The position numbers were made by a program, and so were the translations under genes. Positions 1-64,000 of a stretch of DNA of 64,000 nucleotides are shown piece after piece. This stretch comes from [Zimmermannella] alba NBRC 15616 (GTDB taxonomy: Bacteria > Actinomycetota > Actinomycetes > Actinomycetales > Microbacteriaceae): the NCBI RefSeq assembly GCF_001570905.1, contig NZ_BCSO01000010.1, positions 1-64,000 on the forward strand, in the 5' to 3' direction. Under the pieces are notes generated by a model. It was given only the letters and a program-made list of their open reading frames with translations, was not told the origin of the DNA and made no database searches. Numbering within the stretch: position 1 is the stretch's first letter; each line of letters opens with the position of its first letter.

Positions 1-740
1 CCCGCGCGAACGCTGCCCCCGCTCCGGCAGCATCCGCACCGGCCAACCGTGGCCCGCGCGCCGCGACCGCTCCCGCCGCGGCTCCTGGCGGCGGCCAGAA
101 CGGTGGCCAGGACCGGATCGGCGCGATGCTCGCATCCCTGGACCGACCGGACCGCAAGCGTCTGCTCACGATTCTCGTGGCGGCAGCGGGTTCGCTCCTG
201 CTCGTCTTGAGCGCCGTCATCATCGGCGGTGCGATCGGCAACCGTCAGGCACCCGTTGCTGCGCCGAGCCAAACGGCAGCCCCTGCGGCTCCCGCCGAGA
301 CGCCGACGCCGACCGAGACGACGCCTCCGCCGCTCGTCGCCGACCCGAACTTCGAGACGGTGTCGTTCTACTCGCCCACCCAGAAGATGGTCTGCCAGAT
401 CTCCGGCGACATCGGCGTGGTCTGCCAGCAGTGGGGCTACAACTACGAGAAGCCCGGTGAAGTGTGTGACCCGGACAACCTGCTCGGTACGGTCGTGGGC
501 CTCACCTCGAACGGTGTGAGCTACCCGTGCATCCCGGCCTCCCTCTATGGCAATGTCACCGTCAACCCGGGCGACACCTTCGAGGCTGGCGAGTTCAGCT
601 GCCACCTGAGCGAGACGACCGGCATGCGCTGCGTGAACAAGGCTGGGGATGCCTTCGTCCTCGACCGCAACAACGGCCTCATGACCGGCGGACGGATGGA
701 AGAAGCCCAGCCGACACCGGGTGCAACCCCAAACAACTAA
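1..740 (+). CDS. membrane-anchored protein with Cys-rich exported domain (5' truncated)
   Basis: The frame is open to the left edge (first codon at base 3), so the true start lies outside the window; an internal ATG at 126 is possible but the upstream Ala/Pro/Gly-rich stretch is in frame. After that low-complexity tail comes one transmembrane segment near the bases 160-240, a Pro/Thr-rich linker, then an extracytoplasmic domain of about 110 residues with six cysteines (MVC, VVC, EVC, YPC, FSC, MRC), probably disulphide-bonded. This layout is seen in actinobacterial cell-surface proteins of unknown role. No catalytic motif is visible and no function is assigned. Confidence 0.75.
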   Translation, partial: RANAAPAPAASAPANRGPRAATAPAAAPGGGQNGGQDRIGAMLASLDRPDRKRLLTILVAAAGSLLLVLSAVIIGGAIGNRQAPVAAPSQTAAPAAPAETPTPTETTPPPLVADPNFETVSFYSPTQKMVCQISGDIGVVCQQWGYNYEKPGEVCDPDNLLGTVVGLTSNGVSYPCIPASLYGNVTVNPGDTFEAGEFSCHLSETTGMRCVNKAGDAFVLDRNNGLMTGGRMEEAQPTPGATPNN

Positions 741-759
741 CCCTCGCGCAGCTTTCGCT

Positions 760-844
760 GAGCTGATCGAGTGCCCGAAGGGTGTATCGAGATCTCGACC
801 ACCTCACACAACTGCGGTGGCCGAGATATCGACCACCGCAGTTG
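760..844. repeat. REP-like half element joined to a 12-bp-stem hairpin
   Basis: Bases 760-803 hold the REP-like phrase GAGCTGATCGAGT...TATCGAGATC...ACCACCTC seen at eight other places in this window. It is followed by a perfect 12-bp inverted repeat (CAACTGCGGTGG at 809-820, complement at 833-844) around a 12-nt loop. It sits between two convergent genes. Confidence 0.75.
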
Positions 845-856
845 CGTCGTGCGCCG

Positions 857-2479
857 CTACTGCGCGAGGGCTGCCTGGACGATCGTCTTTGCCTCAGCCT
901 GCACCTCAGCGAGGTGCTCGGCACCCTTGAACGACTCGGCGTAGATCTTGTAGACGTCCTCCGTGCCCGAGGGGCGTGCCGCAAACCAGGCCGACTCGGT
1001 CGACACCTTGACGCCACCAATCGCAGCACCGTTGCCGGGCGCCTCCGAGAGCTTCTGCGTGATCGGCTCACCAGCAAGCTCGCTTGCCTGGATCGCGTCA
1101 CCGTTGAGCTTCTTGAGCTTCGCCTTCTCGTCCGGTGTTGCCGCAGCATCCACGCGCTCGTACGCCGGAGCACCAAACTCGGCCTCCAGCTCGCGGTAGC
1201 GCTCGGACGGCGTCTTGCCCGTGACGGCGATGATCTCGGCGGCGAGGAGCGCGAGGATGATGCCGTCCTTGTCCGTCGTCCACACCGAGCCGTCCTTCGT
1301 GAGGAACGATGCACCCGCCGACTCTTCACCACCGAAGACGACCGTGCCATCCGAGAGACCCGGCACGAACCACTTAAAGCCGACCGGCACCTCGACGAGT
1401 GTGCGGCCGAGTGAGGCGACCACTCGGTCGATCATCGAGCTCGACACGAGCGTCTTGCCGACGCCCGCGCTGGCCGGCCACTCGGGGCGGTTCGCGATGA
1501 GGTAGTCGATCGCGACCGCGAGGTAGTGGTTCGGGTTCATGAGGCCGGCATCCGGGGTGACGATGCCGTGACGGTCAGCGTCCGCGTCGTTGCCGGTGAG
1601 GACATCGAAGTCGTCCTTCTTGGCGAGGACACTTGCCATGGCGTGTTTGCTCGAGGGGTCCATGCGGATCTTGCCGTCCCAGTCGAGCGTCATGAACGGC
1701 CAGCGGGCGTCGATCTCCGGGTTCACGACCGTGAGGTCGATGCCGTACTCGTCGCGGATCGCCTCCCAGTAGCGAAGGCTCGCGCCGCCGAGCGGGTCGG
1801 CGCCGATGCGCACACCCGCGCGCTTGATCGCTTCAAAGTCGATGATGTTCGCGAGGTCGGCGACGTACTCGGCGACGTAGTCGTGCTTCGTGAGCTCGCC
1901 CGGCTCGGTGCGCTTGACGCCCTCGAGACCAGCCTCAAGGAGTGCGTTCGCGCGGTTGGCGATCCAGCTCGTGGCATCCGTGTCGGCCGGGCCACCGTGC
2001 GGCGGGTTGTACTTGAAGCCGCCGTCCTGGGGCGGGTTGTGGCTCGGGGTGATGACGATGCCGTCCGCCTGCTCGGTGTTCGCCGGGTCGGCGTTGTAGC
2101 GGATGATGGCGCGCGAGAGGGCCGGGGTTGGCACCCATTCGCCGCGAGCCTCGACGCGGACATTCACGCCGTTCGCGACAAGCACCTCGAGGGCCGTGCG
2201 CTCGGCCGGCTCCGAGAGGGCGTGCGTGTCGCGACCGATGAACAGCGGGCCGGTGATGCCCTGCTCGGCGCGGTATTCGCAGATGGCCTGCGTGATCGCG
2301 AGGATGTGCTGCTCGTTGAAGGAGCCCTTGAGGCTCGAACCGCGGTGACCGCTCGTGCCGAAGGCGACGCGCTGCGCGGGGTTCGTCACATCCGGCGTCG
2401 TCGTCGAGTACGCGGCGATGAGCTCGTCGAGGTTGATGAGGTCTTCAGGCTTGGCAAGGGTGCCGGCTCGCTCGTGCAT
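857..2479 (-). CDS. pgm: phosphoglucomutase (alpha-D-glucose phosphate-specific)
   Basis: Interconverts glucose 1-phosphate and glucose 6-phosphate in the cytoplasm, linking glycolysis to glycogen and cell-wall sugar nucleotides. The 540-residue protein has the family N-terminus ([11 protein letters not shown], then FGTSGHRGS), the active-site serine loop TPSHNPP, a metal-binding loop DADADRHG and the C-terminal phosphate-binding ARPSGTED. The frame is open to 2542, but the ATG at 2479 gives the usual family start (MHERAG), and the extra 21 upstream residues look non-homologous. Length fits the family. It is transcribed alone, convergent with the preceding gene and divergent from the small secreted-protein pair. 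Confidence 0.95.
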
Positions 2480-2620
2480 GCCGACATTTTCACAGGGCCA
2501 GATGACCGGAAGGTGTGCGGCTGACATCGGACCGTCTGCCAAAGCAAATGGGAAACATTAGCACAAAAGAGCCCTTGCGCAATGTAGAGATTCGCAGGGG
2601 GGGGAGGTCAGGGTGGCTTG

Positions 2621-3166
2621 ATGATGAGGACAATGAGGTCAATGTTGGTAGTGGTCGCGCTCATGGCAACGGTCGTGTTGACGCTGAATCCCGTGGGTCA
2701 TCATTCACTCGCCCACGCCGCTGAAACGAACACAACGGCCCAGACGGAAGCCGCCACGGTCGTGAGGTCACAGTCCGACGAAACGGCTGATCGGATCGTT
2801 GACACGTATGAGCTGTCGAACGGTGATGTTGTTCAAATGGTTGTCGACAAGCAGGACGACACCCTCACGGTGCTCACGAATGGGCAGGTAAAGCGAGTGT
2901 TCACAGCAGCTGAAATCCGTGAAATGCTTTCGAAACACTCGTCTGAAGGAGGCGAGGTCATCACGGCTTCGTCTTCGCAAACTGTCCCCTATAGCCAAGG
3001 TGACGCCCAGACGTGCAGCGCGGTGCTTGGTGCGCTCGGGCTCACAGCGGGAGCAATCTGGACCGCAGCGGGTGTCACCGCGGCCGCTCCGCCTGCTGCT
3101 GTCGTTGCAGCGGTTGCTGACGTCAGCGTGTCGACCGTCTTCTGGATGATTTCGCTCATGTGCTGA
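2621..3166 (+). CDS. secreted small protein with hydrophobic Gly/Ala-rich C-terminus
   Basis: A 181-residue protein of unknown function. It has a signal peptide (about residues 1-34, ending LAHAA), a polar 95-residue middle part (possible propeptide, with VVQMVVDKQDD and EIREMLSKH), and a roughly 50-residue hydrophobic Gly/Ala/Val-rich tail that begins with a cysteine (near 131) and ends with the terminal Cys181. Signal peptide, propeptide and a hydrophobic cysteine-bounded core are typical of some bacteriocin precursors, but I recognise no family. ATG codons at 2621 and 2624 and a TTG at 2618 are all possible; GGAGG at 2603-2607 favours the TTG or first ATG. GC is visibly lower than in neighbours, suggesting acquisition. 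A small membrane protein follows after 24 bases. Confidence 0.65.
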   Translation: MMRTMRSMLVVVALMATVVLTLNPVGHHSLAHAAETNTTAQTEAATVVRSQSDETADRIVDTYELSNGDVVQMVVDKQDDTLTVLTNGQVKRVFTAAEIREMLSKHSSEGGEVITASSSQTVPYSQGDAQTCSAVLGALGLTAGAIWTAAGVTAAAPPAAVVAAVADVSVSTVFWMISLMC

Positions 3167-3190
3167 ACTGGCATGTCGAAAGGAAACAAC

Positions 3191-3517
3191 ATGACTGACT
3201 CCATCCCTCTTGAACGGCGTATCCGGTGGGGTGCGTTGGTGCTGCTGGCGATGAGTGGAACAAGCGTGGTCCTCGCAATTGTGAGTTGGGTTGCATCGAA
3301 GTTCGACATCCTGCCATTCACGCAAGCGACTGCAGTGCTTGGAAGCATCGGCTTTGGCGGCGTGCTTGTTGCCGTGTACTGGCTGGTTCAGGTTCGCAGC
3401 GAGCCAGTGGGTGTGTCGGTGAAGACACTCGCTGTCCTCGGGGCCGCCATGGTGATCACCATTCCTGCCATGTGTGGCATCGCGGGCTATCTCGCCTACC
3501 CAGCGTTGGCGGGGTAG
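3191..3517 (+). CDS. small three-helix membrane protein, partner of the preceding secreted protein
   Basis: 108 residues with three predicted membrane segments (around WGALVLLAMSG, AVLGSIGFGGVLVAVYW and LAVLGAAMVITIPAMC). The ATG at 3191 is chosen because AAAGGA lies six bases upstream; an in-frame ATG at 3173 has no such site. It is 24 bases behind the secreted-protein gene and was probably acquired with it. A small multi-pass protein directly after a putative secreted peptide gene would suit an immunity or export helper role, which is inference only. No recognised domain. Confidence 0.6.
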   Translation: MTDSIPLERRIRWGALVLLAMSGTSVVLAIVSWVASKFDILPFTQATAVLGSIGFGGVLVAVYWLVQVRSEPVGVSVKTLAVLGAAMVITIPAMCGIAGYLAYPALAG

Positions 3518-3536
3518 CCAGCCTCGGTGAATGGTG

Positions 3537-3591
3537 TTGCAGATAGCTTGCGCATCCTCGAAATAGCGAGGGATGCGCAAGCTATCTGCAA
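3537..3591. repeat. long intergenic palindrome (family A)
   Basis: Arms 3537-3560 and 3567-3591 pair over about 24 bp with a single bulged base, around the six-base loop AAATAG. The arms contain GCGCATCC and GGGATGCGC, a core shared with the palindromes at 31.5, 38.3 and 57.8 kb. There is no T-run, so it is not an ordinary terminator. Confidence 0.85.
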
Positions 3592-3615
3592 TTCTGTGCA
3601 CCGCTCCCGTGCACC

Positions 3616-3621
3616 TAGGCT
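3616..3621 (+). promoter_or_regulatory. -10 box of pheA, leaderless transcript predicted
   Basis: TAGGCT lies six bases before the ATG at 3628, placing transcription start at the start codon. Confidence 0.55.
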
Positions 3622-3627
3622 GGTGAC

Positions 3628-4602
3628 ATGACCGCAGAGCTGCGCGAACGCATCGAGAACTTCTCCTATCTGGGGCCGAAGGGCACCTTTACGGAGGCTG
3701 CGCTCGCGCTCGCGCCCGAGGCAGCGGGGAAGCCCTGGCGTGCGGTGAACAATGTGCCCGAGGCGGTGCAGGACGTCGTTGAAGGCCGCAGTGTCGGCGC
3801 GATGATCGCGATCGAGAACTCGATCGAGGGCGGCGTGACGGCGAGCCAGGATGCGCTCGCGAGCACGCCCGGCCTTCGCATCCGCGGCGAATACGTCGTC
3901 CCGATCCGATTCTGCCTCGCTGTCCGCCCCGGCACGAAGCTCGAGGAGGTCACGACCGTCGCCGCCCACCCGGTCGCCTACGGCCAGTGCCGCCGCTGGC
4001 TCGCGGAGCATCTGCCCGCGCACAGCCACGTCCCCGCGTCCTCGAACGTCGCCTCCGCGGAGCAACTCTTCGAAGCTGGGGTGGATGCTGCGATCACGCC
4101 GCCGACCATCACCGAGCATCTGCCGGTCGAGCTCATCGCGAGCGATCTGCAGGACAACCACACCGCTCAGACCCGCTTCGTCCTCGTCGGCATGAACCAG
4201 CACGTGCCCGCGCCGACCGGTCGCGACAAGACGAGCATCATCGTCGAGCTCCCGGAAGACCGCCCCGGCGCGCTCCTTGAGATGCTCGAGCAGATCTCGA
4301 CGCGAGGTATCAACATGACGATGATCACCTCGCGGCCGGTCCCCGACAAGCCCGGCAACTACCGCTTCGTTGTCGACCTCGACGGGCACCTGCACGATGC
4401 ACGCGTCGCCGACGCGCTCCTCGGCATCCGCCGCTTCTGCCCGAAGCTCATCTTCCTCGGCTCGTACCCGCGCGTCGGGGTCGTGCTGAAGCAGGCCGAT
4501 CCCGCCCACAGTGATGAGCGCTTCGCGGCGGCACGCGCCTGGCTCGCCTCACTCGAGGCGGAGGATGCGCAGGACGACCGCACCAGCTCGCCCAGCGTGT
4601 AA
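3628..4602 (+). CDS. pheA: prephenate dehydratase
   Basis: Converts prephenate to phenylpyruvate in phenylalanine synthesis. The 324-residue monofunctional enzyme opens with the family motif YLGPKGTFTEAA, carries the catalytic TRF motif (in NHTAQTRFVLVG), and ends in an ACT regulatory domain (RPGALLEMLEQIS...GINMTMI) whose ESRP phenylalanine-binding motif appears as TSRP. No chorismate mutase domain is fused. No Shine-Dalgarno sequence precedes the ATG; a -10 box directly upstream predicts leaderless translation. It converges with the lipid kinase gene five bases downstream. Confidence 0.95.
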   Translation: MTAELRERIENFSYLGPKGTFTEAALALAPEAAGKPWRAVNNVPEAVQDVVEGRSVGAMIAIENSIEGGVTASQDALASTPGLRIRGEYVVPIRFCLAVRPGTKLEEVTTVAAHPVAYGQCRRWLAEHLPAHSHVPASSNVASAEQLFEAGVDAAITPPTITEHLPVELIASDLQDNHTAQTRFVLVGMNQHVPAPTGRDKTSIIVELPEDRPGALLEMLEQISTRGINMTMITSRPVPDKPGNYRFVVDLDGHLHDARVADALLGIRRFCPKLIFLGSYPRVGVVLKQADPAHSDERFAAARAWLASLEAEDAQDDRTSSPSV

Positions 4603-4606
4603 CGCC

Positions 4607-5893
4607 CTAGTGCGTCGGCGTCTCGTCGGTCGGGGTCGCCTCGTCGACGTGGTCGCCGTGATGCTTGTCGACGTGGATCTCGGTGCCGTGCTCCCGCTGC
4701 AGCTGGTCGAAGATCGAGGCGGGTGCAGCGTCCGTCGAAGCGTCGCCGGTGGCTGCGGCCTCCTCGGTCGCGCACTCAACGGCCGCATCCCGCGAACCAC
4801 CCGTCATTGAGATCGTGCCGAATCCCGGCAGCGACACCGAGTTCACCTGACCGATCATCCGCTGCAGCTTCGACACGGCCGCATCAATCGCAGCTGTCGC
4901 CGTTCGCGATTGCTCGGGCGCCTTCACCGTCAAACCGCCAGCTTCAAGGTGGATGCGCGCGGCACGCATCTCGCCGAAGGCATCACCGTCGACCTCAAAC
5001 TCGGCAGGCTCCGAGTCGAGCCGAATGACGAACTCGCGGGCTCGCGAGTAGTCGAGCGCGCGCATCCTGCGGCCATCCACAAGCCAGCGCTTGCCCACCT
5101 CGGTGCGCTGGATGAGGCCAGACTGCGCGACAAGGCGCGCCCAGATCTGCATCCAGCCTCCGATGCCGTTAGGGCGAAGAATTGCGACGTCAAGCTCCCC
5201 GTCGTCGATGACGGCATCCGGCATGAGGACGACGTTGCCGGGCAATAGGCCGCAATTGCCGACCATGATCGTGTTTGCGTGCACGGAGATCGTCGGGCCC
5301 TGGTCAGTACGGCAACGGAAGCGCATCGTCGAGCCACCCTTCAATGAGCGGCGGATGCCGTCGACGTAGGCAACCCAGCCCACACGGCGTTTCAAGTCAT
5401 CGTCCGTGTTCGCGATCATTGCCGCGTCAATACCGACGCCGCAAAGCACCGTGAACACCGTGTGCTCGCGTGACCCGTCAGGGCGCTCGACGTCGGCGAT
5501 GCCGAGGTCGATCTTGCGCTCGCTGTCACCAAACGCGATCGCGAGGGCATGCGTCACCGAATTCACGTCAATACCGAGGTTTCGGGCGAGGAGATTCCCC
5601 GTGCCTGCGGGGATAAGTCCAAGGCGTGCGGAGCTGCCCTGCAACGCCTCCGCAACCACGCGCACCGTGCCATCGCCACCTGCAGCCACGATGAGGCTCG
5701 CGCCACGATCGAGTGCCTCGGCGGTCTGGCCAACACCTGGGTCGTCTTCGGTGGTTTCCAGGCAGATGCTCTCGGGCCAGCCAAATTCCTGCTCGGCGGC
5801 GGTCACTGCGCGCCTGAGCGCCGCAATGTCCACCTTCGCGGGATTCGCGATGATGGCGGCCTGTTTCGTGGCGGTCGGGGGAGTGGAAGCCAT
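4607..5893 (-). CDS. diacylglycerol/lipid kinase family protein
   Basis: A 428-residue soluble lipid kinase of the DagK/LCB5 family, expected to phosphorylate diacylglycerol or a related lipid at the membrane face with ATP. The nucleotide-binding GGDGTVR motif follows AAGGD, and the GTGNLLARNLG motif marks the catalytic domain; the C-terminal half is the beta-sandwich with the DGELDV motif. The last 20 residues are rich in His, Asp and Thr, which is unusual and of unknown use. TAGCGT six bases before the ATG predicts leaderless expression. It is divergent from serS. Confidence 0.88.
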   Translation of the reverse strand: MASTPPTATKQAAIIANPAKVDIAALRRAVTAAEQEFGWPESICLETTEDDPGVGQTAEALDRGASLIVAAGGDGTVRVVAEALQGSSARLGLIPAGTGNLLARNLGIDVNSVTHALAIAFGDSERKIDLGIADVERPDGSREHTVFTVLCGVGIDAAMIANTDDDLKRRVGWVAYVDGIRRSLKGGSTMRFRCRTDQGPTISVHANTIMVGNCGLLPGNVVLMPDAVIDDGELDVAILRPNGIGGWMQIWARLVAQSGLIQRTEVGKRWLVDGRRMRALDYSRAREFVIRLDSEPAEFEVDGDAFGEMRAARIHLEAGGLTVKAPEQSRTATAAIDAAVSKLQRMIGQVNSVSLPGFGTISMTGGSRDAAVECATEEAAATGDASTDAAPASIFDQLQREHGTEIHVDKHHGDHVDEATPTDETPTH

Positions 5894-5899
5894 ATCGAC

Positions 5900-5905
5900 A
5901 CGCTA
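5900..5905 (-). promoter_or_regulatory. -10 box of the lipid kinase gene, leaderless
   Basis: Read on the minus strand, TAGCGT is followed by six bases (GTCGAT) and the ATG at 5893. Confidence 0.55.
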
Positions 5906-6020
5906 GGCGAGCGAGCCGAGAAAGCTCTGGTGACCGGGGGTTGTTGCAGCACGGATGCGGAGCTGCCCTCCCGATGCGACCCACAGCCCCTTGCTGAATC
6001 GCCGTTTCACACGCCCCGAC

Positions 6021-6026
6021 TACGAT
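6021..6026 (+). promoter_or_regulatory. -10 box of serS, leaderless
   Basis: TACGAT, then GTTCCT, then the GTG start at 6033. It also settles the start, because the in-frame ATG at 5955 would lie upstream of the transcript. Confidence 0.6.
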
Positions 6027-6032
6027 GTTCCT

Positions 6033-7298
6033 GTGATCGATGCTCAGCTTCTTCGCGACCAGCCGGATCTCGTCCGGGCCTCCCAACTCGCGCGCGGCGC
6101 CGACCCCTCGCTCGTGGATTCGGCACTCGAAGCAGACGCCGCCCGCCGTGCCGCGATCAGCGAATTCGAGTCGCTGCGCGCCGAGCAGAACGCGTTCTCG
6201 AAGCAGGTCGCCAAGGCCTCGAAGGACGAGAAACCGGCCCTCCTCGAGCAGGTCAAGGAGCTCGCCCAGCGTGTGAAGGTCGCAAACCAGGCTGCGAACG
6301 ACGCCGACGAGGCCTACGCCGCCGTCGTCCGCCGCATCCCGAACCTCGTCATTGAGGGCGTCCCCGCCGGCGGCGAGGACGACTTCGTCACGCTTCGTGA
6401 GATCGGCGAGCGCCCGAGCTTCGATTTCGACGCGCGCGACCACCTCGAGCTCGGCGAGTTGCTCGGCGCAATCGACATGCAGCGCGGCGCGAAGGTCTCC
6501 GGCGCACGCTTCTACTTCCTCCGCGGCATCGGCGCCCGCCTCGAACTCGCCCTGATGACGATGGCGCTCGACAAGGCCATCGCGAATGGCTTCACGATGC
6601 TCACGACGCCGACCCTCGTCAAGCCCGAGATCATGCAGGGCACGGGCTTCCTCGGCGAGCACGCCGACGAGGTCTACCGCCTCGAAGCGGACGACCTCTA
6701 CCTGACCGGCACGAGCGAGGTTGCGCTCGCGGGCTACCACGCGGATGAGATCCTCGACCTCTCGAACGGCCCGCTTCGCTACGCCGGCTGGTCGACCTGC
6801 TACCGCCGCGAGGCTGGCTCGCACGGCAAGGACACCCGCGGCATCCTCCGCGTCCACCAGTTCAACAAGCTCGAAATGTTCGTGTACGCCGACCCGGCCG
6901 AGGCAGAGGCAGAGCACGAGCGCCTCCTCGGCTGGCAGGAAGAGATGATGCACGCGCTTGGCCTCAGCTATCGCGTCATCGACACGGCTGCTGGCGACCT
7001 CGGCACGAGCGCCGCCCGCAAGTTCGACGTGGAAGCGTGGATCCCGACGCAGGGTACGTACCGCGAGCTCACCTCGACGTCGAACTGCATGACCTTCCAG
7101 GCTCGCCGCCTCGATACCCGCTTCCGCGGCGAGAACGGCAAGACGAGCCCGGTCGCCACGCTCAACGGCACGCTCGCCACGACCCGCTGGCTCGTCGCCA
7201 TCCTCGAGACGCACCAACAGGCCGACGGCTCGGTCATCGTGCCCGAGTGCCTGCGCCCGTACCTCGGCGGCCTCGAAGTGATGGAGCCGATCGCATGA
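6033..7298 (+). CDS. serS: serine--tRNA ligase
   Basis: Charges tRNA-Ser with serine, and serine for later conversion to selenocysteine where that exists. The 421-residue class II synthetase starts with a GTG giving [14 protein letters not shown], as in other SerRS. An N-terminal coiled-coil arm (about residues 30-110) is followed by the catalytic core with motif 1 (around [11 protein letters not shown]), the serine-binding TGTSEV loop, motif 2 ([15 protein letters not shown]) and motif 3 ([15 protein letters not shown]). Two tRNA-Ser genes lie 1-2.5 kb downstream. It overlaps the next gene by four bases (ATGA), so the two are co-translated. Confidence 0.97.
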
Positions 7299-8089
7299 TC
7301 CGTCGGCTCGTCGCGCTCGACATTGACGGCACGATCCTGACGCACGATGGCCAGATTCCTGAGGCCACCCACCGCGAGGTCGACCGGCTGCGCGCGGCGG
7401 GCCACGAGGTGATGCTCGCGACGGGGCGCAGCTGGTTCGACACGGCGCCCATCCACGAACGCCTTGGCCTCGACTCGCGCTTCGTCGTGAGTGCGAACGG
7501 TGCGTTCACGCTCGAGCGGCAGGCCGACGGCAGCTACGCGCCGTGCCGCATCGAAACCTTCGACCCGACGGCCGTGCTCAAGCGCCTGCGCGACGGGCTC
7601 GGTGAGGCGCATTACGCGATCGAGACGCCCGACGGTGAGTTCCGCTACGCGGGCGGCGCCTTCCCGGAGGCGAGCTTCGAAGCGGCCGGTCGCGAGTGTA
7701 GCTTCGAGGAGCTGCTTGGACTCGAGGCGACCCGTGTGGTCGTCGTCGCGCCGGATCGCTCGACCGAAGAGTTCATGTCGGTCGTGGAGCGTTCGGGGCT
7801 GCACCAGGTGAGCTACTCGGTTGGCTGGACGAGCTGGCTCGACATTGCGCCCGAGGGCGTCAACAAGGCGACGGCTCTTGAACGCGTGCGCACGGCGCTC
7901 GGGATTGATCGCTCGGCGGTGTTTGCTGCGGGGGATGGGCGAAACGACATTGAGATGCTCACGTGGGCGGGCGAGTTCGGGACGTCGGTCGCGATGGGCC
8001 AGGCGCCGCAGGAAGTCTTCGACGCTGCCTCGAGCATCACCGGCAAGATCGACGAAGACGGACTCGCCGAGGCGCTCGCGCAGCTGTAG
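7295..8089 (+). CDS. HAD-superfamily hydrolase, Cof type (IIB)
   Basis: 264-residue cytoplasmic phosphatase of unknown substrate. Motif I is LDIDGTIL with the nucleophile and general acid aspartates, motif II is the threonine in MLATGRS, the lysine of motif III lies in GVNKATAL, and motif IV is [12 protein letters not shown]. The region between II and IV forms the C2 cap. Its start overlaps the serS stop codon as ATGA, so it is the second gene of a serS operon. Confidence 0.9.
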
Positions 8090-8229
8090 CCCTTTCAACA
8101 GACTCCCGCGATGGAGGGATCCTGTCTCTCACGCGAGGGGGACTCTGTCGGGATGGCAGTATCTGTTCGGGCGGGTATCCCGTACGATAGACCGGAGCTG
8201 CGAACGATACACAATTGTTGCGCAGGACT

Positions 8230-8317
8230 GGAGGGCTGTCCGAGCGGCCGATGGAGCTGGTCTTGAAAACCAGTGGGCAGCAATGCCTCGTGGGTTCGAA
8301 TCCCACGCCCTCCGCCA
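8230..8317 (+). tRNA. tRNA-Ser (anticodon TGA)
   Basis: 88-nt class II tRNA. The acceptor stem GGAGGGC pairs with GCCCTCC, the anticodon loop is CTTGAAA, there is a long variable arm, the T-loop is GGTTCGAATCC and the 3' CCA is encoded. Confidence 0.97.
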
Positions 8318-8372
8318 GAGTGGCGAGACCTTTTCGCGCTCCGTGCCCGCGACATGAATCCGAGGACGCCCC

Positions 8373-9674
8373 GTGACGAGTTCAACCCCCCGCCGCGCCA
8401 TGCGGGACACTGCCTCGTCGCGCCGTGCCGCGCCGAAGGTCGGCATCGCCCGACACGGACGCCTCAAGCAGGTCACCCCGGCTGGCAGCATTGCCAAGTT
8501 CGTCGGCATTGTCGCCGCTGTCCTCGCCACCTCGGTGCTCATCCTGGGCACCATCGTGTTCGTGAAGTTCCGCACGAACCTCGACATCATCCCTGCCCAG
8601 CCGGGTGAGGATGCGCCGGTCCAGGCCACGCAGGTGGAAGGTGGCGTCAACATCCTCCTCGTTGGTTCGGATGACCGCACCGGTCAGGGTGAAGAGTTCG
8701 GCGAAGGGCTCGACGAAGCCTCCGGCCGCCTCAACGACGTGAACATGGTGATCCACCTCTCGCAGGATCTCAGCCACGCCGAAGTGGTGAGCATCCCGCG
8801 CGACACGATCATCGACACTCCCGCGTGCACGAGTGACGACGGCGAGGACATTGAGGCGCAGAGTTTCGTCCCGATTAACTCGGTGCTCGATACGGGTGGC
8901 ATGAACTGCGTCATCAAGACCGTCGAAGCGTTCTCCGGCCTCGACATCCATCACGCGGCGATGGTGAAGTTCCGCGGCGTCATCGAAATGTCGAATGCTG
9001 TCGGTGGCGTGCCCGTGTGTGTCTCCGAGCCGATCAATGACACCTACGTGGGCCTTCAGCTCGATGCTGGCGACCACACGCTCCAGGGTGAAGACGCGCT
9101 GAAGTTCCTCCGCACCCGCCACGGCGTGGGTGACGGATCCGACCTCGCGCGCATTTCGAACCAGCAAGTCTTCTTGTCGTCCCTCATCCGCACGATCAAG
9201 AGCAACGACACACTCACGAACCCGGTGCGCCTCTACGGTCTCGCGCAAGCCGTCACGCAGAACATGACGCTGACGCAGTCGCTCAATGACGTGAACACGC
9301 TCATGGGTCTGGCGCAAAGCGTTGCGAAGATTCCGACCGAGAACATCTCGTTCATCTCGCTCCCGGTCGTTGAGTCAGCTTCCGTCCCCGGCAAGGTCGA
9401 ACCGCTCGATGGTGAAGACGACGCCCTCTGGTCGATGCTCAAGGATGACCGCTCCTTCGCGGATGCGAAGCCTGAACCGACGGCTGCTGGCCCGAGCACC
9501 GACCCCAGTATGCAGTCTGATGACACGATGACCTCGCCCGAGGAAACGACGGTTCCTGAGGAAGATGTGACCGGCGACACTGCCACCTCGAGCCCCACGC
9601 CGACCGGTGCGCCGGACGTCCAGCACCTCAACGCCAACAAAGTGACCTGCGCGAACGCGAACACCTTCGGTTAG
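8373..9674 (+). CDS. LytR-CpsA-Psr family cell-wall glycopolymer ligase
   Basis: Predicted membrane-bound transferase that attaches lipid-linked glycopolymers (teichoic-acid-like or capsular) to peptidoglycan. The 433 residues comprise a basic cytoplasmic N-terminus, one membrane helix (around IVAAVLATSVLILGTIVF), then the LCP domain with NILLVGSDDRTG, the conserved arginine in SIPRDT, and ALKFLRTRHGVGDGSDLARISNQQ. The last 80 residues are a Thr/Pro/Ser-rich extracellular tail ending in two cysteines. GTG at 8373 is chosen because GAGGA lies six bases upstream. It is flanked by two tRNA-Ser genes. Confidence 0.92.
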   Translation: MTSSTPRRAMRDTASSRRAAPKVGIARHGRLKQVTPAGSIAKFVGIVAAVLATSVLILGTIVFVKFRTNLDIIPAQPGEDAPVQATQVEGGVNILLVGSDDRTGQGEEFGEGLDEASGRLNDVNMVIHLSQDLSHAEVVSIPRDTIIDTPACTSDDGEDIEAQSFVPINSVLDTGGMNCVIKTVEAFSGLDIHHAAMVKFRGVIEMSNAVGGVPVCVSEPINDTYVGLQLDAGDHTLQGEDALKFLRTRHGVGDGSDLARISNQQVFLSSLIRTIKSNDTLTNPVRLYGLAQAVTQNMTLTQSLNDVNTLMGLAQSVAKIPTENISFISLPVVESASVPGKVEPLDGEDDALWSMLKDDRSFADAKPEPTAAGPSTDPSMQSDDTMTSPEETTVPEEDVTGDTATSSPTPTGAPDVQHLNANKVTCANANTFG

Positions 9675-9710
9675 CGCCAGCTCCGGGTTATGGGTAAGAT
9701 GGCACAGCCT

Positions 9711-9800
9711 GGAGACGTGCCAGAGCGGCCGAATGGGCTTCCCTGCTAAGGAAGTGATCGGGTTCCCGGTCCGCGGGTTCAAATCCCGCCGTCTCCGCCA
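9711..9800 (+). tRNA. tRNA-Ser (anticodon GCT)
   Basis: 90-nt class II tRNA. The acceptor GGAGACG pairs with CGTCTCC, the anticodon loop is CTGCTAA, the variable arm is long, the T-loop is GGTTCAAATCC and the CCA end is encoded. Confidence 0.97.
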
Positions 9801-9807
9801 GTCTGTA

Positions 9808-9834
9808 AACGCCCCGCCTCGTGCGGGGCGTTTG
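9808..9834 (+). terminator. rho-independent terminator of tRNA-Ser
   Basis: ACGCCCCGC pairs with GCGGGGCGT around CTCGT, followed by TTT. Confidence 0.85.
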
Positions 9835-9868
9835 CTGTTGTCTGGGCGCTGTGCTGGCCGCTGCGTGA

Positions 9869-9935
9869 CCAGATTGCACTGCATGGGGAAACGGATGCGT
9901 GGGGAGCATTCATGTCCCTGGAGCGTGCAATCTGG
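9869..9935. repeat. long intergenic palindrome
   Basis: CCAGATTGCAC (9869-9879) pairs with GTGCAATCTGG (9925-9935); the 45-base interior has weak further pairing. It lies between the convergent tRNA-Ser and MFS genes, after a normal terminator. Confidence 0.75.
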
Positions 9936-9938
9936 ACG

Positions 9939-11219
9939 TTAGTCTCGCCCCTCCGGAAGGTGATCGCCGAGCACAAACCCCTTCGGCCGCCACGGCAGCA
10001 CGAGGAGCGTCAGTGCCACGGAGGCTGACACAAGGCCCAGCACCATGAGCACGAGGCCAGGCCAGCCGAGCGCGATGAAGGCGATCCCGCCGATGAAGCC
10101 GAAGGTGCTCGAACCCGCGTAGTAGCCGAGGTTGTAGAGCGCCGTCGACTGCGCCTTGCCGGTGCGCGCTGCGGAGCCCGCCCAGCCGGAGGCGACGGAG
10201 TGCGCGGCAAAGAGCCCTGCAGTGAGCACGAGAAGCCCCACGACGACCATCCAGAGCGGCTCTCCGAGGGTTATGAGCATGCCGACGGCCATGATCGCGC
10301 AGCCGATGAGGACGGTGCGCTTGCGTCCCTTCGCGGCAGCGTAGCGCCCGGCGATAGGGGAGGAGACGGTGCCGGCGAGGTAGGCGAGGAACACGAAAGC
10401 CACGACCCAGCTCGGCAGATCGTACGGCGGTGCGGTCAATCGGTAGCCGAGGTAGTTGTACGTCGCGACGAAGCCACCCATGAGCATGAAGCCGAGCGTG
10501 TAGAGCACGACGAGGCGGCGCGAACGAAGGTGTGAGCGGATGTTCGTGAGTGCTTCGCGGAGCGCGTCCCGGAAGCGGTGCTCGTCGCGCGGTGGCGGCG
10601 TGAAGCCCTTCGCGGGTGGGGTGAGGATGAGGAAGAGGACGGCGGTGACGGCGGCAACTGCGGTGACCGCGAGCGATCCGAACTGCCACCCGAAGTGTTC
10701 GCCGATTGGTGCAGCGATGAGCCGGCCGAACATCCCGCCTGCGGTGTTTCCCGAGACGAAGACGCCCGCACCGGCAGGTGCAGCGCTGGGATGCAGCTCC
10801 TCGTTGAGGTAGGCGTGTGCGACGGCCGGGACGCCGCCCATGGCGAGGCCTTCGAGCAGGCGCGCCGCGAGCGAGAGCTCAAAGTTCGGCATCGTGACCG
10901 TGAGGATCGAGAAGAGCACCGCAAGGCAGATCGACCACGCCATCGCGCGCACACGTCCGATGCGGTCAGCGATGAGCGACCAGGGGAGGACCGAGAGTGC
11001 GACGCCGAGCGTCCCCATTGAGACCATGAGGGCCGCGCGCGGGGCATCCACGGTGAAGGCCGCAGAGATTTCCGGGAGGACGGCCTGCGGTGAGTAGAGC
11101 TGCGCGAAGATCGCGAAGCCGCCGCAGAACATTCCGAGCATGATCCGCTGATAGGCGCGGCTGGGTCGTTCATGGCCGAGCCACGCGCCGTCATCGGGGC
11201 GTGGTAATGCGTTCGTCAT
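9939..11219 (-). CDS. MFS transporter (YnfM/arabinose-efflux-like)
   Basis: A 426-residue 12-helix major facilitator protein, probably a drug or sugar exporter; the substrate cannot be read from sequence. The signature loop between helices 2 and 3 is LIADRIGRVRAM, and a matching GRYAAAKGRKR lies between helices 8 and 9. Residues such as LLEGLAMGGVPAVAHAYLNEE resemble the YnfM group. TAGCGT eight bases upstream of the ATG suggests a short or absent leader. It stands alone, convergent with tRNA-Ser and divergent from tRNA-Arg. Confidence 0.88.
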   Translation of the reverse strand: MTNALPRPDDGAWLGHERPSRAYQRIMLGMFCGGFAIFAQLYSPQAVLPEISAAFTVDAPRAALMVSMGTLGVALSVLPWSLIADRIGRVRAMAWSICLAVLFSILTVTMPNFELSLAARLLEGLAMGGVPAVAHAYLNEELHPSAAPAGAGVFVSGNTAGGMFGRLIAAPIGEHFGWQFGSLAVTAVAAVTAVLFLILTPPAKGFTPPPRDEHRFRDALREALTNIRSHLRSRRLVVLYTLGFMLMGGFVATYNYLGYRLTAPPYDLPSWVVAFVFLAYLAGTVSSPIAGRYAAAKGRKRTVLIGCAIMAVGMLITLGEPLWMVVVGLLVLTAGLFAAHSVASGWAGSAARTGKAQSTALYNLGYYAGSSTFGFIGGIAFIALGWPGLVLMVLGLVSASVALTLLVLPWRPKGFVLGDHLPEGRD

Positions 11220-11227
11220 CAGCCTTT

Positions 11228-11233
11228 ACGCTA
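11228..11233 (-). promoter_or_regulatory. -10 box of the MFS gene
   Basis: TAGCGT on the minus strand, eight bases before the ATG at 11219; near-leaderless. Confidence 0.4.
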
Positions 11234-11327
11234 GCTTCGCGGCGAACAGAACGCACTGTGCGAGGCGCCAATGAATGGCGTGAAGTTGGCCTTCGGACTA
11301 GCTTGCCACGCTCGGCAACACGCGGAT

Positions 11328-11357
11328 TTGTGTTGAGGTGAACAGTCGGTATATGCT
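11328..11357 (+). promoter_or_regulatory. tRNA-Arg promoter
   Basis: TTGTGT and TATGCT are separated by 18 bases, 31 bases before the tRNA. Confidence 0.5.
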
Positions 11358-11388
11358 GTTCTCCGGTCCCGCAGGAGGCCGAGAACAT

Positions 11389-11461
11389 GCGCCCGTAGCT
11401 CAATGGATAGAGCATCTGACTACGGATCAGAAGGTTGGGGGTTCGAGTCCCTCCGGGCGCG
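11389..11461 (+). tRNA. tRNA-Arg (anticodon ACG)
   Basis: GCGCCCG pairs with CGGGCGC, the anticodon loop is CTACGGA, the T-loop is GGTTCGAGTCC, and the CCA end is not encoded. Confidence 0.97.
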
Positions 11462-11467
11462 CGAGTG

Positions 11468-11504
11468 AAAGCCCCAGTAGCTGCATTAGCTACCGGGGCT
11501 TTTT
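11468..11504 (+). terminator. rho-independent terminator of tRNA-Arg
   Basis: AAAGCCCC-GTAGCT pairs with AGCTAC-GGGGCTTT, followed by TTT. Confidence 0.9.
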
Positions 11505-11622
11505 CGTGTCCGCACGAATGACGGCGTCAACACACGCTTGTGCGTGGCCGGCGAGCGATCGCCCACACAACAGCGCCGCCCCGCAACAGCGCGGGGCAGC
11601 GCCTGGGGGAGTGCGATGGGGC

Positions 11623-11988
11623 CTAGGCCTGTTCCGGTGCGATGAGCTCTGCGAGCTCCTGGAGACGCTCCGGGATCGGCGAGTAGAGGCTCCACGTGCC
11701 GCGGCGCTCACGCGTGAGGTAGCCAGCGTCCGTGAGGACCTTGAGGTGGTGCGAGACAGTCGGCTGGTGGAGGCCGAGCTCAGCGACGAGCGCCTTCACC
11801 GAGATACCGTCGGATTCGGTTGCAGCCAGCGAGAGGATGCGAACGCGTGCGGTGTCCGAAAGGACGTGGAACGCGTGCGCGAGGCGTGTTGCCTCGGCGG
11901 CAGTGAGGGGCTCGGTGCCAGCGCATCCGGGCCACGCAGCGGTCATGCGGGCTGCTGAAGAAGTCATAACCAAAGAGTGCCTTGTCAT
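11623..11988 (-). CDS. ArsR/SmtB-family transcriptional regulator
   Basis: 121-residue winged-helix repressor. The helix-turn-helix is in LGLHQPTVSHHLKVLTDAGYLTRERRG with the beta-wing after it; the dimerisation helices flank it. The classical ELCVCDL metal site is not present, so the ligand is unknown. Start codons at 11988 and 11967 are both possible; the first is given. No likely target operon adjoins it: the next gene upstream is a MarR regulator in the same orientation. Confidence 0.85.
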   Translation of the reverse strand: MTRHSLVMTSSAARMTAAWPGCAGTEPLTAAEATRLAHAFHVLSDTARVRILSLAATESDGISVKALVAELGLHQPTVSHHLKVLTDAGYLTRERRGTWSLYSPIPERLQELAELIAPEQA

Positions 11989-12111
11989 CGTGTGAGGAGT
12001 ACGACGAGCCTAGGTGGGGTGCCCGTCGACCGCCTGTGTGCTCACTGGGGAACGTGAGCGGTGCGTGACAAGACTGTAGCGCGAAAGAACCTGAGGAGGT
12101 GTCAGGAACGG

Positions 12112-12567
12112 TTACTTTTCAACCGTGTTGTGCATTTCACTCAATGGTGTGAGGAGCTTGCCACAAAGGCGTTCGAGGATTGCCCGCTCTTCTTCATTGA
12201 GCACACCGAATCGAGTTCCGATATTGGCGGTGTGGACGCGAGCGACGCGCTGGAATTCGCTGAGGCCAAACGGCGTGAGGCACACGATCGCGCCGCGAGC
12301 ATCCTCGGGATCGCCGCACTTGTCGAGAAGCCCTCGCGAGACCAAACGATCGACCAAGCGACTTACCGAACTCTGGGTAATCAACACATTGGCATTCAAT
12401 GCACGCAAACGAATTCGATGTTCCGGTTCGCGTGCGACATTGAAGAGCACATCGTATTCATTCATTGTCATGCCTTGATCAACAAAAGCCATTCGCAAAT
12501 CACGCATGATCGACACCTGGGCTCGAAACAAGCTTTCCCAGGCATTCGCGGCACTCTGATCAGACAT
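12112..12567 (-). CDS. MarR-family transcriptional regulator
   Basis: 151-residue winged-helix dimer, with the recognition region in ALNANVLITQSSVSRLVDRLVSRGLLDK and the wing DPEDARGAIVCLTPFG. The frame extends upstream to 13572, but the ATG at 12567 (MSDQSAANAWE) gives the normal length, and TAGAAT eight bases before it fits a near-leaderless start. The gene is noticeably less GC-rich than its neighbours, suggesting acquisition or relaxed selection. The regulated gene is not evident. Confidence 0.87.
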   Translation of the reverse strand: MSDQSAANAWESLFRAQVSIMRDLRMAFVDQGMTMNEYDVLFNVAREPEHRIRLRALNANVLITQSSVSRLVDRLVSRGLLDKCGDPEDARGAIVCLTPFGLSEFQRVARVHTANIGTRFGVLNEEERAILERLCGKLLTPLSEMHNTVEK

Positions 12568-12575
12568 CGGGCAAC

Positions 12576-12581
12576 ATTCTA
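12576..12581 (-). promoter_or_regulatory. -10 box of the MarR gene
   Basis: TAGAAT on the minus strand, eight bases before the ATG at 12567. Confidence 0.4.
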
Positions 12582-12667
12582 CGGAGCCGAGGGACGCCAC
12601 ATCGCCGCCAGCGTGCGGATTGCGGAAGGGGGCGCCGCGAGCGCACAGGCGGCAGCATCCACCCGCG

Positions 12668-13426
12668 CTAGATGCGGTCGGGCGACTTCGAAGGACGACG
12701 CAGCACCTCAACATCCGCGTGACGGTCGAAGCGGTACCCCTGACCGCGCACCGTGCGAATAATGTCCGAGTAGCCGCCGAGCTTCGCGCGCAGGCGACGA
12801 ATGTGCACATCGATCGTGCGCTCGCTCGGACGCTCCTCCTCGCCCTCGTGCCACACGACGTCGATGAGCTCGTCGCGGCTTGCAGCACGGCCCTCGCGCA
12901 GTACAAGCGCCTGCAGGAGCTCGAACTCCGTGTAGGTGGCGTGGATGTTCTCGCCGTCAATGAGGATGCGGTGACGCGTCGTGTCGATCGTGACGCCCTC
13001 CACCTCGTCCTGGGCGGCGTGGATGTCCTGCGGGAGGCCAAGCTGTGCGCGCTTCGCGGCTTCGCGCTCGGCAAGTGCCTGGCGGTCGCCGAGGGCGAGG
13101 CGGACGACATCCACATCCCGGCCGCCGGCCCCCTTCGGGGCGAGTGCGACCGAGGCGTGCGTGGTCGCGTGCGGGGCGAGCTGGGCGGTGAGGCGGCGGA
13201 GCTCCTGCACGAGCTCGGTGAGGCTCGTGCCATCCGCGGCAGCCTTCGCCTCGTCGAGGCCGACGTAGAGGACGAATCCGCGAGTTTCGGCCGCGCCGAC
13301 AGCCTGCAGCGTGGGTGCGTGGGTCTCGGCTTCGGGAGCCTGCTGGATGTCGATCGCGCGGGCGGCGTTCGAGCGCGGGTCGGTAACGATCTGGTGGGGA
13401 CGGAGAGCGGTGACGTTCGACGACAT
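12668..13426 (-). CDS. winged-helix regulator with OmpR/PhoB-type DNA-binding domain, no receiver aspartate
   Basis: 252-residue regulator. Residues about 150-240 form the OmpR/PhoB effector domain (YTEFELLQALVL...SRDELIDVVW...SERTIDVHIRRLRAKLG...IRTVRGQGYRF). The N-terminal part is a degenerate or unrelated domain (FVLYVGLDEAKAAADGTSLTEL) without the phospho-acceptor pocket of a response regulator, so it is probably not controlled by a histidine kinase. No kinase gene adjoins it. About 300 bases upstream lies a strong promoter with a 32-codon reading frame in the leader (13626-13724). Role unknown. Confidence 0.8.
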   Translation of the reverse strand: MSSNVTALRPHQIVTDPRSNAARAIDIQQAPEAETHAPTLQAVGAAETRGFVLYVGLDEAKAAADGTSLTELVQELRRLTAQLAPHATTHASVALAPKGAGGRDVDVVRLALGDRQALAEREAAKRAQLGLPQDIHAAQDEVEGVTIDTTRHRILIDGENIHATYTEFELLQALVLREGRAASRDELIDVVWHEGEEERPSERTIDVHIRRLRAKLGGYSDIIRTVRGQGYRFDRHADVEVLRRPSKSPDRI

Positions 13427-13603
13427 GGGAGAAAGACCTTTCGTGTGCCGGAGCTCATCGGTGAGCGTCCAGCGAATGCTGTGCGAGATGCACCGGTGCC
13501 ACGGAGCGGGCGGGTGCGGTGCAGATGTGTGCGGTCAGCGCGAGCGATCGCGGCAGACCGAGGAGGCCGCATGGCCGGGAGCTGTGCTCAACCGGCTGAA
13601 GGG

Positions 13604-13628
13604 TGACTCAGGCGTGGATGCCGAGTCA
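13604..13628. promoter_or_regulatory. inverted repeat TGACTC-N13-GAGTCA
   Basis: The perfect six-base arms lie inside the leader upstream of the winged-helix regulator and overlap the end of the small reading frame. It could be an operator or a leader stem. Confidence 0.3.
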
Positions 13629-13724
13629 GCGACACATTCGACAGCTCGAAGCAGCGAACGACATCATCATGCCGTTCGTTCCCATCGCCACGGGGGCGGA
13701 CAGGGTCAGCTTCGTGTTGGTCAT
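13626..13724 (-). CDS. possible 32-residue leader peptide
   Basis: A small frame starting ATG at 13724 reads MTNTKLTLSAPVAM and ends CRMCR; it contains three consecutive methionines. On the minus strand TTGACC and AATACT, 18 bases apart, form a good promoter whose -10 ends six bases before this ATG. The predicted transcript would therefore be leaderless for this peptide and would run on to the winged-helix regulator about 200 bases downstream. Function unknown; it may be a chance frame. Confidence 0.35.
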   Translation of the reverse strand: MTNTKLTLSAPVAMGTNGMMMSFAASSCRMCR

Positions 13725-13830
13725 GGAATCAGTATTCGTCACGGTATTGCGGGCGGTCAACTCACCCGCGTGTCGGGGGGATGGCATCCAGAGTCCATTC
13801 GAGCCTCCACGGGCATCGCGCCGGGCATGA

Positions 13831-13867
13831 CGAACGCCCCGCAGAAGGGGGGGCTGCGGGGCGTTCG
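13831..13867 (-). terminator. strong stem-loop downstream of upp
   Basis: CGAACGCCCCGCAG pairs with CTGCGGGGCGTTCG around AAGGGGGGG, just after the upp stop. It lacks a clear T-run but is placed as a terminator. Confidence 0.65.
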
Positions 13868-13888
13868 AAATGTGACGGCGGTGCGGTG

Positions 13889-14524
13889 TTACTCGGCCGT
13901 GCCGTAGAGACGGTCGCCGGCGTCGCCGAGGCCAGGGGTGATGTAGCCGCGCTCGTTGAGGCCAGCATCCACAGCACCCACGACGAGGGTGAACTCGCGG
14001 TCGCCAACAGCCTTGCGCATCGCCTCGATGCCCTCGGGGGCCGCGACCAGGCAAATGGCGGTGACATCCTGCGCGCCGTGCTCGAAGAGGTAGTCGACCG
14101 TGGCCGCAAGCGAGCCGCCGGTTGCGAGCATCGGGTCGAGCACGAAGCACTGACGGTTCGAGAGGTCTTCCGGAAGTCGCTTCGCGTAGGTCTCCGGCTG
14201 CAGGGTGTCTTCGTTGCGCTGGATGCCGATGAAGCCAACCTGGGTGCTCGGGACGAGCTTCACGAAGCCGTCGAGCATCCCGAGGCCTGCTCGGATGATC
14301 GGCACCGCGAGGGGGCGGGGGTTCGAGATCTGGACACCCGTCGTCGGGGCGACCGGCGTCTCGATGTCGATCGGCTCAACGCGCACTTCGCGCGTTGCCT
14401 CGTACGACAGGAGCGTCACGAGCTCTTCGACGAGCTGGCGGAAGGTCGGCGACGGCGTCGTCTTGTCGCGAAGCACCGTGAGCTTGTGGGTGATGAGGGG
14501 GTGATCGGCGACGTGGATACGCAT
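13889..14524 (-). CDS. upp: uracil phosphoribosyltransferase
   Basis: Salvages uracil to UMP with PRPP. The 211-residue enzyme has [22 protein letters not shown], the PRPP-binding loop [13 protein letters not shown] and the C-terminal uracil-binding [16 protein letters not shown]. The frame runs on upstream, but the ATG at 14524 ([15 protein letters not shown]) is the family start, and TACCCT six bases upstream fits leaderless transcription. Divergent from tadA. Confidence 0.96.
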
Positions 14525-14530
14525 GGTTTG

Positions 14531-14536
14531 AGGGTA
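14531..14536 (-). promoter_or_regulatory. -10 box of upp, leaderless
   Basis: TACCCT on the minus strand, then six bases and the ATG at 14524. Confidence 0.55.
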
Positions 14537-14657
14537 TCGGGTTTCGCTGTCGTGGAGAACAGAAACATACTCAGCTCGGCGAGAAGAGGACGATCCGGGA
14601 TGCTGGTGTGCGCAGCGGCGGGGTCGGGCGGGGAGAATGGAGGGGAGAGGAGGCCCG

Positions 14658-15131
14658 ATGCACGCGACCGAAGCGATGCGCGCGCACATGCGCGAGGCGC
14701 TCAGTGAAGGCATCCGGGCAGCCTCCTGGGGCGATGTGCCGATCGGGGCCGTTGTCGTCGACGAGCACGGCACGATCATTGGCCGCGGACGCAATGAGCG
14801 CGAGCTGCGGAATGACCCGAGCGCCCACGCCGAAGTGGTGGCGCTACGTGAAGCTGCGGCGCACCGCGGCAGTTGGCGCCTCGAGGGATGCACGCTCGTC
14901 GTCACCCTCGAGCCGTGTGCGATGTGTGCCGGGACGCTCCTCGCGGCACGCGTGGATGCGGTCGTGTTCGGCGCCTGGGATGACAAGGCAGGCGCGGTCG
15001 GCTCGGTTTACGACCTCGTGCGGGACGGCTACCTGCCGCAGCGGGCAGGTGTCGTCGGAGGAGTGCTCGCCGAGGAGTGCGCGGAGCCGATCCGAGCGTT
15101 CTTCCGCGATAACGACGCCGCCAACAGCTGA
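14658..15131 (+). CDS. tadA: tRNA-specific adenosine deaminase
   Basis: Deaminates the wobble adenosine of tRNA-Arg(ACG) to inosine; that tRNA is encoded 3 kb upstream. The 157-residue protein carries the zinc and catalytic motifs HAEV (with the catalytic glutamate) and PCAMC. The ATG at 14658 is preceded by AGGAGG four bases away; an in-frame ATG at 14637 would add seven residues. Length and motif order match the bacterial TadA family. Confidence 0.93.
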
Positions 15132-15149
15132 GCTGGTCAAACCACACTT

Positions 15150-15253
15150 GAGCTGATCGAGTAGCCGCGCAGCGGCGTATCGAGATCACGCGGTGTGGCA
15201 GCGCTCCTGCCGGTGGTCTCGATACACCGCCGTCGGCGGCACTCGGCCACCTC
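15150..15253. repeat. complete REP-like element
   Basis: Two halves: GAGCTGATCGAGTAGCCGC...GTATCGAGATC, itself a near-palindrome, and GGTCTCGATACACCGCC...GGCGGCACTC-CCACCTC, separated by about 25 bases. Same family as at 0.8, 29.7, 31.5, 48.0, 50.1, 51.3, 57.8 and 63.5 kb. Confidence 0.85.
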
Positions 15254-15260
15254 GAGCGCG

Positions 15261-15554
15261 CTATTCGGAGGCGCGGATGACGATCGCTTCCGTATTCAAG
15301 GTCGGCTGGCGTGGGCCGGAGACATCCGGCTCGATGAAGATGTTCGCCGTTGGCAAGAACTCGCGCACGCGATTGCGCAGCGTCGCGATAACGGGCATGA
15401 AGTCCGCAGCGGTCTGCACATCGGTGAGCGAGACACGGATGCCAATGAACTCCGCACCAGACGGTGCAAAGGAGCGAACCGAGAGCACCTCGGCCACATA
15501 GGGATTCTCGAGGAGTGCTGCCTTGATCTCTGCGTTGAGCTCGGGGTTCGTCAC
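15261..15554 (-). CDS. conserved hypothetical protein, resembles CDF transporter dimerisation domain
   Basis: 97-residue soluble protein of unknown function. The pattern EIKAALLENPYVAEVLSVRS, a central strand EFIGIRVSLT, then RNRVREFLPTANIFIEPDVS looks like the ferredoxin-like cytoplasmic domain that closes cation diffusion facilitator transporters, here without any membrane part. The GTG at 15554 is chosen because AAGAAGG lies four bases upstream; the frame is open to 15575. It stands alone between a REP element and proC (divergent). Confidence 0.6.
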   Translation of the reverse strand: MTNPELNAEIKAALLENPYVAEVLSVRSFAPSGAEFIGIRVSLTDVQTAADFMPVIATLRNRVREFLPTANIFIEPDVSGPRQPTLNTEAIVIRASE

Positions 15555-15690
15555 GGTGCCTTCTTTCGTCCACACAGCTTCAGGTGGCGGGATATCTCAG
15601 CATAACCACGGTCCCCGAATTCCAGCGTGCTCATTGTCGTGAGCCTTGAGCTTGAAGGCGCGGCAACCGGGTACGAACAGGGGCCGCGCC

Positions 15691-15696
15691 TAGACT
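15691..15696 (+). promoter_or_regulatory. -10 box of proC, leaderless
   Basis: TAGACT, then seven bases, then the GTG at 15704. Confidence 0.55.
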
Positions 15697-15703
15697 CTCG
15701 AAC

Positions 15704-16582
15704 GTGACGATCAACGAGGAACAGCCCACTGCCCACACGCTCCCCGATCGCCTGCCCACGGTGGCCATGCTCGGCGGCGGCAACATGAACGGCGCCATCC
15801 TCGAAGGCCTGCTCGCCGCGGATCTTCGTCCAGAAGCGCCGATTCGTGTGACGACCCGCTCGAGCGCAAGCGCCGAGAAGCAGGGTGCGCGCGAGCACGT
15901 CGAAGCCTTCGCCGTCGAAGCTGACCCCGAGGCAAACCGCCGCGCCGTCAAGGGTGCGGGCCTCGTCTTCCTCGGCGTGAAGCCGTACGCGATCGCAGAG
16001 CTCCTCGATGAGATCCGTGACGCCCTCGAGCCGGGCACGGTCATCGTCTCGGTCGCCGCCGGCATCACGACCGCCGCGATCGAAGCGAGGCTCACCGAGG
16101 GTATCCGCGTCATTCGCTCGATGCCGAACACCCCCGCCACGATCGGCCTCGGCGTCACCGGCATCGCCGCTGGTGCGACCGCCGACGATGAGGCGCTCGC
16201 GCTCGCGGTTGCTGCGTTCGAGTGCGTCGGTGAGGCCGTCGTCGTGGACGAAACGCTCATCAACGCGGTGGGTGCCGCATCCGGTTCCGGCCCGGCACAC
16301 CTCTACCTCTTCGCGGAAGCGCTCATGGCCGCATCCATCGCCGAGGGCCTCGACGAGGCGCAGGCGCGCACGCTCATTGTCGGGACGCTGCGCGGCGCCG
16401 CCGAGATGCTCCACAAGAACCCGGACCTTGAGGCGAGCGAGCTGCGCCGCCGCGTGACGAGTCCGAACGGCACAACCGAGCGTTCAGTCGCCGTGTTCCA
16501 GGATGCCGACCTTGAGGGCATCGCGAAGCGCGCCTTCCGCGCCAACATCCTCCGCTCCGAAGCGCTCGCCGGAGACAAGTAG
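15704..16582 (+). CDS. proC: pyrroline-5-carboxylate reductase
   Basis: Last step of proline synthesis: reduces pyrroline-5-carboxylate with NAD(P)H. The 292-residue protein has a Rossmann start (VAMLGGGNMNGAILEGLL), the central FLGVKPY and SVAAGITTAAIE, the conserved RSMPNTPATIGLGVTGI and the C-terminal signature ASGSGPAHLYLFAEAL...VTSPNGTTE. A ten-residue N-terminal extension precedes the usual start. It is leaderless by promoter position and followed four bases later by the J-domain gene. Confidence 0.95.
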   Translation: MTINEEQPTAHTLPDRLPTVAMLGGGNMNGAILEGLLAADLRPEAPIRVTTRSSASAEKQGAREHVEAFAVEADPEANRRAVKGAGLVFLGVKPYAIAELLDEIRDALEPGTVIVSVAAGITTAAIEARLTEGIRVIRSMPNTPATIGLGVTGIAAGATADDEALALAVAAFECVGEAVVVDETLINAVGAASGSGPAHLYLFAEALMAASIAEGLDEAQARTLIVGTLRGAAEMLHKNPDLEASELRRRVTSPNGTTERSVAVFQDADLEGIAKRAFRANILRSEALAGDK

Positions 16583-16586
16583 CGCG

Positions 16587-18074
16587 GTGGCACGACGGCA
16601 CGAATTTACTGAGGACCTCTACCGGGTCCTCGGTGTCGCGCGCGACGCGGACCTCGCCGAGATTCGCCGCGTCGGGCGGCAGCGGCAGCGCGCCGCACAC
16701 CCCGATCTTGGCGGCAGCGCCGATGAGTTCGTGCGAGTGCGCATCGCCGTCGAAGTGCTCACCGACGAGGGGATGCGAGCTGAGCACGACGCGTGGCTCG
16801 CTGCCCGCGAAGGCAATCAGCGCCGCGGCCCCCGCATCCGCCGCCAACCGGTCCCGCGCACGACCCCAGCCAAGCGTGAGCGGGAGGCGACTCCCGCACC
16901 CGCGCCGGCCCCGACCGAATCCAAGCCGCCCGAGCGCATCCCCACCCCGGACACGGACGTGCGCAAGATGGCCTGGTTCCGCACCGCCTGGCCCGCCACT
17001 CCGACGCTCTGGCCTGCCCGCACGGCGAAGCTGCCGGAGCTGCGCCCGGGTGAGCTTGCCGCGGTCATCGCGCATGTCGTCGTACTGCTTGGCGCAACGC
17101 TCGCGCTCGCGCTCCCCATGTCGCCCGCTCGTCTCACGGCTCCCGACCTCATCAACGAGCAGCCGGGGTCGCTCGTGTGGCCGGTTCCCGTGGTGTACTG
17201 CCTCCTCGGGGTGACGTGGCTCACGCTTCGCCTGCGGGTTCGCCGCCCCGGCCTTGCCCGGACCCTCCTGCTCACGCTCATGCCGCTCGCGATCGTGTCG
17301 GCTCTGGTCGTGTGCGCGATCGGCCTCGTCTCGCTCATCGCGACGCTTGGTCACACCGACTCCGTGACGCTCTTCCTGCAGTCGCTCTGCTACGCCGCGA
17401 CCGCGGTCACGATGTTCATCGCATCCGTGAAGCTCAAGCACCGGGCCAAGCTTGCAGAACGGGAACGCCTGCTCGTGAAGCTCGCCGAAGAGGCCCTGCC
17501 TGGTGAGTCTTCACTCACGCGCGTGTGGGGCCAGCCCGGGCAGACAGTCCTCGGCGGTGTCGGCCTCTACCCGGGCGTCAACCCGATGCGCGCGATCCTC
17601 GCGCAGCGCGAAGTCGGCCAGGCGCTCGAACAGCTGGCACGCATGCCGGGCGTGCGCATTGTTCACGGCTTGGATGCCCCGGGTCGCGCCTCCGGCTCGG
17701 TGCCGCACGCGGTCATTGCCGGTCGACGCATCGCGCTCATTGACGCGCAGCTGGTCGCGCCCGGCCGTTACGCGATCGACCGCAAGGGCCGCATGACGCG
17801 CGATGGCGTGTTGTTTCCGACAACGGCGACGGAATTCCCGCATGCGGTCGAGCGGTACCACGAGCTCTTCGGAGAGGGTGTGCAGCTGCGCGGCTGGATT
17901 ACCGTGCTTGCCGAGCGTGAGGGTGAACTCACCGTCGACAACGCGCTCACCTGGGAGCGTGTGCGACTGGCCACCTGCCAGTCGATGCTCCGCGAGGTGG
18001 GGGATTGGCTCGCCGCCGAAGGTGAGCAGGTTGATCGGCTGCTCGTGCGCGATCTGCTCCGTCACCGGCTGTAG
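16587..18074 (+). CDS. J-domain membrane protein with C-terminal nuclease-like (NERD-like) domain
   Basis: 495 residues. Residues about 5-70 form a DnaJ J-domain with the HPD motif (in AAHPDLGG), so it should stimulate an Hsp70. A Pro/Arg-rich linker follows, then about four membrane helices (residues 155-280). A soluble C-terminal domain has a possible NERD-like core (AILAQREVGQALEQL, IAGRRIALIDAQL). GTG at 16587 is chosen because it precedes ARRHEFTEDLYRVLGV, and the earlier frame overlaps proC. Partner and substrate are unknown. Likely co-transcribed with proC. Confidence 0.7.
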   Translation: MARRHEFTEDLYRVLGVARDADLAEIRRVGRQRQRAAHPDLGGSADEFVRVRIAVEVLTDEGMRAEHDAWLAAREGNQRRGPRIRRQPVPRTTPAKREREATPAPAPAPTESKPPERIPTPDTDVRKMAWFRTAWPATPTLWPARTAKLPELRPGELAAVIAHVVVLLGATLALALPMSPARLTAPDLINEQPGSLVWPVPVVYCLLGVTWLTLRLRVRRPGLARTLLLTLMPLAIVSALVVCAIGLVSLIATLGHTDSVTLFLQSLCYAATAVTMFIASVKLKHRAKLAERERLLVKLAEEALPGESSLTRVWGQPGQTVLGGVGLYPGVNPMRAILAQREVGQALEQLARMPGVRIVHGLDAPGRASGSVPHAVIAGRRIALIDAQLVAPGRYAIDRKGRMTRDGVLFPTTATEFPHAVERYHELFGEGVQLRGWITVLAEREGELTVDNALTWERVRLATCQSMLREVGDWLAAEGEQVDRLLVRDLLRHRL

Positions 18075-18087
18075 CTGCGCACGGTTT

Positions 18088-18140
18088 GGCAGATATGTTC
18101 TCCGTGCCCCGCAATGCGGCGGATGACGAACATATCTGCC
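18088..18140. repeat. long intergenic palindrome
   Basis: GGCAGATATGTTC (18088-18100) is perfectly complementary to GAACATATCTGCC (18128-18140). The inner TCCG/CGGA and CCGC/GCGG also pair. It lies between convergent genes and has no T-run. Confidence 0.8.
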
Positions 18141-18158
18141 CTTATCGTGCAGCGTTCA

Positions 18159-18824
18159 CTAGAGCGAGGAGAACTTCTCCACGTCGTCCGAGGCACCCGA
18201 CACGATGATGAGGTCGTGGTTCGAGATGACCGTGTCCGCCGTCGCGTAGGTGAAGGGGCGGCCCGGGCTCTTCACGCCGACGACCGTCACGCGGTACTTC
18301 GTGCGCACGCCCGAGTCCTTGAGTGGCACGCCGCGGATCGACTTCGGCGGGTAGAGCTTCGCGAGCACGAAGTCGTCGTCGAACTGGATGAAGTCGAGCA
18401 TGCGACCCGTGAGCAGGTGCGCCGTCCGCTCACCCGCCTCAGCCTCGGGGTAGATGACGTGGTGCGCGCCGATGCGGGCAAGGATCTTGCCGTGCGTGGC
18501 GCTCATGGCCTTTGCCCAGATCTGCGGGATCTTGAGGTCGGCAAGGTTCGCGGTCACGAGCACGCTCGCCTCGAGGGAGGTACCGACGGCAACGACGGCG
18601 ACCGAGAACTCCTGCGCGCCAATCTGGCGGAGCGCGTCAATGTTGCGAGCGTCGGCCTGCACGGCGTGCGTGACGCGGTCGGCCCACTTCTGGACGAGCC
18701 GCTCGTCGGTGTCGACCACGAGCACTTCACGGCCCTGACGCTGCAGCTGACCCGCGGTTGCGGCGCCGAAGCGGCCAAGCCCAATCACCAGGACGGGTGC
18801 ATCGTGCGGAACTGGGTTACCCAA
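18159..18824 (-). CDS. potassium uptake regulatory subunit, TrkA/KtrA type (RCK)
   Basis: 221-residue cytoplasmic ring-forming subunit that gates the KtrB-type channel by nucleotide binding. RCK_N has the Rossmann motif VLVIGLGRFGAATAGQL, the ribose-binding aspartate in VVDTDE, and the DARN region; RCK_C follows after residue about 140. The start is a TTG at 18824 with AGAGG seven bases upstream, overlapping the TrkH stop by eight bases, so the two are translationally coupled. Confidence 0.88.
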   Translation of the reverse strand: MGNPVPHDAPVLVIGLGRFGAATAGQLQRQGREVLVVDTDERLVQKWADRVTHAVQADARNIDALRQIGAQEFSVAVVAVGTSLEASVLVTANLADLKIPQIWAKAMSATHGKILARIGAHHVIYPEAEAGERTAHLLTGRMLDFIQFDDDFVLAKLYPPKSIRGVPLKDSGVRTKYRVTVVGVKSPGRPFTYATADTVISNHDLIIVSGASDDVEKFSSL

Positions 18825-20268
18825 CGATGATCCTCTCTTCGGGCAGCCGGAACAGCTGCTTTGTTTCACTCGACGCGAGGGCCGCGGCCATCGTGACGGT
18901 ACCAACTCGTCCCAGCCACATGGTGGCCGAGAGCACGTAACTGCCCGCTTCGGGCATGTCGGAGGTGAGGCCCGAGCTCAGGCCGCACGTCGCGAAGGCG
19001 CTGATCGCCTCAAAGAGTGCGTGCGAGAACGGTGCCCCCGTGATCTGCTGCATCGCGATCGTCGAGACTGCGACGATGGTCGAACCCCACAGAGCAACCG
19101 AGACGCCGAGGCGCAGGACATCTTGCGGGATGCGGCGGCCAAAGGCCTGGATATCGCTCACACCGCGCGCTTCAGCAACGGCTGCGAGGAAGAGGATCGC
19201 GAGCGTCGTCACCTTGATGCCACCCGCAGTTGAGGCCGAACCGCCACCGACGAACATGAGCATCGCGAGCACCTGAAGCGTCGACTCATCGGCTTGCGCG
19301 ATGTCGATCGTCGAGAAGCCGCCCGAGCGGGCCATGCCCGAGAGGAAGAAGGACGTGAAGGGTCGCATCCAGGGGTCTTGCGCGCCTATCGTCGCGGGAT
19401 TGTTGCCCTCGATCGCGTAGATGAGGAGCCCACCGGCGACAAAGAGGAGGATCGTCGTGACGAGGGTGAGCTTGACGTGCACGGAGAGGTGCTGGCGGCG
19501 GCGTGCCCAGCGGGCGAGCGCGAAGATGACGGGGAAGCCGACGCTGCCGAGGAAGACTGCGGTGAGGAGGCAGCCGAGCATCCACGCATCGTGCGTGAAC
19601 GGCTCAAGGCCCTCATGGTTCGGCGTGAAGCCGGTGTTCGTGAATGCGGATGCAGCGTAGTAGAAGCCCTCAAAGATCGCCATCACCGGTTCGGTGCCGT
19701 ACATGATGAGGCGCGGAATGATGAGAAGTGCGATGACGCACTCAATGACGAGGAGGGACACGGCAACGGTCGTGAGCATCCCGCCGATTTCGCCGAGGCG
19801 AACCGCCTGTGACTCCGCGACCGGGCCCGCATGCAGGCGCAGCGAGTTCGAGTCGCTCGCGGCCATGAGCTTCTGACGGAGCCCGAGGCGGCGCGTGACG
19901 ACCGCACCCATGATGCTCGCGAGCGAGAGCACACCGATCGCACCCACCTCAATACCGATGAAGATCACCACATTGCCGAAGGCCGACCAGTAGCTCGACA
20001 TATCGACGACGGCGAGGCCGGTGACACAAATCGTGGAGACAGCAGTGAAGAGGGCCACGTGGAAGGGGGCTGCGGTGCCGTCGGCGGTTGAGATAGGGAG
20101 CATGAGCAGCACCGTCCAAATGAGGATGATGCTGGTGAAAATGACGACGGCAAAGCGAGACGGGCTGTGCTGTGCGAAGCCGTTCACCCAGTCGTGAAAG
20201 CGCTCAGTGGGGGACTTGCGGCCAGGGAAGATCGCAGCGACCGGTGAGCTGCGGCGGCCGAGAGACAT
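18817..20268 (-). CDS. potassium transporter, TrkH/KtrB family
   Basis: 483-residue integral membrane potassium uptake channel with four M1-P-M2 repeats. Pore-loop selectivity regions are visible in FTAVSTICVTGLAVVD, ASAFTNTGFTPNHEGL, GGGSASTAGGIKVTT and FEAISAFATCGLSSGL, each with the conserved glycine. The ATG at 20268 is chosen for GGAG four bases upstream; 13 upstream in-frame residues are poorly supported. Functions with the overlapping RCK subunit. Confidence 0.92.
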   Translation of the reverse strand: MSLGRRSSPVAAIFPGRKSPTERFHDWVNGFAQHSPSRFAVVIFTSIILIWTVLLMLPISTADGTAAPFHVALFTAVSTICVTGLAVVDMSSYWSAFGNVVIFIGIEVGAIGVLSLASIMGAVVTRRLGLRQKLMAASDSNSLRLHAGPVAESQAVRLGEIGGMLTTVAVSLLVIECVIALLIIPRLIMYGTEPVMAIFEGFYYAASAFTNTGFTPNHEGLEPFTHDAWMLGCLLTAVFLGSVGFPVIFALARWARRRQHLSVHVKLTLVTTILLFVAGGLLIYAIEGNNPATIGAQDPWMRPFTSFFLSGMARSGGFSTIDIAQADESTLQVLAMLMFVGGGSASTAGGIKVTTLAILFLAAVAEARGVSDIQAFGRRIPQDVLRLGVSVALWGSTIVAVSTIAMQQITGAPFSHALFEAISAFATCGLSSGLTSDMPEAGSYVLSATMWLGRVGTVTMAAALASSETKQLFRLPEERIIVG

Positions 20269-20448
20269 TGCGCTCCTTGATCTGGCGCCGGCGGGATGTC
20301 GGCACATGCGCGGTCAATGCTATTCCCAACTCGTGGGCCATTCACAGAGAGTGTGGGCGCTGGGGTAGAAGTCCTGATTGGCGGCCCGCAAGATACGTGA
20401 CGATCGGATGAAATCAAGGATTTTCACTGGGCGTGTCGCACGTTGGAC

Positions 20449-20478
20449 TTGTCACATGCGTCCCTTCCAGCATAGGCT
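20449..20478 (+). promoter_or_regulatory. promoter of the small DNA-binding protein
   Basis: TTGTCA and TAGGCT are separated by exactly 18 bases. A leader of about 75 bases precedes the ATG at 20559. The rest of the 290-base gap holds the trkH upstream region and nothing else I can name. Confidence 0.6.
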
Positions 20479-20558
20479 CACCACGGAGCGCAGGAATCAC
20501 TCTGATCACGCGCCATCACTGCTGATCGCTTTTCTTTCACCACAGGGAGAACCACCAC

Positions 20559-20765
20559 ATGCCGAACGACCTGTCCGACGTGCGCTTCCTCACGGTGGCT
20601 GAGGTGGCGGAGCTGATGCGCGTGTCGAAGATGACTGTGTACCGCCTCGTTCACTCGGGTGAGCTTCCGGCCGTGCGTTTTGGTCGTTCCTTCCGCGTCC
20701 CCGAGTCGGCTGTTGCCGAAGCGGTCGCGCAGACCAACCGCATGTACGGCGAACAGTCTGCCTAG
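20559..20765 (+). CDS. small MerR/excisionase-type DNA-binding protein
   Basis: 68-residue helix-turn-helix protein: FLTVAEVAELMRVSKMTVYRLVHSGELPAVRFGRSFRVPESAV is the winged helix of the excisionase/BldC-like family. Proteins of this type adjoin bS22 in many actinobacteria and are chromosomal regulators rather than phage excisionases; no integrase or att site is nearby. GGGAGA lies eight bases upstream of the ATG. Confidence 0.85.
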   Translation: MPNDLSDVRFLTVAEVAELMRVSKMTVYRLVHSGELPAVRFGRSFRVPESAVAEAVAQTNRMYGEQSA

Positions 20766-20800
20766 TCGCCGACACCGCAGAAGCCACACGCGACACTCCG

Positions 20801-20839
20801 CGTGTGCACGCAGCGTGTCAGCGTGTGCACGCAGCGTGT
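20801..20839 (+). promoter_or_regulatory. two 18-bp direct repeats at the bS22 promoter
   Basis: CGTGTGCACGCAGCGTGT occurs at 20801-20818 and 20822-20839, a 21-bp period (two helical turns). The second copy runs into a -10 candidate TAAGCT (20839-20844). Confidence 0.6.
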
Positions 20840-20912
20840 AAGCTCGAAGAAGCGCGAATTTCGCGGTGCGTCGTCATCGCGTCCGCTCATCCGCAACTGT
20901 AAGGAAGATCCC

Positions 20913-21011
20913 ATGGGCTCTGTTGTCAAGAAGCGCCGCAAGCGCATGGCGAAGAAGAAGCACCGCAAGCTTCTCCGTAAGACTCGCCACCAGCGTCGCA
21001 ACAAGAAGTAA
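20913..21011 (+). CDS. 30S ribosomal protein bS22 (AURKAIP1/COX24 domain)
   Basis: A 32-residue, extremely basic protein (MGSVVKKRRKRMAKKKHRK...) matching the small actinobacterial ribosomal protein bS22, which sits near the decoding centre in mycobacterial ribosomes. AAGGAAG lies six bases before the ATG. The longer upstream frame (from 20802) reads through the promoter repeats and is rejected. A terminator follows. Confidence 0.93.
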   Translation: MGSVVKKRRKRMAKKKHRKLLRKTRHQRRNKK

Positions 21012-21028
21012 GTCGCGACACCGCGCAG

Positions 21029-21059
21029 AACGCGCCGACCATCAGGACGGCGCGTTTTT
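21029..21059 (+). terminator. rho-independent terminator of bS22
   Basis: AACGCGCCG pairs with CGGCGCGTT, followed by a T5 run. Confidence 0.9.
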
Positions 21060-21135
21060 GCGTTCCCGGATGGGCGGGGAACCGAGTGCTCACGATCCTC
21101 TGTGACCCGCGCCACGCCGTCCGGGGCCTGACTTG

Positions 21136-21200
21136 TTACCCTTGACCCCTCAACTGGTGAGCCGGGAAGTCTGGTCGGCGTCGCGCATAAGCGCGTCTTC
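21136..21200 (+). promoter_or_regulatory. nhaA promoter and structured leader (candidate)
   Basis: TACCCT at 21136-21141 is a -10 candidate, giving a leader of about 80 bases to the ATG at 21228. The leader contains GAGCCGGGAAGTCTGGTCGGC, in which GCCG can pair with CGGC. It is followed by GTCGCGC-ATAA-GCGCGTC, a hairpin with one T-T mismatch that ends just before an alternative GTG at 21201. It may sense ions, but no known riboswitch class can be assigned by eye. Confidence 0.35.
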
Positions 21201-21227
21201 GTGACCACGACCACCCGAAAGAGGCCC

Positions 21228-22493
21228 ATGGCTCGCAACGCCCTCGCTCACAAGCTGCACCGTCCCGACGACACCTTTTCGCTCCGCGACCAACTCAACG
21301 GTGAGCGCCTTGGCGGCATCCTGCTCCTCACCGCCGCCGCCATCGGCTTCGTCCTCGCAAATTCGCCGCTGTCGGAGTGGTTCAGCGATCTTGCACACAC
21401 CGAGATCGGACCAGAGGCGCTCGGCCTCAAACTCTCCCTCGCGCACTGGGCAGCCGACGGTGTCCTCGCCATCTTCTTCTTTGTCGTGGGCCTTGAACTC
21501 AAGCGCGAGTTCGTCACCGGTTCGCTTCGAGATCCCCGCAAGGTCTCGCTGCCGATTCTTGCGGCGGTCGCTGGCATGGCCGTCCCCGCGGTGATCTACT
21601 CGATCGTTGTCTCTGTTGCTGGCCTGGATGCCGCGCTCCGAGGCTGGGCCATCCCCGTCGCCACCGACATTGCCTTCGCCATGGGGCTGGTGGCGGTGTT
21701 CGGTCGCGGGATGCCGCCTGCCTTCCGCGTCTTCCTGTTGACCCTCGCCGTCGTTGACGACCTCCTCGGCATCACGGTCATCGCGATCTTCTACACCGCG
21801 AACCTCTCGCTCATCTGGCTGGCCGCCGCGCTCGCGGTCATCGCCGCGTACTGGGTCATGACGCACCGGGGCTGGAACCCGCGCTGGCTGCTCATCCCGC
21901 TGGGTGTCCTCGCCTGGTACTGCATGCTGCAATCCGGCGTCCACGCGACGATCGCTGGTGTCCTCCTTGGCCTTTCGGTTCCCGCGCGCCCCATCGGCAA
22001 CGACGAAATCTCGCTCGCCGAAGATATGGAGCACGACTGGAACGCGCTCTCCCAGGGCGTCGCACTCCCCGTGTTCGCCTTCTTCTCGGCGGGTGTCCCG
22101 GTTGCGGCTGGCGGTGGAGATCTCTCGAGCGTTGTGAGCGACCCGGTGTTTCTCGGTGTCTTGCTCGGCCTGTTTGCTGGCAAACCGCTCGGCATTTTCG
22201 CGAGCGTGGCGATCTTCCGCTGGGTGCCGGGCTTCGCGCTGGATGCGAGCCTCAAGCTGCGCGACATCCTCGCCCTTGGCGGTCTCGCGGGCATTGGGTT
22301 CACGGTGTCGCTCCTCATTGGTGAGCTCGCTTTCCGAGGCGACGAAACGCACATCGACCACGCGCATCTTGGCGTGATCGCGGGATCGCTCCTCGCAGCC
22401 CTCGCAGGCGGGATGCTGCTCTCCTGGTGCTCCGCCGCACACCGACGCTCGCACGATGCGGGCCTTGAGGACGAGCAGGGTGCGTCAAGCTAG
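21228..22493 (+). CDS. nhaA: Na+/H+ antiporter NhaA
   Basis: Electrogenic sodium/proton antiporter of the inner membrane, for pH and salt homeostasis. The roughly 421-residue protein has 11-12 helices and the hallmark ion-binding aspartate pair in LAVVDDLLGI, plus ATDIAFAMG and the FFVVGLELKREF motif of helix 2. A GTG at 21201 would add nine residues (MTTTTRKRP); the ATG at 21228 has AGAGG only three bases away, so the start is uncertain. A structured leader precedes it. The glutaredoxin gene follows after four bases. Confidence 0.93.
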   Translation: MARNALAHKLHRPDDTFSLRDQLNGERLGGILLLTAAAIGFVLANSPLSEWFSDLAHTEIGPEALGLKLSLAHWAADGVLAIFFFVVGLELKREFVTGSLRDPRKVSLPILAAVAGMAVPAVIYSIVVSVAGLDAALRGWAIPVATDIAFAMGLVAVFGRGMPPAFRVFLLTLAVVDDLLGITVIAIFYTANLSLIWLAAALAVIAAYWVMTHRGWNPRWLLIPLGVLAWYCMLQSGVHATIAGVLLGLSVPARPIGNDEISLAEDMEHDWNALSQGVALPVFAFFSAGVPVAAGGGDLSSVVSDPVFLGVLLGLFAGKPLGIFASVAIFRWVPGFALDASLKLRDILALGGLAGIGFTVSLLIGELAFRGDETHIDHAHLGVIAGSLLAALAGGMLLSWCSAAHRRSHDAGLEDEQGASS

Positions 22494-22497
22494 AAGC

Positions 22498-22734
22498 GTG
22501 AAGACCGTTGACTTCTATACCCGCCAGGGGTGCCACCTCTGCGAGGCCGCCCTCGCCATTGTTGAGCCGATCGCTCGTGAATGTGGTGCACAGCTGCGCT
22601 TGCACGACATCGACGAAGACGTCGCGCTGCAGGAGCGCTACGGCGAACTCGTCCCGGTCGTGAATATCGATGGTGAGCGTCACGCGCAGTGGCGCGTGTA
22701 CGAGAGCGAACTGCGGGCGGCACTCGTCGAGTGA
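22498..22734 (+). CDS. glutaredoxin-like protein
   Basis: 78-residue thioredoxin-fold protein of the DUF836/YruB-like type: VDFYTRQGCHLCEAAL has a CHLC redox pair, and the cis-proline lies in LVPVVNIDG. It probably handles small-molecule or protein disulphides in the cytoplasm. GTG at 22498 is chosen because it gives the fold its first strand directly; it lies four bases after nhaA, so the two are co-transcribed. Confidence 0.82.
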   Translation: MKTVDFYTRQGCHLCEAALAIVEPIARECGAQLRLHDIDEDVALQERYGELVPVVNIDGERHAQWRVYESELRAALVE

Positions 22735-22761
22735 GACGGCCTGCCTCGTTGAGATACGTGC

Positions 22762-23499
22762 CTAGAGCGTCGAGCTCGTCGCGACCGAGAGGAACAGCGC
22801 GATGACGACGGTGTTGAAGCCGAAGGCGATGATCGAGTTGAGTGTCACCCAGTTGCGGGCCGAGGCTGTCCGCGTTTCGACGTCCGAGGTGGCGAAGGTC
22901 GTCGCAACCTGGATGGAAGCATAGAGGAAGTCGCTGAAGTGCTCGTCCTCATCCCCGGGGATGTGGACGCCGTCCGACTGCGCCCACTCGCGCAGGTACG
23001 TGACCGCAAACGCGACGACCATGAGCAGCCACGAGCCCGTGATGAGCGCGAAGGCGGCAGTGACCATGATCCAGTCCTCACGCATCCCCGGGGTCAGCAC
23101 GAGGGCCATGACGCCGATGAAGCCGACGACTGCGCCCGTGAGCGGGAGGGAAACGCCATCCATGAGCGTGAGGCGCTGCACGAGCCGTTCGTGCTCGGTC
23201 TGAGGCGTACTTGCGCGGGTCACGTCGCGGAGCGTCTCGCCGTGGAACGGGCGGAACGCGAGCCACGACCACACGAGGAAGATAACCGCGTAGACGAGCC
23301 AGAGGACCGCCGTGCTCACAAACAGGATGATGTAGCGGGGGATCGCCGGATACATGGCGAGGAGTGCCCACGCGACGACCGCGGCGATCGGGATAGACAT
23401 CGCGGTCGCGCCGGTGAGGCGCCAGCTATCCCGCGTCCAGCGTGGAGCACGGGGTGCCCCCGACGCAGTGGTCAACGGGTACCCCGTGTCGCCTGCCAT
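22762..23499 (-). CDS. DUF1345 membrane protein
   Basis: 245 residues with about six membrane helices. The C-terminal block FSDFLYASIQVATTFATSDVE...RNWVTLNSIIAFGFNTVVIAL is the DUF1345 signature. Function unknown. AAGGA lies eight bases before the ATG at 23499. Only 11 bases separate it from the aspS stop, so it is the second gene of an aspS operon. Confidence 0.85.
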   Translation of the reverse strand: MAGDTGYPLTTASGAPRAPRWTRDSWRLTGATAMSIPIAAVVAWALLAMYPAIPRYIILFVSTAVLWLVYAVIFLVWSWLAFRPFHGETLRDVTRASTPQTEHERLVQRLTLMDGVSLPLTGAVVGFIGVMALVLTPGMREDWIMVTAAFALITGSWLLMVVAFAVTYLREWAQSDGVHIPGDEDEHFSDFLYASIQVATTFATSDVETRTASARNWVTLNSIIAFGFNTVVIALFLSVATSSTL

Positions 23500-23510
23500 G
23501 ACGCTGATCC

Positions 23511-24821
23511 TTACGGGGTCAGACGGTTCGGGCCGCGGAAGAGGAAGGTCACCTCACGCAGGTTCGGCTGGTGCAGCATGAGCATGAGCATGCGCGCAAG
23601 GCCCATACCGAAGCCACCGTGCGGGGGAGCGCCGTAGCGGAAGAAGTCGAGGTAGAAGCCGAGCTCCTCGACGTCCATGCCCTTCTCACGAGCCTGCTCC
23701 TCGATGACGTCCACGCGGTGCTCACGCTGGGCACCGGTCGAGATCTCGACACCGTTCCAGATGAGGTCATAGCTCTTCGTGAGCGAGGCGTCGTCCTCGT
23801 GACGCATGTGGTAGAACGGGCGAATCGAGGCCGGGTAGTCGGTGAGGAACACGAACTCGTGGCCGTACTGCTCCTTCACATGCGCCGCAATCTGACGCTC
23901 GCCTTCGGGGTCGAGGTCGAGGTCGCCGCGCTCGATCTTGTGGCCGCGAGCCTCAACGATCTCGCGTGCCTCAAGGAGCGGGATGCGCGGGAACGGGAGC
24001 GAAGGCACGACAACGTCAACGTCGAAGAGTTCCTTGATCTCTTCGCCGTGAGCTTCCTTGACAGCGGTGAGGCCGGCGACGAGGAGCTCCTCCTGCATCT
24101 TCATGACGTCCTCGTGGGAGTCAATCCAGCTCATCTCGGAGTCAACACCCGTGAACTCGGTCGCGTGACGGCTCGTGAACGACGGGTCGGCGCGGAAGAC
24201 CGGGCCGATCTCGAAGACGCGACCGAAACCGGCCGACTGGGCCATCTGCTTGAAGAACTGCGGCGACTGGGCGAGGTACGCGGTCTGCTCGAAGTAGTCG
24301 ACCTTGAACAGCTCAGCCTTCGTCTCCGAGGCGCTCGCCATGAGCTTCGGCGTGAAGATCTCGACGAAGCCGTTCTCGATCCAGTAGCAGCGCATCGCGT
24401 GCGCGAAGGTCGTCTGGACGCGGAACATGAGGTTGTTGCGCGGCGTGCGCAGGTCGAGGAAGCGCCAGTCGAGACGCTTGTCAATCGAGGAGTCATCCGC
24501 GATCGGCGTCTCGGCAATTGCCTCCGACTCGACCTTGAGCTCAGCGATCTTCACCTCGAGGCCGCCAAGCTTCACGCGCTCGTCGTGCTTGAGCTCGCCC
24601 GACACCGTGAGCATCGTGCCCTGCGCGAGGCCCGCAATCGTGGTCGAAATCTCCTCGCGATCCTCCGAGCGCGGATTCACGAGCTGGAGCGCTCCAGACT
24701 CGTCGCGCAGCACAACAAACTGCACCTTCTTCTGATCGCGCACCTTGTCGACCCATCCCTGGACGGTGACGGGGCCATCGGCGCGCTCGGACAGCTGGGA
24801 GATAAGGGTGCGTTCAGTCAC
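23511..24821 (-). CDS. aspS: aspartate--tRNA ligase, short archaeal/eukaryal-type
   Basis: 436-residue class II synthetase charging tRNA-Asp, possibly also tRNA-Asn. An N-terminal OB fold (VTVQGWVDKVRD) is followed directly by the catalytic core: motif 2 (FRADPSFTSRHATEFTGVDSEMSW), the GVEISTGAQREHR loop and motif 3 (GAPPHGGFGMGLARMLMLML). The roughly 130-residue GAD insertion of bacterial AspRS (usually about 590 aa) is absent. The GTG at 24821 is chosen for the family-like MTERTLISQL and for TACGCT six bases upstream; the open frame to 25556 is antisense to the phosphatase gene. Confidence 0.94.
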   Translation of the reverse strand: MTERTLISQLSERADGPVTVQGWVDKVRDQKKVQFVVLRDESGALQLVNPRSEDREEISTTIAGLAQGTMLTVSGELKHDERVKLGGLEVKIAELKVESEAIAETPIADDSSIDKRLDWRFLDLRTPRNNLMFRVQTTFAHAMRCYWIENGFVEIFTPKLMASASETKAELFKVDYFEQTAYLAQSPQFFKQMAQSAGFGRVFEIGPVFRADPSFTSRHATEFTGVDSEMSWIDSHEDVMKMQEELLVAGLTAVKEAHGEEIKELFDVDVVVPSLPFPRIPLLEAREIVEARGHKIERGDLDLDPEGERQIAAHVKEQYGHEFVFLTDYPASIRPFYHMRHEDDASLTKSYDLIWNGVEISTGAQREHRVDVIEEQAREKGMDVEELGFYLDFFRYGAPPHGGFGMGLARMLMLMLHQPNLREVTFLFRGPNRLTP

Positions 24822-24827
24822 CCAGCC

Positions 24828-24833
24828 AGCGTA
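24828..24833 (-). promoter_or_regulatory. -10 box of aspS, leaderless
   Basis: TACGCT on the minus strand, then six bases, then the GTG at 24821. Confidence 0.55.
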
Positions 24834-24884
24834 CCCGTCCCGCGTGTCGCTGTGGTTCCTCGGCTGTGCCTCAGCCCGAATCCG

Positions 24885-24890
24885 TAGCAT
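24885..24890 (+). promoter_or_regulatory. -10 box of the cytochrome c maturation operon, leaderless
   Basis: TAGCAT, then six bases, then the ATG at 24897. It would drive all five genes to 29685. Confidence 0.55.
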
Positions 24891-24896
24891 GCCCGC

Positions 24897-25544
24897 ATGG
24901 CAACTCAGCGCGTCCACCTCGTCCGTCACGGCGAAGTTGAGAACCCGAATGGACTCCTTTACGAACGACTCCCCGGGTTCTCGCTGTCCGAGCGCGGACA
25001 CCGGATGGCGCGCCTCGCCGCCGAAGACCTCCGCGAACGCGACATTCAGGCGACAAGGCTCATCGTCTCGCCCCTCGAACGCACGCAGCAGTCGGCGGCC
25101 CCCATCGCCGAACTGCTCGGCCTCGATCCCGAACTCGACGAACGCGTCATCGAGCCCTGGAACACCTTCGCCGGGAAGACCATGCACGGCCGCTACTCGG
25201 CGCTGCGCCGCCCCATGAGCTGGCGCCACCTCGTGAACCCGACGAAGCCGAGCTGGGGCGAGCCCTACCGCGAGATTGTCGAGCGGATGAAGGCGGCGAT
25301 CCTCGACGCGACCGCGGCAGCAGAGGGCGGCGATGTTATCGTGGTGACGCACCAGCTGCCCATCTGGATGGTTCACCGACGCCTTCGCGGAGTGCCGCTC
25401 GTGCACAATCCGAAGCACCGTCGATGCGCACTCTCGAGCATCACGACGCTCGAATACCACCCGGCAACGGGACTCGTTGAAGTGGACTACCGCGAGCCCG
25501 CCGCAGCCGAGCTTGCCGGGGCCATTGACGAGGGAGCCGTGTGA
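24897..25544 (+). CDS. histidine phosphatase family protein (phosphoglycerate-mutase-like)
   Basis: 215-residue branch-2-like histidine phosphatase: the catalytic VHLVRHGEV is at the N-terminus, SPLERTQQSA supplies the second arginine, and VIVVTHQLPIW the second histidine. The substrate is unknown; the family member at this position regularly heads the actinobacterial ResA-CcdA-ResB-CcsB operon. It overlaps resA by four bases. Confidence 0.88.
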   Translation: MATQRVHLVRHGEVENPNGLLYERLPGFSLSERGHRMARLAAEDLRERDIQATRLIVSPLERTQQSAAPIAELLGLDPELDERVIEPWNTFAGKTMHGRYSALRRPMSWRHLVNPTKPSWGEPYREIVERMKAAILDATAAAEGGDVIVVTHQLPIWMVHRRLRGVPLVHNPKHRRCALSSITTLEYHPATGLVEVDYREPAAAELAGAIDEGAV

Positions 25545-26152
25545 CCCAGACTGCACCGATCCGACGCCTACGTGCCGGACTCGCGCTCGTGCTGACCGCT
25601 GGACTCAGCCTCGGCCTTGCCGCGTGCAGTGACGAATCCTTCGCCCAGAACTACGGCACCGCCGACAAGGGCTACGTGGCTGGCGACGGTTCGTGGCAGG
25701 AACTCCCCGCCGAACAGCGTGGTGCCGCCGTGAGCTTCAGCGGCGAGACGAGTGACGGCAGCACCTTCACGAGCGCCGACTACACGGGCCAGGTCATGGT
25801 CGTGAACTTCTGGTACGCAGCCTGCCCGCCCTGCCGTGCCGAAGCGAAAGACCTCCAGAAGGTTGCCGACGAACAGGCCGCCAACAAGGTGCAGTTCGTG
25901 GGCGTCAACATCTACGACCAGGCCGCGACCGCGCAGAGCTTCGAAGACAGCTACGGGATCACGTACCCCTCCATCCTTGACGTCGACTCGGCTGCCGTGC
26001 GCCTCGTCTTCTCGGAGTCGGTGCCGCCGCAGGCCATCCCCTCCACCGTTGTGCTCGACCACGAGGGCCGCGTCGCCGCCGTCGTACGCGGCCCCATCGA
26101 CACCACCATGCTCGGCGACATGATCGACCGAGTCGTGGCAGAGAAGGCATGA
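25541..26152 (+). CDS. resA: TlpA/ResA-like thiol-disulphide oxidoreductase lipoprotein
   Basis: 203-residue extracytoplasmic thioredoxin-fold protein. It has a lipoprotein signal peptide with lipobox LAAC near residue 28, then the redox centre CPPC in NFWYAACPPCRAEA and the cis-proline region in QAIPSTVVLD. It keeps apocytochrome c cysteines reduced for haem attachment. The GTG at 25541 overlaps the preceding stop. ccdA follows with an ATGA overlap. Confidence 0.93.
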   Translation: MTQTAPIRRLRAGLALVLTAGLSLGLAACSDESFAQNYGTADKGYVAGDGSWQELPAEQRGAAVSFSGETSDGSTFTSADYTGQVMVVNFWYAACPPCRAEAKDLQKVADEQAANKVQFVGVNIYDQAATAQSFEDSYGITYPSILDVDSAAVRLVFSESVPPQAIPSTVVLDHEGRVAAVVRGPIDTTMLGDMIDRVVAEKA

Positions 26153-26913
26153 TCGCGCTCCAAGCAAGTCCGGGCGAACTGGTGCTGAGTGGCGACCTCA
26201 TCGTCGCCATCCCCATCGCCCTGCTCGCCGGCCTCATCTCCTTCGCCTCGCCGTGCGTGCTGCCGGTTGTCCCCGGCTACCTCGGGCTCGTGAGTTCGGT
26301 CGCGGAACCCTCCGGCACGGGCGAATCCGCGAAGCCCTCGCGCTCGCGCGTGGTCACCGGCGCGGCCCTGTTCGTCCTGGGCTTCGCGCTCGTGTTCGTG
26401 CTCAGCGGTGCGGCCTTCGGGCAGCTTGGCGTGTGGCTCCTGCAGTACCAGAGCACGATCCTGCGCGTGCTCGGCGGCATCGTCATCCTCATGGGACTCG
26501 TCTTCCTCGGCCAGATCAGCGGCCTGCAGCGGGAACATCGCTCGCACCGCCAACCGGCAGGGCTCATCGGGGCACCGCTGCTCGGCATGATCTTCGCCGT
26601 CGGCTGGGCGCCCTGCATCGGGCCGACCCTCATCGCCATCAACGCGCTGAGCTTCGAACAGGGATCCGCGTGGCGCGGGGCGCTGCTTGCCGCCGTGTAC
26701 GCGCTCGGGCTCGGCATCCCCTTCATCCTCGTCGCCCTCGGATTCGGCACCGCCACGCGAAGCATGGCGTGGCTGCGCAAGCACGTACGCGCCATCAACC
26801 TCTTCGGCGGCGTCCTTCTCATCATCATCGGCACGCTCATGATCGCGGGCGTGTGGCAGCAGTTCATCGCAACGATCGGAGCGTGGATTCCCGGCTATGT
26901 CTCGCCCGTCTGA
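26149..26913 (+). CDS. ccdA: cytochrome c biogenesis protein CcdA
   Basis: 254-residue polytopic membrane protein that carries electrons from cytoplasmic thioredoxin to ResA. Conserved cysteines lie in SFASPCVLPVVPGYLG (helix 1) and GWAPCIGPTL (helix 4), each followed by proline-rich turns. About six to seven helices. It overlaps resA by four bases and resB by 17, consistent with one polycistronic unit. Confidence 0.94.
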   Translation: MIALQASPGELVLSGDLIVAIPIALLAGLISFASPCVLPVVPGYLGLVSSVAEPSGTGESAKPSRSRVVTGAALFVLGFALVFVLSGAAFGQLGVWLLQYQSTILRVLGGIVILMGLVFLGQISGLQREHRSHRQPAGLIGAPLLGMIFAVGWAPCIGPTLIAINALSFEQGSAWRGALLAAVYALGLGIPFILVALGFGTATRSMAWLRKHVRAINLFGGVLLIIIGTLMIAGVWQQFIATIGAWIPGYVSPV

Positions 26914-28576
26914 TCACATTGACGCCGGTCGTGAAGGATTCGAATCCCGCGACCGTGTGAAGAAGTCATCCAGCACTACGAACCCGGTGCTATCGGTATT
27001 GCGCGTGCTCTGGCGCCAGCTCACCTCGATGCGCGTGGCGCTCATCCTCTTGCTGCTCCTCGCCATCGCCGCAGTGCCAGGATCGCTCGTCCCGCAACAC
27101 CAGAGCGACCCGAACGGTGTCACGAAGTTCTTCGACGAGAACCCGCAGCTTGCCGAGTTCTACGACAAGATCCAGCTCTTCGACGTCTACAGCTCGGTGT
27201 GGTTCACCGCCATCTACCTGCTGTTGTTCGTCTCGCTCGTCGGCTGCATCCTGCCGCGCATCGCCCACCACTGGCGTGCGCTCCGGAGCGCACCACCCGC
27301 GACGCCCGCGCGCCTCGACCGGCTTGCCGCCTACTCGACCCTCAAAGTGAGCGGTGAGGAGCTGCCCGACCGCGGCCAGATCATTGCCCGCGCGGAAGAT
27401 CTGCTCAACAAGCGCGGCTACCGCACCGTCATCATCGACCGCGGCGAGCGAGGCCTCTCCGTCTCGGCCGAGCGCGGCTACCTTCGCGAGACCGGCAACC
27501 TCATCTTCCACATCGCGATGCTCGGCGTCATCGTCGCGATCGGCATCGGCAGCGGCTTCTCGTGGCACGGACAGCGCGTGCTCGTCGAAGGGCAAACCTT
27601 CCAGAACGGGCTCGTGAGCTACTCGTCCTTCACGCCCGGACGCTTCTTCGACCCCTCGCAGCTTGCGCCCTACTCGGTGAAACTCGACAGCTTCACCGTG
27701 AACTACGAAGAGCAGAACCAGCACGCCATCGGGCAGCCCACCCTCTTCGACGCGAACGTCACCGTGCAAGAACCCGGTCAGGAGGCCCGCCAACAGTCAG
27801 TTCGCGTGAACGAGCCGCTTCGTGTGGCAGGGACCGACATGTACCTCCTCGCAAACGGCTACGCCCCCGAAATCACGGTGAAGGACCCCTCCGGCAAGGA
27901 AGTGTTCCGCGACCGCGTCATCTTCATTCCGCAGGACAAGAACCTCACCGGCCTCGGCGTCGTCAAGGTGCCGGATGGTCTTGAGCAGCAGATCGGCATG
28001 CTCGGCTTCTTCTACCCGAGCGCCACGAAGCTTGAATCCGGCGCGTACACCTCGAACCACCCCGACCTCAAGGACCCGCTCCTCACCCTCAACGTGTACG
28101 AGGGTGACCTGGGGCTCGACTCCGGTGTGCCACAGTCGGTCTACAAGCTCGACACCGACACGATGACCGAGATCGCGGGGCGCAAGTCCGAGCACAAGCC
28201 GCTGCAGCTGCGCCCGGGTGAGACGGTCGAACTGCCCGGCGGACGCGGCACGGTCACGCTCGGTGACATCCCCCGCTACGCATCCTTCGACATCCACCAC
28301 GACCCGACGCAGATGCCCGTCATGGTCTCGGCGATTTTCGTGATCGGCGGCCTGCTCATGTCGCTGCTCGTCCCGCGCCGACGCCTCTGGGTGCGTGCCG
28401 TGCCGAGCGGTTCCGGACTCCTTCTTGAATATGCGGGCCTTGCGCGCGGCGAAGACCCGCGACTCGTCCAAGCGGTGAACCAACTGCTCGACGATCACGC
28501 CGCGAACCTCGTAGGCTCTTCACACACTTTCCGCCCCCGTCCACGGGTGGATGACACGAAAGCGATGGAACCGTGA
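26897..28576 (+). CDS. resB: cytochrome c biogenesis protein ResB (Ccs1)
   Basis: 559-residue System II cytochrome c synthetase subunit. It has three N-terminal membrane helices (VALILLLLLAIAAVPGSLVP, WFTAIYLLLFVSLVGCILPR and FHIAMLGVIVAIGIGSGFSW), a large extracytoplasmic domain of about 300 residues that presents the apocytochrome, and a last helix near FVIGGLLMSLLVPRRR. Length is normal. It overlaps ccdA and ccsB. Confidence 0.94.
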   Translation: MSRPSDHIDAGREGFESRDRVKKSSSTTNPVLSVLRVLWRQLTSMRVALILLLLLAIAAVPGSLVPQHQSDPNGVTKFFDENPQLAEFYDKIQLFDVYSSVWFTAIYLLLFVSLVGCILPRIAHHWRALRSAPPATPARLDRLAAYSTLKVSGEELPDRGQIIARAEDLLNKRGYRTVIIDRGERGLSVSAERGYLRETGNLIFHIAMLGVIVAIGIGSGFSWHGQRVLVEGQTFQNGLVSYSSFTPGRFFDPSQLAPYSVKLDSFTVNYEEQNQHAIGQPTLFDANVTVQEPGQEARQQSVRVNEPLRVAGTDMYLLANGYAPEITVKDPSGKEVFRDRVIFIPQDKNLTGLGVVKVPDGLEQQIGMLGFFYPSATKLESGAYTSNHPDLKDPLLTLNVYEGDLGLDSGVPQSVYKLDTDTMTEIAGRKSEHKPLQLRPGETVELPGGRGTVTLGDIPRYASFDIHHDPTQMPVMVSAIFVIGGLLMSLLVPRRRLWVRAVPSGSGLLLEYAGLARGEDPRLVQAVNQLLDDHAANLVGSSHTFRPRPRVDDTKAMEP

Positions 28577-29685
28577 CGCAAGTGCAGTCTGACTGGTCGA
28601 ACGTCCTCATTTACGTCACGATGGCGATGTACGCGATCGCGCTCATCCTCTTCTCGATGGACCTCGCGAACCGTAGCGCCGCCCGCACGCGACAGCGCCA
28701 GGGCTCGGCGCTCGGTGCGACCAAGCGTCGTGAGAGCGTGACGGCCGGGGCATCGGCAGCTGGCGCTGCGTCATCGTCGGTGTCGACGGTGGGGACGCTC
28801 GTCCTCGAGCGCGGCGGCGACGCGGCCGACACTGCGGCGGATGCTGCGGACGGTGACGCCTCGTCGAGCGAGCTCGCCATGGCGCACTCGAAGGCGGGCG
28901 ACGCCGACGAGTGGCGCGACGAACGCGCCTCCACCTCGCTCCGCATCGCGATGGCGCTCATGTGGGCAGGCTTCGCCGTGCACCTCGTCGCAACCGTGCT
29001 CCGCGGTCTCGCCGCCTCGCGCGTGCCGTGGTCGAACATGTACGAGTTCACGATGACCTCGACGCTGCTCGTCGTCCTCGTGTTCCTCCTCGCCCAGTTC
29101 TGGAACGACCTGCGCTTCCTCGGCACCTTCATCTCGGGATTTGTGACCCTCTGCCTCGGTATCGCCGCCGTCGGCTTCTACGTTGAGGTGGCGCCACTGC
29201 AGCCCGCGCTCCAGTCGTACTGGCTCGTCATCCACGTGTTCGTCGCCTCCCTCTCGACCGGATGCCTCGCCCTCGGCTTCGGGCTCTCGATCGCGCAGCT
29301 CATGCAGAACGCCCGCACGAAGCGCATCCGCGAGGGTGGCCGCTCGCACCTCGGCTTCCTTGCCGCGATCCCGAGCGAAGAGCGCCTCGAGGACCTCGCC
29401 TACCGCGTCATCGTCGTCGGCTTCATCCTCTGGACCTTCACCCTCATCGCGGGTGCCATCTGGGCGGAGCGCGCCTGGGGCCGCTACTGGGGCTGGGACA
29501 CGAAGGAAGTGTGGACCTTCATCATTTGGACGGTCTACGCCGGCTACATCCACGCGCGCGCGACGAAGGGATGGCGTGGCACGCCGTCCGCGTGGCTCGC
29601 GATCGTCGGCTTCGGCACGGTGCTCTTCAACTTCGGCATCGTGAACGTCTTCTTCAAGGGCCTCCACACCTACTCCGGCCTCTAG
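28573..29685 (+). CDS. ccsB: cytochrome c biogenesis protein CcsB (CcsA/ResC)
   Basis: 370-residue haem-handling subunit. The tryptophan-rich WWD motif WGRYWGWDTKEVWTFI near the C-terminus binds haem on the outer face, and conserved histidines occur in the neighbouring helices. An Ala/Ser-rich 90-residue loop between helices 1 and 2 is longer than usual. GTG at 28573 overlaps the resB stop. It closes the operon. Confidence 0.94.
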   Translation: MTQVQSDWSNVLIYVTMAMYAIALILFSMDLANRSAARTRQRQGSALGATKRRESVTAGASAAGAASSSVSTVGTLVLERGGDAADTAADAADGDASSSELAMAHSKAGDADEWRDERASTSLRIAMALMWAGFAVHLVATVLRGLAASRVPWSNMYEFTMTSTLLVVLVFLLAQFWNDLRFLGTFISGFVTLCLGIAAVGFYVEVAPLQPALQSYWLVIHVFVASLSTGCLALGFGLSIAQLMQNARTKRIREGGRSHLGFLAAIPSEERLEDLAYRVIVVGFILWTFTLIAGAIWAERAWGRYWGWDTKEVWTFIIWTVYAGYIHARATKGWRGTPSAWLAIVGFGTVLFNFGIVNVFFKGLHTYSGL

Positions 29686-29693
29686 GTCTCGGC

Positions 29694-29819
29694 TGAGCTG
29701 GTCGAGCCCGCGACTGAGCTGATCGAGTAGCCGCGTAGCGGCGTCTCGAGATCACGCGGTGTGGTGGTGCTGACGTTGGTGGCTTCGATACACCGCATGC
29801 GGCGGCACTCGACCACCTC
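29694..29819. repeat. REP-like element, both halves plus an extra partial copy
   Basis: A partial GAGCTGGTCGAG is followed by GAGCTGATCGAGTAGCCGC...TCTCGAGATC, a 20-base middle, and GATACACCGC...GGCGGCACTC-ACCACCTC. It lies between the convergent ccsB and menC genes. Confidence 0.85.
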
Positions 29820-29827
29820 GTGGTGAC

Positions 29828-30814
29828 TCAGGGGAGGAGCGGGAGGCAGCGCTCGAGGCGGGCGAGCCACCACGCACGGCGCTCAGCGCTCGCGGCGTGC
29901 TGCTCGACGAGATCGCGGTCGGGCACAACCGGCGCAAGCGAGATCGTGCCCTCGACCGGACGCTTTGGTGCCCTCGTGACATCCGCGCTCAAGAGCGCCG
30001 CTGTGCCAAGCCCCGCGGGCGAGACCTCCGTGCCCGTCTCGCGGGCAATGCGTGCCGCCAGCTGTGCACCCATCGTGAGCCCGACCGAGGTGTCGAGCGC
30101 GCTCGAGACCGTCACCGGAAGCCCCACCTCGCGGACGATCTCGGTCGCGCGACGGAGGCCACCCAGGGGCTGCGCCTTCACAATGATCCGGTCGGCCGCA
30201 CCAAGCTGCGTGACTCGGAGCGGATCACTCGCCTTCCGAATCGACTCATCCGCGGCAATCGCCACTCGTCCGTCAAGCTGTTCACGAAGCCGGGCAAGAT
30301 CCTCAACGCTCGCCACCGGCTGCTCCGCGTAGTCGAGCGTGAAGGCGCCAAGCTGCTCGAGTGCCCGCGCGGCCTCCTCGAGACTCCATCCGCCATTCGC
30401 ATCCACGCGCACGAGGACGTCATCTCCGAGCACCTCGCGCACGGCCCGCACTCGAGCCACGTCATCTTCGAGCGTTTGACCGGGCTCCGCGACCTTCACC
30501 TTCACGGCGCGCACCGTCCCGTACCGCTCGAGGAGGGCGGGCACCTCGGCGGCCGCAATCGCCGGCACCGTCGCATTCACGGGGATGCTGCCGCTGTCGG
30601 CAAGATTCAGCTCGGCATCGTTCGCGTACTCGAGCGCAGCGTGGAGCCATTGGGCTGCCTCGGCGTCGCCGTACTCGAGAAATGGCGACCATTCACTCCA
30701 ACCCTCCGGCCCATCAATGAGCACTGCCTCGCGCTCGGTGACGCGGCGGAAGCGGGTCACGAGCGGCAGCGAGACGACATGGATGCGGGGGAGGAGCTCG
30801 TCGAAGGATGGCAC
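29828..30814 (-). CDS. menC: o-succinylbenzoate synthase
   Basis: Dehydrates SHCHC to o-succinylbenzoate in menaquinone synthesis. The 328-residue enolase-superfamily protein carries the catalytic lysine in RAVKVKVAE, metal ligands in VRVDANGGW, DYAEQPV and IAADES, and the second lysine in IIVKAQPLGG. GTG at 30814 is chosen because GAGGA lies seven bases upstream and upstream residues look random. It is the first men gene, on the opposite strand to menB-menE. Confidence 0.93.
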   Translation of the reverse strand: MPSFDELLPRIHVVSLPLVTRFRRVTEREAVLIDGPEGWSEWSPFLEYGDAEAAQWLHAALEYANDAELNLADSGSIPVNATVPAIAAAEVPALLERYGTVRAVKVKVAEPGQTLEDDVARVRAVREVLGDDVLVRVDANGGWSLEEAARALEQLGAFTLDYAEQPVASVEDLARLREQLDGRVAIAADESIRKASDPLRVTQLGAADRIIVKAQPLGGLRRATEIVREVGLPVTVSSALDTSVGLTMGAQLAARIARETGTEVSPAGLGTAALLSADVTRAPKRPVEGTISLAPVVPDRDLVEQHAASAERRAWWLARLERCLPLLP

Positions 30815-30975
30815 CGCTTCATCCTCGCACGGCGGCGGGATGGCATCCCTGGGCCGGGTCACGCGGCACCCTGCATCGATCTCGAACGAACTATGGAGTG
30901 ATTTCGGAGCATGCCGGGTAGGCTTGTTCGTCGCACATTCTTCGATGTGTGTCCCCGATTCGCGAAAGCGAGACC

Positions 30976-31437
30976 ATGAGCCTCGACACCTCCGCACTGC
31001 AGCGCTGGCTGCAGCACGACGGCACCCCCGAGGGGCAGCCCCGTCGACCGGAGTTTCGGCACGGCACGGTCCTACCGCAGAAGTGGTTCGCGGTGCTCTT
31101 CAACCCGGCCTCCTGGAAGGTTGGCCACTGGGCGCTCTTCGGGGCCCTGCTCACGGCGATCGCCGACCTCATCACCTTCTTCTACGTGGCGAACCTGCTC
31201 GGCATCGGGCACGCGTTCGAGACTGAGATGTGGCTCGTCATCGCTGGCGTGACGGGATTCCTCACGATCACGGCGGCGCTCTGGGCGATCTGGAAGAACC
31301 GCGGACGCGGCCCCGCAATCTGGGCGCTCCTGCTTGGGCTGGCTTTTGGTGCGGCACCCGCGTGGCTGCTCGGCAACACGATCGTGCAGTTCATCGTGAA
31401 CGGCGGCACGCTGCCCCCGCCCGACAACCTGCTCTAG
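30976..31437 (+). CDS. hypothetical three-helix membrane protein
   Basis: 153 residues: a polar 45-residue N-terminus (MSLDTSALQRWLQHDGTPEG) then three membrane helices around ALFGALLTAIADLITFFYV, MWLVIAGVTGFLTITAALW and ALLLGLAFGAAPAWLLG. No family recognised. A GTG at 30949 would add nine residues. It is divergent from menC and sits inside the menaquinone region; a respiratory role is only suggested by location. Confidence 0.6.
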   Translation: MSLDTSALQRWLQHDGTPEGQPRRPEFRHGTVLPQKWFAVLFNPASWKVGHWALFGALLTAIADLITFFYVANLLGIGHAFETEMWLVIAGVTGFLTITAALWAIWKNRGRGPAIWALLLGLAFGAAPAWLLGNTIVQFIVNGGTLPPPDNLL

Positions 31438-31459
31438 CTCTCCACTGCGCTGGGCGCGC

Positions 31460-31663
31460 CCGCGACTGAGCTGGTCGAGTAGGCCTGAACGGCCGTATCG
31501 AGGTCACGCGGTGACCACGACGCCAGACACGAGTGACCGGTTTCGGTTCTCTAGCGCGCATCCCCTCGTATACGGCGGGATAGTCGCTATATGACGAAAA
31601 CCGGTCAGCTGACCGGTGGCCGGCGGTCTCGATACACCGCCTTCGGCGGCACTCGACCACCTC
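31460..31663. repeat. composite: REP half - family A palindrome - REP half
   Basis: A REP 5' half (GAGCTGGTCGAGTAGG...GTATCGAGGTCACGCGGTG) ends near 31513. Then comes a palindrome with arms TGACCGGTTTCG (31534-31545) and CGAAAACCGGTCA (31595-31607) and the inner core GCATCCCC / GCGGGATAG. The REP 3' half (GGTCTCGATACACCGCC...ACTCGACCACCTC) ends at 31663. The palindrome sits exactly where the two halves meet in uninterrupted copies. Confidence 0.8.
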
Positions 31664-31698
31664 AAGGCGCACTCGGGCAGCTCTTTCGCAGGCGCGGC

Positions 31699-31704
31699 TA
31701 CCCT
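31699..31704 (+). promoter_or_regulatory. -10 box of menB, leaderless
   Basis: TACCCT, then GGTGGC, then the ATG at 31711. Confidence 0.55.
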
Positions 31705-31710
31705 GGTGGC

Positions 31711-32622
31711 ATGACTGGCGCCCACGTCTCTGAGATCTTTGACCCTGCCGAATGGACTGAAGTCCCCGGTTTCGGCTTCGAAGACCTCACATACCACCAC
31801 GATACGAGCGGTCGCATCGCCCGCATCGCCTTCGACCGCCCCGAGGTGCGCAACGCGTTCCGACCCGGCACCGTCGACGAGCTCTACCGCGCACTCGACG
31901 ACGCCCGCATGAATCCGAGGATCGGCGTCGTCCTCCTCACCGGCAACGGCCCGAGCCCCAAAGACGGTGGCTGGGCGTTTTGCTCCGGCGGCGACCAGCG
32001 CATCCGCGGCCGCGACGGCTACAAGTACGCCGACGGTGAGACGCGCGACACGATCGATGAAGCCCGCGCCGGACGCCTCCACATCCTCGAAGTCCAGCGC
32101 CTTATCCGCTTCATGCCAAAGGTTGTCATCGCCGTGGTCGGCGGCTGGGCAGCAGGCGGTGGGCACTCGCTCCACGTCGTCTGCGACATGACGATCGCGT
32201 CCCGCGAGCACGGCAAGTTCAAGCAGACCGATGCGGATGTGGGCTCCTTCGACGCCGGCTACGGCTCGGCCTACTTCGCCCGCCAGGTCGGCCAGAAGAT
32301 CGCCCGCGAAGTGTTCTTCCTTGCCGAGGAGTACTCCGCAGACCGCGCCTACGAGATGGGCACCGTGAACCGCGTCGTCCCGCACGCCGAGCTCGAACGT
32401 GAGGCGCTCAAGATGGCGCGCACGATCCTCACGAAGTCGCCCACCGCGATCCGCATGCTCAAGTTCGCCTTCAACGCGGTCGACGAGGGCATCGTTGGCC
32501 AGCAGGTGTTCGCCGGTGAAGCCACGCGCCTCGCCTACGGCACCGACGAAGCAGTCGAAGGTCGCGACGCGTTCCTCGAGAAGCGCGAACCCGACTGGTC
32601 GCCCTTCCCGTGGCGGTTCTAG
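31711..32622 (+). CDS. menB: 1,4-dihydroxy-2-naphthoyl-CoA synthase
   Basis: Crotonase-family ring-closing enzyme of menaquinone synthesis. 303 residues with the oxyanion-hole regions around VRNAFRPGTVDEL and CSGGDQRIRGRDGY, the conserved GGWAAGGGHSLHVVCDMTIAS, the DADVGSFDAGYGSAYFARQVG catalytic stretch and the C-terminal REPDWSPFPWRF that closes the neighbouring active site. The open frame starts at 31591, but the ATG at 31711 has the promoter. menE begins two bases after the stop. Confidence 0.96.
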   Translation: MTGAHVSEIFDPAEWTEVPGFGFEDLTYHHDTSGRIARIAFDRPEVRNAFRPGTVDELYRALDDARMNPRIGVVLLTGNGPSPKDGGWAFCSGGDQRIRGRDGYKYADGETRDTIDEARAGRLHILEVQRLIRFMPKVVIAVVGGWAAGGGHSLHVVCDMTIASREHGKFKQTDADVGSFDAGYGSAYFARQVGQKIAREVFFLAEEYSADRAYEMGTVNRVVPHAELEREALKMARTILTKSPTAIRMLKFAFNAVDEGIVGQQVFAGEATRLAYGTDEAVEGRDAFLEKREPDWSPFPWRF

Positions 32623-32624
32623 GG

Positions 32625-34085
32625 ATGCTGGACGAGACCGCCATGCGCACGATCAAGATCGTCGATGCCCGTTCCCCGCGCCGCGTGAAGCGGGCCCTCG
32701 ACGACGCCATGCACGGGCGCGGTCCCGCAATCTTGGCCCGCCGCTCTGCCGCCGAGGTCGTCTCGATCGGCGGCGCCGTGCTCGATGAAGGCGGGGATGA
32801 CGGTCACTTCACGCTCCCTGACAACGCCCCGGAGGACGCCTGCCTCATCGTCGAAACGAGCGGCTCCACCGCGCAGCCGAAGCGCGTCGTGCTCACGGCG
32901 AGCGCCCTGCGTGCCTCCGCGAACGCGACCCATCAGCGCTTCGACGAGCTCGCCGGACGCCACGCAGGCCGGGCCACTCGGCAGTGGCTGCTGGCGCTTC
33001 CCGCCGAGTACGTCGCGGGCATGCAGGTGCTTGCCCGCTCAATCGTCGAGGGCACCGAGCCGATCATCCTCCCCGAAGGCAGCTTTGACCCGCGCGAGTT
33101 CTGCGATGCTGCGCAGCGGATGACGGCTGAGCGCCGCTATGTCTCGCTCGTCCCCGCGCAGGTGCAGCGCCTCATCGAACTCGGCGAGGTCGGCCTCAAG
33201 CTCGAGCGCGAGCGGGATCTCGATGCGCACGACAACGCCGACGGCTGGTTTGCGCCGCCGGTCACGATGGATGCGATCGCCTCCGGTGAGCCACTCGACG
33301 AGCACGAGGCGCTCGGCGACGACGTCCTTCGCATCGGCCGCCGCTTCGACGCGATCCTCGTCGGCGGGCAGGCAACCCCCGGGCCCTGGCTGAACCGCGG
33401 CCGCGAGCTCGGCTGGCGCGTCGTCACGAGCTACGGCTCGAGCGAAACGTCGGGCGGATGCGTCTACAACGGCATCCCGCTGGATGGCGTCTCGCTGCGT
33501 CTCAACGACGACGAGCTCGAAATCTCCAGCCCGACGCTCGCCTGGGGCTACCTCGACGATGAGGCCCGCACCGCCGAACGTTTCACGAGCGAGGGCGAGC
33601 AGCGCTGGTACCGTACCGGCGACCGCGGCGCGCTCGGCCCACGCAGCGGTGTGCGTCCCGCCGACGTACCGCCGGAGCACTGGCAGCGCGTGCGTGTGTA
33701 CGGACGCATGGATGATGTCTTCATCTCCGGCGGCGTCAAAGTACGACTCGGTGCAGTCGAGGAGATCGTGCGCGCCCAGCCCGGATTCGAGGGCGCCGTC
33801 GTCGTGCCGGGGCCGCACGAGCGCTGGGGCGAAGTGCCGATCGTCGTCGTCACCGGCGACCCGGAACATCCGGGGGATCTTGCCGAACAGCTCGTGGAGA
33901 TCCGCGCCGAAGTCCGCGCAGAAGTCGGCGTCGCCGCACGGCCAGACGACATCATCGAAGTGAGCGAACTGCCGCTCCTCGGCAGTGGCAAGCCCGACCG
34001 CCGCCGCATCGCCGACTTCGTTCGCGAGCACATTGAGGCGCGCTATTCGCCGCACGCGCTCGACCCTGACGACGAGCTCAACTAG
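32625..34085 (+). CDS. menE: o-succinylbenzoate--CoA ligase
   Basis: Acyl-adenylate-forming enzyme activating o-succinylbenzoate with CoA. 486 residues: the P-loop-like LIVETSGSTAQPKRVVLT, the substrate-binding YGSSETSGGCVYNG, the hinge aspartate in WYRTGDRG, a hinge region around VYGRMDDVFISGGVKV, and the C-terminal lysine in PLLGSGKPDRR. A GTG at 32610 overlapping menB is an alternative start; ATG 32625 lies two bases past the menB stop. Same operon as menB. Confidence 0.93.
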   Translation: MLDETAMRTIKIVDARSPRRVKRALDDAMHGRGPAILARRSAAEVVSIGGAVLDEGGDDGHFTLPDNAPEDACLIVETSGSTAQPKRVVLTASALRASANATHQRFDELAGRHAGRATRQWLLALPAEYVAGMQVLARSIVEGTEPIILPEGSFDPREFCDAAQRMTAERRYVSLVPAQVQRLIELGEVGLKLERERDLDAHDNADGWFAPPVTMDAIASGEPLDEHEALGDDVLRIGRRFDAILVGGQATPGPWLNRGRELGWRVVTSYGSSETSGGCVYNGIPLDGVSLRLNDDELEISSPTLAWGYLDDEARTAERFTSEGEQRWYRTGDRGALGPRSGVRPADVPPEHWQRVRVYGRMDDVFISGGVKVRLGAVEEIVRAQPGFEGAVVVPGPHERWGEVPIVVVTGDPEHPGDLAEQLVEIRAEVRAEVGVAARPDDIIEVSELPLLGSGKPDRRRIADFVREHIEARYSPHALDPDDELN

Positions 34086-34117
34086 CGGCCTGCCCGCGCG
34101 GAGCACCGCATCGGCGC

Positions 34118-34123
34118 TACCAT
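34118..34123 (+). promoter_or_regulatory. -10 box of menA, leaderless
   Basis: TACCAT, then GCCCGG, then the GTG at 34130. It fixes the start with the long basic extension. Confidence 0.55.
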
Positions 34124-34129
34124 GCCCGG

Positions 34130-35224
34130 GTGAGCCCCAAGAAGAAGCCCGCCCAGGTCAAGCGCGCCGAGCAGACGCGTCGTCGCGAAGCGAACGCGAA
34201 GAAGGCGCAGTCGCCCGCGCTGCCGAAGGGCATCCGCAAGCGTCCGCACGCGGCCGTGACCCCGAAGAAGGCGCACCCGAGCCAGCAGCCGCGTAAGCAG
34301 CTCACTGGCGGTGCGCACTCGGGCGGACGTCGTGTCTCGACCTTCGGCGCATGGCTTGAGGGCGCACGCCTGCGCACCCTGCCGCTTGCAATCGTCCCCG
34401 TGCTCCTTGGCACCGGTGAGGCACACGCGAGTGCTCGCCCCACCGAATGGCAGTGGCTGCTCGCACTCGGCTGCCTCGCCGTGGCGCTCTTCCTGCAGAT
34501 CGGCGTGAACTACGCGAACGACTACTCAGACGGCATCCGCGGGACAGATGACTTCCGTGTCGGCCCGCCGCGCCTGACCGGATCCGGCCTCGCAAAGCCC
34601 GAGCACGTGAAGCGCGCGGCCTTCATCTGCTTCGGCATCGCCGCTGTCGTCGGCCTTGCCCTCGTCATCGCCACCGCGCACTGGTGGCTCCTCGTCGTCG
34701 GCGCGGCAGCGATCGCGGCAGCCTGGTTCTACACGGGTGGCAAGCACCCCTATGGCTACTACGGCCTCGGCGAAGTGTTCGTCTTCATCTTCTTCGGCCT
34801 CGTCGCGACGGCCGGCACGCTCTTCATTCAGCGCGGCGTCGTCACGACGAACGGCTGGCTCCTCGCGGTCGCGGCAGGACTCTTCTCCTGTGCCGTGCTT
34901 ATGGTGAACAACATCCGCGACATTGAGCAGGACCGTCTCGCACGAAAGCGCACGCTTGCGGTCCTCATCGGCGACCGCGCCGCGCGGATCTCCTTCGCCG
35001 TCATGGCGCTCGCACCGTTCGTGGTTGCGGCGATGTTCTACATCACGATCCCCGCAACGGTGTTCTCCTTCGGCGCACTCCTGCTCATCGCGCCGGCGGT
35101 CATCATCACGCTCATGGCGGATGAGTCGAAGGACCTCGTGCTCGCGCTCAAGCTCACGAGCCTCGGTGCGCTCGTGTACGCACTCGGGATCGCGATCCCG
35201 CTCATGCTGCCGACCGTGTACTAG
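34130..35224 (+). CDS. menA: 1,4-dihydroxy-2-naphthoate polyprenyltransferase with basic N-terminal extension
   Basis: Integral membrane UbiA-family enzyme that attaches the polyprenyl tail to DHNA. The transferase (about residues 70-364, eight to nine helices) has the first aspartate motif NYANDYSDGIRGTDD, then GPPRLTGSG, and the second motif NNIRDIEQDRLARKRTLAV. Before it lies a 65-residue Lys/Arg/Ala-rich tail (SPKKKPAQVKRAEQTRRREA...) not usual for MenA. The -10 box abuts the GTG at 34130, so the tail should be translated. Confidence 0.93.
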   Translation: MSPKKKPAQVKRAEQTRRREANAKKAQSPALPKGIRKRPHAAVTPKKAHPSQQPRKQLTGGAHSGGRRVSTFGAWLEGARLRTLPLAIVPVLLGTGEAHASARPTEWQWLLALGCLAVALFLQIGVNYANDYSDGIRGTDDFRVGPPRLTGSGLAKPEHVKRAAFICFGIAAVVGLALVIATAHWWLLVVGAAAIAAAWFYTGGKHPYGYYGLGEVFVFIFFGLVATAGTLFIQRGVVTTNGWLLAVAAGLFSCAVLMVNNIRDIEQDRLARKRTLAVLIGDRAARISFAVMALAPFVVAAMFYITIPATVFSFGALLLIAPAVIITLMADESKDLVLALKLTSLGALVYALGIAIPLMLPTVY

Positions 35225-35246
35225 GACGCGGGCGGCGCTCTCCGGG

Positions 35247-35720
35247 CTACCGGTCGCTCGGGGCGATCTCGAGCGACGAGGTGTGGGCAGGGACGACGTC
35301 CTCCGGGTCCGGGCGCTGCTCGACCGGCTCAACATCCTCTGTCGCCGGAGCGAGTTCCTCGTCGAGCTTGTCGGCATCGTCAGCCGCGGTGTCGTCGCTC
35401 GACGGATCCTTCGGGACGTCGTGTTCGAGCGAGGACTCCGCTGCACCGTCGAGCGCCTCATCCTCAGCGAGCTCGTCCTCGCCGCGAACATCGCTCGCGT
35501 GCTTCGCCTCACGGCGCGCGATCATGCCCGCGGTCATCGCCTGACGCTGCTCCCGCAGGAAGAGGTACGACACGAGCGCACTCACGAGCGCGCCGATACC
35601 GACGCCCAGCAGCCAGTTCCACTCCCACGTCGGCAGGGCGAGCATGATGCCCGCGCAGGGGAGCGCGAAGGCGAGAAGGCGGACGATGGTGTACGAAATC
35701 CACGCACGTGTGCTGGTCAT
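35247..35720 (-). CDS. DUF4229 membrane protein
   Basis: 157 residues: two membrane helices (TIVRLLAFALPCAGIMLAL and LLGVGIGALVSALVSYLFL), then LREQRQAMTAGMIARR, the DUF4229 pattern, and a highly acidic tail of about 75 residues. Function unknown; it regularly lies between menA/menE and the PLDc_N protein in this family of bacteria. Leaderless by promoter position; convergent with menA. Confidence 0.82.
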   Translation of the reverse strand: MTSTRAWISYTIVRLLAFALPCAGIMLALPTWEWNWLLGVGIGALVSALVSYLFLREQRQAMTAGMIARREAKHASDVRGEDELAEDEALDGAAESSLEHDVPKDPSSDDTAADDADKLDEELAPATEDVEPVEQRPDPEDVVPAHTSSLEIAPSDR

Positions 35721-35726
35721 TCCGCC

Positions 35727-35732
35727 AGTCTA
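35727..35732 (-). promoter_or_regulatory. -10 box of the DUF4229 gene, leaderless
   Basis: TAGACT on the minus strand, then six bases, then the ATG at 35720. Confidence 0.55.
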
Positions 35733-35853
35733 TGGCGGCGGTCGGCTCCTGTCAGGCCCCGACTGTGACGTCTCGGCAGTGTGGACGCACCGCGTCACGG
35801 GTGCGCTTTGTGCATCCCCCCACACGGCAGAATCTGCCCAGAACGTGCCCGCC

Positions 35854-35859
35854 TAGACT
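35854..35859 (+). promoter_or_regulatory. -10 box of the PLDc_N-menD operon
   Basis: TAGACT, nine bases before the ATG at 35869; leaderless or nearly so. Confidence 0.45.
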
Positions 35860-35868
35860 GTCACCACC

Positions 35869-36372
35869 ATGGTTCGCTTCCTCATCCTCGGTGCCGCCCT
35901 CACGATCGCGCTGTCCATTTACGCGGTCGTGGACTGTGCGATGAGCGAGCCGCGACGCATCCGCATCTTCCAGAAGCAGCTCTGGCTCGTCATCGTGCTG
36001 CTGCTGCCGCTCATCGGGCCGCTGTGCTGGATTCTTTTCGGCAAGGGCCTCATTACGATCAATGGAGGCGGCGCATCCAGCGCAGCATCGTCGACGGCCA
36101 CCCCGAACTACGGCGGCCAGCGTGCCCCGGACGACGACACCGAGTTCTTGCGGAAGCTGCGCGAAGAGACGCCGGAGGAGCGCCTCAAGCGGCTCGAAGA
36201 AGAGCTTGCCTCGCTCGATGAGGTGACGTTCCCGGCGTCCAGTGAGCCAGCGGCACGTGGCCGCGATGCTGACGCCACGACGGACCCTGCTCCCGGGGCA
36301 GGTTCAGACGATGCGGCCGAGGACGACCCTGACGACTCGACGACGGACGGTCAGACCCGGCGCAATGACTGA
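35869..36372 (+). CDS. PLDc_N (phospholipase D N-terminal-type) membrane protein
   Basis: 167 residues: two membrane helices with the PLDc_N pattern YAVVDCAMSEPRRIRIFQKQLWLVIVLLLPLIGPLCWILFGK, followed by an acidic, Asp/Ser-rich cytoplasmic tail. It has no phospholipase domain, so it is not itself an enzyme. It overlaps menD by eight bases, indicating co-translation. Confidence 0.85.
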   Translation: MVRFLILGAALTIALSIYAVVDCAMSEPRRIRIFQKQLWLVIVLLLPLIGPLCWILFGKGLITINGGGASSAASSTATPNYGGQRAPDDDTEFLRKLREETPEERLKRLEEELASLDEVTFPASSEPAARGRDADATTDPAPGAGSDDAAEDDPDDSTTDGQTRRND

Positions 36373-38218
36373 GCCCACCGCATCCCCCTCTTCACGCGGT
36401 GTGACGCCCTCGTTGCTGCCGCCGCGCAGTGGCGACCCCTCAACAGATAGCGCGATCGCGCTGCTGTGCGCCGCCGTTGAGCGGGGGCTCCGGGATGTCG
36501 TGGTGTGCCCCGGTTCGCGCTCGCAGGCGCTCGCCCTGGCCGCCGCCGAGCTTGAGCGGGTCGGCGCCATCCGCCTCCACGTGCGCATCGATGAACGCTC
36601 CGCTGGGTTCTTCGCGCTCGGACTGGCGCGGGAAGGTCGCGTGCCCGTCGCCGTCATTGTGACGAGTGGAACGGGGCCTGCGAACCTGCATCCCGCGCTC
36701 CTCGAAGCCCACCACGCGGGCGTCCCGCTGGCAGTCATTACCGCCGACCGTCCCTCGGAGCTTGTCGGCATCGGGGCGAACCAGGCGACCGTGCAGAGCG
36801 ACATGTTTGGCGCGATCTTGCCGAGCGTCGAGGTACCGCCCGCTGTGCCGCTGCCGGGAACCGCTGACGACGAAGCTCAGATCGTCATCGAAGACGGGAT
36901 CGACATGGCGCGCGACACCGGGCGCCTGCTCATGGCATCCCCGGGTGCGCTGCACATCAACATGCAGTTCCGGGCGCCGCTCTCGGGCGCGATCCCGTCG
37001 CTGGATGCCTGGTGGGGTGACGTGCAGGAGTGCGTTACTTCGACCGTGACCGGGCCCATCGCGCGGTCGCGCGTCGCGCAGGGCGGGAGCGTCCCGGTGC
37101 TGCTTGACGGCCGTCCGACCCTCGTGATCGCGGGCGCGGACGCCGGCGACGAGGCCGAAGCGATCGCCTACGAGGGCGGTTGGCCACTCCTTGCCGAGGC
37201 AAGCTCCGGTGTGCGCTTCGGACGCAACCTCATCACGCACGTGCGCGAGCTGCTCGGGCCCGCATCCCCCGTGCCGGAACTTCGCGACGCGATCGAACGG
37301 ATCATCGTCTTCGGGCACCCGACGCTCACGCGCGAGGTGCCAGCCCTCATTGCCTCCGACGTTGAGGCGTACGTCGTGGACCGGGTCGGCGCGGCCGACC
37401 CCGTGGGCGCCGATCGCGAGGGGCTGCAGCGCGTGAGCTCGGTGGAACTCGTGGCCGCCTCGGAGCTCAGCGCGGACGAGCAGCACGCGGCACTCATGGC
37501 ACGGCGTGGCTGGCTGCGGGCATGGCTTGAAGCAAGTCACGAGTGTGCGGAGCGGGCAAGTTCTGATGCGCCAGCGCCGAGCCTTGGCCAGGCGCGCTCG
37601 GAGGACCGCCACGAACGGGCAGCGTTCGCCCGCGGCGAGCTCGCGGTCGCGCGCGAAGCCGTCACACGGGAGATGCTGGTGGATGCGGTGTGGCGCGCGA
37701 GCTGGCCGCATGACCGGCTCGTGCTCGGCGCATCCCGGCTCATCCGTATCCTCGACGAGCGCGTGCCAGGGAAGGCCATCCGGGTGCACTCGAACCGCGG
37801 TCTTGCCGGGATCGACGGCACGATCGCGACCGCGCTCGGTGTCGCGACGATGAGTCAGCTCGGCGATGGATCGGCGCAAGATGCGCTCGGGGTGACACGG
37901 GTGCTCGTGGGTGATCTCACGCTCCTCCACGACGCCTCCTCCCTGCTCGTTGGTCAAGGAGGCGAGACGGCGCCGCGGATGCAGGTCATCGTCGGCGTGG
38001 ACGGGGGCGGGACGATCTTCGACGGGCTCGAGGTGGCATCGACCGCTGGGGCGCTCCACGAGCGGGTGCTCTTCACACCGGTGTCCGCGGACCTCGCGAA
38101 GCTTGCGGCGGCCTACGGCTGGGATCACCGCCTGGTGCGGACCCGCTCGGAGCTCGAAGCGGCGCTGCTTGATCGCGGCCCCGAGCGCATCCTCATCGAA
38201 GTCCCTCTGCCCCGGTGA
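36365..38218 (+). CDS. menD: SEPHCHC synthase (MenD)
   Basis: Thiamine-diphosphate enzyme adding a succinyl semialdehyde unit from 2-oxoglutarate to isochorismate. 617 residues with the pyrimidine-binding domain (DVVVCPGSRSQALALAAAEL; catalytic glutamate in RIDERSAGFFALGLAR), SGTGPANLHPALLEA, and a C-terminal PP domain (HSNRGLAGIDGTIATALGVA, GDLTLLHDASSLL). The ATG at 36365 overlaps the previous stop; upstream extension of the frame is antisense-like. Two inserted stretches near residues 410-440 are Ala/Glu-rich. Confidence 0.94.
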   Translation: MTEPTASPSSRGVTPSLLPPRSGDPSTDSAIALLCAAVERGLRDVVVCPGSRSQALALAAAELERVGAIRLHVRIDERSAGFFALGLAREGRVPVAVIVTSGTGPANLHPALLEAHHAGVPLAVITADRPSELVGIGANQATVQSDMFGAILPSVEVPPAVPLPGTADDEAQIVIEDGIDMARDTGRLLMASPGALHINMQFRAPLSGAIPSLDAWWGDVQECVTSTVTGPIARSRVAQGGSVPVLLDGRPTLVIAGADAGDEAEAIAYEGGWPLLAEASSGVRFGRNLITHVRELLGPASPVPELRDAIERIIVFGHPTLTREVPALIASDVEAYVVDRVGAADPVGADREGLQRVSSVELVAASELSADEQHAALMARRGWLRAWLEASHECAERASSDAPAPSLGQARSEDRHERAAFARGELAVAREAVTREMLVDAVWRASWPHDRLVLGASRLIRILDERVPGKAIRVHSNRGLAGIDGTIATALGVATMSQLGDGSAQDALGVTRVLVGDLTLLHDASSLLVGQGGETAPRMQVIVGVDGGGTIFDGLEVASTAGALHERVLFTPVSADLAKLAAAYGWDHRLVRTRSELEAALLDRGPERILIEVPLPR

Positions 38219-38249
38219 GCCGCCTGAGCTGAGCCGGTGGCTGAGTGCG

Positions 38250-38322
38250 TGACCAGATTTGGGAATAGAGCGCCTATCCCTCCTCTGGGGCGGGATGCGA
38301 GCTATATTCCCAAATCTGGTCA
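38250..38322. repeat. long intergenic palindrome (family A)
   Basis: TGACCAGATTTGGGAATA (38250-38267) is perfectly complementary to 38305-38322. Inside, CTATCCCTC and GCGGGATGCG repeat the core seen at 31.5 and 57.8 kb. Between two same-strand genes. Confidence 0.85.
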
Positions 38323-38360
38323 GTGGCTCGACTCCCGGGAAGGCACGCAGCGAAGCGGAG

Positions 38361-38366
38361 TAGCGT
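38361..38366 (+). promoter_or_regulatory. -10 box of ppk2, leaderless
   Basis: TAGCGT, then six bases, then the ATG at 38373. Confidence 0.55.
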
Positions 38367-38372
38367 GCGGGT

Positions 38373-39230
38373 ATGGCACACGACAACATTGCTGCAGCGC
38401 TCGATGAGCTCCGCGTCGGCCCCGACTTCAAGCTCGCGGACATCGACCCCGACTCGAAGCCCGGCTACTCCGGCTCGAAGGACGACGCAGCAGCCGCGTT
38501 TGACGACAACGACGCCGAACTCGACGAGCTCCAGCAGAAGCTCTTCGCCAATGCGCGCGCCGGCAATCCCGACGTCCCCACCGTCCTCCTCGTCCTCCAG
38601 GGTATGGACACCTCCGGCAAGGGTGGCGTCGTCCGCCACGTTATGCAGGGCATTGACCCGCAGTCGGTGAGCATCGCATCCTTCAAGGCGCCCACCGAAG
38701 AGGAACGCAAGCACGACTTCCTCTGGCGCATTGAGAGGGCACTTCCCGAGCCGGGAGCGATCGGTGTCTTTGACCGCTCGCACTATGAAGATGTCCTCAT
38801 CCAGCGCGTGCGCCAGTTCGCGCCGCCCGAGGAGATTGAGCGCCGTTACGGTGCGATCGTCGACTGGGAGCAGAAGCTCGTCTCGGAGCGGAACTTCCGC
38901 ATCGTGAAGTGCATGCTCCACATCTCAAAGGAGGAGCAGGGTGCGCGCCTGCTCGAGCGCCTTGAGCGTCCGGACAAGCACTGGAAGTTCAACCCGGGTG
39001 ACATTGATGAGCGCGGACTCTGGGATGAGTACATGCAGGCGTATGAGATCGCCCTCACGCGCACCTCGACGGATGCGGCCCCCTGGTACTGCGTTCCAGC
39101 GAACCGCAAGTGGTACGCACGCATGATCGTGAAGCAGCTGCTGCTTGAGACGCTCCGCTCGCTCGAGCTCGACTGGCCGAAGGCCGACTTCGACGTCGAG
39201 GAGCAAAAAGCCCGCCTCGCCGCCAGCTAG
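38373..39230 (+). CDS. ppk2: polyphosphate kinase 2 family protein
   Basis: 285-residue cytoplasmic P-loop kinase using polyphosphate to phosphorylate nucleoside mono- or diphosphates. Walker A is LQGMDTSGKGGVVRHVMQG, Walker B is GVFDRSHYEDVLIQRVR, and the lid carries HISKEEQGARLLERLERPDKHWKF. A single PPK2 domain places it in the short class; whether it is class I, II or III cannot be read with certainty. Stands alone. Confidence 0.93.
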   Translation: MAHDNIAAALDELRVGPDFKLADIDPDSKPGYSGSKDDAAAAFDDNDAELDELQQKLFANARAGNPDVPTVLLVLQGMDTSGKGGVVRHVMQGIDPQSVSIASFKAPTEEERKHDFLWRIERALPEPGAIGVFDRSHYEDVLIQRVRQFAPPEEIERRYGAIVDWEQKLVSERNFRIVKCMLHISKEEQGARLLERLERPDKHWKFNPGDIDERGLWDEYMQAYEIALTRTSTDAAPWYCVPANRKWYARMIVKQLLLETLRSLELDWPKADFDVEEQKARLAAS

Positions 39231-39264
39231 CTGTACTGACCGGAGACGTTGGTTGAGTGCAACA

Positions 39265-39774
39265 TCAGGCCAGGATGCGCGCGAGTAGCGCCTGCGGATC
39301 CGCACCAACCAAGTCCAGGGCACGTCGTGCACTGAGGGTGGCGATCCCATGGATTCCGGTCCATGCCGTGATGGCATCCGTCTTCGTGCAATGGGGCCGC
39401 TCGCCTTGGAACAGCTCGCACCACCCCTGCAGCAGGGGCAGCGACACCCCGCGCAGATTCGAGCCAGCACCTTCGAGATCGTCGTGGCGGAACAGGAGCT
39501 CAAACGTGTCGGGGCGCGCCATGGCGAAGGCAACGTAGGCGCTGGCCCACGCATCCGTCGTCCCACCAGCCGCATGCAACACTGTGGCCAGGTCCGTGAG
39601 GCCGCGGTGGGCGACGGCGGCGTGCAAGGACTCCAGGGTTGGGAAGTAGCGTCGCGGGGCGCCATGGGAGACGCCTGTGCGTCGGGCGACTTCTCGCACG
39701 GTTACCGCGGCAAGTCCTGACTCGTCCAGGATCTGTGCGGCTGTGGTGACCAGCTGATCCGCCAAGTTCTCCAT
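39265..39774 (-). CDS. TetR-family transcriptional regulator
   Basis: 169-residue repressor with the N-terminal HTH in LAAVTVREVARRTGVSHGAPRRYFPTLESLHAAV and a ligand-binding C-terminal half (TetR_C_33-like, WASAYVAFAMARPDTFELLF). It diverges from an EamA transporter gene, and two 15-bp palindromes lie in the 56-base gap, so it very likely represses the transporter and itself. Confidence 0.9.
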   Translation of the reverse strand: MENLADQLVTTAAQILDESGLAAVTVREVARRTGVSHGAPRRYFPTLESLHAAVAHRGLTDLATVLHAAGGTTDAWASAYVAFAMARPDTFELLFRHDDLEGAGSNLRGVSLPLLQGWCELFQGERPHCTKTDAITAWTGIHGIATLSARRALDLVGADPQALLARILA

Positions 39775-39792
39775 GCTGACAGCATGACGCAG

Positions 39793-39828
39793 GTAGACAC
39801 CGTCTACAAATGAGTAGACACTGTCTAC
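39793..39828. promoter_or_regulatory. twin TetR operators
   Basis: GTAGACACCGTCTAC (39793-39807) and GTAGACACTGTCTAC (39814-39828) are near-identical palindromes whose centres are 21 bp, two helical turns, apart. They fill the region between the divergent tetR and EamA start codons. Confidence 0.85.
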
Positions 39829-39830
39829 TT

Positions 39831-40673
39831 ATGAGTCAGATGACCCCTCTCCTGTTGATCGCTGCTGGTGCAGTCCTTCACGCCTGGTGGAACTACCTCG
39901 TCAAGCGCAGCGGTTCAGACGACGTGATGTTCGTCTGGTGCTACGGCATCGTGTCCCTGCCGCTGCTGGCTATGGCGCTGGTCGGATGGCTCCTGTACGA
40001 CGGCAGCCTCGGTCCAGCCTGGTGGGCGGGCGTGGTCAGCATGATGCTTCACACGAGCTACGCGGTGGTGCTGCAGAAGGCCTACGCCCGAGCCGACATG
40101 AGCGTGGTTTACCCAATCTCGCGCGGACTCGCGCCCGTGCTCGTCACTCTTGCCTCCCTGGCCTGGGCAACGGGCCCCACACGATGGGGATGGACTGCCA
40201 TGGTCCTCGTGATCGCGGGTTCCGCCTGTGTGGGCGGAGGCGAGGCCTCTCCAGGCAGGCGGGGCGCGGTCTGGGGCGTCTTCGTGGCTGCCGCGACTGC
40301 CTCGTACACGCTGTGGGATGCCTTCGCCGCGGAAGTCCTCCACGTCGCGGTGATTCCATACATGGCCCTGTCGGGTGCGGGGCAGTCCCTGCTGCTGACC
40401 GGTGTGTTGTGGCGCCGGCGCGGAGAATTCGGTTCCCGGCTACGCAGCGATGGTCTGCGGGCGCTGCCGATCTCGCTCCTGGCTCCGTTGAGCTACGCGA
40501 TGGTGATCCTGGCCCTGCAATCGGGAACTCCGAGCATGGTGTCGACGGCCCGCTCGCTCAACGTGGCGGTCGGCAGCCTGTTCGCCATCCTGTTCCTGCG
40601 CGAACGCCCCAGTCGCACGTCGTGGCTCGGAATCGGCCTGATCTGTTGCGGCGCCATTGTCAGCGCGTTTTGA
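39831..40673 (+). CDS. EamA-family (DMT) transporter
   Basis: 280 residues with about ten helices in two EamA repeats (VLHAWWNYLVKRSGSDDVMF...; TASYTLWDAFAAEVLHVAVIPYM...). Probably exports a metabolite or drug that also induces the TetR repressor. An ATG at 39810 lies between the operators and is rejected in favour of 39831 (MSQMTPLLLIAAG). The end of the first repeat retains VVYPISRGLAPVLV and the last VSTARSLNVAVGSLFAILFLRERP, typical of the family. Confidence 0.88.
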   Translation: MSQMTPLLLIAAGAVLHAWWNYLVKRSGSDDVMFVWCYGIVSLPLLAMALVGWLLYDGSLGPAWWAGVVSMMLHTSYAVVLQKAYARADMSVVYPISRGLAPVLVTLASLAWATGPTRWGWTAMVLVIAGSACVGGGEASPGRRGAVWGVFVAAATASYTLWDAFAAEVLHVAVIPYMALSGAGQSLLLTGVLWRRRGEFGSRLRSDGLRALPISLLAPLSYAMVILALQSGTPSMVSTARSLNVAVGSLFAILFLRERPSRTSWLGIGLICCGAIVSAF

Positions 40674-40771
40674 GAAGAGCACCATGTCCCATCCCAACGC
40701 TGCCCTCAGGCCTCGGCATCCCCCTGACCCCGCATCCCGATCCTGCCCCCTGCATCCCGCAACCCCGCAGC

Positions 40772-40838
40772 AAATGGGTCGAAAACTGTTCGTCCGGTCG
40801 CAAATGTTGTGGCCGGACGAACAGTTTTCGACCCATTT
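40772..40838. repeat. long intergenic palindrome, 26-bp perfect stem
   Basis: Arms 40772-40797 and 40813-40838 are perfectly complementary (start AAATGGGTCGAAAACTG), with a 15-base loop. It lies between the convergent EamA and menF genes; no T-run. Confidence 0.9.
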
Positions 40839-40844
40839 CCGAGG

Positions 40845-40900
40845 GGGATGCCGGGTCAGGGGACGCCGGGTCAGGGGACGCCGGGTCAGGGGATGCCGGG
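40845..40900. repeat. 15-bp tandem repeat, 3.7 copies
   Basis: Units of GGGATGCCGGGTCAG / GGGACGCCGGGTCAG occur head-to-tail immediately after the palindrome and before the menF stop. Non-coding. Confidence 0.9.
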
Positions 40901-40911
40901 GCGGTCTTGCG

Positions 40912-42231
40912 CTAGACGCCGGTGCCGAAGTCGGTGAAGAGGGCGTCGCCGTACGGGTCGATCGAGCCGGAGCTCAGGGCATCCTGCAGCGGACGCAGCT
41001 TCCACTCCGTCTCGCGGAACTCGTCGGCAGCAACCGAGGTCGCGACGATCCCGCCACCCGCATACGCCGTCGTCGTCCCATCCGGGTCGATCTCGGCACC
41101 GCGCAGCGCGATCGCCCACTCGCCGTCGCCCTTCGCCCCAATCCAGCCGACCGGGCCCGCGTATCGGCGACGGTCGAACGGCTCAATCCGGTCGATCGCC
41201 TCGAGCGCCGCCTTGCGGGGCGTCCCACCAACGGCAGCGGTCGGATGCAGTGCCTGCACGAGGTCGAGCACCGTGTGAGCCAGCGGCAGCGTGCCGCGGA
41301 TGTCACTCGCGAGATGCCACACATTCGGCAACGCGAGGAGGAACGGCTCCGGACTCGCGGTGAGACTGTCGCCCGGATCCGTGTAGTCATTGAGGCTCGA
41401 GAGCGCGTGCAGCGCCGACTCAACGGCGAAGCGGTGCTCCTGCTGGTTCTTCGGGGATGACTTCAGCTGCTCGGCGATATCGCGGTCGATGTGCTCCTCA
41501 AGCCCGCGCGGCGCCGTGCCCGCAAGCACGCGTGCACGAACCTCGCGGCCACGCACCCGCACGAGCGTCTCCGGGCTTGCGCCCGTGAGGCCATCCACCG
41601 AGTAATTCCAGCAGTCCGGGTACGTCTCGGCAAGGCGGCCAATGAGGTGGCGGCGGTCGGTCCACTCCGGCAGCTTCGCGATGAGGTCACGCGCGAGCAC
41701 AAGCTTCGAGAGGACGCCGGAGCCGATGAGGTCGACGACGTGATCCACTGCCTGCTGGTGCTGGACGACATCCATCTCGCCCGTCTCAAACACCGCTCGC
41801 TCGTCGGGGCCAAGGGGTGCCGGGTCGCGCAGGCTCGCATCCGGCTTCGTGCTGTCGGCTGTGATGGCGGTGACGAACTCGATGCCGTCTCGGCGGCCCA
41901 CGATGAGGCTTGGGACGATAAGGACGCTTGCCTGCTGCGAGTTCTCGGAGAACGCAAACGCGCCAAAGCCGACCAGGCCCGAACCCGGCACCTTCGCACG
42001 GTCCTTCACCTCGGCAAAGGACGTGAGCTTCGACCAGGCATCCGCCGCTTCGCGAATCCGGTCGGGGCCGAAGAATTCACGGCGCCAGAGAATCTGCCCG
42101 GAACCAACGATTCCGTCGCCGTTGCGCAGGAACACGAGCGGCGAGTGAGGGTCGGAATAACGCCACAACTGGCGGAGTGTGCCGGGCTCAAGCCGCACCG
42201 TCCGCACGCGGAGGCTGGGGAATTGATTCAC
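40912..42231 (-). CDS. menF: isochorismate synthase
   Basis: Converts chorismate to isochorismate, the first menaquinone step. The 439-residue chorismate-binding enzyme has SKLVLARDLIAK, SPETLVRVRGREVRARVLAGTAPRG, the SSPKNQQEHRFAVE motif, ALHPTAAVGGTPRKAALEAI, GPVGWIGAKGDGEWAIALR, and a C-terminal ETEWKLRPL. GTG at 42231 is chosen because TATCGT lies six bases upstream; the frame is open to 42339. Divergent from menG with 137 bases between. Confidence 0.93.
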   Translation of the reverse strand: MNQFPSLRVRTVRLEPGTLRQLWRYSDPHSPLVFLRNGDGIVGSGQILWRREFFGPDRIREAADAWSKLTSFAEVKDRAKVPGSGLVGFGAFAFSENSQQASVLIVPSLIVGRRDGIEFVTAITADSTKPDASLRDPAPLGPDERAVFETGEMDVVQHQQAVDHVVDLIGSGVLSKLVLARDLIAKLPEWTDRRHLIGRLAETYPDCWNYSVDGLTGASPETLVRVRGREVRARVLAGTAPRGLEEHIDRDIAEQLKSSPKNQQEHRFAVESALHALSSLNDYTDPGDSLTASPEPFLLALPNVWHLASDIRGTLPLAHTVLDLVQALHPTAAVGGTPRKAALEAIDRIEPFDRRRYAGPVGWIGAKGDGEWAIALRGAEIDPDGTTTAYAGGGIVATSVAADEFRETEWKLRPLQDALSSGSIDPYGDALFTDFGTGV

Positions 42232-42237
42232 GCTGTC

Positions 42238-42243
42238 ACGATA
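42238..42243 (-). promoter_or_regulatory. -10 box of menF, leaderless
   Basis: TATCGT on the minus strand, then GACAGC, then the GTG at 42231. Confidence 0.55.
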
Positions 42244-42355
42244 GCCAGCGGATTCGAAGCTGGCAGGAGTCTTGGCGGAACCCACACAGGGTGTCGGGAC
42301 TGGTCGCATCCCAGGCCCCGCGCAATGTCGGGAGTGCACTAACGCGCCGCGTCAG

Positions 42356-42361
42356 TAGGAT
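42356..42361 (+). promoter_or_regulatory. -10 box of menG, leaderless
   Basis: TAGGAT, then seven bases, then the ATG at 42369. It shares the divergent intergenic region with menF. Confidence 0.55.
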
Positions 42362-42368
42362 GGTCGCG

Positions 42369-43076
42369 ATGAAGCCCGATCTTTCGAAGCAGCCCGAGCA
42401 AGTGGCGTCGATGTTCGACCGCGTCTCGCCGAACTACGAGCGCATGAACAACGTCATGACCCTGGGGAGCCACGTCTATTGGCGTGCCGAGACCCGCCAC
42501 GCACTCGGGGCGCGCGAAGGCGAGCGCATCCTCGACGTGGCTGCCGGCACCGGCACGATGAGCGCCCAGTTCGCCGCCGACGGTGCCCACGTCACCGCCC
42601 TCGACTTCTCCGCCGGGATGCTCGCCGAAGCGAAGCGCCGCCACGGTGACAACCGGCGCATCGAGTTCGTGCAGGGGGATGCCACGCAGCTTCCCTTCGA
42701 GGACAGCACCTTCGACGCGACGACCGTGAGCTTCGGCATCCGCAACGTTCAGGAGCCGATCACGGCGCTCAAGGAGATGCACCGTGTGACGCGCCCCGGC
42801 GGCCGCATCCTTGTCTGCGAGTTCTCACGCCCCGTGAACGCGCTTGCCTCGCGCTTCTACGACAGCTGGAACAGCTACGTCATCCCGGCGCTCGCCCGCA
42901 TCGCGAGCACCGACCCGGAGGCGTACGAGTACCTCGACCAGTCGATCGACGCGTGGGCCGACCAGCGCACCTTCGCCTCGTGGCTGCGCGAAGCCGGTTA
43001 CACGGAGGTCAAGTACCGCAACCTGAGCTTCGGTATCGTCGCCCTGCACCGCGGGCGCGTCCCGGCCAGCAAGTAG
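42369..43076 (+). CDS. menG: demethylmenaquinone methyltransferase
   Basis: SAM-dependent methylation of demethylmenaquinone to menaquinone, the last step of the pathway. 235 residues with the UbiE start VASMFDRVSPNYERMNNVMTLG, SAM motif I (RILDVAAGTGTMSAQFA), DFSAGMLAEAKRR, QGDATQLPFEDSTFDATTVSFGIRNV and RVTRPGGRILVCEFSRP. The frame extends upstream by 64 codons but the promoter sits inside that stretch. The prenyl synthase follows 70 bases later. Confidence 0.96.
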   Translation: MKPDLSKQPEQVASMFDRVSPNYERMNNVMTLGSHVYWRAETRHALGAREGERILDVAAGTGTMSAQFAADGAHVTALDFSAGMLAEAKRRHGDNRRIEFVQGDATQLPFEDSTFDATTVSFGIRNVQEPITALKEMHRVTRPGGRILVCEFSRPVNALASRFYDSWNSYVIPALARIASTDPEAYEYLDQSIDAWADQRTFASWLREAGYTEVKYRNLSFGIVALHRGRVPASK

Positions 43077-43146
43077 CTCGGCTCACCCGAACCCCTTTCG
43101 AACCCCACCCCGTGGCTGCGGCCACCACCACATCAAGGAGCAGCGC

Positions 43147-44289
43147 GTGAACTTCACCGCCCCCGAGGCTCGGCGTACCCCGGCCACCTCGACCGGCAGC
43201 GAGGTCGGCATGTTCGACGGCCCCGGTCAGGCTGAGCTGCGCGAGACGATCGAGCAGGGCCTCGGCCGTGTCGAGGAGTATCTGCACGAGCAGGTGGATT
43301 ACGCGGACGAGGTTGCCCGCGTCACTGCCACGTACCTCATGGATGCCGGCGGCAAGCGCATCCGCCCCGTGCTTACGCTCCTCGCGAGCCAGTTCGGTGC
43401 CCACCCCGAGAACGAGACCGTGACACGTGCCGCCGCGGCCGTCGAGCTCACGCACCTCGCCTCGCTCTACCACGACGACGTCATGGACGAGGCAGACCTG
43501 CGCCGCGGCGTCCCGGCCGCTCACCTCAACTGGTCGAATTCGGTCGCGATCCTCGCCGGTGACCTCCTCTTCGCCCGCTCGAGCCTCATCTTTGCGACGC
43601 TCGGGAAGCGCGCGATCGAGCTGCAGGCGACGACCTTTGAGCGCCTCGTGCTCGGCCAAATGCGCGAGACCGTCGGCCCGAAGGAGGGCGACGACCCGGT
43701 GGCGCACTACATCCAGGTGCTCGCCGACAAGACCGGTTCGCTCATTGCCGCAGCCGCCCAGTTTGGTGCGATCTGCGCGGATGCCCCGCAGGACGTCGTC
43801 CCGGCCCTCGCCGACTTCGGTGAGAAGGTGGGCGTTGCCTTCCAGATCGCGGACGACGTCATTGATCTGTCGCCGAAGCGTGAAGCCACCGGCAAGCTCG
43901 CCGGCACCGACCTTCGTGCGGGCGTCGAGACGCTGCCGGTGCTGCTGCTCGCGGCGGATGCTGCAGCGGGGAATGCTGCTGCGGCGTCGCTCCTCGAACG
44001 CATTCGCACCCGCGTCGCCGGTTCGGCGAAGACCCGCCAGCTGGGTGCCCCGGCGCCCGGACAGATGGCGGACGGTATGCCCGGCGTCCCCGAGCAGCAG
44101 CCCGCAGATGACGCCGAAATCGACGCAATCGTTGCTGAACTTCGCGAGCACGAGGTGACCGAGCGCACGCGCGCCGAAGCCCGCCGTTGGGCGGATGACG
44201 CAGTCGCCTCCCTCGCCCCGCTTCCGGATGGGCCCGCCAAGGAGGCCCTCATCGCGTTCGCCCGACAGATTGTCGAGCGCGACCGCTAA
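43147..44289 (+). CDS. polyprenyl diphosphate synthase
   Basis: Trans-prenyltransferase building the long isoprenoid diphosphate, most likely the menaquinone side chain given its position next to menG. 380 residues with the first aspartate-rich motif in YHDDVMDEADLRRG and the second in FQIADDVIDLSPKREATGKLAGTDLRAGVETLP. It is 30-50 residues longer than typical because of an N-terminal tail and a Gly/Pro-rich loop near residue 305. GTG start with AAGGAG seven bases upstream. Confidence 0.93.
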   Translation: MNFTAPEARRTPATSTGSEVGMFDGPGQAELRETIEQGLGRVEEYLHEQVDYADEVARVTATYLMDAGGKRIRPVLTLLASQFGAHPENETVTRAAAAVELTHLASLYHDDVMDEADLRRGVPAAHLNWSNSVAILAGDLLFARSSLIFATLGKRAIELQATTFERLVLGQMRETVGPKEGDDPVAHYIQVLADKTGSLIAAAAQFGAICADAPQDVVPALADFGEKVGVAFQIADDVIDLSPKREATGKLAGTDLRAGVETLPVLLLAADAAAGNAAAASLLERIRTRVAGSAKTRQLGAPAPGQMADGMPGVPEQQPADDAEIDAIVAELREHEVTERTRAEARRWADDAVASLAPLPDGPAKEALIAFARQIVERDR

Positions 44290-44326
44290 CCACCCACAAC
44301 TGCGCCCAGGCGCACCAGGAGGACTC

Positions 44327-45679
44327 ATGGAGAAGCTCCGACTCGCGATTGTCGGTGCGGGCCCGGCAGGCATTTACGCCGCCGACATTCTGCTCAAGGC
44401 GGAACGCAACTTCGATGTGTCGATCGACCTCTTCGACCGACTCCCCGCCCCGTACGGTCTCGTCCGCTATGGCGTCGCCCCCGACCACCCGCGCATTAAG
44501 GGCATCATCACGGCCCTGCGCGAGGTGCTCGACCGCGGCCATATCCGCATCTTCGGCAACGTCAACCTCGGCACCGACATCACGCTCGACGACCTCAAGC
44601 GTCACTACCACGCGGTCATTTTCGCGACCGGCGCCATCAAGGATGCTCCGCTCGACATCCCGGGCATTGAGCTCGAGAACTCCTTCGGTGCCGCCGACTT
44701 CGTGAACTGGTACGACGCGCACCCGGATGTGCCGCGCGAGTGGCCCCTCGACCAGGAGCACGTTGCGGTGATCGGCAACGGAAACGTCGCGCTCGATGTC
44801 GCCCGCATGCTCGCGAAGCACGCGGATGACCTCCTGCCGACCGAGATCCCGGCGAACGTGTACGAGGGCCTCAAGAGTTCAAAGGTCACCGATGTGCACG
44901 TGTTCGGTCGCCGCGGCCCGGCACAGGTGAAGTTCACGCCGCTCGAGCTGCGCGAGCTCGGCGAGGTGCCGGATGTCGACATCGTCGTCCACGAGGAAGA
45001 CTTCGGGAAGGACCCGGAGGCCGAGAAGCTTGCTGAAACGAATAAGCAGCTGCTCGTCATCAAGCGCATCCTCACCTCGTGGCGCGAGCGCCCCGAGGGC
45101 ACGGCTTCGCGTCGCATCCACCTGCACTGGTACTCGCGTCCCGCTGAGGTGCTCGGCGAGGACGGCAAGGTGTCGGCGCTGCGCATCGAGCGCACCGAGC
45201 CGGACGGCGAGGGCGGCGTGCGCGGCACGGGTGAGTTCCGCGACTTCCCGGTTGGGCAGATCTACCGCGCGGTCGGCTACTTCGGTTCGCCGCTCGATGG
45301 CGTTCCCTTCGACGAGAAGCGCGGCGTCATCCCGAACCGCGAGGGCGAAGTCATCGGGGACGACAACGAGCAGGTTCCCGGCATGTACACGACCGGCTGG
45401 ATCAAGCGTGGCCCGGTTGGCCTCATCGGCCACACCAAGTCGGACGCGATGGAAACGATTCAGCACCTCATCAACGGCCAGGCGAACTGGTGGACGCCGG
45501 CCGAGCCGTCCGAGGAAGCCGTGACGGCGCTGCTTGAGGAGCGTGGCGTGAAGTACACGAACCTTGATGGCTGGCACAGCCTCGACGAGCACGAGCTTGC
45601 GCTCGGTGAGGCGCAGGGTCGCACCCGCGTGAAGGTCGTCGACCGCGACGAAATGGTGCGCATCTCCCGCGGCGAGTAG
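44327..45679 (+). CDS. ferredoxin--NADP+ reductase (FprA-like)
   Basis: 450-residue adrenodoxin-reductase-type flavoprotein shuttling electrons between NADPH and ferredoxin. The FAD-binding site is LAIVGAGPAGIYAADILLK, followed by DRLPAPYGLVRYGVAPDHPRIK; the NADP-binding motif is VAVIGNGNVALDVARML. The C-terminal GWIKRGPVGLIGHTKSDA completes the FAD pocket. AGGAGGA lies four bases before the ATG at 44327. It follows the prenyl synthase by 37 bases, probably in the same operon. Confidence 0.94.
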   Translation: MEKLRLAIVGAGPAGIYAADILLKAERNFDVSIDLFDRLPAPYGLVRYGVAPDHPRIKGIITALREVLDRGHIRIFGNVNLGTDITLDDLKRHYHAVIFATGAIKDAPLDIPGIELENSFGAADFVNWYDAHPDVPREWPLDQEHVAVIGNGNVALDVARMLAKHADDLLPTEIPANVYEGLKSSKVTDVHVFGRRGPAQVKFTPLELRELGEVPDVDIVVHEEDFGKDPEAEKLAETNKQLLVIKRILTSWRERPEGTASRRIHLHWYSRPAEVLGEDGKVSALRIERTEPDGEGGVRGTGEFRDFPVGQIYRAVGYFGSPLDGVPFDEKRGVIPNREGEVIGDDNEQVPGMYTTGWIKRGPVGLIGHTKSDAMETIQHLINGQANWWTPAEPSEEAVTALLEERGVKYTNLDGWHSLDEHELALGEAQGRTRVKVVDRDEMVRISRGE

Positions 45680-45714
45680 CCCGGCGGCGCGCTCATCCCG
45701 CCCGATCCACTTCG

Positions 45715-45772
45715 CTCAGGTCGCAGTTTCGACCTTAGGTATCGACACCTCAGGTCGAAACTGCGACCTGAG
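45715..45772. repeat. long intergenic palindrome, 21-bp perfect stem
   Basis: CTCAGGTCGCAGTTTCGACCT (45715-45735) pairs fully with 45752-45772; the inner AGGT/ACCT can pair too. It lies between two same-strand genes. Confidence 0.9.
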
Positions 45773-45793
45773 CTGGTTCTCGGATGGGGACTC

Positions 45794-47335
45794 ATGCCCA
45801 TTGAGAAGCGCACGCGGCCTGCTTACCTTGGGCGGCGAGTGAGGGGGATGCTCGTGGTTGGGATGTTCGGCGCGAATACGGACGAACTTCGCGCACTGGC
45901 TGCAGAATTCACCGGCGAAGGTGAGATGCTGCAGGGCGTGCCCGGCATCACCGATCCCGGGATCGAACGCCGGGAGATGTGGATCGGCCCGGACGCTGAG
46001 GCCTTCCGCGCCGACTGGAGCGCAGGCCCCTCAACCCAGCTCACTGAGCTCGGCACCGTCCTCGGCCAGATTGCCCGCGAACTCCAGGCGCAGGCGGACG
46101 AGCAGGACGAGTGCTCGAGCCCCGGTGGGGGAGCAGGGCTTACCTCGATGTCCGCCTTCGGAGACATCGTCGGTAGTGGCATCGGGCACGGTGCAGGACG
46201 CAGCATCGGGGACGTCATGAAGATGGGCCTCCCGGAAGGCCCGGGCATGACCGGCGGCCTCGGCATCACGCTGGATGACGTCCTCGCCGACGACTCCCCG
46301 AACGATCGACGTGACCTCTGGACGCGGCTCCCCGAGGCGGAGCGTGAACGCATCCTCGCCGAAGAACCCGAGCGGGTTGCGAACGTGGATGGCATCCCCT
46401 TCGAAGACCGCGCCCGCGCGAACCAGGCCGTGGCCGAGGACATCCTCGCCGACGGCGGTCGCGGCCTCTCAGAGGATCGGCTGAAGGTTGTTGAGAAGGT
46501 CGCGAGCGGCGAGCTCAAGGTCGTCCTCTTTGACCCCGCCAAGGGCGACATCGTTCAGATGGTCGGCACCCCGAGCGAGAACACCGACAAGGTCATCATC
46601 TTTGCGCCGCCGACGGGTGGCCGTTTCGAGGACTTCAACACTCGCCACTACTTCGGACACGTCGACCACCTGCACAGCATGCACCCGGATTCGGTCGCCT
46701 TCATCTACCAGCGTGGCGACTGGGCGCAGAAGGTGGCGCCACCGTTCGGCGAGGCTGACCGCTACGCGAACGACCCAACGGTCGCCATCAACAACGGCAA
46801 GCAAATCGCGAGCTTCCATCACGACGCGCTCGGCAGCGATCCGCGACTCGCCAACGCCTCCAAGGCAGGTATCGGCTTCAGCTACGGGCACTCGGCGCTC
46901 ACCGCCTCAGAAATGTTCGGAGCCAAATACGACCACATCGTGTCGCTCGCCGGCAGCAACATGCCGGAAGGGTGGACGCCGAACCCGGACACGAAGTACG
47001 CGAACGTGCAGCACTCGAACGACATGCTCAACGTTGCGCAGAAGCCGTGGCCACTGAGCGAAGTTCTCTACGGCTCCTCGCCGGACCAGTCGAAGACGTA
47101 CGAGCAGTACGACGCCGGCAAGTTCAAGGGCGACAAGCCCATGGTCGACTTCAAGGTCGAATACGGCGAGAAGGACTTTGGATGGATCAAGGTCCCGACC
47201 ATTGAAAACGCGGATGTTGACTTCGAATTCCGTAACCACGATGGGGCTGAAGCGCACGCTCACATCACGAAGACCGACGACTCGAACGCCTTCGCCCGCG
47301 ACTCGATCGAAGAGTTTCTGTACAGGAAGAAGTAG
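45794..47335 (+). CDS. WXG100-like N-terminus fused to alpha/beta-hydrolase domain (DUF1023-like)
   Basis: Up to 513 residues. Residues about 24-105 form two helices around a WIG turn (W63, in REMWIGPDAEAFRADW), the shape of ESX/type VII secretion substrates. A Gly-rich linker follows. Residues about 240-500 look like an alpha/beta hydrolase: VIIFAPPTGGRFED, SVAFIYQRGDW, then IGFSYGHSALTASE with probable nucleophile Ser367, and a late histidine cluster near EAHAHI. No signal peptide. ATG codons at 45848 and 45863 are other possible starts. No secretion machinery lies in the window. A small gene follows 77 bases later. Confidence 0.65.
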   Translation: MPIEKRTRPAYLGRRVRGMLVVGMFGANTDELRALAAEFTGEGEMLQGVPGITDPGIERREMWIGPDAEAFRADWSAGPSTQLTELGTVLGQIARELQAQADEQDECSSPGGGAGLTSMSAFGDIVGSGIGHGAGRSIGDVMKMGLPEGPGMTGGLGITLDDVLADDSPNDRRDLWTRLPEAERERILAEEPERVANVDGIPFEDRARANQAVAEDILADGGRGLSEDRLKVVEKVASGELKVVLFDPAKGDIVQMVGTPSENTDKVIIFAPPTGGRFEDFNTRHYFGHVDHLHSMHPDSVAFIYQRGDWAQKVAPPFGEADRYANDPTVAINNGKQIASFHHDALGSDPRLANASKAGIGFSYGHSALTASEMFGAKYDHIVSLAGSNMPEGWTPNPDTKYANVQHSNDMLNVAQKPWPLSEVLYGSSPDQSKTYEQYDAGKFKGDKPMVDFKVEYGEKDFGWIKVPTIENADVDFEFRNHDGAEAHAHITKTDDSNAFARDSIEEFLYRKK

Positions 47336-47412
47336 CGTCGGGCGAACCGTCAGCGAAAGCGGTAACACTTGCAACAGCGGCAGCACCGCGCTGCGACGTC
47401 TGGAGGTCAGTG

Positions 47413-47889
47413 ATGGTCAACCCCATGGATCCGCGTTTCGATGAACTGCGCGCAGCGCAGGCCGAAGTGATTCGCCTCTCGGTGCCCGACATCGAGTCAC
47501 TTGGTGCCCTCGCGACGCCGCGCCACGGTGGACTCCTCGATGACCGGGTCGTGTCGCAGCGCATCCAGGTGGAACTCCCGACGGGCGCCTTCGACGAAGA
47601 AGCCGTGCTGCAGGCGGCGCTCACGGTGTGGAACCCGAAGCTCGATGAGCGCTTCGGCTACGAGAAGGCCGACGGTGCGCTCCGGCTCGACATGCTGGAC
47701 GCGAGCGGTGGCTTCCACTCGGTGACGTTCCTGCACGAGCATCGCGTGCTGCAGATCACCTCGTTTACTGCGAGCACCGAGGACGAGATTGCTGAACCGG
47801 GGACGCAGAATGACGTCCGCCGCTCCGCGCTCGATGCGGAAGAGCAGGTTTTCGGGCCGAACTACGGGTACGAGCTGCAAGCTGGATAG
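47413..47889 (+). CDS. hypothetical protein, partner of the WXG-hydrolase gene
   Basis: 158-residue soluble acidic protein without signal peptide or membrane helix; I recognise no domain. The ATG at 47413 has GGAGG seven bases upstream. Its position right behind a WXG-hydrolase gene fits an immunity, chaperone or adaptor role, as effector-partner pairs are usually arranged so, but nothing in the sequence proves this. Confidence 0.6.
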   Translation: MVNPMDPRFDELRAAQAEVIRLSVPDIESLGALATPRHGGLLDDRVVSQRIQVELPTGAFDEEAVLQAALTVWNPKLDERFGYEKADGALRLDMLDASGGFHSVTFLHEHRVLQITSFTASTEDEIAEPGTQNDVRRSALDAEEQVFGPNYGYELQAG

Positions 47890-47899
47890 AGGCGTGCCC

Positions 47900-48056
47900 A
47901 AATTGCACGCTCAGCGGAACACACCCCCATATACGGCCTCGTAACCCGTATATCGTGCAATTTTGCCGCGCCGGTGGTCTCGATACGCCGCCTGCGGCGG
48001 CACTCGACCACCTCACCTGAGCTGATCGAGTAGCGCGAAGCGCGTATCGAGATCAC
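47900..48056. repeat. palindrome followed by two REP halves in swapped order
   Basis: AAATTGCACG (47900-47909) pairs with CGTGCAATTT (47954-47963), with an inner ATATACGG/CCGTATAT stem. Then comes the REP 3' half (GGTCTCGATACGCCGCC...CCACCTCA, 47973-48014) and the 5' half (GAGCTGATCGAGTAGCGCG...TATCGAGATCACG, to 48056). Between convergent genes. Confidence 0.8.
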
Positions 48057-48069
48057 GTCCCAGCGCCGT

Positions 48070-49569
48070 TTACTGCAGCACGCTCGTCAAGCGCGCAATG
48101 TTGTCGAAGGCGCGCCCCGCGATCGGCCGCGCACGCCATTCCTCGAGCGTCAGCTCGTGTGAACGCTGCCGGTAGCCGTTCTCGACCTCGCGCATGCGCT
48201 CCACAAACTCCTCGCTGCACACGAGCATCATGAGCTCCGCATTTAGCGTGAAGGAGCGCATGTCCATATTGCTCGAGCCAACGAGCGCGACTGCGTCATC
48301 CACCGTCAGATGCTTCGAGTGGAGGATGTACGGCCTGCGGTAGAGCCGAATCCGCACGCCCGCCTCGAGCAGTGACTCGTAGTAGGAGCGCTGCGCGTGG
48401 AACGCGAAGAACTGGTCACCCACCTCGCTCACGTAGAGCGTCACCTCCACACCGCGCTGGGCTGCGGTCGTGATCGCGTAGAGCAGCGAGTCATCCGGCA
48501 CGAGGTATGGCGAGGCGATCGTGATCCGCTCCTTCGCCGAGTAGATGAGCTGGTTGAAGATGCGCAGATTGTTCTCGTGCTCATAGCCAGGCCCTGAGGG
48601 GATGAGCTGGCAGAGGTAGCGGGAGCGCTCGCGCTCATCGTCCGGCTCCACGAGTGGCTCGCGGAAGGGACGCATCTCATCGGGCGAGACGAGCTGCTCG
48701 TTCGTCTCGCCGAACCAGTCGCTCATGAAGACACCATTCACGGCGGCGGCGATTGGGCCGTCCACCTGCAGGAAGAGGTCCTTCCAACGCCGCTCAGCAT
48801 CGCCGCTCGCGTTCTGGTGGTACCGGCGATCGATGAGGTTCTGCGAACCCATGAACGCGGTGCGGTCGTCGATGATGACCATCTTCCGGTGGTTGCGCAG
48901 ATCGATGCGCTGCAGCCCGCCCTGCCAGGGCCAGATCGAGAGGACTGGGCGGTGCTCGCAGCCGATCGCCTTGAGGCGTCGCTTCATCTGCCGGTATCCG
49001 GAGTATCGGATGGAGCCGATGTGGTCGTAGAGGACGCGGACAGACACGCCGCGCTGCACGGCCCGCTCGAGTGCATCGAAGACGGGCTTCGTCACCTCGT
49101 CGTAGGCGAGCGTGTAGTAGAGCATGTGGACTCGCTCTTCAGCGGCATCGATCTCACGCGCGATCTGCGTGAAGGAACGGTCGTAGCTGCTGAGGAGTGT
49201 GATGCGGTTGCCTGGAACCACCGGGATAGAGGAGAGCTCTCTGCTGAGGTTCACAAGGGGCGCAATCCAGTCAGGATCGCTCGGCATGACCACCTCGTGG
49301 TCGATGCTCTTGGTGGCATCCCGGATGATCTTGTCAATTTCTGCCTGCTTGCGTCGGCGTGTACTCGAAAGGTGGTTCGTACCGAACAGCAGAAAGATGA
49401 GGAACCCGAGATACGGGATGAGAAAGATTGTGAGGAGCCAGGCGAGTGCGGTGGTGGGCCGCCGCTTACGGGGGATCGTGACCGCGGCCGCGATGATGAC
49501 GGCGGCATTCACGAGCAGCAGGACAAGCGTGACCCACCAGTCAGCGTCCTGCGGGGACCACCACCACAC
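48070..49569 (-). CDS. cls: cardiolipin synthase
   Basis: 499-residue membrane phospholipase D-family enzyme condensing phosphatidylglycerol or CDP-diacylglycerol into cardiolipin. Two N-terminal helices (WWVTLVLLLVNAAVIIAAA; ALAWLLTIFLIPYLGFLIFLLFG) precede two HKD motifs, RNHRKMVIIDDRTAFMGSQN and HSKHLTVDDAVALVGSSNMD. GTG at 49569 is the only start before the first helix. It lies nine bases behind yajQ and is probably co-transcribed with it. Confidence 0.94.
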   Translation of the reverse strand: MWWWSPQDADWWVTLVLLLVNAAVIIAAAVTIPRKRRPTTALAWLLTIFLIPYLGFLIFLLFGTNHLSSTRRRKQAEIDKIIRDATKSIDHEVVMPSDPDWIAPLVNLSRELSSIPVVPGNRITLLSSYDRSFTQIAREIDAAEERVHMLYYTLAYDEVTKPVFDALERAVQRGVSVRVLYDHIGSIRYSGYRQMKRRLKAIGCEHRPVLSIWPWQGGLQRIDLRNHRKMVIIDDRTAFMGSQNLIDRRYHQNASGDAERRWKDLFLQVDGPIAAAVNGVFMSDWFGETNEQLVSPDEMRPFREPLVEPDDERERSRYLCQLIPSGPGYEHENNLRIFNQLIYSAKERITIASPYLVPDDSLLYAITTAAQRGVEVTLYVSEVGDQFFAFHAQRSYYESLLEAGVRIRLYRRPYILHSKHLTVDDAVALVGSSNMDMRSFTLNAELMMLVCSEEFVERMREVENGYRQRSHELTLEEWRARPIAGRAFDNIARLTSVLQ

Positions 49570-49578
49570 GCGCTTGGG

Positions 49579-50067
49579 CTATCGGAAGTTGATGAACTGG
49601 AGGTCGATGTCGAGGTCCGAGCTCTTGAGGAGCTGGATCGTCGCCTGCAGGTCGTCGCGGCTCTTCGAGGTGACGCGGAGCTCGTCGCCCTGGATCTGCG
49701 ACTTCACCGACTTGGGGCCTTCGTCGCGGATGATCTTCGAGATCTTCTTCGCGTGCTCCTGGTCGATGCCCTGCTTGAGCGCAACCTCGATGCGGAACTC
49801 CTTGCCCGAGGGATAGGGGTCGCTCGCGTCGAGCGACTTGAGCGAGATGCCGCGCTTGATTGCCTTCGACTGGAGGACGTCGAGGGCAGCGACGACGCGG
49901 TCTTCGCTCGACGCCTTGAGGAGCATCTTTTCGCCCGACCATTCGATCGAGACGCCCGTGTTCTTGAAGTCGTAGCGCTGCTCGACTTCCTTACGTGCCT
50001 GGTTGAGGGCGTTGTCCGCCTCCATCTTGTCGACCTTGGAAACGACATCAAACGAGGAATCAGCCAT
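49579..50067 (-). CDS. YajQ-family nucleotide-binding protein
   Basis: 162 residues of the DUF520/UPF0234 family, small proteins that bind nucleotides (cyclic di-GMP in some homologues). The full pattern is present: [49 protein letters not shown], and the C-terminal [17 protein letters not shown] at 50067 is chosen for the family start [10 protein letters not shown] and for TACCAT seven bases upstream. Confidence 0.93.
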
Positions 50068-50074
50068 GGCCGAC

Positions 50075-50080
50075 ATGGTA
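50075..50080 (-). promoter_or_regulatory. -10 box of yajQ, leaderless
   Basis: TACCAT on the minus strand, seven bases before the ATG at 50067. Confidence 0.55.
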
Positions 50081-50115
50081 GCCAGACCGGGTGACGTGCT
50101 TCTTCGGGGTCGAGT

Positions 50116-50244
50116 GAGCTGATCGAGGAGCCGCGAAGCGGCCTATCGGCATGACGCGCCGCCTGCGGTGTGCACAAATGGCAACATTTGGGTGTTTGAG
50201 GCGTGTGGAGGCTTGTGACCCCGTTTTCTTGCCATTTGTGCACA
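50116..50244. repeat. REP half followed by long palindrome
   Basis: GAGCTGATCGAGGAGCCGC...CCTATCGGCATGACGCG (50116-50158) precedes TGTGCACAAATGGCAA (50169-50184), which pairs perfectly with 50229-50244. This copy lies between divergent units (yajQ and tRNA-Tyr), so it is not placed as a terminator. Confidence 0.85.
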
Positions 50245-50341
50245 TGGGTGAGCGCCTCGCGCCAGGCTGCGACGCGCCGAGGTGCGCGCGGGAGTGTTTT
50301 CCGTGTAGTCTGAACGCTGCTCATCGCATGCGATGACTCCT

Positions 50342-50423
50342 GGCGAGTTGCCCGAGCGGCCAAAGGGAGCTGACTGTAAATCAGCCGGCACTGCCTTCGG
50401 GGGTTCGAATCCCTCACTCGCCA
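50342..50423 (+). tRNA. tRNA-Tyr (anticodon GTA)
   Basis: 82-nt class II tRNA. GGCGAGT pairs with ACTCGCC, the anticodon loop is CTGTAAA, the variable arm is long, the T-loop is GGTTCGAATCC, and CCA is not encoded. Confidence 0.97.
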
Positions 50424-50428
50424 CGCTC

Positions 50429-50457
50429 AGCGCCTCGGCTCCGGCCGGGGCGCTTTT
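50429..50457 (+). terminator. rho-independent terminator of tRNA-Tyr
   Basis: AGCGCCTCGG pairs with CCGGGGCGCT with one mismatch pair, followed by TTT. Confidence 0.8.
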
Positions 50458-50506
50458 CGTTGTGTGGATGCGCTTCCAAAGGTGTGAGCCGGACACATCG
50501 GCTTGT

Positions 50507-50512
50507 TACGGT
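50507..50512 (+). promoter_or_regulatory. -10 box of the inositol-phosphatase-family gene, leaderless
   Basis: TACGGT, then GCGGGT, then the ATG at 50519. Confidence 0.55.
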
Positions 50513-50518
50513 GCGGGT

Positions 50519-51343
50519 ATGACGACTCTCACGGTTCCTGACGCAGCTGAGCTGCTGGAGATTGCGCGCATGCTCGCTCGGGAAGGGGCGGAGCTTGCAC
50601 GCCGTCGCCGTGAAGAGGGAGTCGAGCTCGCAGCGCGAAAGTCGAGTATCACGGATGTCGTGACGGAGGCCGACCGCGAGGTCGAAGAACACATTCGCGC
50701 GCGCCTTGCCCAGCTGCGCCCCGAGGACGGCTTCTACGGCGAAGAGGGCGATCCGCGTACGAGTGTGGACGGCCTCAACTGGGTGGTCGACCCCATCGAC
50801 GGCACCGTCAACTATCTCTACGGCATCCCGCACTCGGCGGTGAGCGTCGCTGTCGCCGAGGGTGACCCGGCCACGCAGCCCGCGTCCATGCGCGTCCTTG
50901 CCGGTGCCGTCGTCAATATCTTCACGGGGGAGGAGTGGGCGGCTTCCCTCGGCTGTGGTGCCACACACAACGGTGAAGCGCTCGCGGTTGAGCCTGCGCC
51001 GAGTCTTGCCGAGTCGCTCGTCGGCACCGGGTACAGCTATGACGCGGCCGAGCGACGCGATCAGGCTCGCGTGTGGGCCGAGCTGGCCGAGCACACGCGC
51101 GACGTGCGCCGAATGGGTGCTGCGGCGCTCGACCTCACGGCGGTCGCGTGCGGTCGACTCGATATCTATTACGAGCGGGGGCTGAAGCCATGGGACCTCG
51201 CGGCGGGCTCGCTCATCGCGCGCGAAGCTGGCGCAGTCGTGAAGGGCCTCGGCGCTGATCGTGAGGGGATGGGGATGCTCATAGCGGGGCATCCGGATGC
51301 TGTGGCGGAATTTGAGCCGCGGCTTGCTGCAGCGCTCGGTTGA
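50519..51343 (+). CDS. inositol monophosphatase family protein
   Basis: 274-residue magnesium-dependent, lithium-sensitive-type phosphatase; the substrate may be inositol phosphate, histidinol phosphate or another sugar phosphate. Metal ligands lie in GEEGD, DPIDGTVNY and the C-terminal PWDLAAGSLIAREAGA. The open frame begins at 50333 inside tRNA-Tyr; the ATG at 50519 with its promoter is the real start. Confidence 0.9.
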   Translation: MTTLTVPDAAELLEIARMLAREGAELARRRREEGVELAARKSSITDVVTEADREVEEHIRARLAQLRPEDGFYGEEGDPRTSVDGLNWVVDPIDGTVNYLYGIPHSAVSVAVAEGDPATQPASMRVLAGAVVNIFTGEEWAASLGCGATHNGEALAVEPAPSLAESLVGTGYSYDAAERRDQARVWAELAEHTRDVRRMGAAALDLTAVACGRLDIYYERGLKPWDLAAGSLIAREAGAVVKGLGADREGMGMLIAGHPDAVAEFEPRLAAALG

Positions 51344-51384
51344 GCTGGTCGAGTAGCGCGCCAGCGCGTATCGAGATCACGCGG
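51342..51384. repeat. REP-like 5' half element
   Basis: GAGCTGGTCGAGTAGCGCG...CGCGTATCGAGATCACGCGG overlaps the last base of the preceding stop codon. No palindrome or 3' half follows; the remaining bases to 51480 show no further structure. Confidence 0.8.
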
Positions 51385-51479
51385 CTCATCGATGACACGC
51401 GAAGCTAACGACCGGATCCTCTGGAAACGGCACGGATTCAAGCGCTCTGCGGGGTTCTGGAGCTTCTTGTCATAGCGTC

Positions 51480-51509
51480 TTGATCTTTCCGTGACCTTCC
51501 CGTTACGCT
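51480..51509 (+). promoter_or_regulatory. promoter of the M23 peptidase
   Basis: TTGATC and TACGCT are separated by 18 bases, giving a leader of about 40 bases. It excludes an in-frame ATG at 51491. Confidence 0.6.
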
Positions 51510-51553
51510 TTACCGAGTCGTTACAAACAGAAGGACTGTGGATCGAAGAGCTT

Positions 51554-52822
51554 ATGACTGACATCACCACCATCGAGGCGCAGCCCCTGACGCGTCGCGC
51601 ACGTCGCGAAGCGGAACGCCAGGCTGCCGCTTCCCAGACGGTGATTGCAGCCGCCTCGACCACCTTCTCCTCGCGCCGTGAGCGCCGTGCCGCAGAGGCT
51701 GCTCAGCGCGCCAACGCCTTCAACGTCGCCGACGTCCTCGCCGAGGCTGCCGCCCTTCAGGCTCGCCAGCAGCTCATGACGCGTTCGGTTGAGGCGTCCT
51801 CCTCGAACTTCGTGCCGGCCGGCGACGAGGTCCGCACCGGTTCGACGCGCGTCTCGCCGTCGTCGCTCGCTCGCCGTCCGAAGTCGGCAACCCGTCAGCT
51901 CGCTGGTTTTGCTGCCCTTGGTATGGCCGCCAGCGCTGGCGTTGCCGTGACGGTCCCGGCCCTCGCTGATGTTGCGAACGCCGCTGCTGGCGGTGCTAAC
52001 GCGCACGCGCAGAGCCTCGACCTCCACGCTGTTGTGAACCAGTCGGGCGATTCTGGCCCGGAGGCTCCGCAGGTGTCGCGCACCGACACGGTCACCGTCT
52101 CGACGATGGGTACCGCAACCGCGCAGCAGGTGCAGAATGGCATCAAGCGCCTGGACAACACCACGTACCAGAACGACATGACGGCTGCCGTCCAGTTCCC
52201 GTTCTACACGGGCGTTGAGATGACCGACATGTACGGCGTTCGAAACAACCCGACTGGTGCTGGTTACGACTTCCACACCGGCGTCGACTTCACGCCGGGT
52301 GCTGGCACACCGATTGCTGCGATCGCTGATGGCCGCGTCGCGCACGTGCAGAAGGTCGATCAGGGCGGTTACGGCTGCTACGTCGTTATCGAGCACGTCA
52401 TCGACGGCCAGACGATCTTCTCGACCTACGGACACATGGTGCAGGATTCCTCGCCGCTCAAGGTTGGCGACAAGGTCCACGTTGGTGACCTCGTCGGACT
52501 CGTGGGTACCACTGGCCGTTCAACCGGTGAGCATCTTCACTTCGAGATTGGTATCGGCACTCAGCAGAACCACACCGACCCGATGGCGTGGCTCAAGGCT
52601 CACAACAACCCGAACACGGTTGTTTCCGAGGTGACCAACCCGGTCGGTTACGACGCGGGCACGCAGGTTGTCACGGTGACGCCGAGCCAGGTTTCGGATG
52701 TCGCGTCGCAGAATGATTCAAACTCGTACGACCAGTCGTACGGCGGCTCGTACCAGGAGCAGTCGAGCAACGGCGCGACGTACACGTACCACCCGGACGG
52801 CACGTACACGTACACGTACTAA
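51554..52822 (+). CDS. M23 family metallopeptidase with Tyr/Ser-rich tail
   Basis: 422-residue cell-wall endopeptidase. A basic, Ala-rich cytoplasmic N-terminus of about 115 residues precedes one membrane/signal segment (LAGFAALGMAASAGVAV). The C-terminal LytM domain has the zinc ligands in YDFHTGVDF and GEHLHFEIG, plus GGYGCYVVIEH. The last 35 residues are Ser/Tyr/Gln/Gly-rich and end in repeated TYTY units, an unusual tail that may bind the wall. The ATG at 51554 has GAAGAG four bases upstream and lies after the promoter. Confidence 0.88.
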   Translation: MTDITTIEAQPLTRRARREAERQAAASQTVIAAASTTFSSRRERRAAEAAQRANAFNVADVLAEAAALQARQQLMTRSVEASSSNFVPAGDEVRTGSTRVSPSSLARRPKSATRQLAGFAALGMAASAGVAVTVPALADVANAAAGGANAHAQSLDLHAVVNQSGDSGPEAPQVSRTDTVTVSTMGTATAQQVQNGIKRLDNTTYQNDMTAAVQFPFYTGVEMTDMYGVRNNPTGAGYDFHTGVDFTPGAGTPIAAIADGRVAHVQKVDQGGYGCYVVIEHVIDGQTIFSTYGHMVQDSSPLKVGDKVHVGDLVGLVGTTGRSTGEHLHFEIGIGTQQNHTDPMAWLKAHNNPNTVVSEVTNPVGYDAGTQVVTVTPSQVSDVASQNDSNSYDQSYGGSYQEQSSNGATYTYHPDGTYTYTY

Positions 52823-52891
52823 GTCCATGTGGCGAATGACCGACTAAGCTGTTATAGTTGCTCGGTGCCGTGCGCGAGACGTGCGGAACAT

Positions 52892-52963
<72 letters not shown>

Positions 52964-52993
52964 CTGTCTTCAGCCTTCGGGCTCGGAGGCTGC

Positions 52994-53067
52994 GGCTGAG
53001 TAGCTCAGTTGGTGAGAGCGCACGACTCATAATCGTGAGGTCGCGGGTTCGAGTCCCGCCTCAGCTA
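52994..53067 (+). tRNA. tRNA-Met, elongator (anticodon CAT)
   Basis: GGCTGAG pairs with CTCAGCT (G-U at the end), the anticodon loop is CTCATAA, and the T-loop is GGTTCGAGTCC. It lies 30 bases after tRNA-Thr and is transcribed with it. Confidence 0.95.
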
Positions 53068-53074
53068 CGAAAAG

Positions 53075-53096
53075 AACGCCCCGAAAGGGGCGTTTC
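53075..53096 (+). terminator. rho-independent terminator of the tRNA-Thr/tRNA-Met unit
   Basis: AACGCCCC pairs with GGGGCGTT around GAAA, followed by TTC. Confidence 0.9.
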
Positions 53097-53099
53097 TTG

Positions 53100-53550
53100 T
53101 TTGGCTAGTGGATTGCGAGGATATGGGCGTTCGTGCCGTGGCTGAGCTGGGTAGAGGAGCGGACCTATCAGTGTGATTGCAGGTGGTGACTTGTTGGTTA
53201 CGGCTGTCAACAAGCCAATACTCGGCCAACGTTCAGTAGGAAACATCCACTCGGAGCGATTCGGCCAAGAATGACTCGTTTCTGTCCGCAACGTGACGAG
53301 CTCTGCAGCTTGTTGTGACTAAAGCTGAACAAACGTTCTTCGTTGGCTCAGTCTTCCGAGGTTCGCTTGCGTCGACTTGCATCCGTTGGGTCCCTGTGGC
53401 GACGCAAAATCTCACTGAGGTGTGCCAGCCCGGGCATCTCGAACTACCTGAGAAAACACGTGTTGCATTCAGAACAACTCCCCAAAAGCCTGAGAACGGT
53501 GGTGGCCTTCAGCCGTGCGCTGCTCCTTGCAGTTTCAGGGATGTTGCAGT
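53100..53550. other. intergenic stretch of lower GC without a convincing gene
   Basis: No complete gene, RNA or repeat is supported apart from a worn REP-like phrase near 53140-53170 (GAGCTGGGTAGAGGAGCGGACCTATC). Composition is less GC-rich than the surroundings, and the one long frame across it (from 53315) has no family-like residues, so it looks like decayed or foreign DNA. Confidence 0.5.
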
Positions 53551-53556
53551 GTCAGG

Positions 53557-53990
53557 GATGACGGGCATCAACCTGTTCGTCGCCAAGGTGCCAGCTGCTG
53601 AGGCAGCCGGCCCCGTCTCGTCCAGTGGCGCCTACACCAACGGGCTCTTCAGCGTGACGTCGTCGGTGACGCCTATCTCGCTGCCCGCTGGTGATGGCAC
53701 GGTCAAGCTCACCTACACGCTGACCAACACCGGCAGTGAAGCGCTCTGGTACACGACGGAGAACAACAACGTGTGCGCTACGCAGGTCATTGGCTTCACG
53801 GCGAGTGTCTACTCGCCGGGCGAGTACTTCCGCATGCCTGGTGAGACGGCGAGCTTCTCGTGTTCCGGCAAGGTGACGCACCAAGACAAGGCGAATGCGC
53901 ACGTCCATGGCCCGAACGGTGAACCGCTCGTGTCGACGGGTGCCCAGGGCTTCGTCTCGGTCACCGCCGTTTCTGCCGCGCGAAGGTGCT
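53557..53990 (+). pseudogene. remnant of a surface-protein repeat domain
   Basis: A readable stretch encodes TGINLFVAKVPAAEAAGPVSS followed by a beta-rich repeat with VKLTYTLTNTGSEALWYTTENNNVC, TASVYSPGEYFRMPGE and TASFSCSGKVTHQD. It resembles the DUF11/DUF7507-type repeats of large actinobacterial wall proteins, where a cysteine pair closes each module. No signal peptide, start with ribosome site or C-terminal anchor is present, and the frame runs straight into the twin-hairpin element. It is most simply the leftover of a larger gene. Confidence 0.5.
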
Positions 53991-53995
53991 GCTCC

Positions 53996-54157
53996 AGAAC
54001 TGGTCAGAAATCAGGGGTACGTGGCGCAGATGTCGACGTACCCCCGATTTCTGACCAAGTGCGGAAGCCGCTGCCGGTCGCGGTCTCCGGAAATGTGGCA
54101 TCTGGCGGGGGTACGCGGCCATATGTGGGTCGTACACCCACCAGATGCCAGATTTTG
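53996..54157. repeat. twin-hairpin element, copy 1 (family B)
   Basis: First hairpin: TGGTCAGAAATC (54001-54012) pairs with 54046-54057, continued by GGGGTACGT/ACGTACCCC. Second: TGGCATCTGG (54096-54105) pairs with 54141-54150, with inner GGGGTACG and ATATG. A second copy in the same order and orientation lies at 59.76-59.91 kb. Confidence 0.8.
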
Positions 54158-54334
54158 GAAGGGCGGCACGTCGCGAGGTGGCACGGCATGAGGCCGCGCG
54201 ATGGCCACAAAGCTGGATGGCATCGGGCTCCGAGCTTCGTGCACATCCACACATCCACCCGACACGTTCATTTCGGCGCGCGAAAATAGAGACAGCGGGT
54301 GAACCCTGACGCCCGCCAAAGGGAAGTGATTGGC

Positions 54335-56461
54335 ATGCCCGAAGCCCAGAACACCACCCACGCTGCCGACGAGATCCGCGATGCCTGGCGCGGATTCGAG
54401 CGCGGAGCCTGGACCGAGTCCATCGACGTCCGCGACTTCATCGTCCGCAACTACACGCCCTACGACGGTGACGCCTCATTCCTCGCCGGCCCCACCGAGA
54501 AAACGACGCGCCTCTGGAACACGCTCGAGGAGAACTACCTCAAGGTGGAGCGCGAGCGCCGCGTCTACGACGTCGACGTCGACACCCCCGCCGACATTGA
54601 TGCGTTCCCGGCCGGCTACATCTCCGAGGACGACGACGTCGTGGTGGGCCTGCAAACGGACGTCCCGCTCAAGCGCGCGATGATGCCGAACGGCGGCTGG
54701 CGCATGGTCCGCACCGCCATCCAGGAGGCGGGCAAGGACGTCAACCCGACCATCGAGACGGCCTTCACCCGCTACCGGAAGACGCACAATGACGCCGTCT
54801 TCGACATCTACACGCCGCGCATCCGCGCCGCCCGCAGCTCGCACGTCATCACCGGCCTCCCGGACGCCTACGGCCGCGGCCGCATCATCGGCGACTACCG
54901 TCGCGTCGCGCTCTACGGTGTCGACGCCCTCATCGCCGAGAAGCAGGCTGCGAAGGACCGCTACGCCGACATGCCCTTCAGCGAGCACTGGGCCCGCTAC
55001 CGCGAAGAGCACGCCGAGCAGATCAAGGCGCTCAAGAAGCTCCTCAAGCTCGGCGAACTCTACGGCTTCGAGCTCGGACGCCCCGCCGCGAACGCTCGCG
55101 AAGCCGTGCAGTGGACCCACCTCGCGTACCTCGCCTCGGTGAAGAGCCAGGACGGCGCGGCCATGTCGATCGGCCGCCTCTCCGCCTTCTTCGACTGCTA
55201 TGTGGAGCGCGACCTCGCCGAGGGCACGCTCACCGAATCCGAGGCGCAGGAGCTCATCGACGCGCTCGTCATCAAGCTCCGCATCGTCCGCTTCCTCCGC
55301 ACGATCGACTACGACCAGATCTTCTCCGGCGACCCGTACTGGGCCACCTGGAGCGACGCAGGATTCGGCGAGGACGGTCGCTCGCAGGTGACGAAGACCT
55401 CCTTCCGCCTCCTGCAGACCCTCCGCAACCTCGGTCCCGCACCCGAGCCGAACATCACGATCTTCTGGGACCCGGCCCTGCCCGCCGGCTACAAGGAGTT
55501 CTGCTCGGCGATCTCCATCGAGACGAGCTCGGTGCAGTACGAGTCCGACGCACAGATCCGAGAACGCTGGGGCGACGACGCAGCGATCGCCTGCTGCGTC
55601 TCCCCGATGAAGATCGGCCAGCAGATGCAGTTCTTCGGCGCCCGCGTGAACGCGGCGAAGGCGCTCCTGTACGCCATCAACGGTGGCCGGGATGAGATGA
55701 GCGGCAAGCAGATCGTCGACGGCCACACCGCCGTCGAGGGCGACGGCCCGCTCGACTTCGACGACATCTGGGACAAGTACGAGGACATGCTCGACTGGGT
55801 CGTCGGCACGTACATCGAGGCGCTCAACATCATCCACTACTGCCACGACCGGTACGCCTACGAAGCGATCGAGATGGCGCTCCACGACAGCGAAATCATC
55901 CGCACCATGGGCTGCGGCATCGCCGGGCTCTCGATCGTCGCTGACTCGCTCGCCGCAATCAAGTACGCGAAGGTGTACCCGGTGCGCGACGAGACGGGCC
56001 TCATCGTCGACTACCGCGTCGAAGGCGAATTCCCGGTCTACGGCAACGACGACGACCGCGCCGACGACATCGCCGCGACCGTCGTCCACACCGTGATGTC
56101 GAAGATCAAGGAGCACAAGCTGTACCGGGACGCCATCCCCACCCAGTCGGTGCTCACGATCACCTCGAACGTTGTCTACGGCAAGAACACCGGCAACTTC
56201 CCGTCCGGCCACCGTGCCGGAACGCCCTTCGCGCCGGGTGCCAACCCCGAGAACGGCATGGACACGCACGGCATGGTCGCGTCGATGCTCTCGGTCGGCA
56301 AGCTCGACTACGAAGACGCGCTCGACGGCATCTCCCTCACGAACACGATCACCCCGCAGGGGCTCGGTCGCACGAAGGAGGAGCAGGTGCAAAACCTCGT
56401 CGGCATCCTCGACGCCGGCTTCATCATGGACACGAACAAGGCCTTCGGTCCGAAGGCCTAA
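54335..56461 (+). CDS. pflB: pyruvate formate-lyase catalytic chain lacking the glycyl-radical domain
   Basis: Cleaves pyruvate with CoA to acetyl-CoA and formate under anaerobiosis. The 708 residues match PFL from [19 protein letters not shown] onward, with the catalytic cysteine pair C420-C421 in [12 protein letters not shown] and the late [17 protein letters not shown]. It then ends at [21 protein letters not shown], just where other PFLs (about 760-790 aa) enter the loop bearing the radical glycine. That domain is encoded by the next gene. ATG at 54335 is preceded by AGGGAAG; a GTG at 54299, six bases after TAGAGA, would add 12 residues. Spacer to the next gene is 113 bases. Confidence 0.93.
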
Positions 56462-56475
56462 CCCCTCGGCCTCAC

Positions 56476-56533
56476 GGGCGGCGCACACCCCGGCGTCGCC
56501 CGGATGCGGCGGGATCCAGCATCCACCGCATCC
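56476..56533 (+). other. two stem-loops between the split PFL genes
   Basis: GGGCGGCG (56476-56483) pairs with CGTCGCCC (56494-56501), one G-U included. GGATGCGG (56502-56509) pairs with CCGCATCC (56526-56533). They could set the ratio of the two subunits by processing or partial termination. Confidence 0.5.
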
Positions 56534-56574
56534 CCCCCACACCATCCACCGCCCGCCCAGCACTGGAGTACATC

Positions 56575-56826
56575 ATGGCCAAGCACACCTTCGACGAGCG
56601 CCTCGAAGCGATGAAGGCAGCCCGCACCGAACACAACATGGAGCAGGGGCTCTACCACGCGAACATCAACGTCCTGAACCGCGAGACGCTCGAGGACGCG
56701 ATGGCGAACCCCGAGAAGTACCCGAACCTCACCGTCCGCGTCTCGGGCTACGCCGTGAACTTCGTGAAGCTCACGCCCGAGCAGCAGCGCGACGTGCTCG
56801 AGCGCACCTTCCACCAGAACGCGTAG
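56575..56826 (+). CDS. grcA: stand-alone glycyl-radical subunit of pyruvate formate-lyase (GrcA/YfiD-like)
   Basis: 83 residues. After a charged helical N-terminus ([19 protein letters not shown]) it aligns with the end of [25 protein letters not shown], then the radical loop [11 protein letters not shown] with Gly58, then [14 protein letters not shown]. In E. coli the similar YfiD (GrcA) is a spare part for oxygen-damaged PFL; here the partner PFL has no glycine of its own, so this protein must be an obligatory subunit. Its own ribosome site (GGAG, eight bases before the ATG) and distinct N-terminus argue against a sequencing frameshift. Confidence 0.93.
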
Positions 56827-56881
56827 GGCGTGCTGGCGGAATTGGTTGTGGATGCCGCGGGCGACGCGGCGTGGGTGAGCG

Positions 56882-57766
56882 ATGCCTGCTGAATGCTTGA
56901 ACCCAGGCGGGCTGGACGCCGTCACGCTCGGCTCCGGCGGCGAGCTGCCGATTGCGCCGCGACGTGCCGGTGCCGGGACAGACGGCCTCGACGAGGTGAC
57001 GCTTGAGCGGCACGACCGGCTCTCGCGGATCCGCCGAGGTGAGCTCGGCACGATCCACTCGTGGGAGCTCGTCACCGCGGTTGACGGGCCGGGCACGCGC
57101 CTCACGATCTTCTTCTCGGGATGTCCGCTGCGCTGCCTGTACTGTCACAACCCCGACACGATCGAGGCGAAGGACGGGCAGGATGTGCCGCTCGACCACC
57201 TCGTGCAAAAGATCCGACGCTACGAGTCGGTGTTCCGTGCAACGCGGGGCGGGATCACGCTCTCGGGTGGTGAGGTGCTGCAGCAACCGAAGCTTGCCGC
57301 GCGGCTCTTGAAGGCCGCGAAGCATATGGTCGTGCACACGGCGATCGACACCTCTGGGTTTTTGGGCGCGAACGTGACCGACCAGATGATGGGCGATATT
57401 GACCTCGTGCTGCTCGATGTGAAGGCGGGGGATGAGGAGACCTACCACCGCGTGACGGGGCAGCGGCTGCAGCCGACGATCGACTTTGGTGACCGGCTCT
57501 CGGCGCACGGCGTCGAGATTTGGGGGCGCTTCGTGCTCGTGCCGGGGCTCACGGATTCGTGGGACAACGTCGAGAACGTGGCTGACATCATGGCCCGCTG
57601 GTCATCGCTCTCGCGTGTCGAGGTGCTGCCGTTTCACCAGATGGGGCGCGACAAGTGGGAGGCGCTCGGGCGGCGGTACGAGCTTGAGGACACGCAGCCG
57701 CCGAGCGCGGAGCTGCTGGAGCGGGTGCGCGACCAGTTCCGGGCCCGTGGCCTGACTGTGTACTAG
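56882..57766 (+). CDS. pflA: pyruvate formate-lyase activating enzyme (radical SAM)
   Basis: Abstracts hydrogen from the radical glycine using SAM and a 4Fe-4S cluster. The cluster motif is CPLRCLYCHNPD, followed by GGITLSGGEVLQQP, DTSGFLG and the C-terminal VEVLPFHQMGRDKWEALG. 294 residues, about 48 longer than E. coli PflA at the N-terminus (start of homology GTIHSWELVTAVDGPG); a GTG at 56996 would remove most of the extension. It follows the glycyl-radical gene by 55 bases in the same operon. Its substrate here is the small subunit, not a full PFL. Confidence 0.94.
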   Translation: MPAECLNPGGLDAVTLGSGGELPIAPRRAGAGTDGLDEVTLERHDRLSRIRRGELGTIHSWELVTAVDGPGTRLTIFFSGCPLRCLYCHNPDTIEAKDGQDVPLDHLVQKIRRYESVFRATRGGITLSGGEVLQQPKLAARLLKAAKHMVVHTAIDTSGFLGANVTDQMMGDIDLVLLDVKAGDEETYHRVTGQRLQPTIDFGDRLSAHGVEIWGRFVLVPGLTDSWDNVENVADIMARWSSLSRVEVLPFHQMGRDKWEALGRRYELEDTQPPSAELLERVRDQFRARGLTVY

Positions 57767-57773
57767 GGCAACT

Positions 57774-57901
57774 GAGCTGATCGAGGAGGCCGCAGGCCGT
57801 ATCGAGAGTACGCGGTGTGCGGCGAGCGGCGTCGAATTTCGGCTCTATATCGTCTATCCCTCGTCGGGAGCGGGATAGCCGGTATATGACGAAAACGCGA
57901 C
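57774..57901. repeat. REP half followed by family A palindrome
   Basis: GAGCTGATCGAGGAGGCCGC...GTATCGAGAGTACGCGG (57774-57819) precedes a nested palindrome GTCG-TTTCG-TATAT-TATCCC / GGGATA-ATATA-CGAAA-CGAC (57831-57901). Over about 59 bases it aligns with the palindrome at 31.54-31.61 kb. Between convergent genes. Confidence 0.8.
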
Positions 57902-57909
57902 AGGCGACC

Positions 57910-59685
57910 TCACGCGGTGTGGCGGTGCTTTCGGCGGGAGATCACGGCGAGCGCCAGGCCGACGGCGAGGACTCCTGCCGTCCACACCATCCACCACGGA
58001 AACTCCGGCGACCCCGCGGGTGCGGAGGCAGCATCCTCATCCGCTGGTACCTCGATCGACTCGCCCCATCCGGCAGGCAACTCCGCCTGCGCCACTGCCG
58101 GCGCGGGCTCCGAGGTCGATGCCGCGAACTCCGTCCAACTCGCCTCAGCGGGCTCCCCGCCCGCCGCAAGCTTCCAGGCCATCGCGCGGATGCCAGGCCT
58201 GGCCCGCTCGAGCACCTCGGCGTCGCTCAAGGCATCCGGAATATCGCTCCAGATCGCAAACATTGCGCCCGCAGCCTCTGCCTCTTGCGCTGTGCCGCCG
58301 AGGGAAGGGAATGTCTCCGGCATCCAGCTCTCGAAGATGCGCTCGCCCGTCGGATACGCGTACCCCACCCGCTCGCCGAGCACGAAGTAAAGGAACTCGT
58401 CGTTCACGTTGATGAGCGGATGACCGCCCGCGGCGAACGCGTCCGTCGTCGCGACGCCCTCGGGCCGCGTCGTCCAGTACGCCACCTCGATTGCCGGATC
58501 GAGCGTGACGACGCTTCCGCGCAGCATCCCGTCGCTCCACACTCGCGTCGTGAAGCCGAGTTCGGCGAGCTTCGCCGCTCGGCCGTTCACGAACTCCGTG
58601 AGCGCGTCGAAGGCCGTCGCCGTCGGGCCGTGGTTCGCCTGCGCGTGCGCGGTGAGGCGCGCAACCTCATCCGCGTCGTCAAAGTCGACGAACTCGTCGG
58701 CGCCGAGGTTCCAACTGCCCTTCGGGAAGAGCTCCGCGTACTCCCCGATGAGGTTGTCGGCGAAGGCCACCGCCTCCGGGTTCGTGATGTCGAGGCCGCC
58801 GTACGTGTCCTGGCCGCTGCCTGTCTGGAGGCGAAACTCGGGATGCGTGTCGAGCACGTGCTCGAGGTGGCCGGGCATGTCGAGCGAGGGGCTCAGGCGC
58901 ACACCCCGGGCGGCGCCGTAGTTGACAAGTTGCCGCACCTCATCCTTCGAAAGAGCATCCGGTGACGCGATGTCCGGGTAGCGCTCGCTCTCGATCGCGA
59001 AGCCCTCGAACTCGGAGAAGTGCAGCTCGAGCTCGTTGAGGCCAGCCCACGCCGCCTCGTCGATAAAGCCGCGGATGGCCTCGGGGGAGTAGTGCTTCCG
59101 AGCAATGTCGAGGTGGATGCTGCGGTGTTCGAGCGGCGGGGCGAAGGTGAGGTTGAGTGGCGGAATTCCCTCCTCGCTGAAGTGCTCGTCGAGGGCGAGG
59201 AGGGTGCGGGTGAGGATCGCGAAGCCGTCCCGGTCTGGGGCGGTCAGCTGGATCTCCTGCGCGGTCGTCGCGAGGTGTAGTTCGCGGTGGTTTGGATCGT
59301 GGATGAAGCGGATCGTGGGCGTGGCCGCATCGGCCGCAAAGGCTGGCACCGTGCCGTTCAGGGCGGCGAGCTCGCTCGCGAGACGAGTGGCCTCGGCGAG
59401 GAGATCCGGGTGGACATCGTTGGGATCGCGAAGGTCGTGTGCCCAGCCCGGCTCGCTTGCGCTCATCGTCGTGTAGGCGCTGAGGGGCGTGCCTTCGCCC
59501 TCGAAGCGTTCGGCCGAACTCGGCGGAATCGTGAGGCCGAGCTCGAGGGCGGTGGTCGGGGTGCCCTCCGCTGCGACGGTCTGGTGGGCGGGCTCGGTCG
59601 CGCTCGCGGGGCTTGCCTGCAGCAGCATCGCGATCGCGACGAGCGTCACCACGAGGGTGCGGAAGCGGTGCAAGCGGACGGCCAT
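57910..59685 (-). CDS. secreted, membrane-anchored beta-N-acetylhexosaminidase (GH20)
   Basis: Removes terminal GlcNAc or GalNAc residues outside the cell. 591 residues: signal peptide (FRTLVVTLVAIAMLLQASPASA), a GH20b-type N-terminal domain, then the catalytic barrel (RSIHLDIARKHYSPEAIRGFIDEA, SPSLDMPGHLEHVL) with the catalytic Asp-Glu pair in WNLGADEFVDF. A C-terminal helix (FPWWMVWTAGVLAVGLALAVI) and SRRKHRHTA anchor it to the membrane; there is no LPXTG. Convergent with the pfl operon. Confidence 0.9.
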   Translation of the reverse strand: MAVRLHRFRTLVVTLVAIAMLLQASPASATEPAHQTVAAEGTPTTALELGLTIPPSSAERFEGEGTPLSAYTTMSASEPGWAHDLRDPNDVHPDLLAEATRLASELAALNGTVPAFAADAATPTIRFIHDPNHRELHLATTAQEIQLTAPDRDGFAILTRTLLALDEHFSEEGIPPLNLTFAPPLEHRSIHLDIARKHYSPEAIRGFIDEAAWAGLNELELHFSEFEGFAIESERYPDIASPDALSKDEVRQLVNYGAARGVRLSPSLDMPGHLEHVLDTHPEFRLQTGSGQDTYGGLDITNPEAVAFADNLIGEYAELFPKGSWNLGADEFVDFDDADEVARLTAHAQANHGPTATAFDALTEFVNGRAAKLAELGFTTRVWSDGMLRGSVVTLDPAIEVAYWTTRPEGVATTDAFAAGGHPLINVNDEFLYFVLGERVGYAYPTGERIFESWMPETFPSLGGTAQEAEAAGAMFAIWSDIPDALSDAEVLERARPGIRAMAWKLAAGGEPAEASWTEFAASTSEPAPAVAQAELPAGWGESIEVPADEDAASAPAGSPEFPWWMVWTAGVLAVGLALAVISRRKHRHTA

Positions 59686-59754
59686 GCCTCAGTTCTATCG
59701 ATCAGAGCTGAGTCTGGGCGATGAGTGCGCGCGTCGGGCGGCGGTCGCGGTTCC

Positions 59755-59912
59755 GCAATTGGTCAATTTCGAGGGGTACGTGCCGCATATGGGTTCATGC
59801 CCCCGAAAACTGACCAATTGTGGAGCAGGCCTCCGGTGCCACCTCCGAAAAACTGGCATCTGGGAGACCTTCGCGACCATATGCGGGTTGAACCCCCGCC
59901 AATTGCCAAATT
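59755..59912. repeat. twin-hairpin element, copy 2 (family B)
   Basis: First hairpin: CAATTGGTCAATTTCG (59756-59771) pairs with 59804-59820 (one bulge), inner GGGGTACGTG/ATGCCCC. Second starts TGGCATCTGG (59854) and closes at CAATTGCCA (59900-59908), weaker pairing. Linker and flanks (CTCCG-AAA, TGCCA-ATTT) match copy 1 at 54 kb. Confidence 0.75.
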
Positions 59913-59954
59913 TCCGGAGCTGGGGTGGAACGGGAGTCGGGCCTCCGGTGCCGC

Positions 59955-60077
59955 CTACCCCTGGCGCGCCTTGAAGCGCGGGTTCTTCTTGTTGATGACG
60001 TAGGTGTGGCCGCGGCGGCGGACGACCTTCGAGCCGGGCTGGTTCTTGAGGTTCTTGAGAGAGGCGCGGACCTTCAT
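59955..60077 (-). CDS. rpmJ: 50S ribosomal protein bL36, cysteine-free type
   Basis: 40 residues: [21 protein letters not shown], then [19 protein letters not shown]. It lacks the Cys-Cys-Cys-His zinc ribbon of the ordinary bL36, so it is the zinc-independent paralogue that replaces the zinc form when zinc is scarce. AGGAG lies five bases before the ATG. It diverges from a COG0523-like gene with a Zur-like box between them. Confidence 0.95.
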
Positions 60078-60116
60078 GGAGACTCCTGACGTTGCGCTGG
60101 CACGACATCCAGCAGT

Positions 60117-60137
60117 TATTGAGAAACGATGTCAGTA
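60117..60137. promoter_or_regulatory. Zur-like operator between bL36 and the COG0523-like gene
   Basis: 21-bp interrupted palindrome TATTGAGA...TGTCAGTA, symmetric at TA-TGA-A / T-TCA-TA. It ends three bases before the -10 box (60141) of the rightward gene and lies 40 bases before the bL36 start, so a bound repressor would block the first and probably both. The TGA-N9-TCA spacing is typical of Fur/Zur-family boxes. Confidence 0.55.
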
Positions 60138-60140
60138 CTG

Positions 60141-60146
60141 TAGGGT
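60141..60146 (+). promoter_or_regulatory. -10 box of the COG0523-like gene, leaderless
   Basis: TAGGGT, then seven bases, then the ATG at 60154; overlapped upstream by the Zur-like box. Confidence 0.55.
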
Positions 60147-60153
60147 GTCGAAA

Positions 60154-61347
60154 ATGCTTTCGCAACGCAGCCACCTTCCGAACCCTCTCGCCGAGCGGCG
60201 AGCAAACAGCGCTGTGCTCGTGTTCGGGCGTGACCGGATGCTTCGCACGAGACTTGCGCAGGAGCTCGCCGAGACAATCGGCGCCGACCACCTCGCAGCC
60301 CAGGCCGTCACGGAACCGTGCGCCGAAGTGGGGGAGCGGGTCGACCTCGACGGCTCCACCACCGCCCTCGCGCACAGCCTCGACGAAGCGCTCGAACGAC
60401 ACGACACCAACGCGCCGCGCACACTCGTCATCGACGTGGACGAGCGGCTCCGCCCCCTGGATATCGTTGGCCTCTTCACGCGCCACGACCCGCTCGCCGA
60501 CGCCCAACCGGCCCGGGCCATGAACCCGGACGCCGCCGAGGCACGGGATGCCCGCGTCGAACTCGCCCGCATCATCACCGTCACCACCCCGGCCGCCGTC
60601 GCCCGCGCCATCGCCGACGAGGGCTACCTCCCCGTCACCGGCCACCACGGCGACGCCCTCCACGCCGAAGCCGTCATCGCGGTGAACCAGCTCGAAGGGG
60701 CGGATCACCTCGTCCTCCTCCGAAGTGCATCCGGCAGCCGACCCGAGGCCTTCGCTCCAGTACCAGCGGACGGCCCGCGCCGCAGCGAGCACCTCCTCCA
60801 GGCCCTCGCCCCGCTCGCCAGCGTCGACGCCGCGACGAGCCTCCCCGACGCGCTCCACCGCATCCACACGCAGCTCGGCCACGGTAGCCTCCACGCCGCC
60901 CACCCCGGCTGGGCGCTCGGCCTCTCCGGCGAAATCCTCGAGCCGAAACGGGATGACGTCGACACGATCCGCGTGACGATCGAGCGGCCGATCCACCCCA
61001 ACCGCCTCGTCCGCTTCCTCAACCGCCGACTCGAAACCGGCGAACTCGGCTACGTCGCCCGCTCGAGCGGCATGTGCCGCCTCGCGAGCCGCAGCCCACG
61101 CCTCGCGCACTGGGACCACGTCGGCTCGATGATCGCCTTCGAACCGATCGACCACGACGCCTTCGATGGCGAGCTCGTCGGCCTCGACCTCACCCTCATC
61201 GGGATCGACCTCGACGAGGACGGCATCCGCGCCGGCCTCGCCGAAACCGCGCTCAGCGACGCCGAATTCCTTGCCGGAGAGGTGCTCTGGCAGCACCTCG
61301 CTGACCCGCTCCCCGAGTGGGAGCACAGCCCGGACGACGTGCACTAG
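60154..61347 (+). CDS. COG0523/CobW-C domain protein with degenerate GTPase motifs
   Basis: 397 residues. The C-terminal 110 residues are a clear CobW_C domain (ERPIHPNRLVRFLNRR, GYVARSSGMCRLASRSP, LIGIDLDEDGIRAGLAETALSDAEFLAGEVLWQHLADPLPEWEH). The N-terminal half has the GTPase fold rhythm, but the P-loop GxxGxGKT is replaced by VFGRDRMLRTRL, and the CxCC metal motif is missing. It therefore probably does not hydrolyse GTP in the usual way. Homologues are zinc-insertion proteins induced by zinc shortage; the Zur-like box and divergent zinc-free bL36 support that setting. Confidence 0.82.
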   Translation: MLSQRSHLPNPLAERRANSAVLVFGRDRMLRTRLAQELAETIGADHLAAQAVTEPCAEVGERVDLDGSTTALAHSLDEALERHDTNAPRTLVIDVDERLRPLDIVGLFTRHDPLADAQPARAMNPDAAEARDARVELARIITVTTPAAVARAIADEGYLPVTGHHGDALHAEAVIAVNQLEGADHLVLLRSASGSRPEAFAPVPADGPRRSEHLLQALAPLASVDAATSLPDALHRIHTQLGHGSLHAAHPGWALGLSGEILEPKRDDVDTIRVTIERPIHPNRLVRFLNRRLETGELGYVARSSGMCRLASRSPRLAHWDHVGSMIAFEPIDHDAFDGELVGLDLTLIGIDLDEDGIRAGLAETALSDAEFLAGEVLWQHLADPLPEWEHSPDDVH

Positions 61348-61404
61348 CCGCCGCTCCGGCACGAGACCGGTGGCGAGTACCGCATCTCCCGCTCGCCACC
61401 CCAC

Positions 61405-61456
61405 CCCGCAACCCGAGTCGCACCGATTCGGGGGAGTCCACGACTCGGGTTGCGGG
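61405..61456. repeat. palindrome, 16-bp perfect stem
   Basis: CCCGCAACCCGAGTCG (61405-61420) is fully complementary to 61441-61456; the 20-base loop contains GATTCGGGGGAGTC. It lies just before the hadA promoter. Confidence 0.85.
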
Positions 61457-61469
61457 AAACCTTCCCGCG

Positions 61470-61475
61470 TAGACT
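61470..61475 (+). promoter_or_regulatory. -10 box of the MaoC-MaoC-murB operon, leaderless
   Basis: TAGACT, then seven bases, then the GTG at 61483. Confidence 0.55.
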
Positions 61476-61482
61476 CGGCGAG

Positions 61483-61926
61483 GTGAGCGTGAATCCAGAT
61501 CTGCAGGGCCGCCGCTACGCGCTGCCCGAGCCGTACCTTGTCGGGCGCGAACACGTGCGCAGCTTCGCGAAGGCCGTGTTCGCCGAGCACCCCGTGCACC
61601 TGGATGTGGCTGCGGCCCGCGAGGCTGGCTACGCGGACCTCGTCGCGCCGACGACCTTCCCGGCAGTGCTGCAGGATGCGGGGATGCAGCTGTTCCTCGC
61701 CGACTCCGGCATCGAACTCAGCCACATCGTCCACGGCGAAGAGTCCTTCGACTACGTGCGCCCGATCGTCGCTGGCGACGAGCTCGGCGCTGAGCTTGAG
61801 ATCACGAGCGTGAAGATGCTCGGCTCGAACGCGATGGTGAGCGCCGAGACGCGCATCACCGACGCGAAGGGTGAGCTCGTGCTCACCGCGGGCGCCACCC
61901 TGGTTGTGCGAGGAGATGCAGCATGA
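61483..61926 (+). CDS. FAS1-type MaoC dehydratase, HadA/C-like
   Basis: 147-residue hot-dog-fold protein of the MaoC_dehydrat_N type: RRYALPEPYLVGREHVRSFAKAV at the N-terminus and YVRPIVAGDELGAELEI in the central strand. It lacks the catalytic Asp-His motif and should pair with the next gene product, as HadA pairs with HadB. The pair dehydrates 3-hydroxyacyl thioesters; in bacteria without mycolic acids the substrate is unknown. Overlaps the next gene by four bases. Confidence 0.87.
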   Translation: MSVNPDLQGRRYALPEPYLVGREHVRSFAKAVFAEHPVHLDVAAAREAGYADLVAPTTFPAVLQDAGMQLFLADSGIELSHIVHGEESFDYVRPIVAGDELGAELEITSVKMLGSNAMVSAETRITDAKGELVLTAGATLVVRGDAA

Positions 61927-62426
61927 GCGACATCCAGACCTTCGACCTTGCTTCAGCTTCGGTGGGCGACGTGCTCGTGGAGCGCACGATCCACCTCACG
62001 CGCGAGAGCCTCGTGCGCTACGCGGGCGCCTCGAACGACTTCAACCCCATCCACTACCGCGACGACATCGCCGAACAGGTGGGGCTTCCGGGCGTGCTCG
62101 CGCACGGGATGCTCACGATGGGGCTCGCGATCCAGCCGGTCATTTCGGTGCTCGGCGGGCCGGAGCGGGTCCTCAGCTACCGGACGAAGTTCACGAAGCC
62201 GGTCATCGTTGACCCGGTGGAGGGCGCTGAGCTCACCGTCCGCGCGACGCTCGGCGCTCTGGCCGATGATGAGGGGGTGTGCCGCATCGATCTCGACGTG
62301 CAGTGCGCTGAGCAGAAGGTGCTCGGTCGGGCGCAGGTGAAGGCGCGCGTTGGCGGCGGGGCTGCGGCGGCCGGTGCGGCTGCTGGCTCCGGAGTCTCGG
62401 CCGCCTCGGCTGAGGATGCCGCATGA
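61923..62426 (+). CDS. MaoC-family dehydratase, HadB-like catalytic subunit
   Basis: 167 residues with the hydratase-2 motif YAGASNDFNPIHYRDDIAEQVGLPGVLAHGMLTMG carrying the catalytic aspartate and histidine, and RVLSYRTKFTKPV after it. The last 25 residues are a Gly/Ala/Ser-rich tail. It is coupled by ATGA overlaps to both neighbours, so the three genes to murB are translated together. Confidence 0.89.
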   Translation: MSDIQTFDLASASVGDVLVERTIHLTRESLVRYAGASNDFNPIHYRDDIAEQVGLPGVLAHGMLTMGLAIQPVISVLGGPERVLSYRTKFTKPVIVDPVEGAELTVRATLGALADDEGVCRIDLDVQCAEQKVLGRAQVKARVGGGAAAAGAAAGSGVSAASAEDAA

Positions 62427-63487
62427 CGCGCTTCGCGGAACTCACGACTACCGGCATCGGCGGCGAGATCGCACACTTCGTTGAGGCCACAAGCCGCGAG
62501 GAGCTCATCGAGGCAGCCCGCGAAGCCTTCGCGAACGAGAGCGAGGAGGCACCCGTCCTCGTCCTGGGCGGCGGCTCGAACCTGCTCGTGAGCGACGACC
62601 CTTACGCGGGCACGGTTATTCGTACTGCAACGCTCGGTATCGAGTTTGGTGAGCCGGATGCTGAGGGGCGCGTGCTCGTCGTCGCCGAGGCGGGTGAGCC
62701 GTGGGCGGCACTCGTCGACGCGACCGTCGCGAAGGGGCTCAGCGGCATCGAAGCGCTCGCGGGCATCCCCGGCGCGACCGGTGCTGCGCCCGTGCAGAAC
62801 ATTGGCGCCTACGGGCAGGAGCTCTCCTCGAGCCTTCGCCGGATCGAGTTCCTGGATGCGGAGACGGGCGAGGTGTCGTGGCTGGATGCTGCGGAACTCA
62901 AGCTCGCGTACCGCACCTCGCGGCTCAAGCGCGGCGAGCTCCGCGGCGCCGTGCTGCGTGTGGAGCTGGCGCTCGATGCTGCGCGCGAGGACGGGCTCGG
63001 TGCCCCGATCGCGTTCCCGCAGCTTGCGAAGGCGCTTGGCGCAGAGCCCGGCGACCGTCGTTCCGTACAGGAGGTGCGGGATGCCGTGGTTTCGCTTCGT
63101 GCCTCAAAGGGTATGGTGCTCGACCCGGACGACCTCGACACGCGAAGCAGCGGATCCTTCTTCACGAACCCCGTCATCTCGACCGAGGCGGCGCGCGAAC
63201 TCCCCGCCGAAGCGCCGAAGTTCCCGGCGGGTGAGACCGAGGAAGGCGTGAAGCTTACGAAGCTGTCGGCGGCCTGGCTCATCGAGCACTCCGGTGTGCC
63301 GAAGGGGTATCAGCTGCCGAACAGCCGGGCCTCGATCTCGACGAAGCACACGCTCGCTATTACGAATCGTGGCGGTGCTGCGGCCGAAGAGATTGCGGAA
63401 CTCGCGCGGTACGTGCAGGCTCGAGTGCGTTCGGAGTTCGGGGTGGACCTTCGCCCCGAGCCGGTGGTCATCGGGCTCGACATCTAG
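62423..63487 (+). CDS. murB: UDP-N-acetylmuramate dehydrogenase
   Basis: Reduces UDP-GlcNAc-enolpyruvate to UDP-MurNAc in peptidoglycan synthesis, with FAD and NADPH. 354 residues: the FAD-binding PVLVLGGGSNLLVSDDPYAGTVI, SGIEALAGIPGATGAAPVQNIGAYGQEL, the YRTSRLKRG active-site stretch, the serine proton donor in SSGSFFTNPV, and the late glutamate region near RSEFGVDLRPEPVVIG. Overlaps the preceding stop by four bases. Confidence 0.96.
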   Translation: MTRFAELTTTGIGGEIAHFVEATSREELIEAAREAFANESEEAPVLVLGGGSNLLVSDDPYAGTVIRTATLGIEFGEPDAEGRVLVVAEAGEPWAALVDATVAKGLSGIEALAGIPGATGAAPVQNIGAYGQELSSSLRRIEFLDAETGEVSWLDAAELKLAYRTSRLKRGELRGAVLRVELALDAAREDGLGAPIAFPQLAKALGAEPGDRRSVQEVRDAVVSLRASKGMVLDPDDLDTRSSGSFFTNPVISTEAARELPAEAPKFPAGETEEGVKLTKLSAAWLIEHSGVPKGYQLPNSRASISTKHTLAITNRGGAAAEEIAELARYVQARVRSEFGVDLRPEPVVIGLDI

Positions 63488-63499
63488 TCGGTCCAAACT

Positions 63500-63636
63500 G
63501 AGCTGATCGAGTGCCGACAAAGCCGGTGTATCGAGATCACGCGGTGCGGCATCGGTGCGACGCTCGACCTGGTGGCCCCGATACACGAGCCTTCGGCTCG
63601 CACTCGACCACCTCATTGCGACACTCGACCACCTCC
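63500..63636. repeat. REP-like element with duplicated end
   Basis: 5' half GAGCTGATCGAGTGCCGAC...GTATCGAGATCACGCGGTG, a 20-base middle, 3' half GATACACGAGCC...GGCTCGCACTCGACCACCTC, then a repeat of ACACTCGACCACCTC at 63620-63636. Confidence 0.85.
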
Positions 63637-63658
63637 TTCACACACGAAAGCCCATCCC

Positions 63659-64000
63659 ATGCGTCCCTTTCTCCACCTCGCCACGCGCGACCTCGACGTG
63701 GCCGCGCACGACGAGTACGAGGCGATCCTCGAGGCATCCGGCCTCACCCGCGATGAGCTCATCCACGTCCGCACCGACGCCGGGCCGCTCCCCGAGATTC
63801 GCCCTGAGGACTACTCGGGCGTCTTCCTCGGCGGCAGCCCCTTCAGCGTGTCGGATGCCGAGAAGGACGCCACGCAGCTGCGCGTCGAGCGCGAACTTGG
63901 CGCGATTGTCGACCACGCGGTCGCGGGGCGCCTCCCGATGCTCGGCCTCTGCTACGGCATCGGCGTCATCACGCAGCACCTCGGCGGCGTCATGGACCGC
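63659..64000 (+). CDS. class I glutamine amidotransferase (3' truncated by window)
   Basis: The first 114 residues of a GuaA-like stand-alone amidotransferase are present: MRPFLHLATRDLDVAAHDEY, then YSGVFLGGSPFSVSD and the nucleophile elbow MLGLCYGIGVITQHLGG with the catalytic cysteine. The histidine-glutamate pair lies beyond the window. Start is the ATG at 63659, directly after the REP element. Substrate unknown. Confidence 0.85.
   Translation, partial: MRPFLHLATRDLDVAAHDEYEAILEASGLTRDELIHVRTDAGPLPEIRPEDYSGVFLGGSPFSVSDAEKDATQLRVERELGAIVDHAVAGRLPMLGLCYGIGVITQHLGGVMDR

Follow-up and report, generated by a model that had tools for sequence, protein, structure and literature searches.

The DNA analysed here, called the window, is a stretch of 64,000 nucleotides from [Zimmermannella] alba NBRC 15616 (NCBI RefSeq assembly GCF_001570905.1, contig NZ_BCSO01000010.1, positions 1 to 64,000 of the forward strand). 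It carries a pyruvate formate-lyase (PFL) locus in which catalytic core and glycyl-radical domain are encoded by separate genes, with the following features:

54335..56461, + strand: pflB core chain, a PFL without glycyl-radical domain, 708 aa
55592..55597, + strand: codons of Cys420-Cys421 (E. coli C418/C419), ACCVSPM motif
56462..56574, + strand: spacer of 113 nt, with GGAG at 56565-56568 ahead of the small gene; frame offset 2
56575..56826, + strand: small radical subunit, 83 aa, NCBIfam GrcA2 (NF008341, 160.1 bits)
56575..56646, + strand: new N-terminal extension of the small chain, residues 1-24, predicted helix 6-19
56746..56748, + strand: codon of Gly58, the predicted radical glycine (E. 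coli G734), RVSGYAV motif
56882..57766, + strand: pflA, radical-SAM activase (TIGR02493, 289.7 bits, cut-off 231.75)

A profile search aligned the large chain with positions 1-679 of the 744 of the PFL model TIGR01255 (960.8 bits, below the cut-off of 994.2) and with PF02901 (632.7 bits). Its reading frame is open also from a GTG at 54299, and its C-terminus, a run of 10 residues plus a further 12, lies at the point where PFLs enter the glycyl-radical domain. The small chain covers positions 679-743 of TIGR01255, the two chains thereby tiling the model, and positions 64-106 of the 106 of PF01228. The core thus possesses the Cys-Cys pair and the substrate-site residues of a TIGR01255 member, but not the score of a chain with its own radical domain, the end of the profile sitting in the small chain. 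The latter exceeded the curated GrcA2 cut-off (160.1 versus 145 bits), and its residues 1-24 have no clear counterpart among the aligned intact PFLs. These results bear out the initial annotation, which had recognised a core with the Cys pair ending at the domain border, a separate gene for the radical domain with a new N-terminus, and pflA as the next gene. It had also equated the summed length with that of a whole PFL; the sum of 791 (708+83) is correct, yet it exceeds the 756-764 aa of the four nearest intact PFLs by about 30 residues, owing to the new small-chain N-terminus and a large-chain tail.

In the tree alignment (57+10+45 rows) R176, A272, W333, C418, C419, F432, R435 and H514 were invariant, and F327 was kept in all rows but one intact row; all nine positions checked were invariant in the 67 split rows. 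Apart from the cysteines, we take these residues to be active-site positions of E. coli PFL. C418 and C419 are named as its active-site residues in PMC12338860. A pair from Corynebacterium was modelled as one read-through chain using an alignment of intact PFLs, which favoured docking in the right place beforehand; in this model (pTM 0.88) the small domain took the place of the PFL radical domain, and its TM values against E. coli PFL were 0.90-0.96. The new helix was modelled with low confidence (pLDDT about 51-59), and the small chain of the window, modelled alone, reached an only fair mean pLDDT of 69 with a helix at residues 6-19.

The recurrence of the split in related genomes, which had been suggested as a check, was found across the order. 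The pair was present in 54 of the 396 sampled genomes, window included, a count that covers genomes over the GrcA2 cut-off. In each of these 54 the small gene adjoins a PFL core whose end falls at a similar position, and in 53 a pflA-like gene follows 3' on the same strand within 353 nt. Spacers range from 4 to 139 nt, frame offsets of 0, 1 and 2 occur in 10, 20 and 24 pairs, and the carriers are spread over seven of the order's family codes. A plasmid search with the core gave no indication that plasmids carry this lineage: of 135 records, 134 showed less than 60% identity and one 60-80%. A phage search covered 1533 records, and the best among the matches listed were phage GrcA-like genes.

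In the Coriobacteriia, PFL is split about 20 residues earlier than in the window's order. Among 149 genomes of this class, sampled from a larger group as were those of the order, 37 carry a truncated PFL together with a small gene, and a further 8 have an intact PFL and no such gene; the same 37 have a small chain over the cut-off of NCBIfam GrcA3 (NF038360), as opposed to none of the 8. Stand-alone radical domains also occur beside intact PFLs, namely in genome G832 of the window's own family (PFL L262 and a 106-aa domain, L261) and in Silvimonas terrae (L210), where a 61-aa domain adjoins the PFL. As these spare-like genes are plausible intermediate states, a repair part may have turned into an essential subunit. 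Quite probably, a glycyl-radical enzyme whose two chains are both obligatory and whose radical subunit can be exchanged arose on two or more occasions, in the window's order and in the Coriobacteriia, with the cut at a different point in each; a third instance may be genome G708, where the radical domain of a CutC-like enzyme may also be split off.

No full-length PFL was found elsewhere in the window's own genome, as the initial annotation required; the split pair is the only PFL found there, and a third PF01228 match is the anaerobic ribonucleotide reductase NrdD, for which the genome also has an activase gene. A search of 64 split genomes (54 of GrcA2 and 10 of GrcA3 type) likewise gave no full-length TIGR01255 PFL; many of these are draft assemblies where a second PFL could be missed. 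Extra GrcA2 matches in two genomes were weak, lay within long frames (497 and 884 aa) and were assigned to other enzymes.

Taken from the sequences, the gene structure, the complementarity of the chains, their recurrence, the selection acting on both and the failure to find another PFL of the family point to a two-chain PFL whose small chain is an obligatory subunit and not a spare part, a reading to which we assign a probability of about 0.9. Given a core without radical domain and the lack of any full-length PFL in the searches, the radical is very likely to act in trans at all times. The large chain would bind the substrate and supply the catalytic cysteines, and the small chain would be a free C-terminal glycyl-radical domain with a new N-terminal helix. 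The adjoining PflA would act on the small chain, most likely in its docked state on the large chain, and generate a radical at Gly58; the Gly58 radical would then oxidise Cys421 of the large chain. The assembled pair is predicted to be active and to convert pyruvate and CoA into formate and acetyl-CoA. What E. coli is known to use just as a spare in emergencies hence seems to have a permanent and obligatory role in this bacterium and many of its relatives. The name 'autonomous cofactor' is misleading for a chain which is the only radical domain of PFL in the genomes compared, and pathway calls that rely on pflB alone, or regard grcA as a repair gene, miss this point. Natural two-chain PFLs would allow radical installation, storage and transfer to be studied on separate polypeptides, and would open the radical part to direct measurement of how it is damaged, exchanged and docked.

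E. coli PflB (TIGR01255; PDB codes 2PFL and 1H16) resembles the pair in core fold, Cys pair, substrate-site residues, radical-domain sequence and PflA. It is a single chain of 759 aa, whereas in the window the radical domain has its own gene, whose product bears a new helix near its N-terminus. E. coli GrcA/YfiD and phage T4 Y06I (TIGR04365; PDB code 6OWR) are, like the small chain, stand-alone radical domains which reach the Cys of another PFL polypeptide. Both, however, stand in for PFL that is inactive or has been cut by oxygen, and their N-terminus is longer and different, while the partner in the window lacks a radical domain. An engineered E. coli PFL truncated to residues 1-695 (tPFL) is active in vitro with a stand-alone radical domain (Andorfer 2021, PMC8683613); with truncYfiD (61-127) it reached 204 s-1 per radical versus 105 for intact PFL, its radical content was lower by about 6-fold (truncYfiD) to 32-fold (full YfiD), and no binding was detectable by calorimetry (PMC8683613). 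In our alignment the homology of the natural large chain ends at E. coli 693-695, within about two residues of this cut. The man-made pair is thus active in trans but binds weakly and shows reduced radical installation, and the natural pair would therefore have to dock better by some means.

The initial annotation further proposed that the split was selected since an oxygen-cut radical chain can be cheaply discarded and replaced. Some carriers are probably facultative. Oxygen cuts charged PFL at the radical glycine, according to PMC12338860, and here the 708-aa chain would be spared. Against this proposal stands the separate split in Coriobacteriia such as Collinsella. The latter is a gut anaerobe. 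The Shine-Dalgarno sequence of the small gene was the stronger one in 19 and equal in one of the 54 GrcA2-type pairs (p 0.038) and stronger in 6 of the 10 GrcA3-type pairs (p 0.19). Stronger translation of the small gene was therefore not seen in this comparison, rather the reverse in the GrcA2 type, and nothing yet shows that the small chain is made in excess. Moreover, a neutral route fits as well, in which a spare arises in tandem, as in Silvimonas, and the original domain is then lost. Because the Coriobacteriia are split too, the ribosome site of the small gene is not stronger and the genome also contains NrdD with its activase, the disposal rationale gained no support and selection for it is possible but less likely than not. 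The real split, its recurrence and, conditionally, the trans radical are what stands of the original interpretation.

A small protein serving as an E. coli-type spare (GrcA/YfiD), with a whole PFL elsewhere in the cell as its true partner, would agree with its NCBI name, 'autonomous glycyl radical cofactor GrcA2', and with the spare-like domains beside intact PFLs in G832 and Silvimonas terrae. We regard this as very unlikely, given that the coexisting full-length PFL characteristic of GrcA/YfiD was found neither in the window's genome nor in the 64 split genomes, that the adjoining PFL wholly lacks a radical domain, and that the small chain scored 95.1 bits against the GrcA/YfiD cut-off of 170 (TIGR04365). 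The label of GrcA2 and GrcA3 carries the spare-part idea, yet PFL is truncated in all 54 + 37 genomes compared.

A decaying PFL, with the split as a step toward loss of function, would suit the result that 9 further genomes sampled from the genus gave no match to the locus, which indicates that it is dispensable there. Both chains are under purifying selection, with pN/pS values of 0.21 for the large chain, 0.15 for the radical domain and 0.45 for the new N-terminus (at least 150 GrcA2-type and 15 GrcA3-type pairs with core identity of 85-98.5%). These low values, the invariant active-site residues and the persistence across seven family codes make decay hardly credible, and a pseudogene was rejected. 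The chance that a single gene was broken by a sequencing error, or is joined by programmed frameshift or stop-codon read-through, is close to negligible: in 10 of the 54 pairs both parts do share one frame with a short stop-containing spacer between them, but all three frames occur, spacers vary freely, the N-terminus of the small chain is conserved and 54 genomes agree. The start of each of the 64 small genes was set at an ATG by a rule with a preference for this codon.

The radical domain of GrcA2 (56 aa) is 79-84% identical to those of the four near intact PFLs and the bifidobacterial PFL and 82% to the stand-alone domain of G832, compared with 70% to E. coli GrcA and 68% to E. coli PflB. 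This closeness to actinobacterial sequences makes an actinobacterial stock likely, for which a PFL directly and an actinobacterial spare fit alike and cannot be told apart. In free trees the nearest intact PFLs (genomes G452, G437, G317 and G506) fell inside the split group. The first tree (FastTree) comprised 112 rows, including 30 of the 80 named loci, themselves the best 80 of at least 589 candidates; the second had 51 rows (38 of 57 split and 13 of 45 intact, no GrcA3-type rows), and a fold alignment used 50 of 74 usable intact rows. A tree holding the 38 split rows together was better by 16.45 log units and not rejected (p-AU 0.863), and the linker of the intact PFLs compared has the same length as in bifidobacterial PFL. 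For both reasons one split in the window's lineage is a simpler reading than re-fusion in these four genomes, although not proven.

The small families are already curated by NCBI as GrcA2 and GrcA3, and two PDB entries named 'Formate acetyltransferase', 38LB_A (739 aa) and 38LA_A (687 aa), are PFL cores without radical domain. The former matches the split core of Coriobacteriia, Cys-bearing tail included; neither belongs to the GrcA2 lineage, and 38LA may be a natural or a cut chain. No relative of the small chain was among the matches listed from these entries, for which no paper was found, and the papers listed in a literature search included none on a split PFL, which does not prove absence.

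Substitutions specific to the split cores were seen post hoc at five positions, three of them corresponding to E. coli 578, 579 and 582, and under a stricter filter at three, two of them 579 and 582; they are a lead only, and the intact PFL of G832 also has the His seen among them. Named carriers of the split include Collinsella aerofaciens and Corynebacterium species, both genera being found on people.

The pyruvate formate-lyase (PFL) locus of the window is organised as a large-chain gene followed by a small radical-domain gene and pflA. The two chains are as follows:

54335-56461, + strand: large chain, the PFL core, 708 aa, with ACCVSPM at Cys420-Cys421
3' of the large ORF after a 113-nt gap, + strand: small chain, 83 aa, with RVSGYAV and Gly58

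The large chain is closed by a 12-residue tail, and the gap between its stop and the small gene contains a GGAG site. Profile searches with TIGR01255 (744 positions) assigned positions 1-679 to the large chain and 679-743 to the small chain, which are thus complements. The large chain alone missed the family cut-off (960.8 versus 994.2 bits), and the small chain passed that of NCBIfam NF008341, 'autonomous glycyl radical cofactor GrcA2' (160.1 versus 145). Upstream of pflB, an inverted repeat at 54001-54057 has 22-nt arms with 95% complementarity; as three further sites of the genome carry similar copies, it was classified as an interspersed palindromic element.

The GrcA2 cut-off was passed in 54 of 396 sampled genomes of the order, the window counted. 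In all 54, representing seven family codes of which two hold most pairs (28 and 17), a TIGR01255 core adjoins the small gene and ends at profile position 678-702, the top values (up to 702) stemming from alignments which run beyond the stop of the core. A pflA-like gene comes next on the same strand in 53 pairs. The spacers measure 4-139 nt, and frame offsets of 0, 1 and 2 were found in 10, 20 and 24 pairs, respectively. All small genes were assigned an ATG start by a rule favouring ATG, and the first residues of the small chain are conserved. The variable spacer, the three frame offsets and the conserved start exclude frameshift or read-through as general cause. A further pair with a core 85% identical to that of the window was found in another genome of its family (G792). 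The carriers identified by name comprise three Corynebacterium (C. xerosis, Corynebacterium sp. MSK008 and Corynebacterium sp. TAE3-ERU16) and a Trueperella MAG with a broken large frame; these are four of the best 80 of at least 589 candidate loci, the remaining 76 having an intact PFL.

A second explanation, that a full-length PFL elsewhere uses the pair only as backup, finds no support, as no such TIGR01255 enzyme was detected in any of the 54 genomes, nor was a whole PFL found by PF02901 and PF01228 searches of the own genome (2.14 Mb, 29 contigs, 99.96% complete). There, the sole PF02901 match was the window's locus, and PF01228 matched both PFL halves and one weak place, identified as the anaerobic ribonucleotide reductase NrdD (L003:896-3297, - strand, contig C6) with an adjoining activase gene. 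NrdD is a second glycyl-radical enzyme of the host with its own radical domain, and together with its activase gene indicates further anaerobic capacity. The split PFL recognised in the initial annotation is both correct and general.

With a probability of roughly 0.9, the best reading is that the radical of the small chain would always act on the large chain in trans. The radical of E. coli GrcA (YfiD) reaches C419 of PflB, a separate chain, as summarised in PMC12338860. According to Andorfer 2021 (PMC8683613), E. coli PFL cut after residue 695 (tPFL) and YfiD cut before residue 61 (truncYfiD) are fully active per radical (204 s-1 versus 105 for PFL); 2.7 µM radical was installed in this combination, 0.5 µM with full-length YfiD and 17.2 µM in PFL, and calorimetry revealed no binding of tPFL. 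In E. coli numbering, homology of the window's core stops at 693-695 and resumes in the small chain near 701. Catalysis in trans is credible because the natural cut lies at nearly the same place as that of tPFL (1-695). The same precedent leaves docking and activation as a problem for the natural pair to solve, an obvious candidate for which would be the small chain's new N-terminal helix. Oxygen disposal, the rationale of the initial annotation, is hypothetical, and some evidence argues against its being a general driver.

Both chains of a Corynebacterium locus sharing one frame (L180) were modelled as a single read-through chain, with an alignment of 50 intact PFLs. Compared by Foldseek with three structures of E. 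coli PFL, the model (pLDDT 86, pTM 0.88) reached TM 0.90-0.96 over 787-793 aligned columns. Radical-domain blocks reached pLDDT 74-90 (last block 63), the spacer <50 and the new helix (721-735) about 51-59. The small domain is predicted to fit the usual radical-domain site, an answer which the alignment of intact PFLs favoured. Modelled alone, the window's small chain (pLDDT 69) had YfiD 6OWR as best fold match.

A phylum search of 246 genomes revealed short radical-domain genes of a second NCBI family, GrcA3 (NF038360), in 10 genomes; its cut-off was passed by four of four tested as proteins and by all ten in a class search. As the core of Collinsella aerofaciens, which carries annotated pflB and grcA3, shares 90.6% identity with the cores of two of these ten, the class is Coriobacteriia. 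Among its 149 genomes, 45 PFLs exceeded the TIGR01255 cut-off, 37 ending at profile 665-670 and eight reaching 741-744; the GrcA3 cut-off was passed in exactly the 37 genomes with truncated PFL and in none of the eight others. In one further genome, PFL is interrupted by a contig end. The GrcA3 cut lies about 20 residues earlier than the GrcA2 cut, placing the NLV...DGY helix in the small chain. All ten fetched large chains (L148-L157) have their own new C-terminal tail, estimated by eye at about 25-55 residues and containing Cys, often as CxC or CC (e.g. NPAPDCGCC); that of C. aerofaciens is shorter and lacks Cys.

Mean pN/pS values of core, radical domain and N-terminus were 0.21, 0.15 and 0.45 for GrcA2-type (150 pairs) and 0.21, 0.01 and 0.14 for GrcA3-type loci (15 pairs). 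Judged from these ratios, both chains are under selection. The new GrcA2 N-terminus retains a recognisable pattern (consensus TYEERLASMKANR). The nine active-site positions checked were invariant in 67 of 67 split rows. In the ATxxH motif at large-chain residues 581-585 (E. coli 578-582), Ala and His occur in all 57 split cores of the GrcA2 lineage and Thr in 56 of them, and its positions mostly differ in the nearest intact PFLs. As a lead only, the new N-terminus of the small chain may dock at this motif.

In a 112-row FastTree phylogeny, the PFLs of the GrcA3 lineage formed a single clade (support 100), remote from the GrcA2 lineage and surrounded by intact PFLs from other phyla. As cut points and tree places differ, two separate origins are the natural reading. 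Unconstrained searches placed four intact PFLs (G452, G437, G317, G506), which share 79-80% identity with the window's core, within the GrcA2 split group; the likelihood improved by 16.45 when the 38 split rows were constrained to one group, an arrangement that was not rejected (p-AU 0.863). A single origin inside this lineage would be the simpler reading, not a proven one. The window's copy looks horizontally acquired, as none of nine other sampled genomes of its genus had a match and its nearest core in a smaller tree comes from a different family within the order (G537, support 96). Silvimonas terrae (L210:3381-6940) has the gene order of the split enzymes, with a 61-aa radical-domain gene between pflB and pflA, but its PFL is intact. 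In G832, which belongs to the window's family, the PFL (L262) is likewise intact, lies near the split clade and is 78% identical to the window's core; a separate locus (L261:2884-3204) encodes a stand-alone radical domain of 106 aa whose N-terminus differs, an actinobacterial spare-part candidate. Both are plausible intermediate states between intact and split; the split would result if a spare part arose first and the original domain was then lost. The GrcA2 N-terminus has no visible counterpart in either small domain.

Enzyme and accessory are known, and both small families are already curated and named by NCBI. The name GrcA2 was not found in the literature searched, nor, among the matches listed, was an obligatorily split PFL with a separate radical subunit, including passages of PMC11528403, PMC13252398 and PMC12288474. 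PDB chains 38LB_A (739 aa) and 38LA_A (687 aa) are PFL cores without radical domain. The match between 38LB and the core of one Coriobacteriia genome spans 705 residues, Cys-bearing tail included, and an N-terminal fragment of 195 residues from 38LB shares 84% identity with another Coriobacteriia core. Small-chain searches of PDB sequences gave no chain from these entries among the matches listed. They may be recent, as they were absent among the best 50 fold matches (fold library up to 8 April 2026). Probably, the Coriobacteriia form is already under study by others.

In genome G122, a 77-residue frame matching the radical domain (L031:1489-1719, - strand) is a fragment or a stand-alone domain; no core was found within its 3.2-kb locus. 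In the Coriobacteriia genome G708, a CutC-like glycyl-radical enzyme is also split (L263:2897-5536, - strand; 480 bits versus a cut-off of 1050), the sole case seen among the 149 genomes. Its core stops at profile position 704 of 789; a 98-aa radical-domain gene, preceded by AAGGGAG, begins 24 nt past the stop codon of the core, and an activase-like gene comes next.
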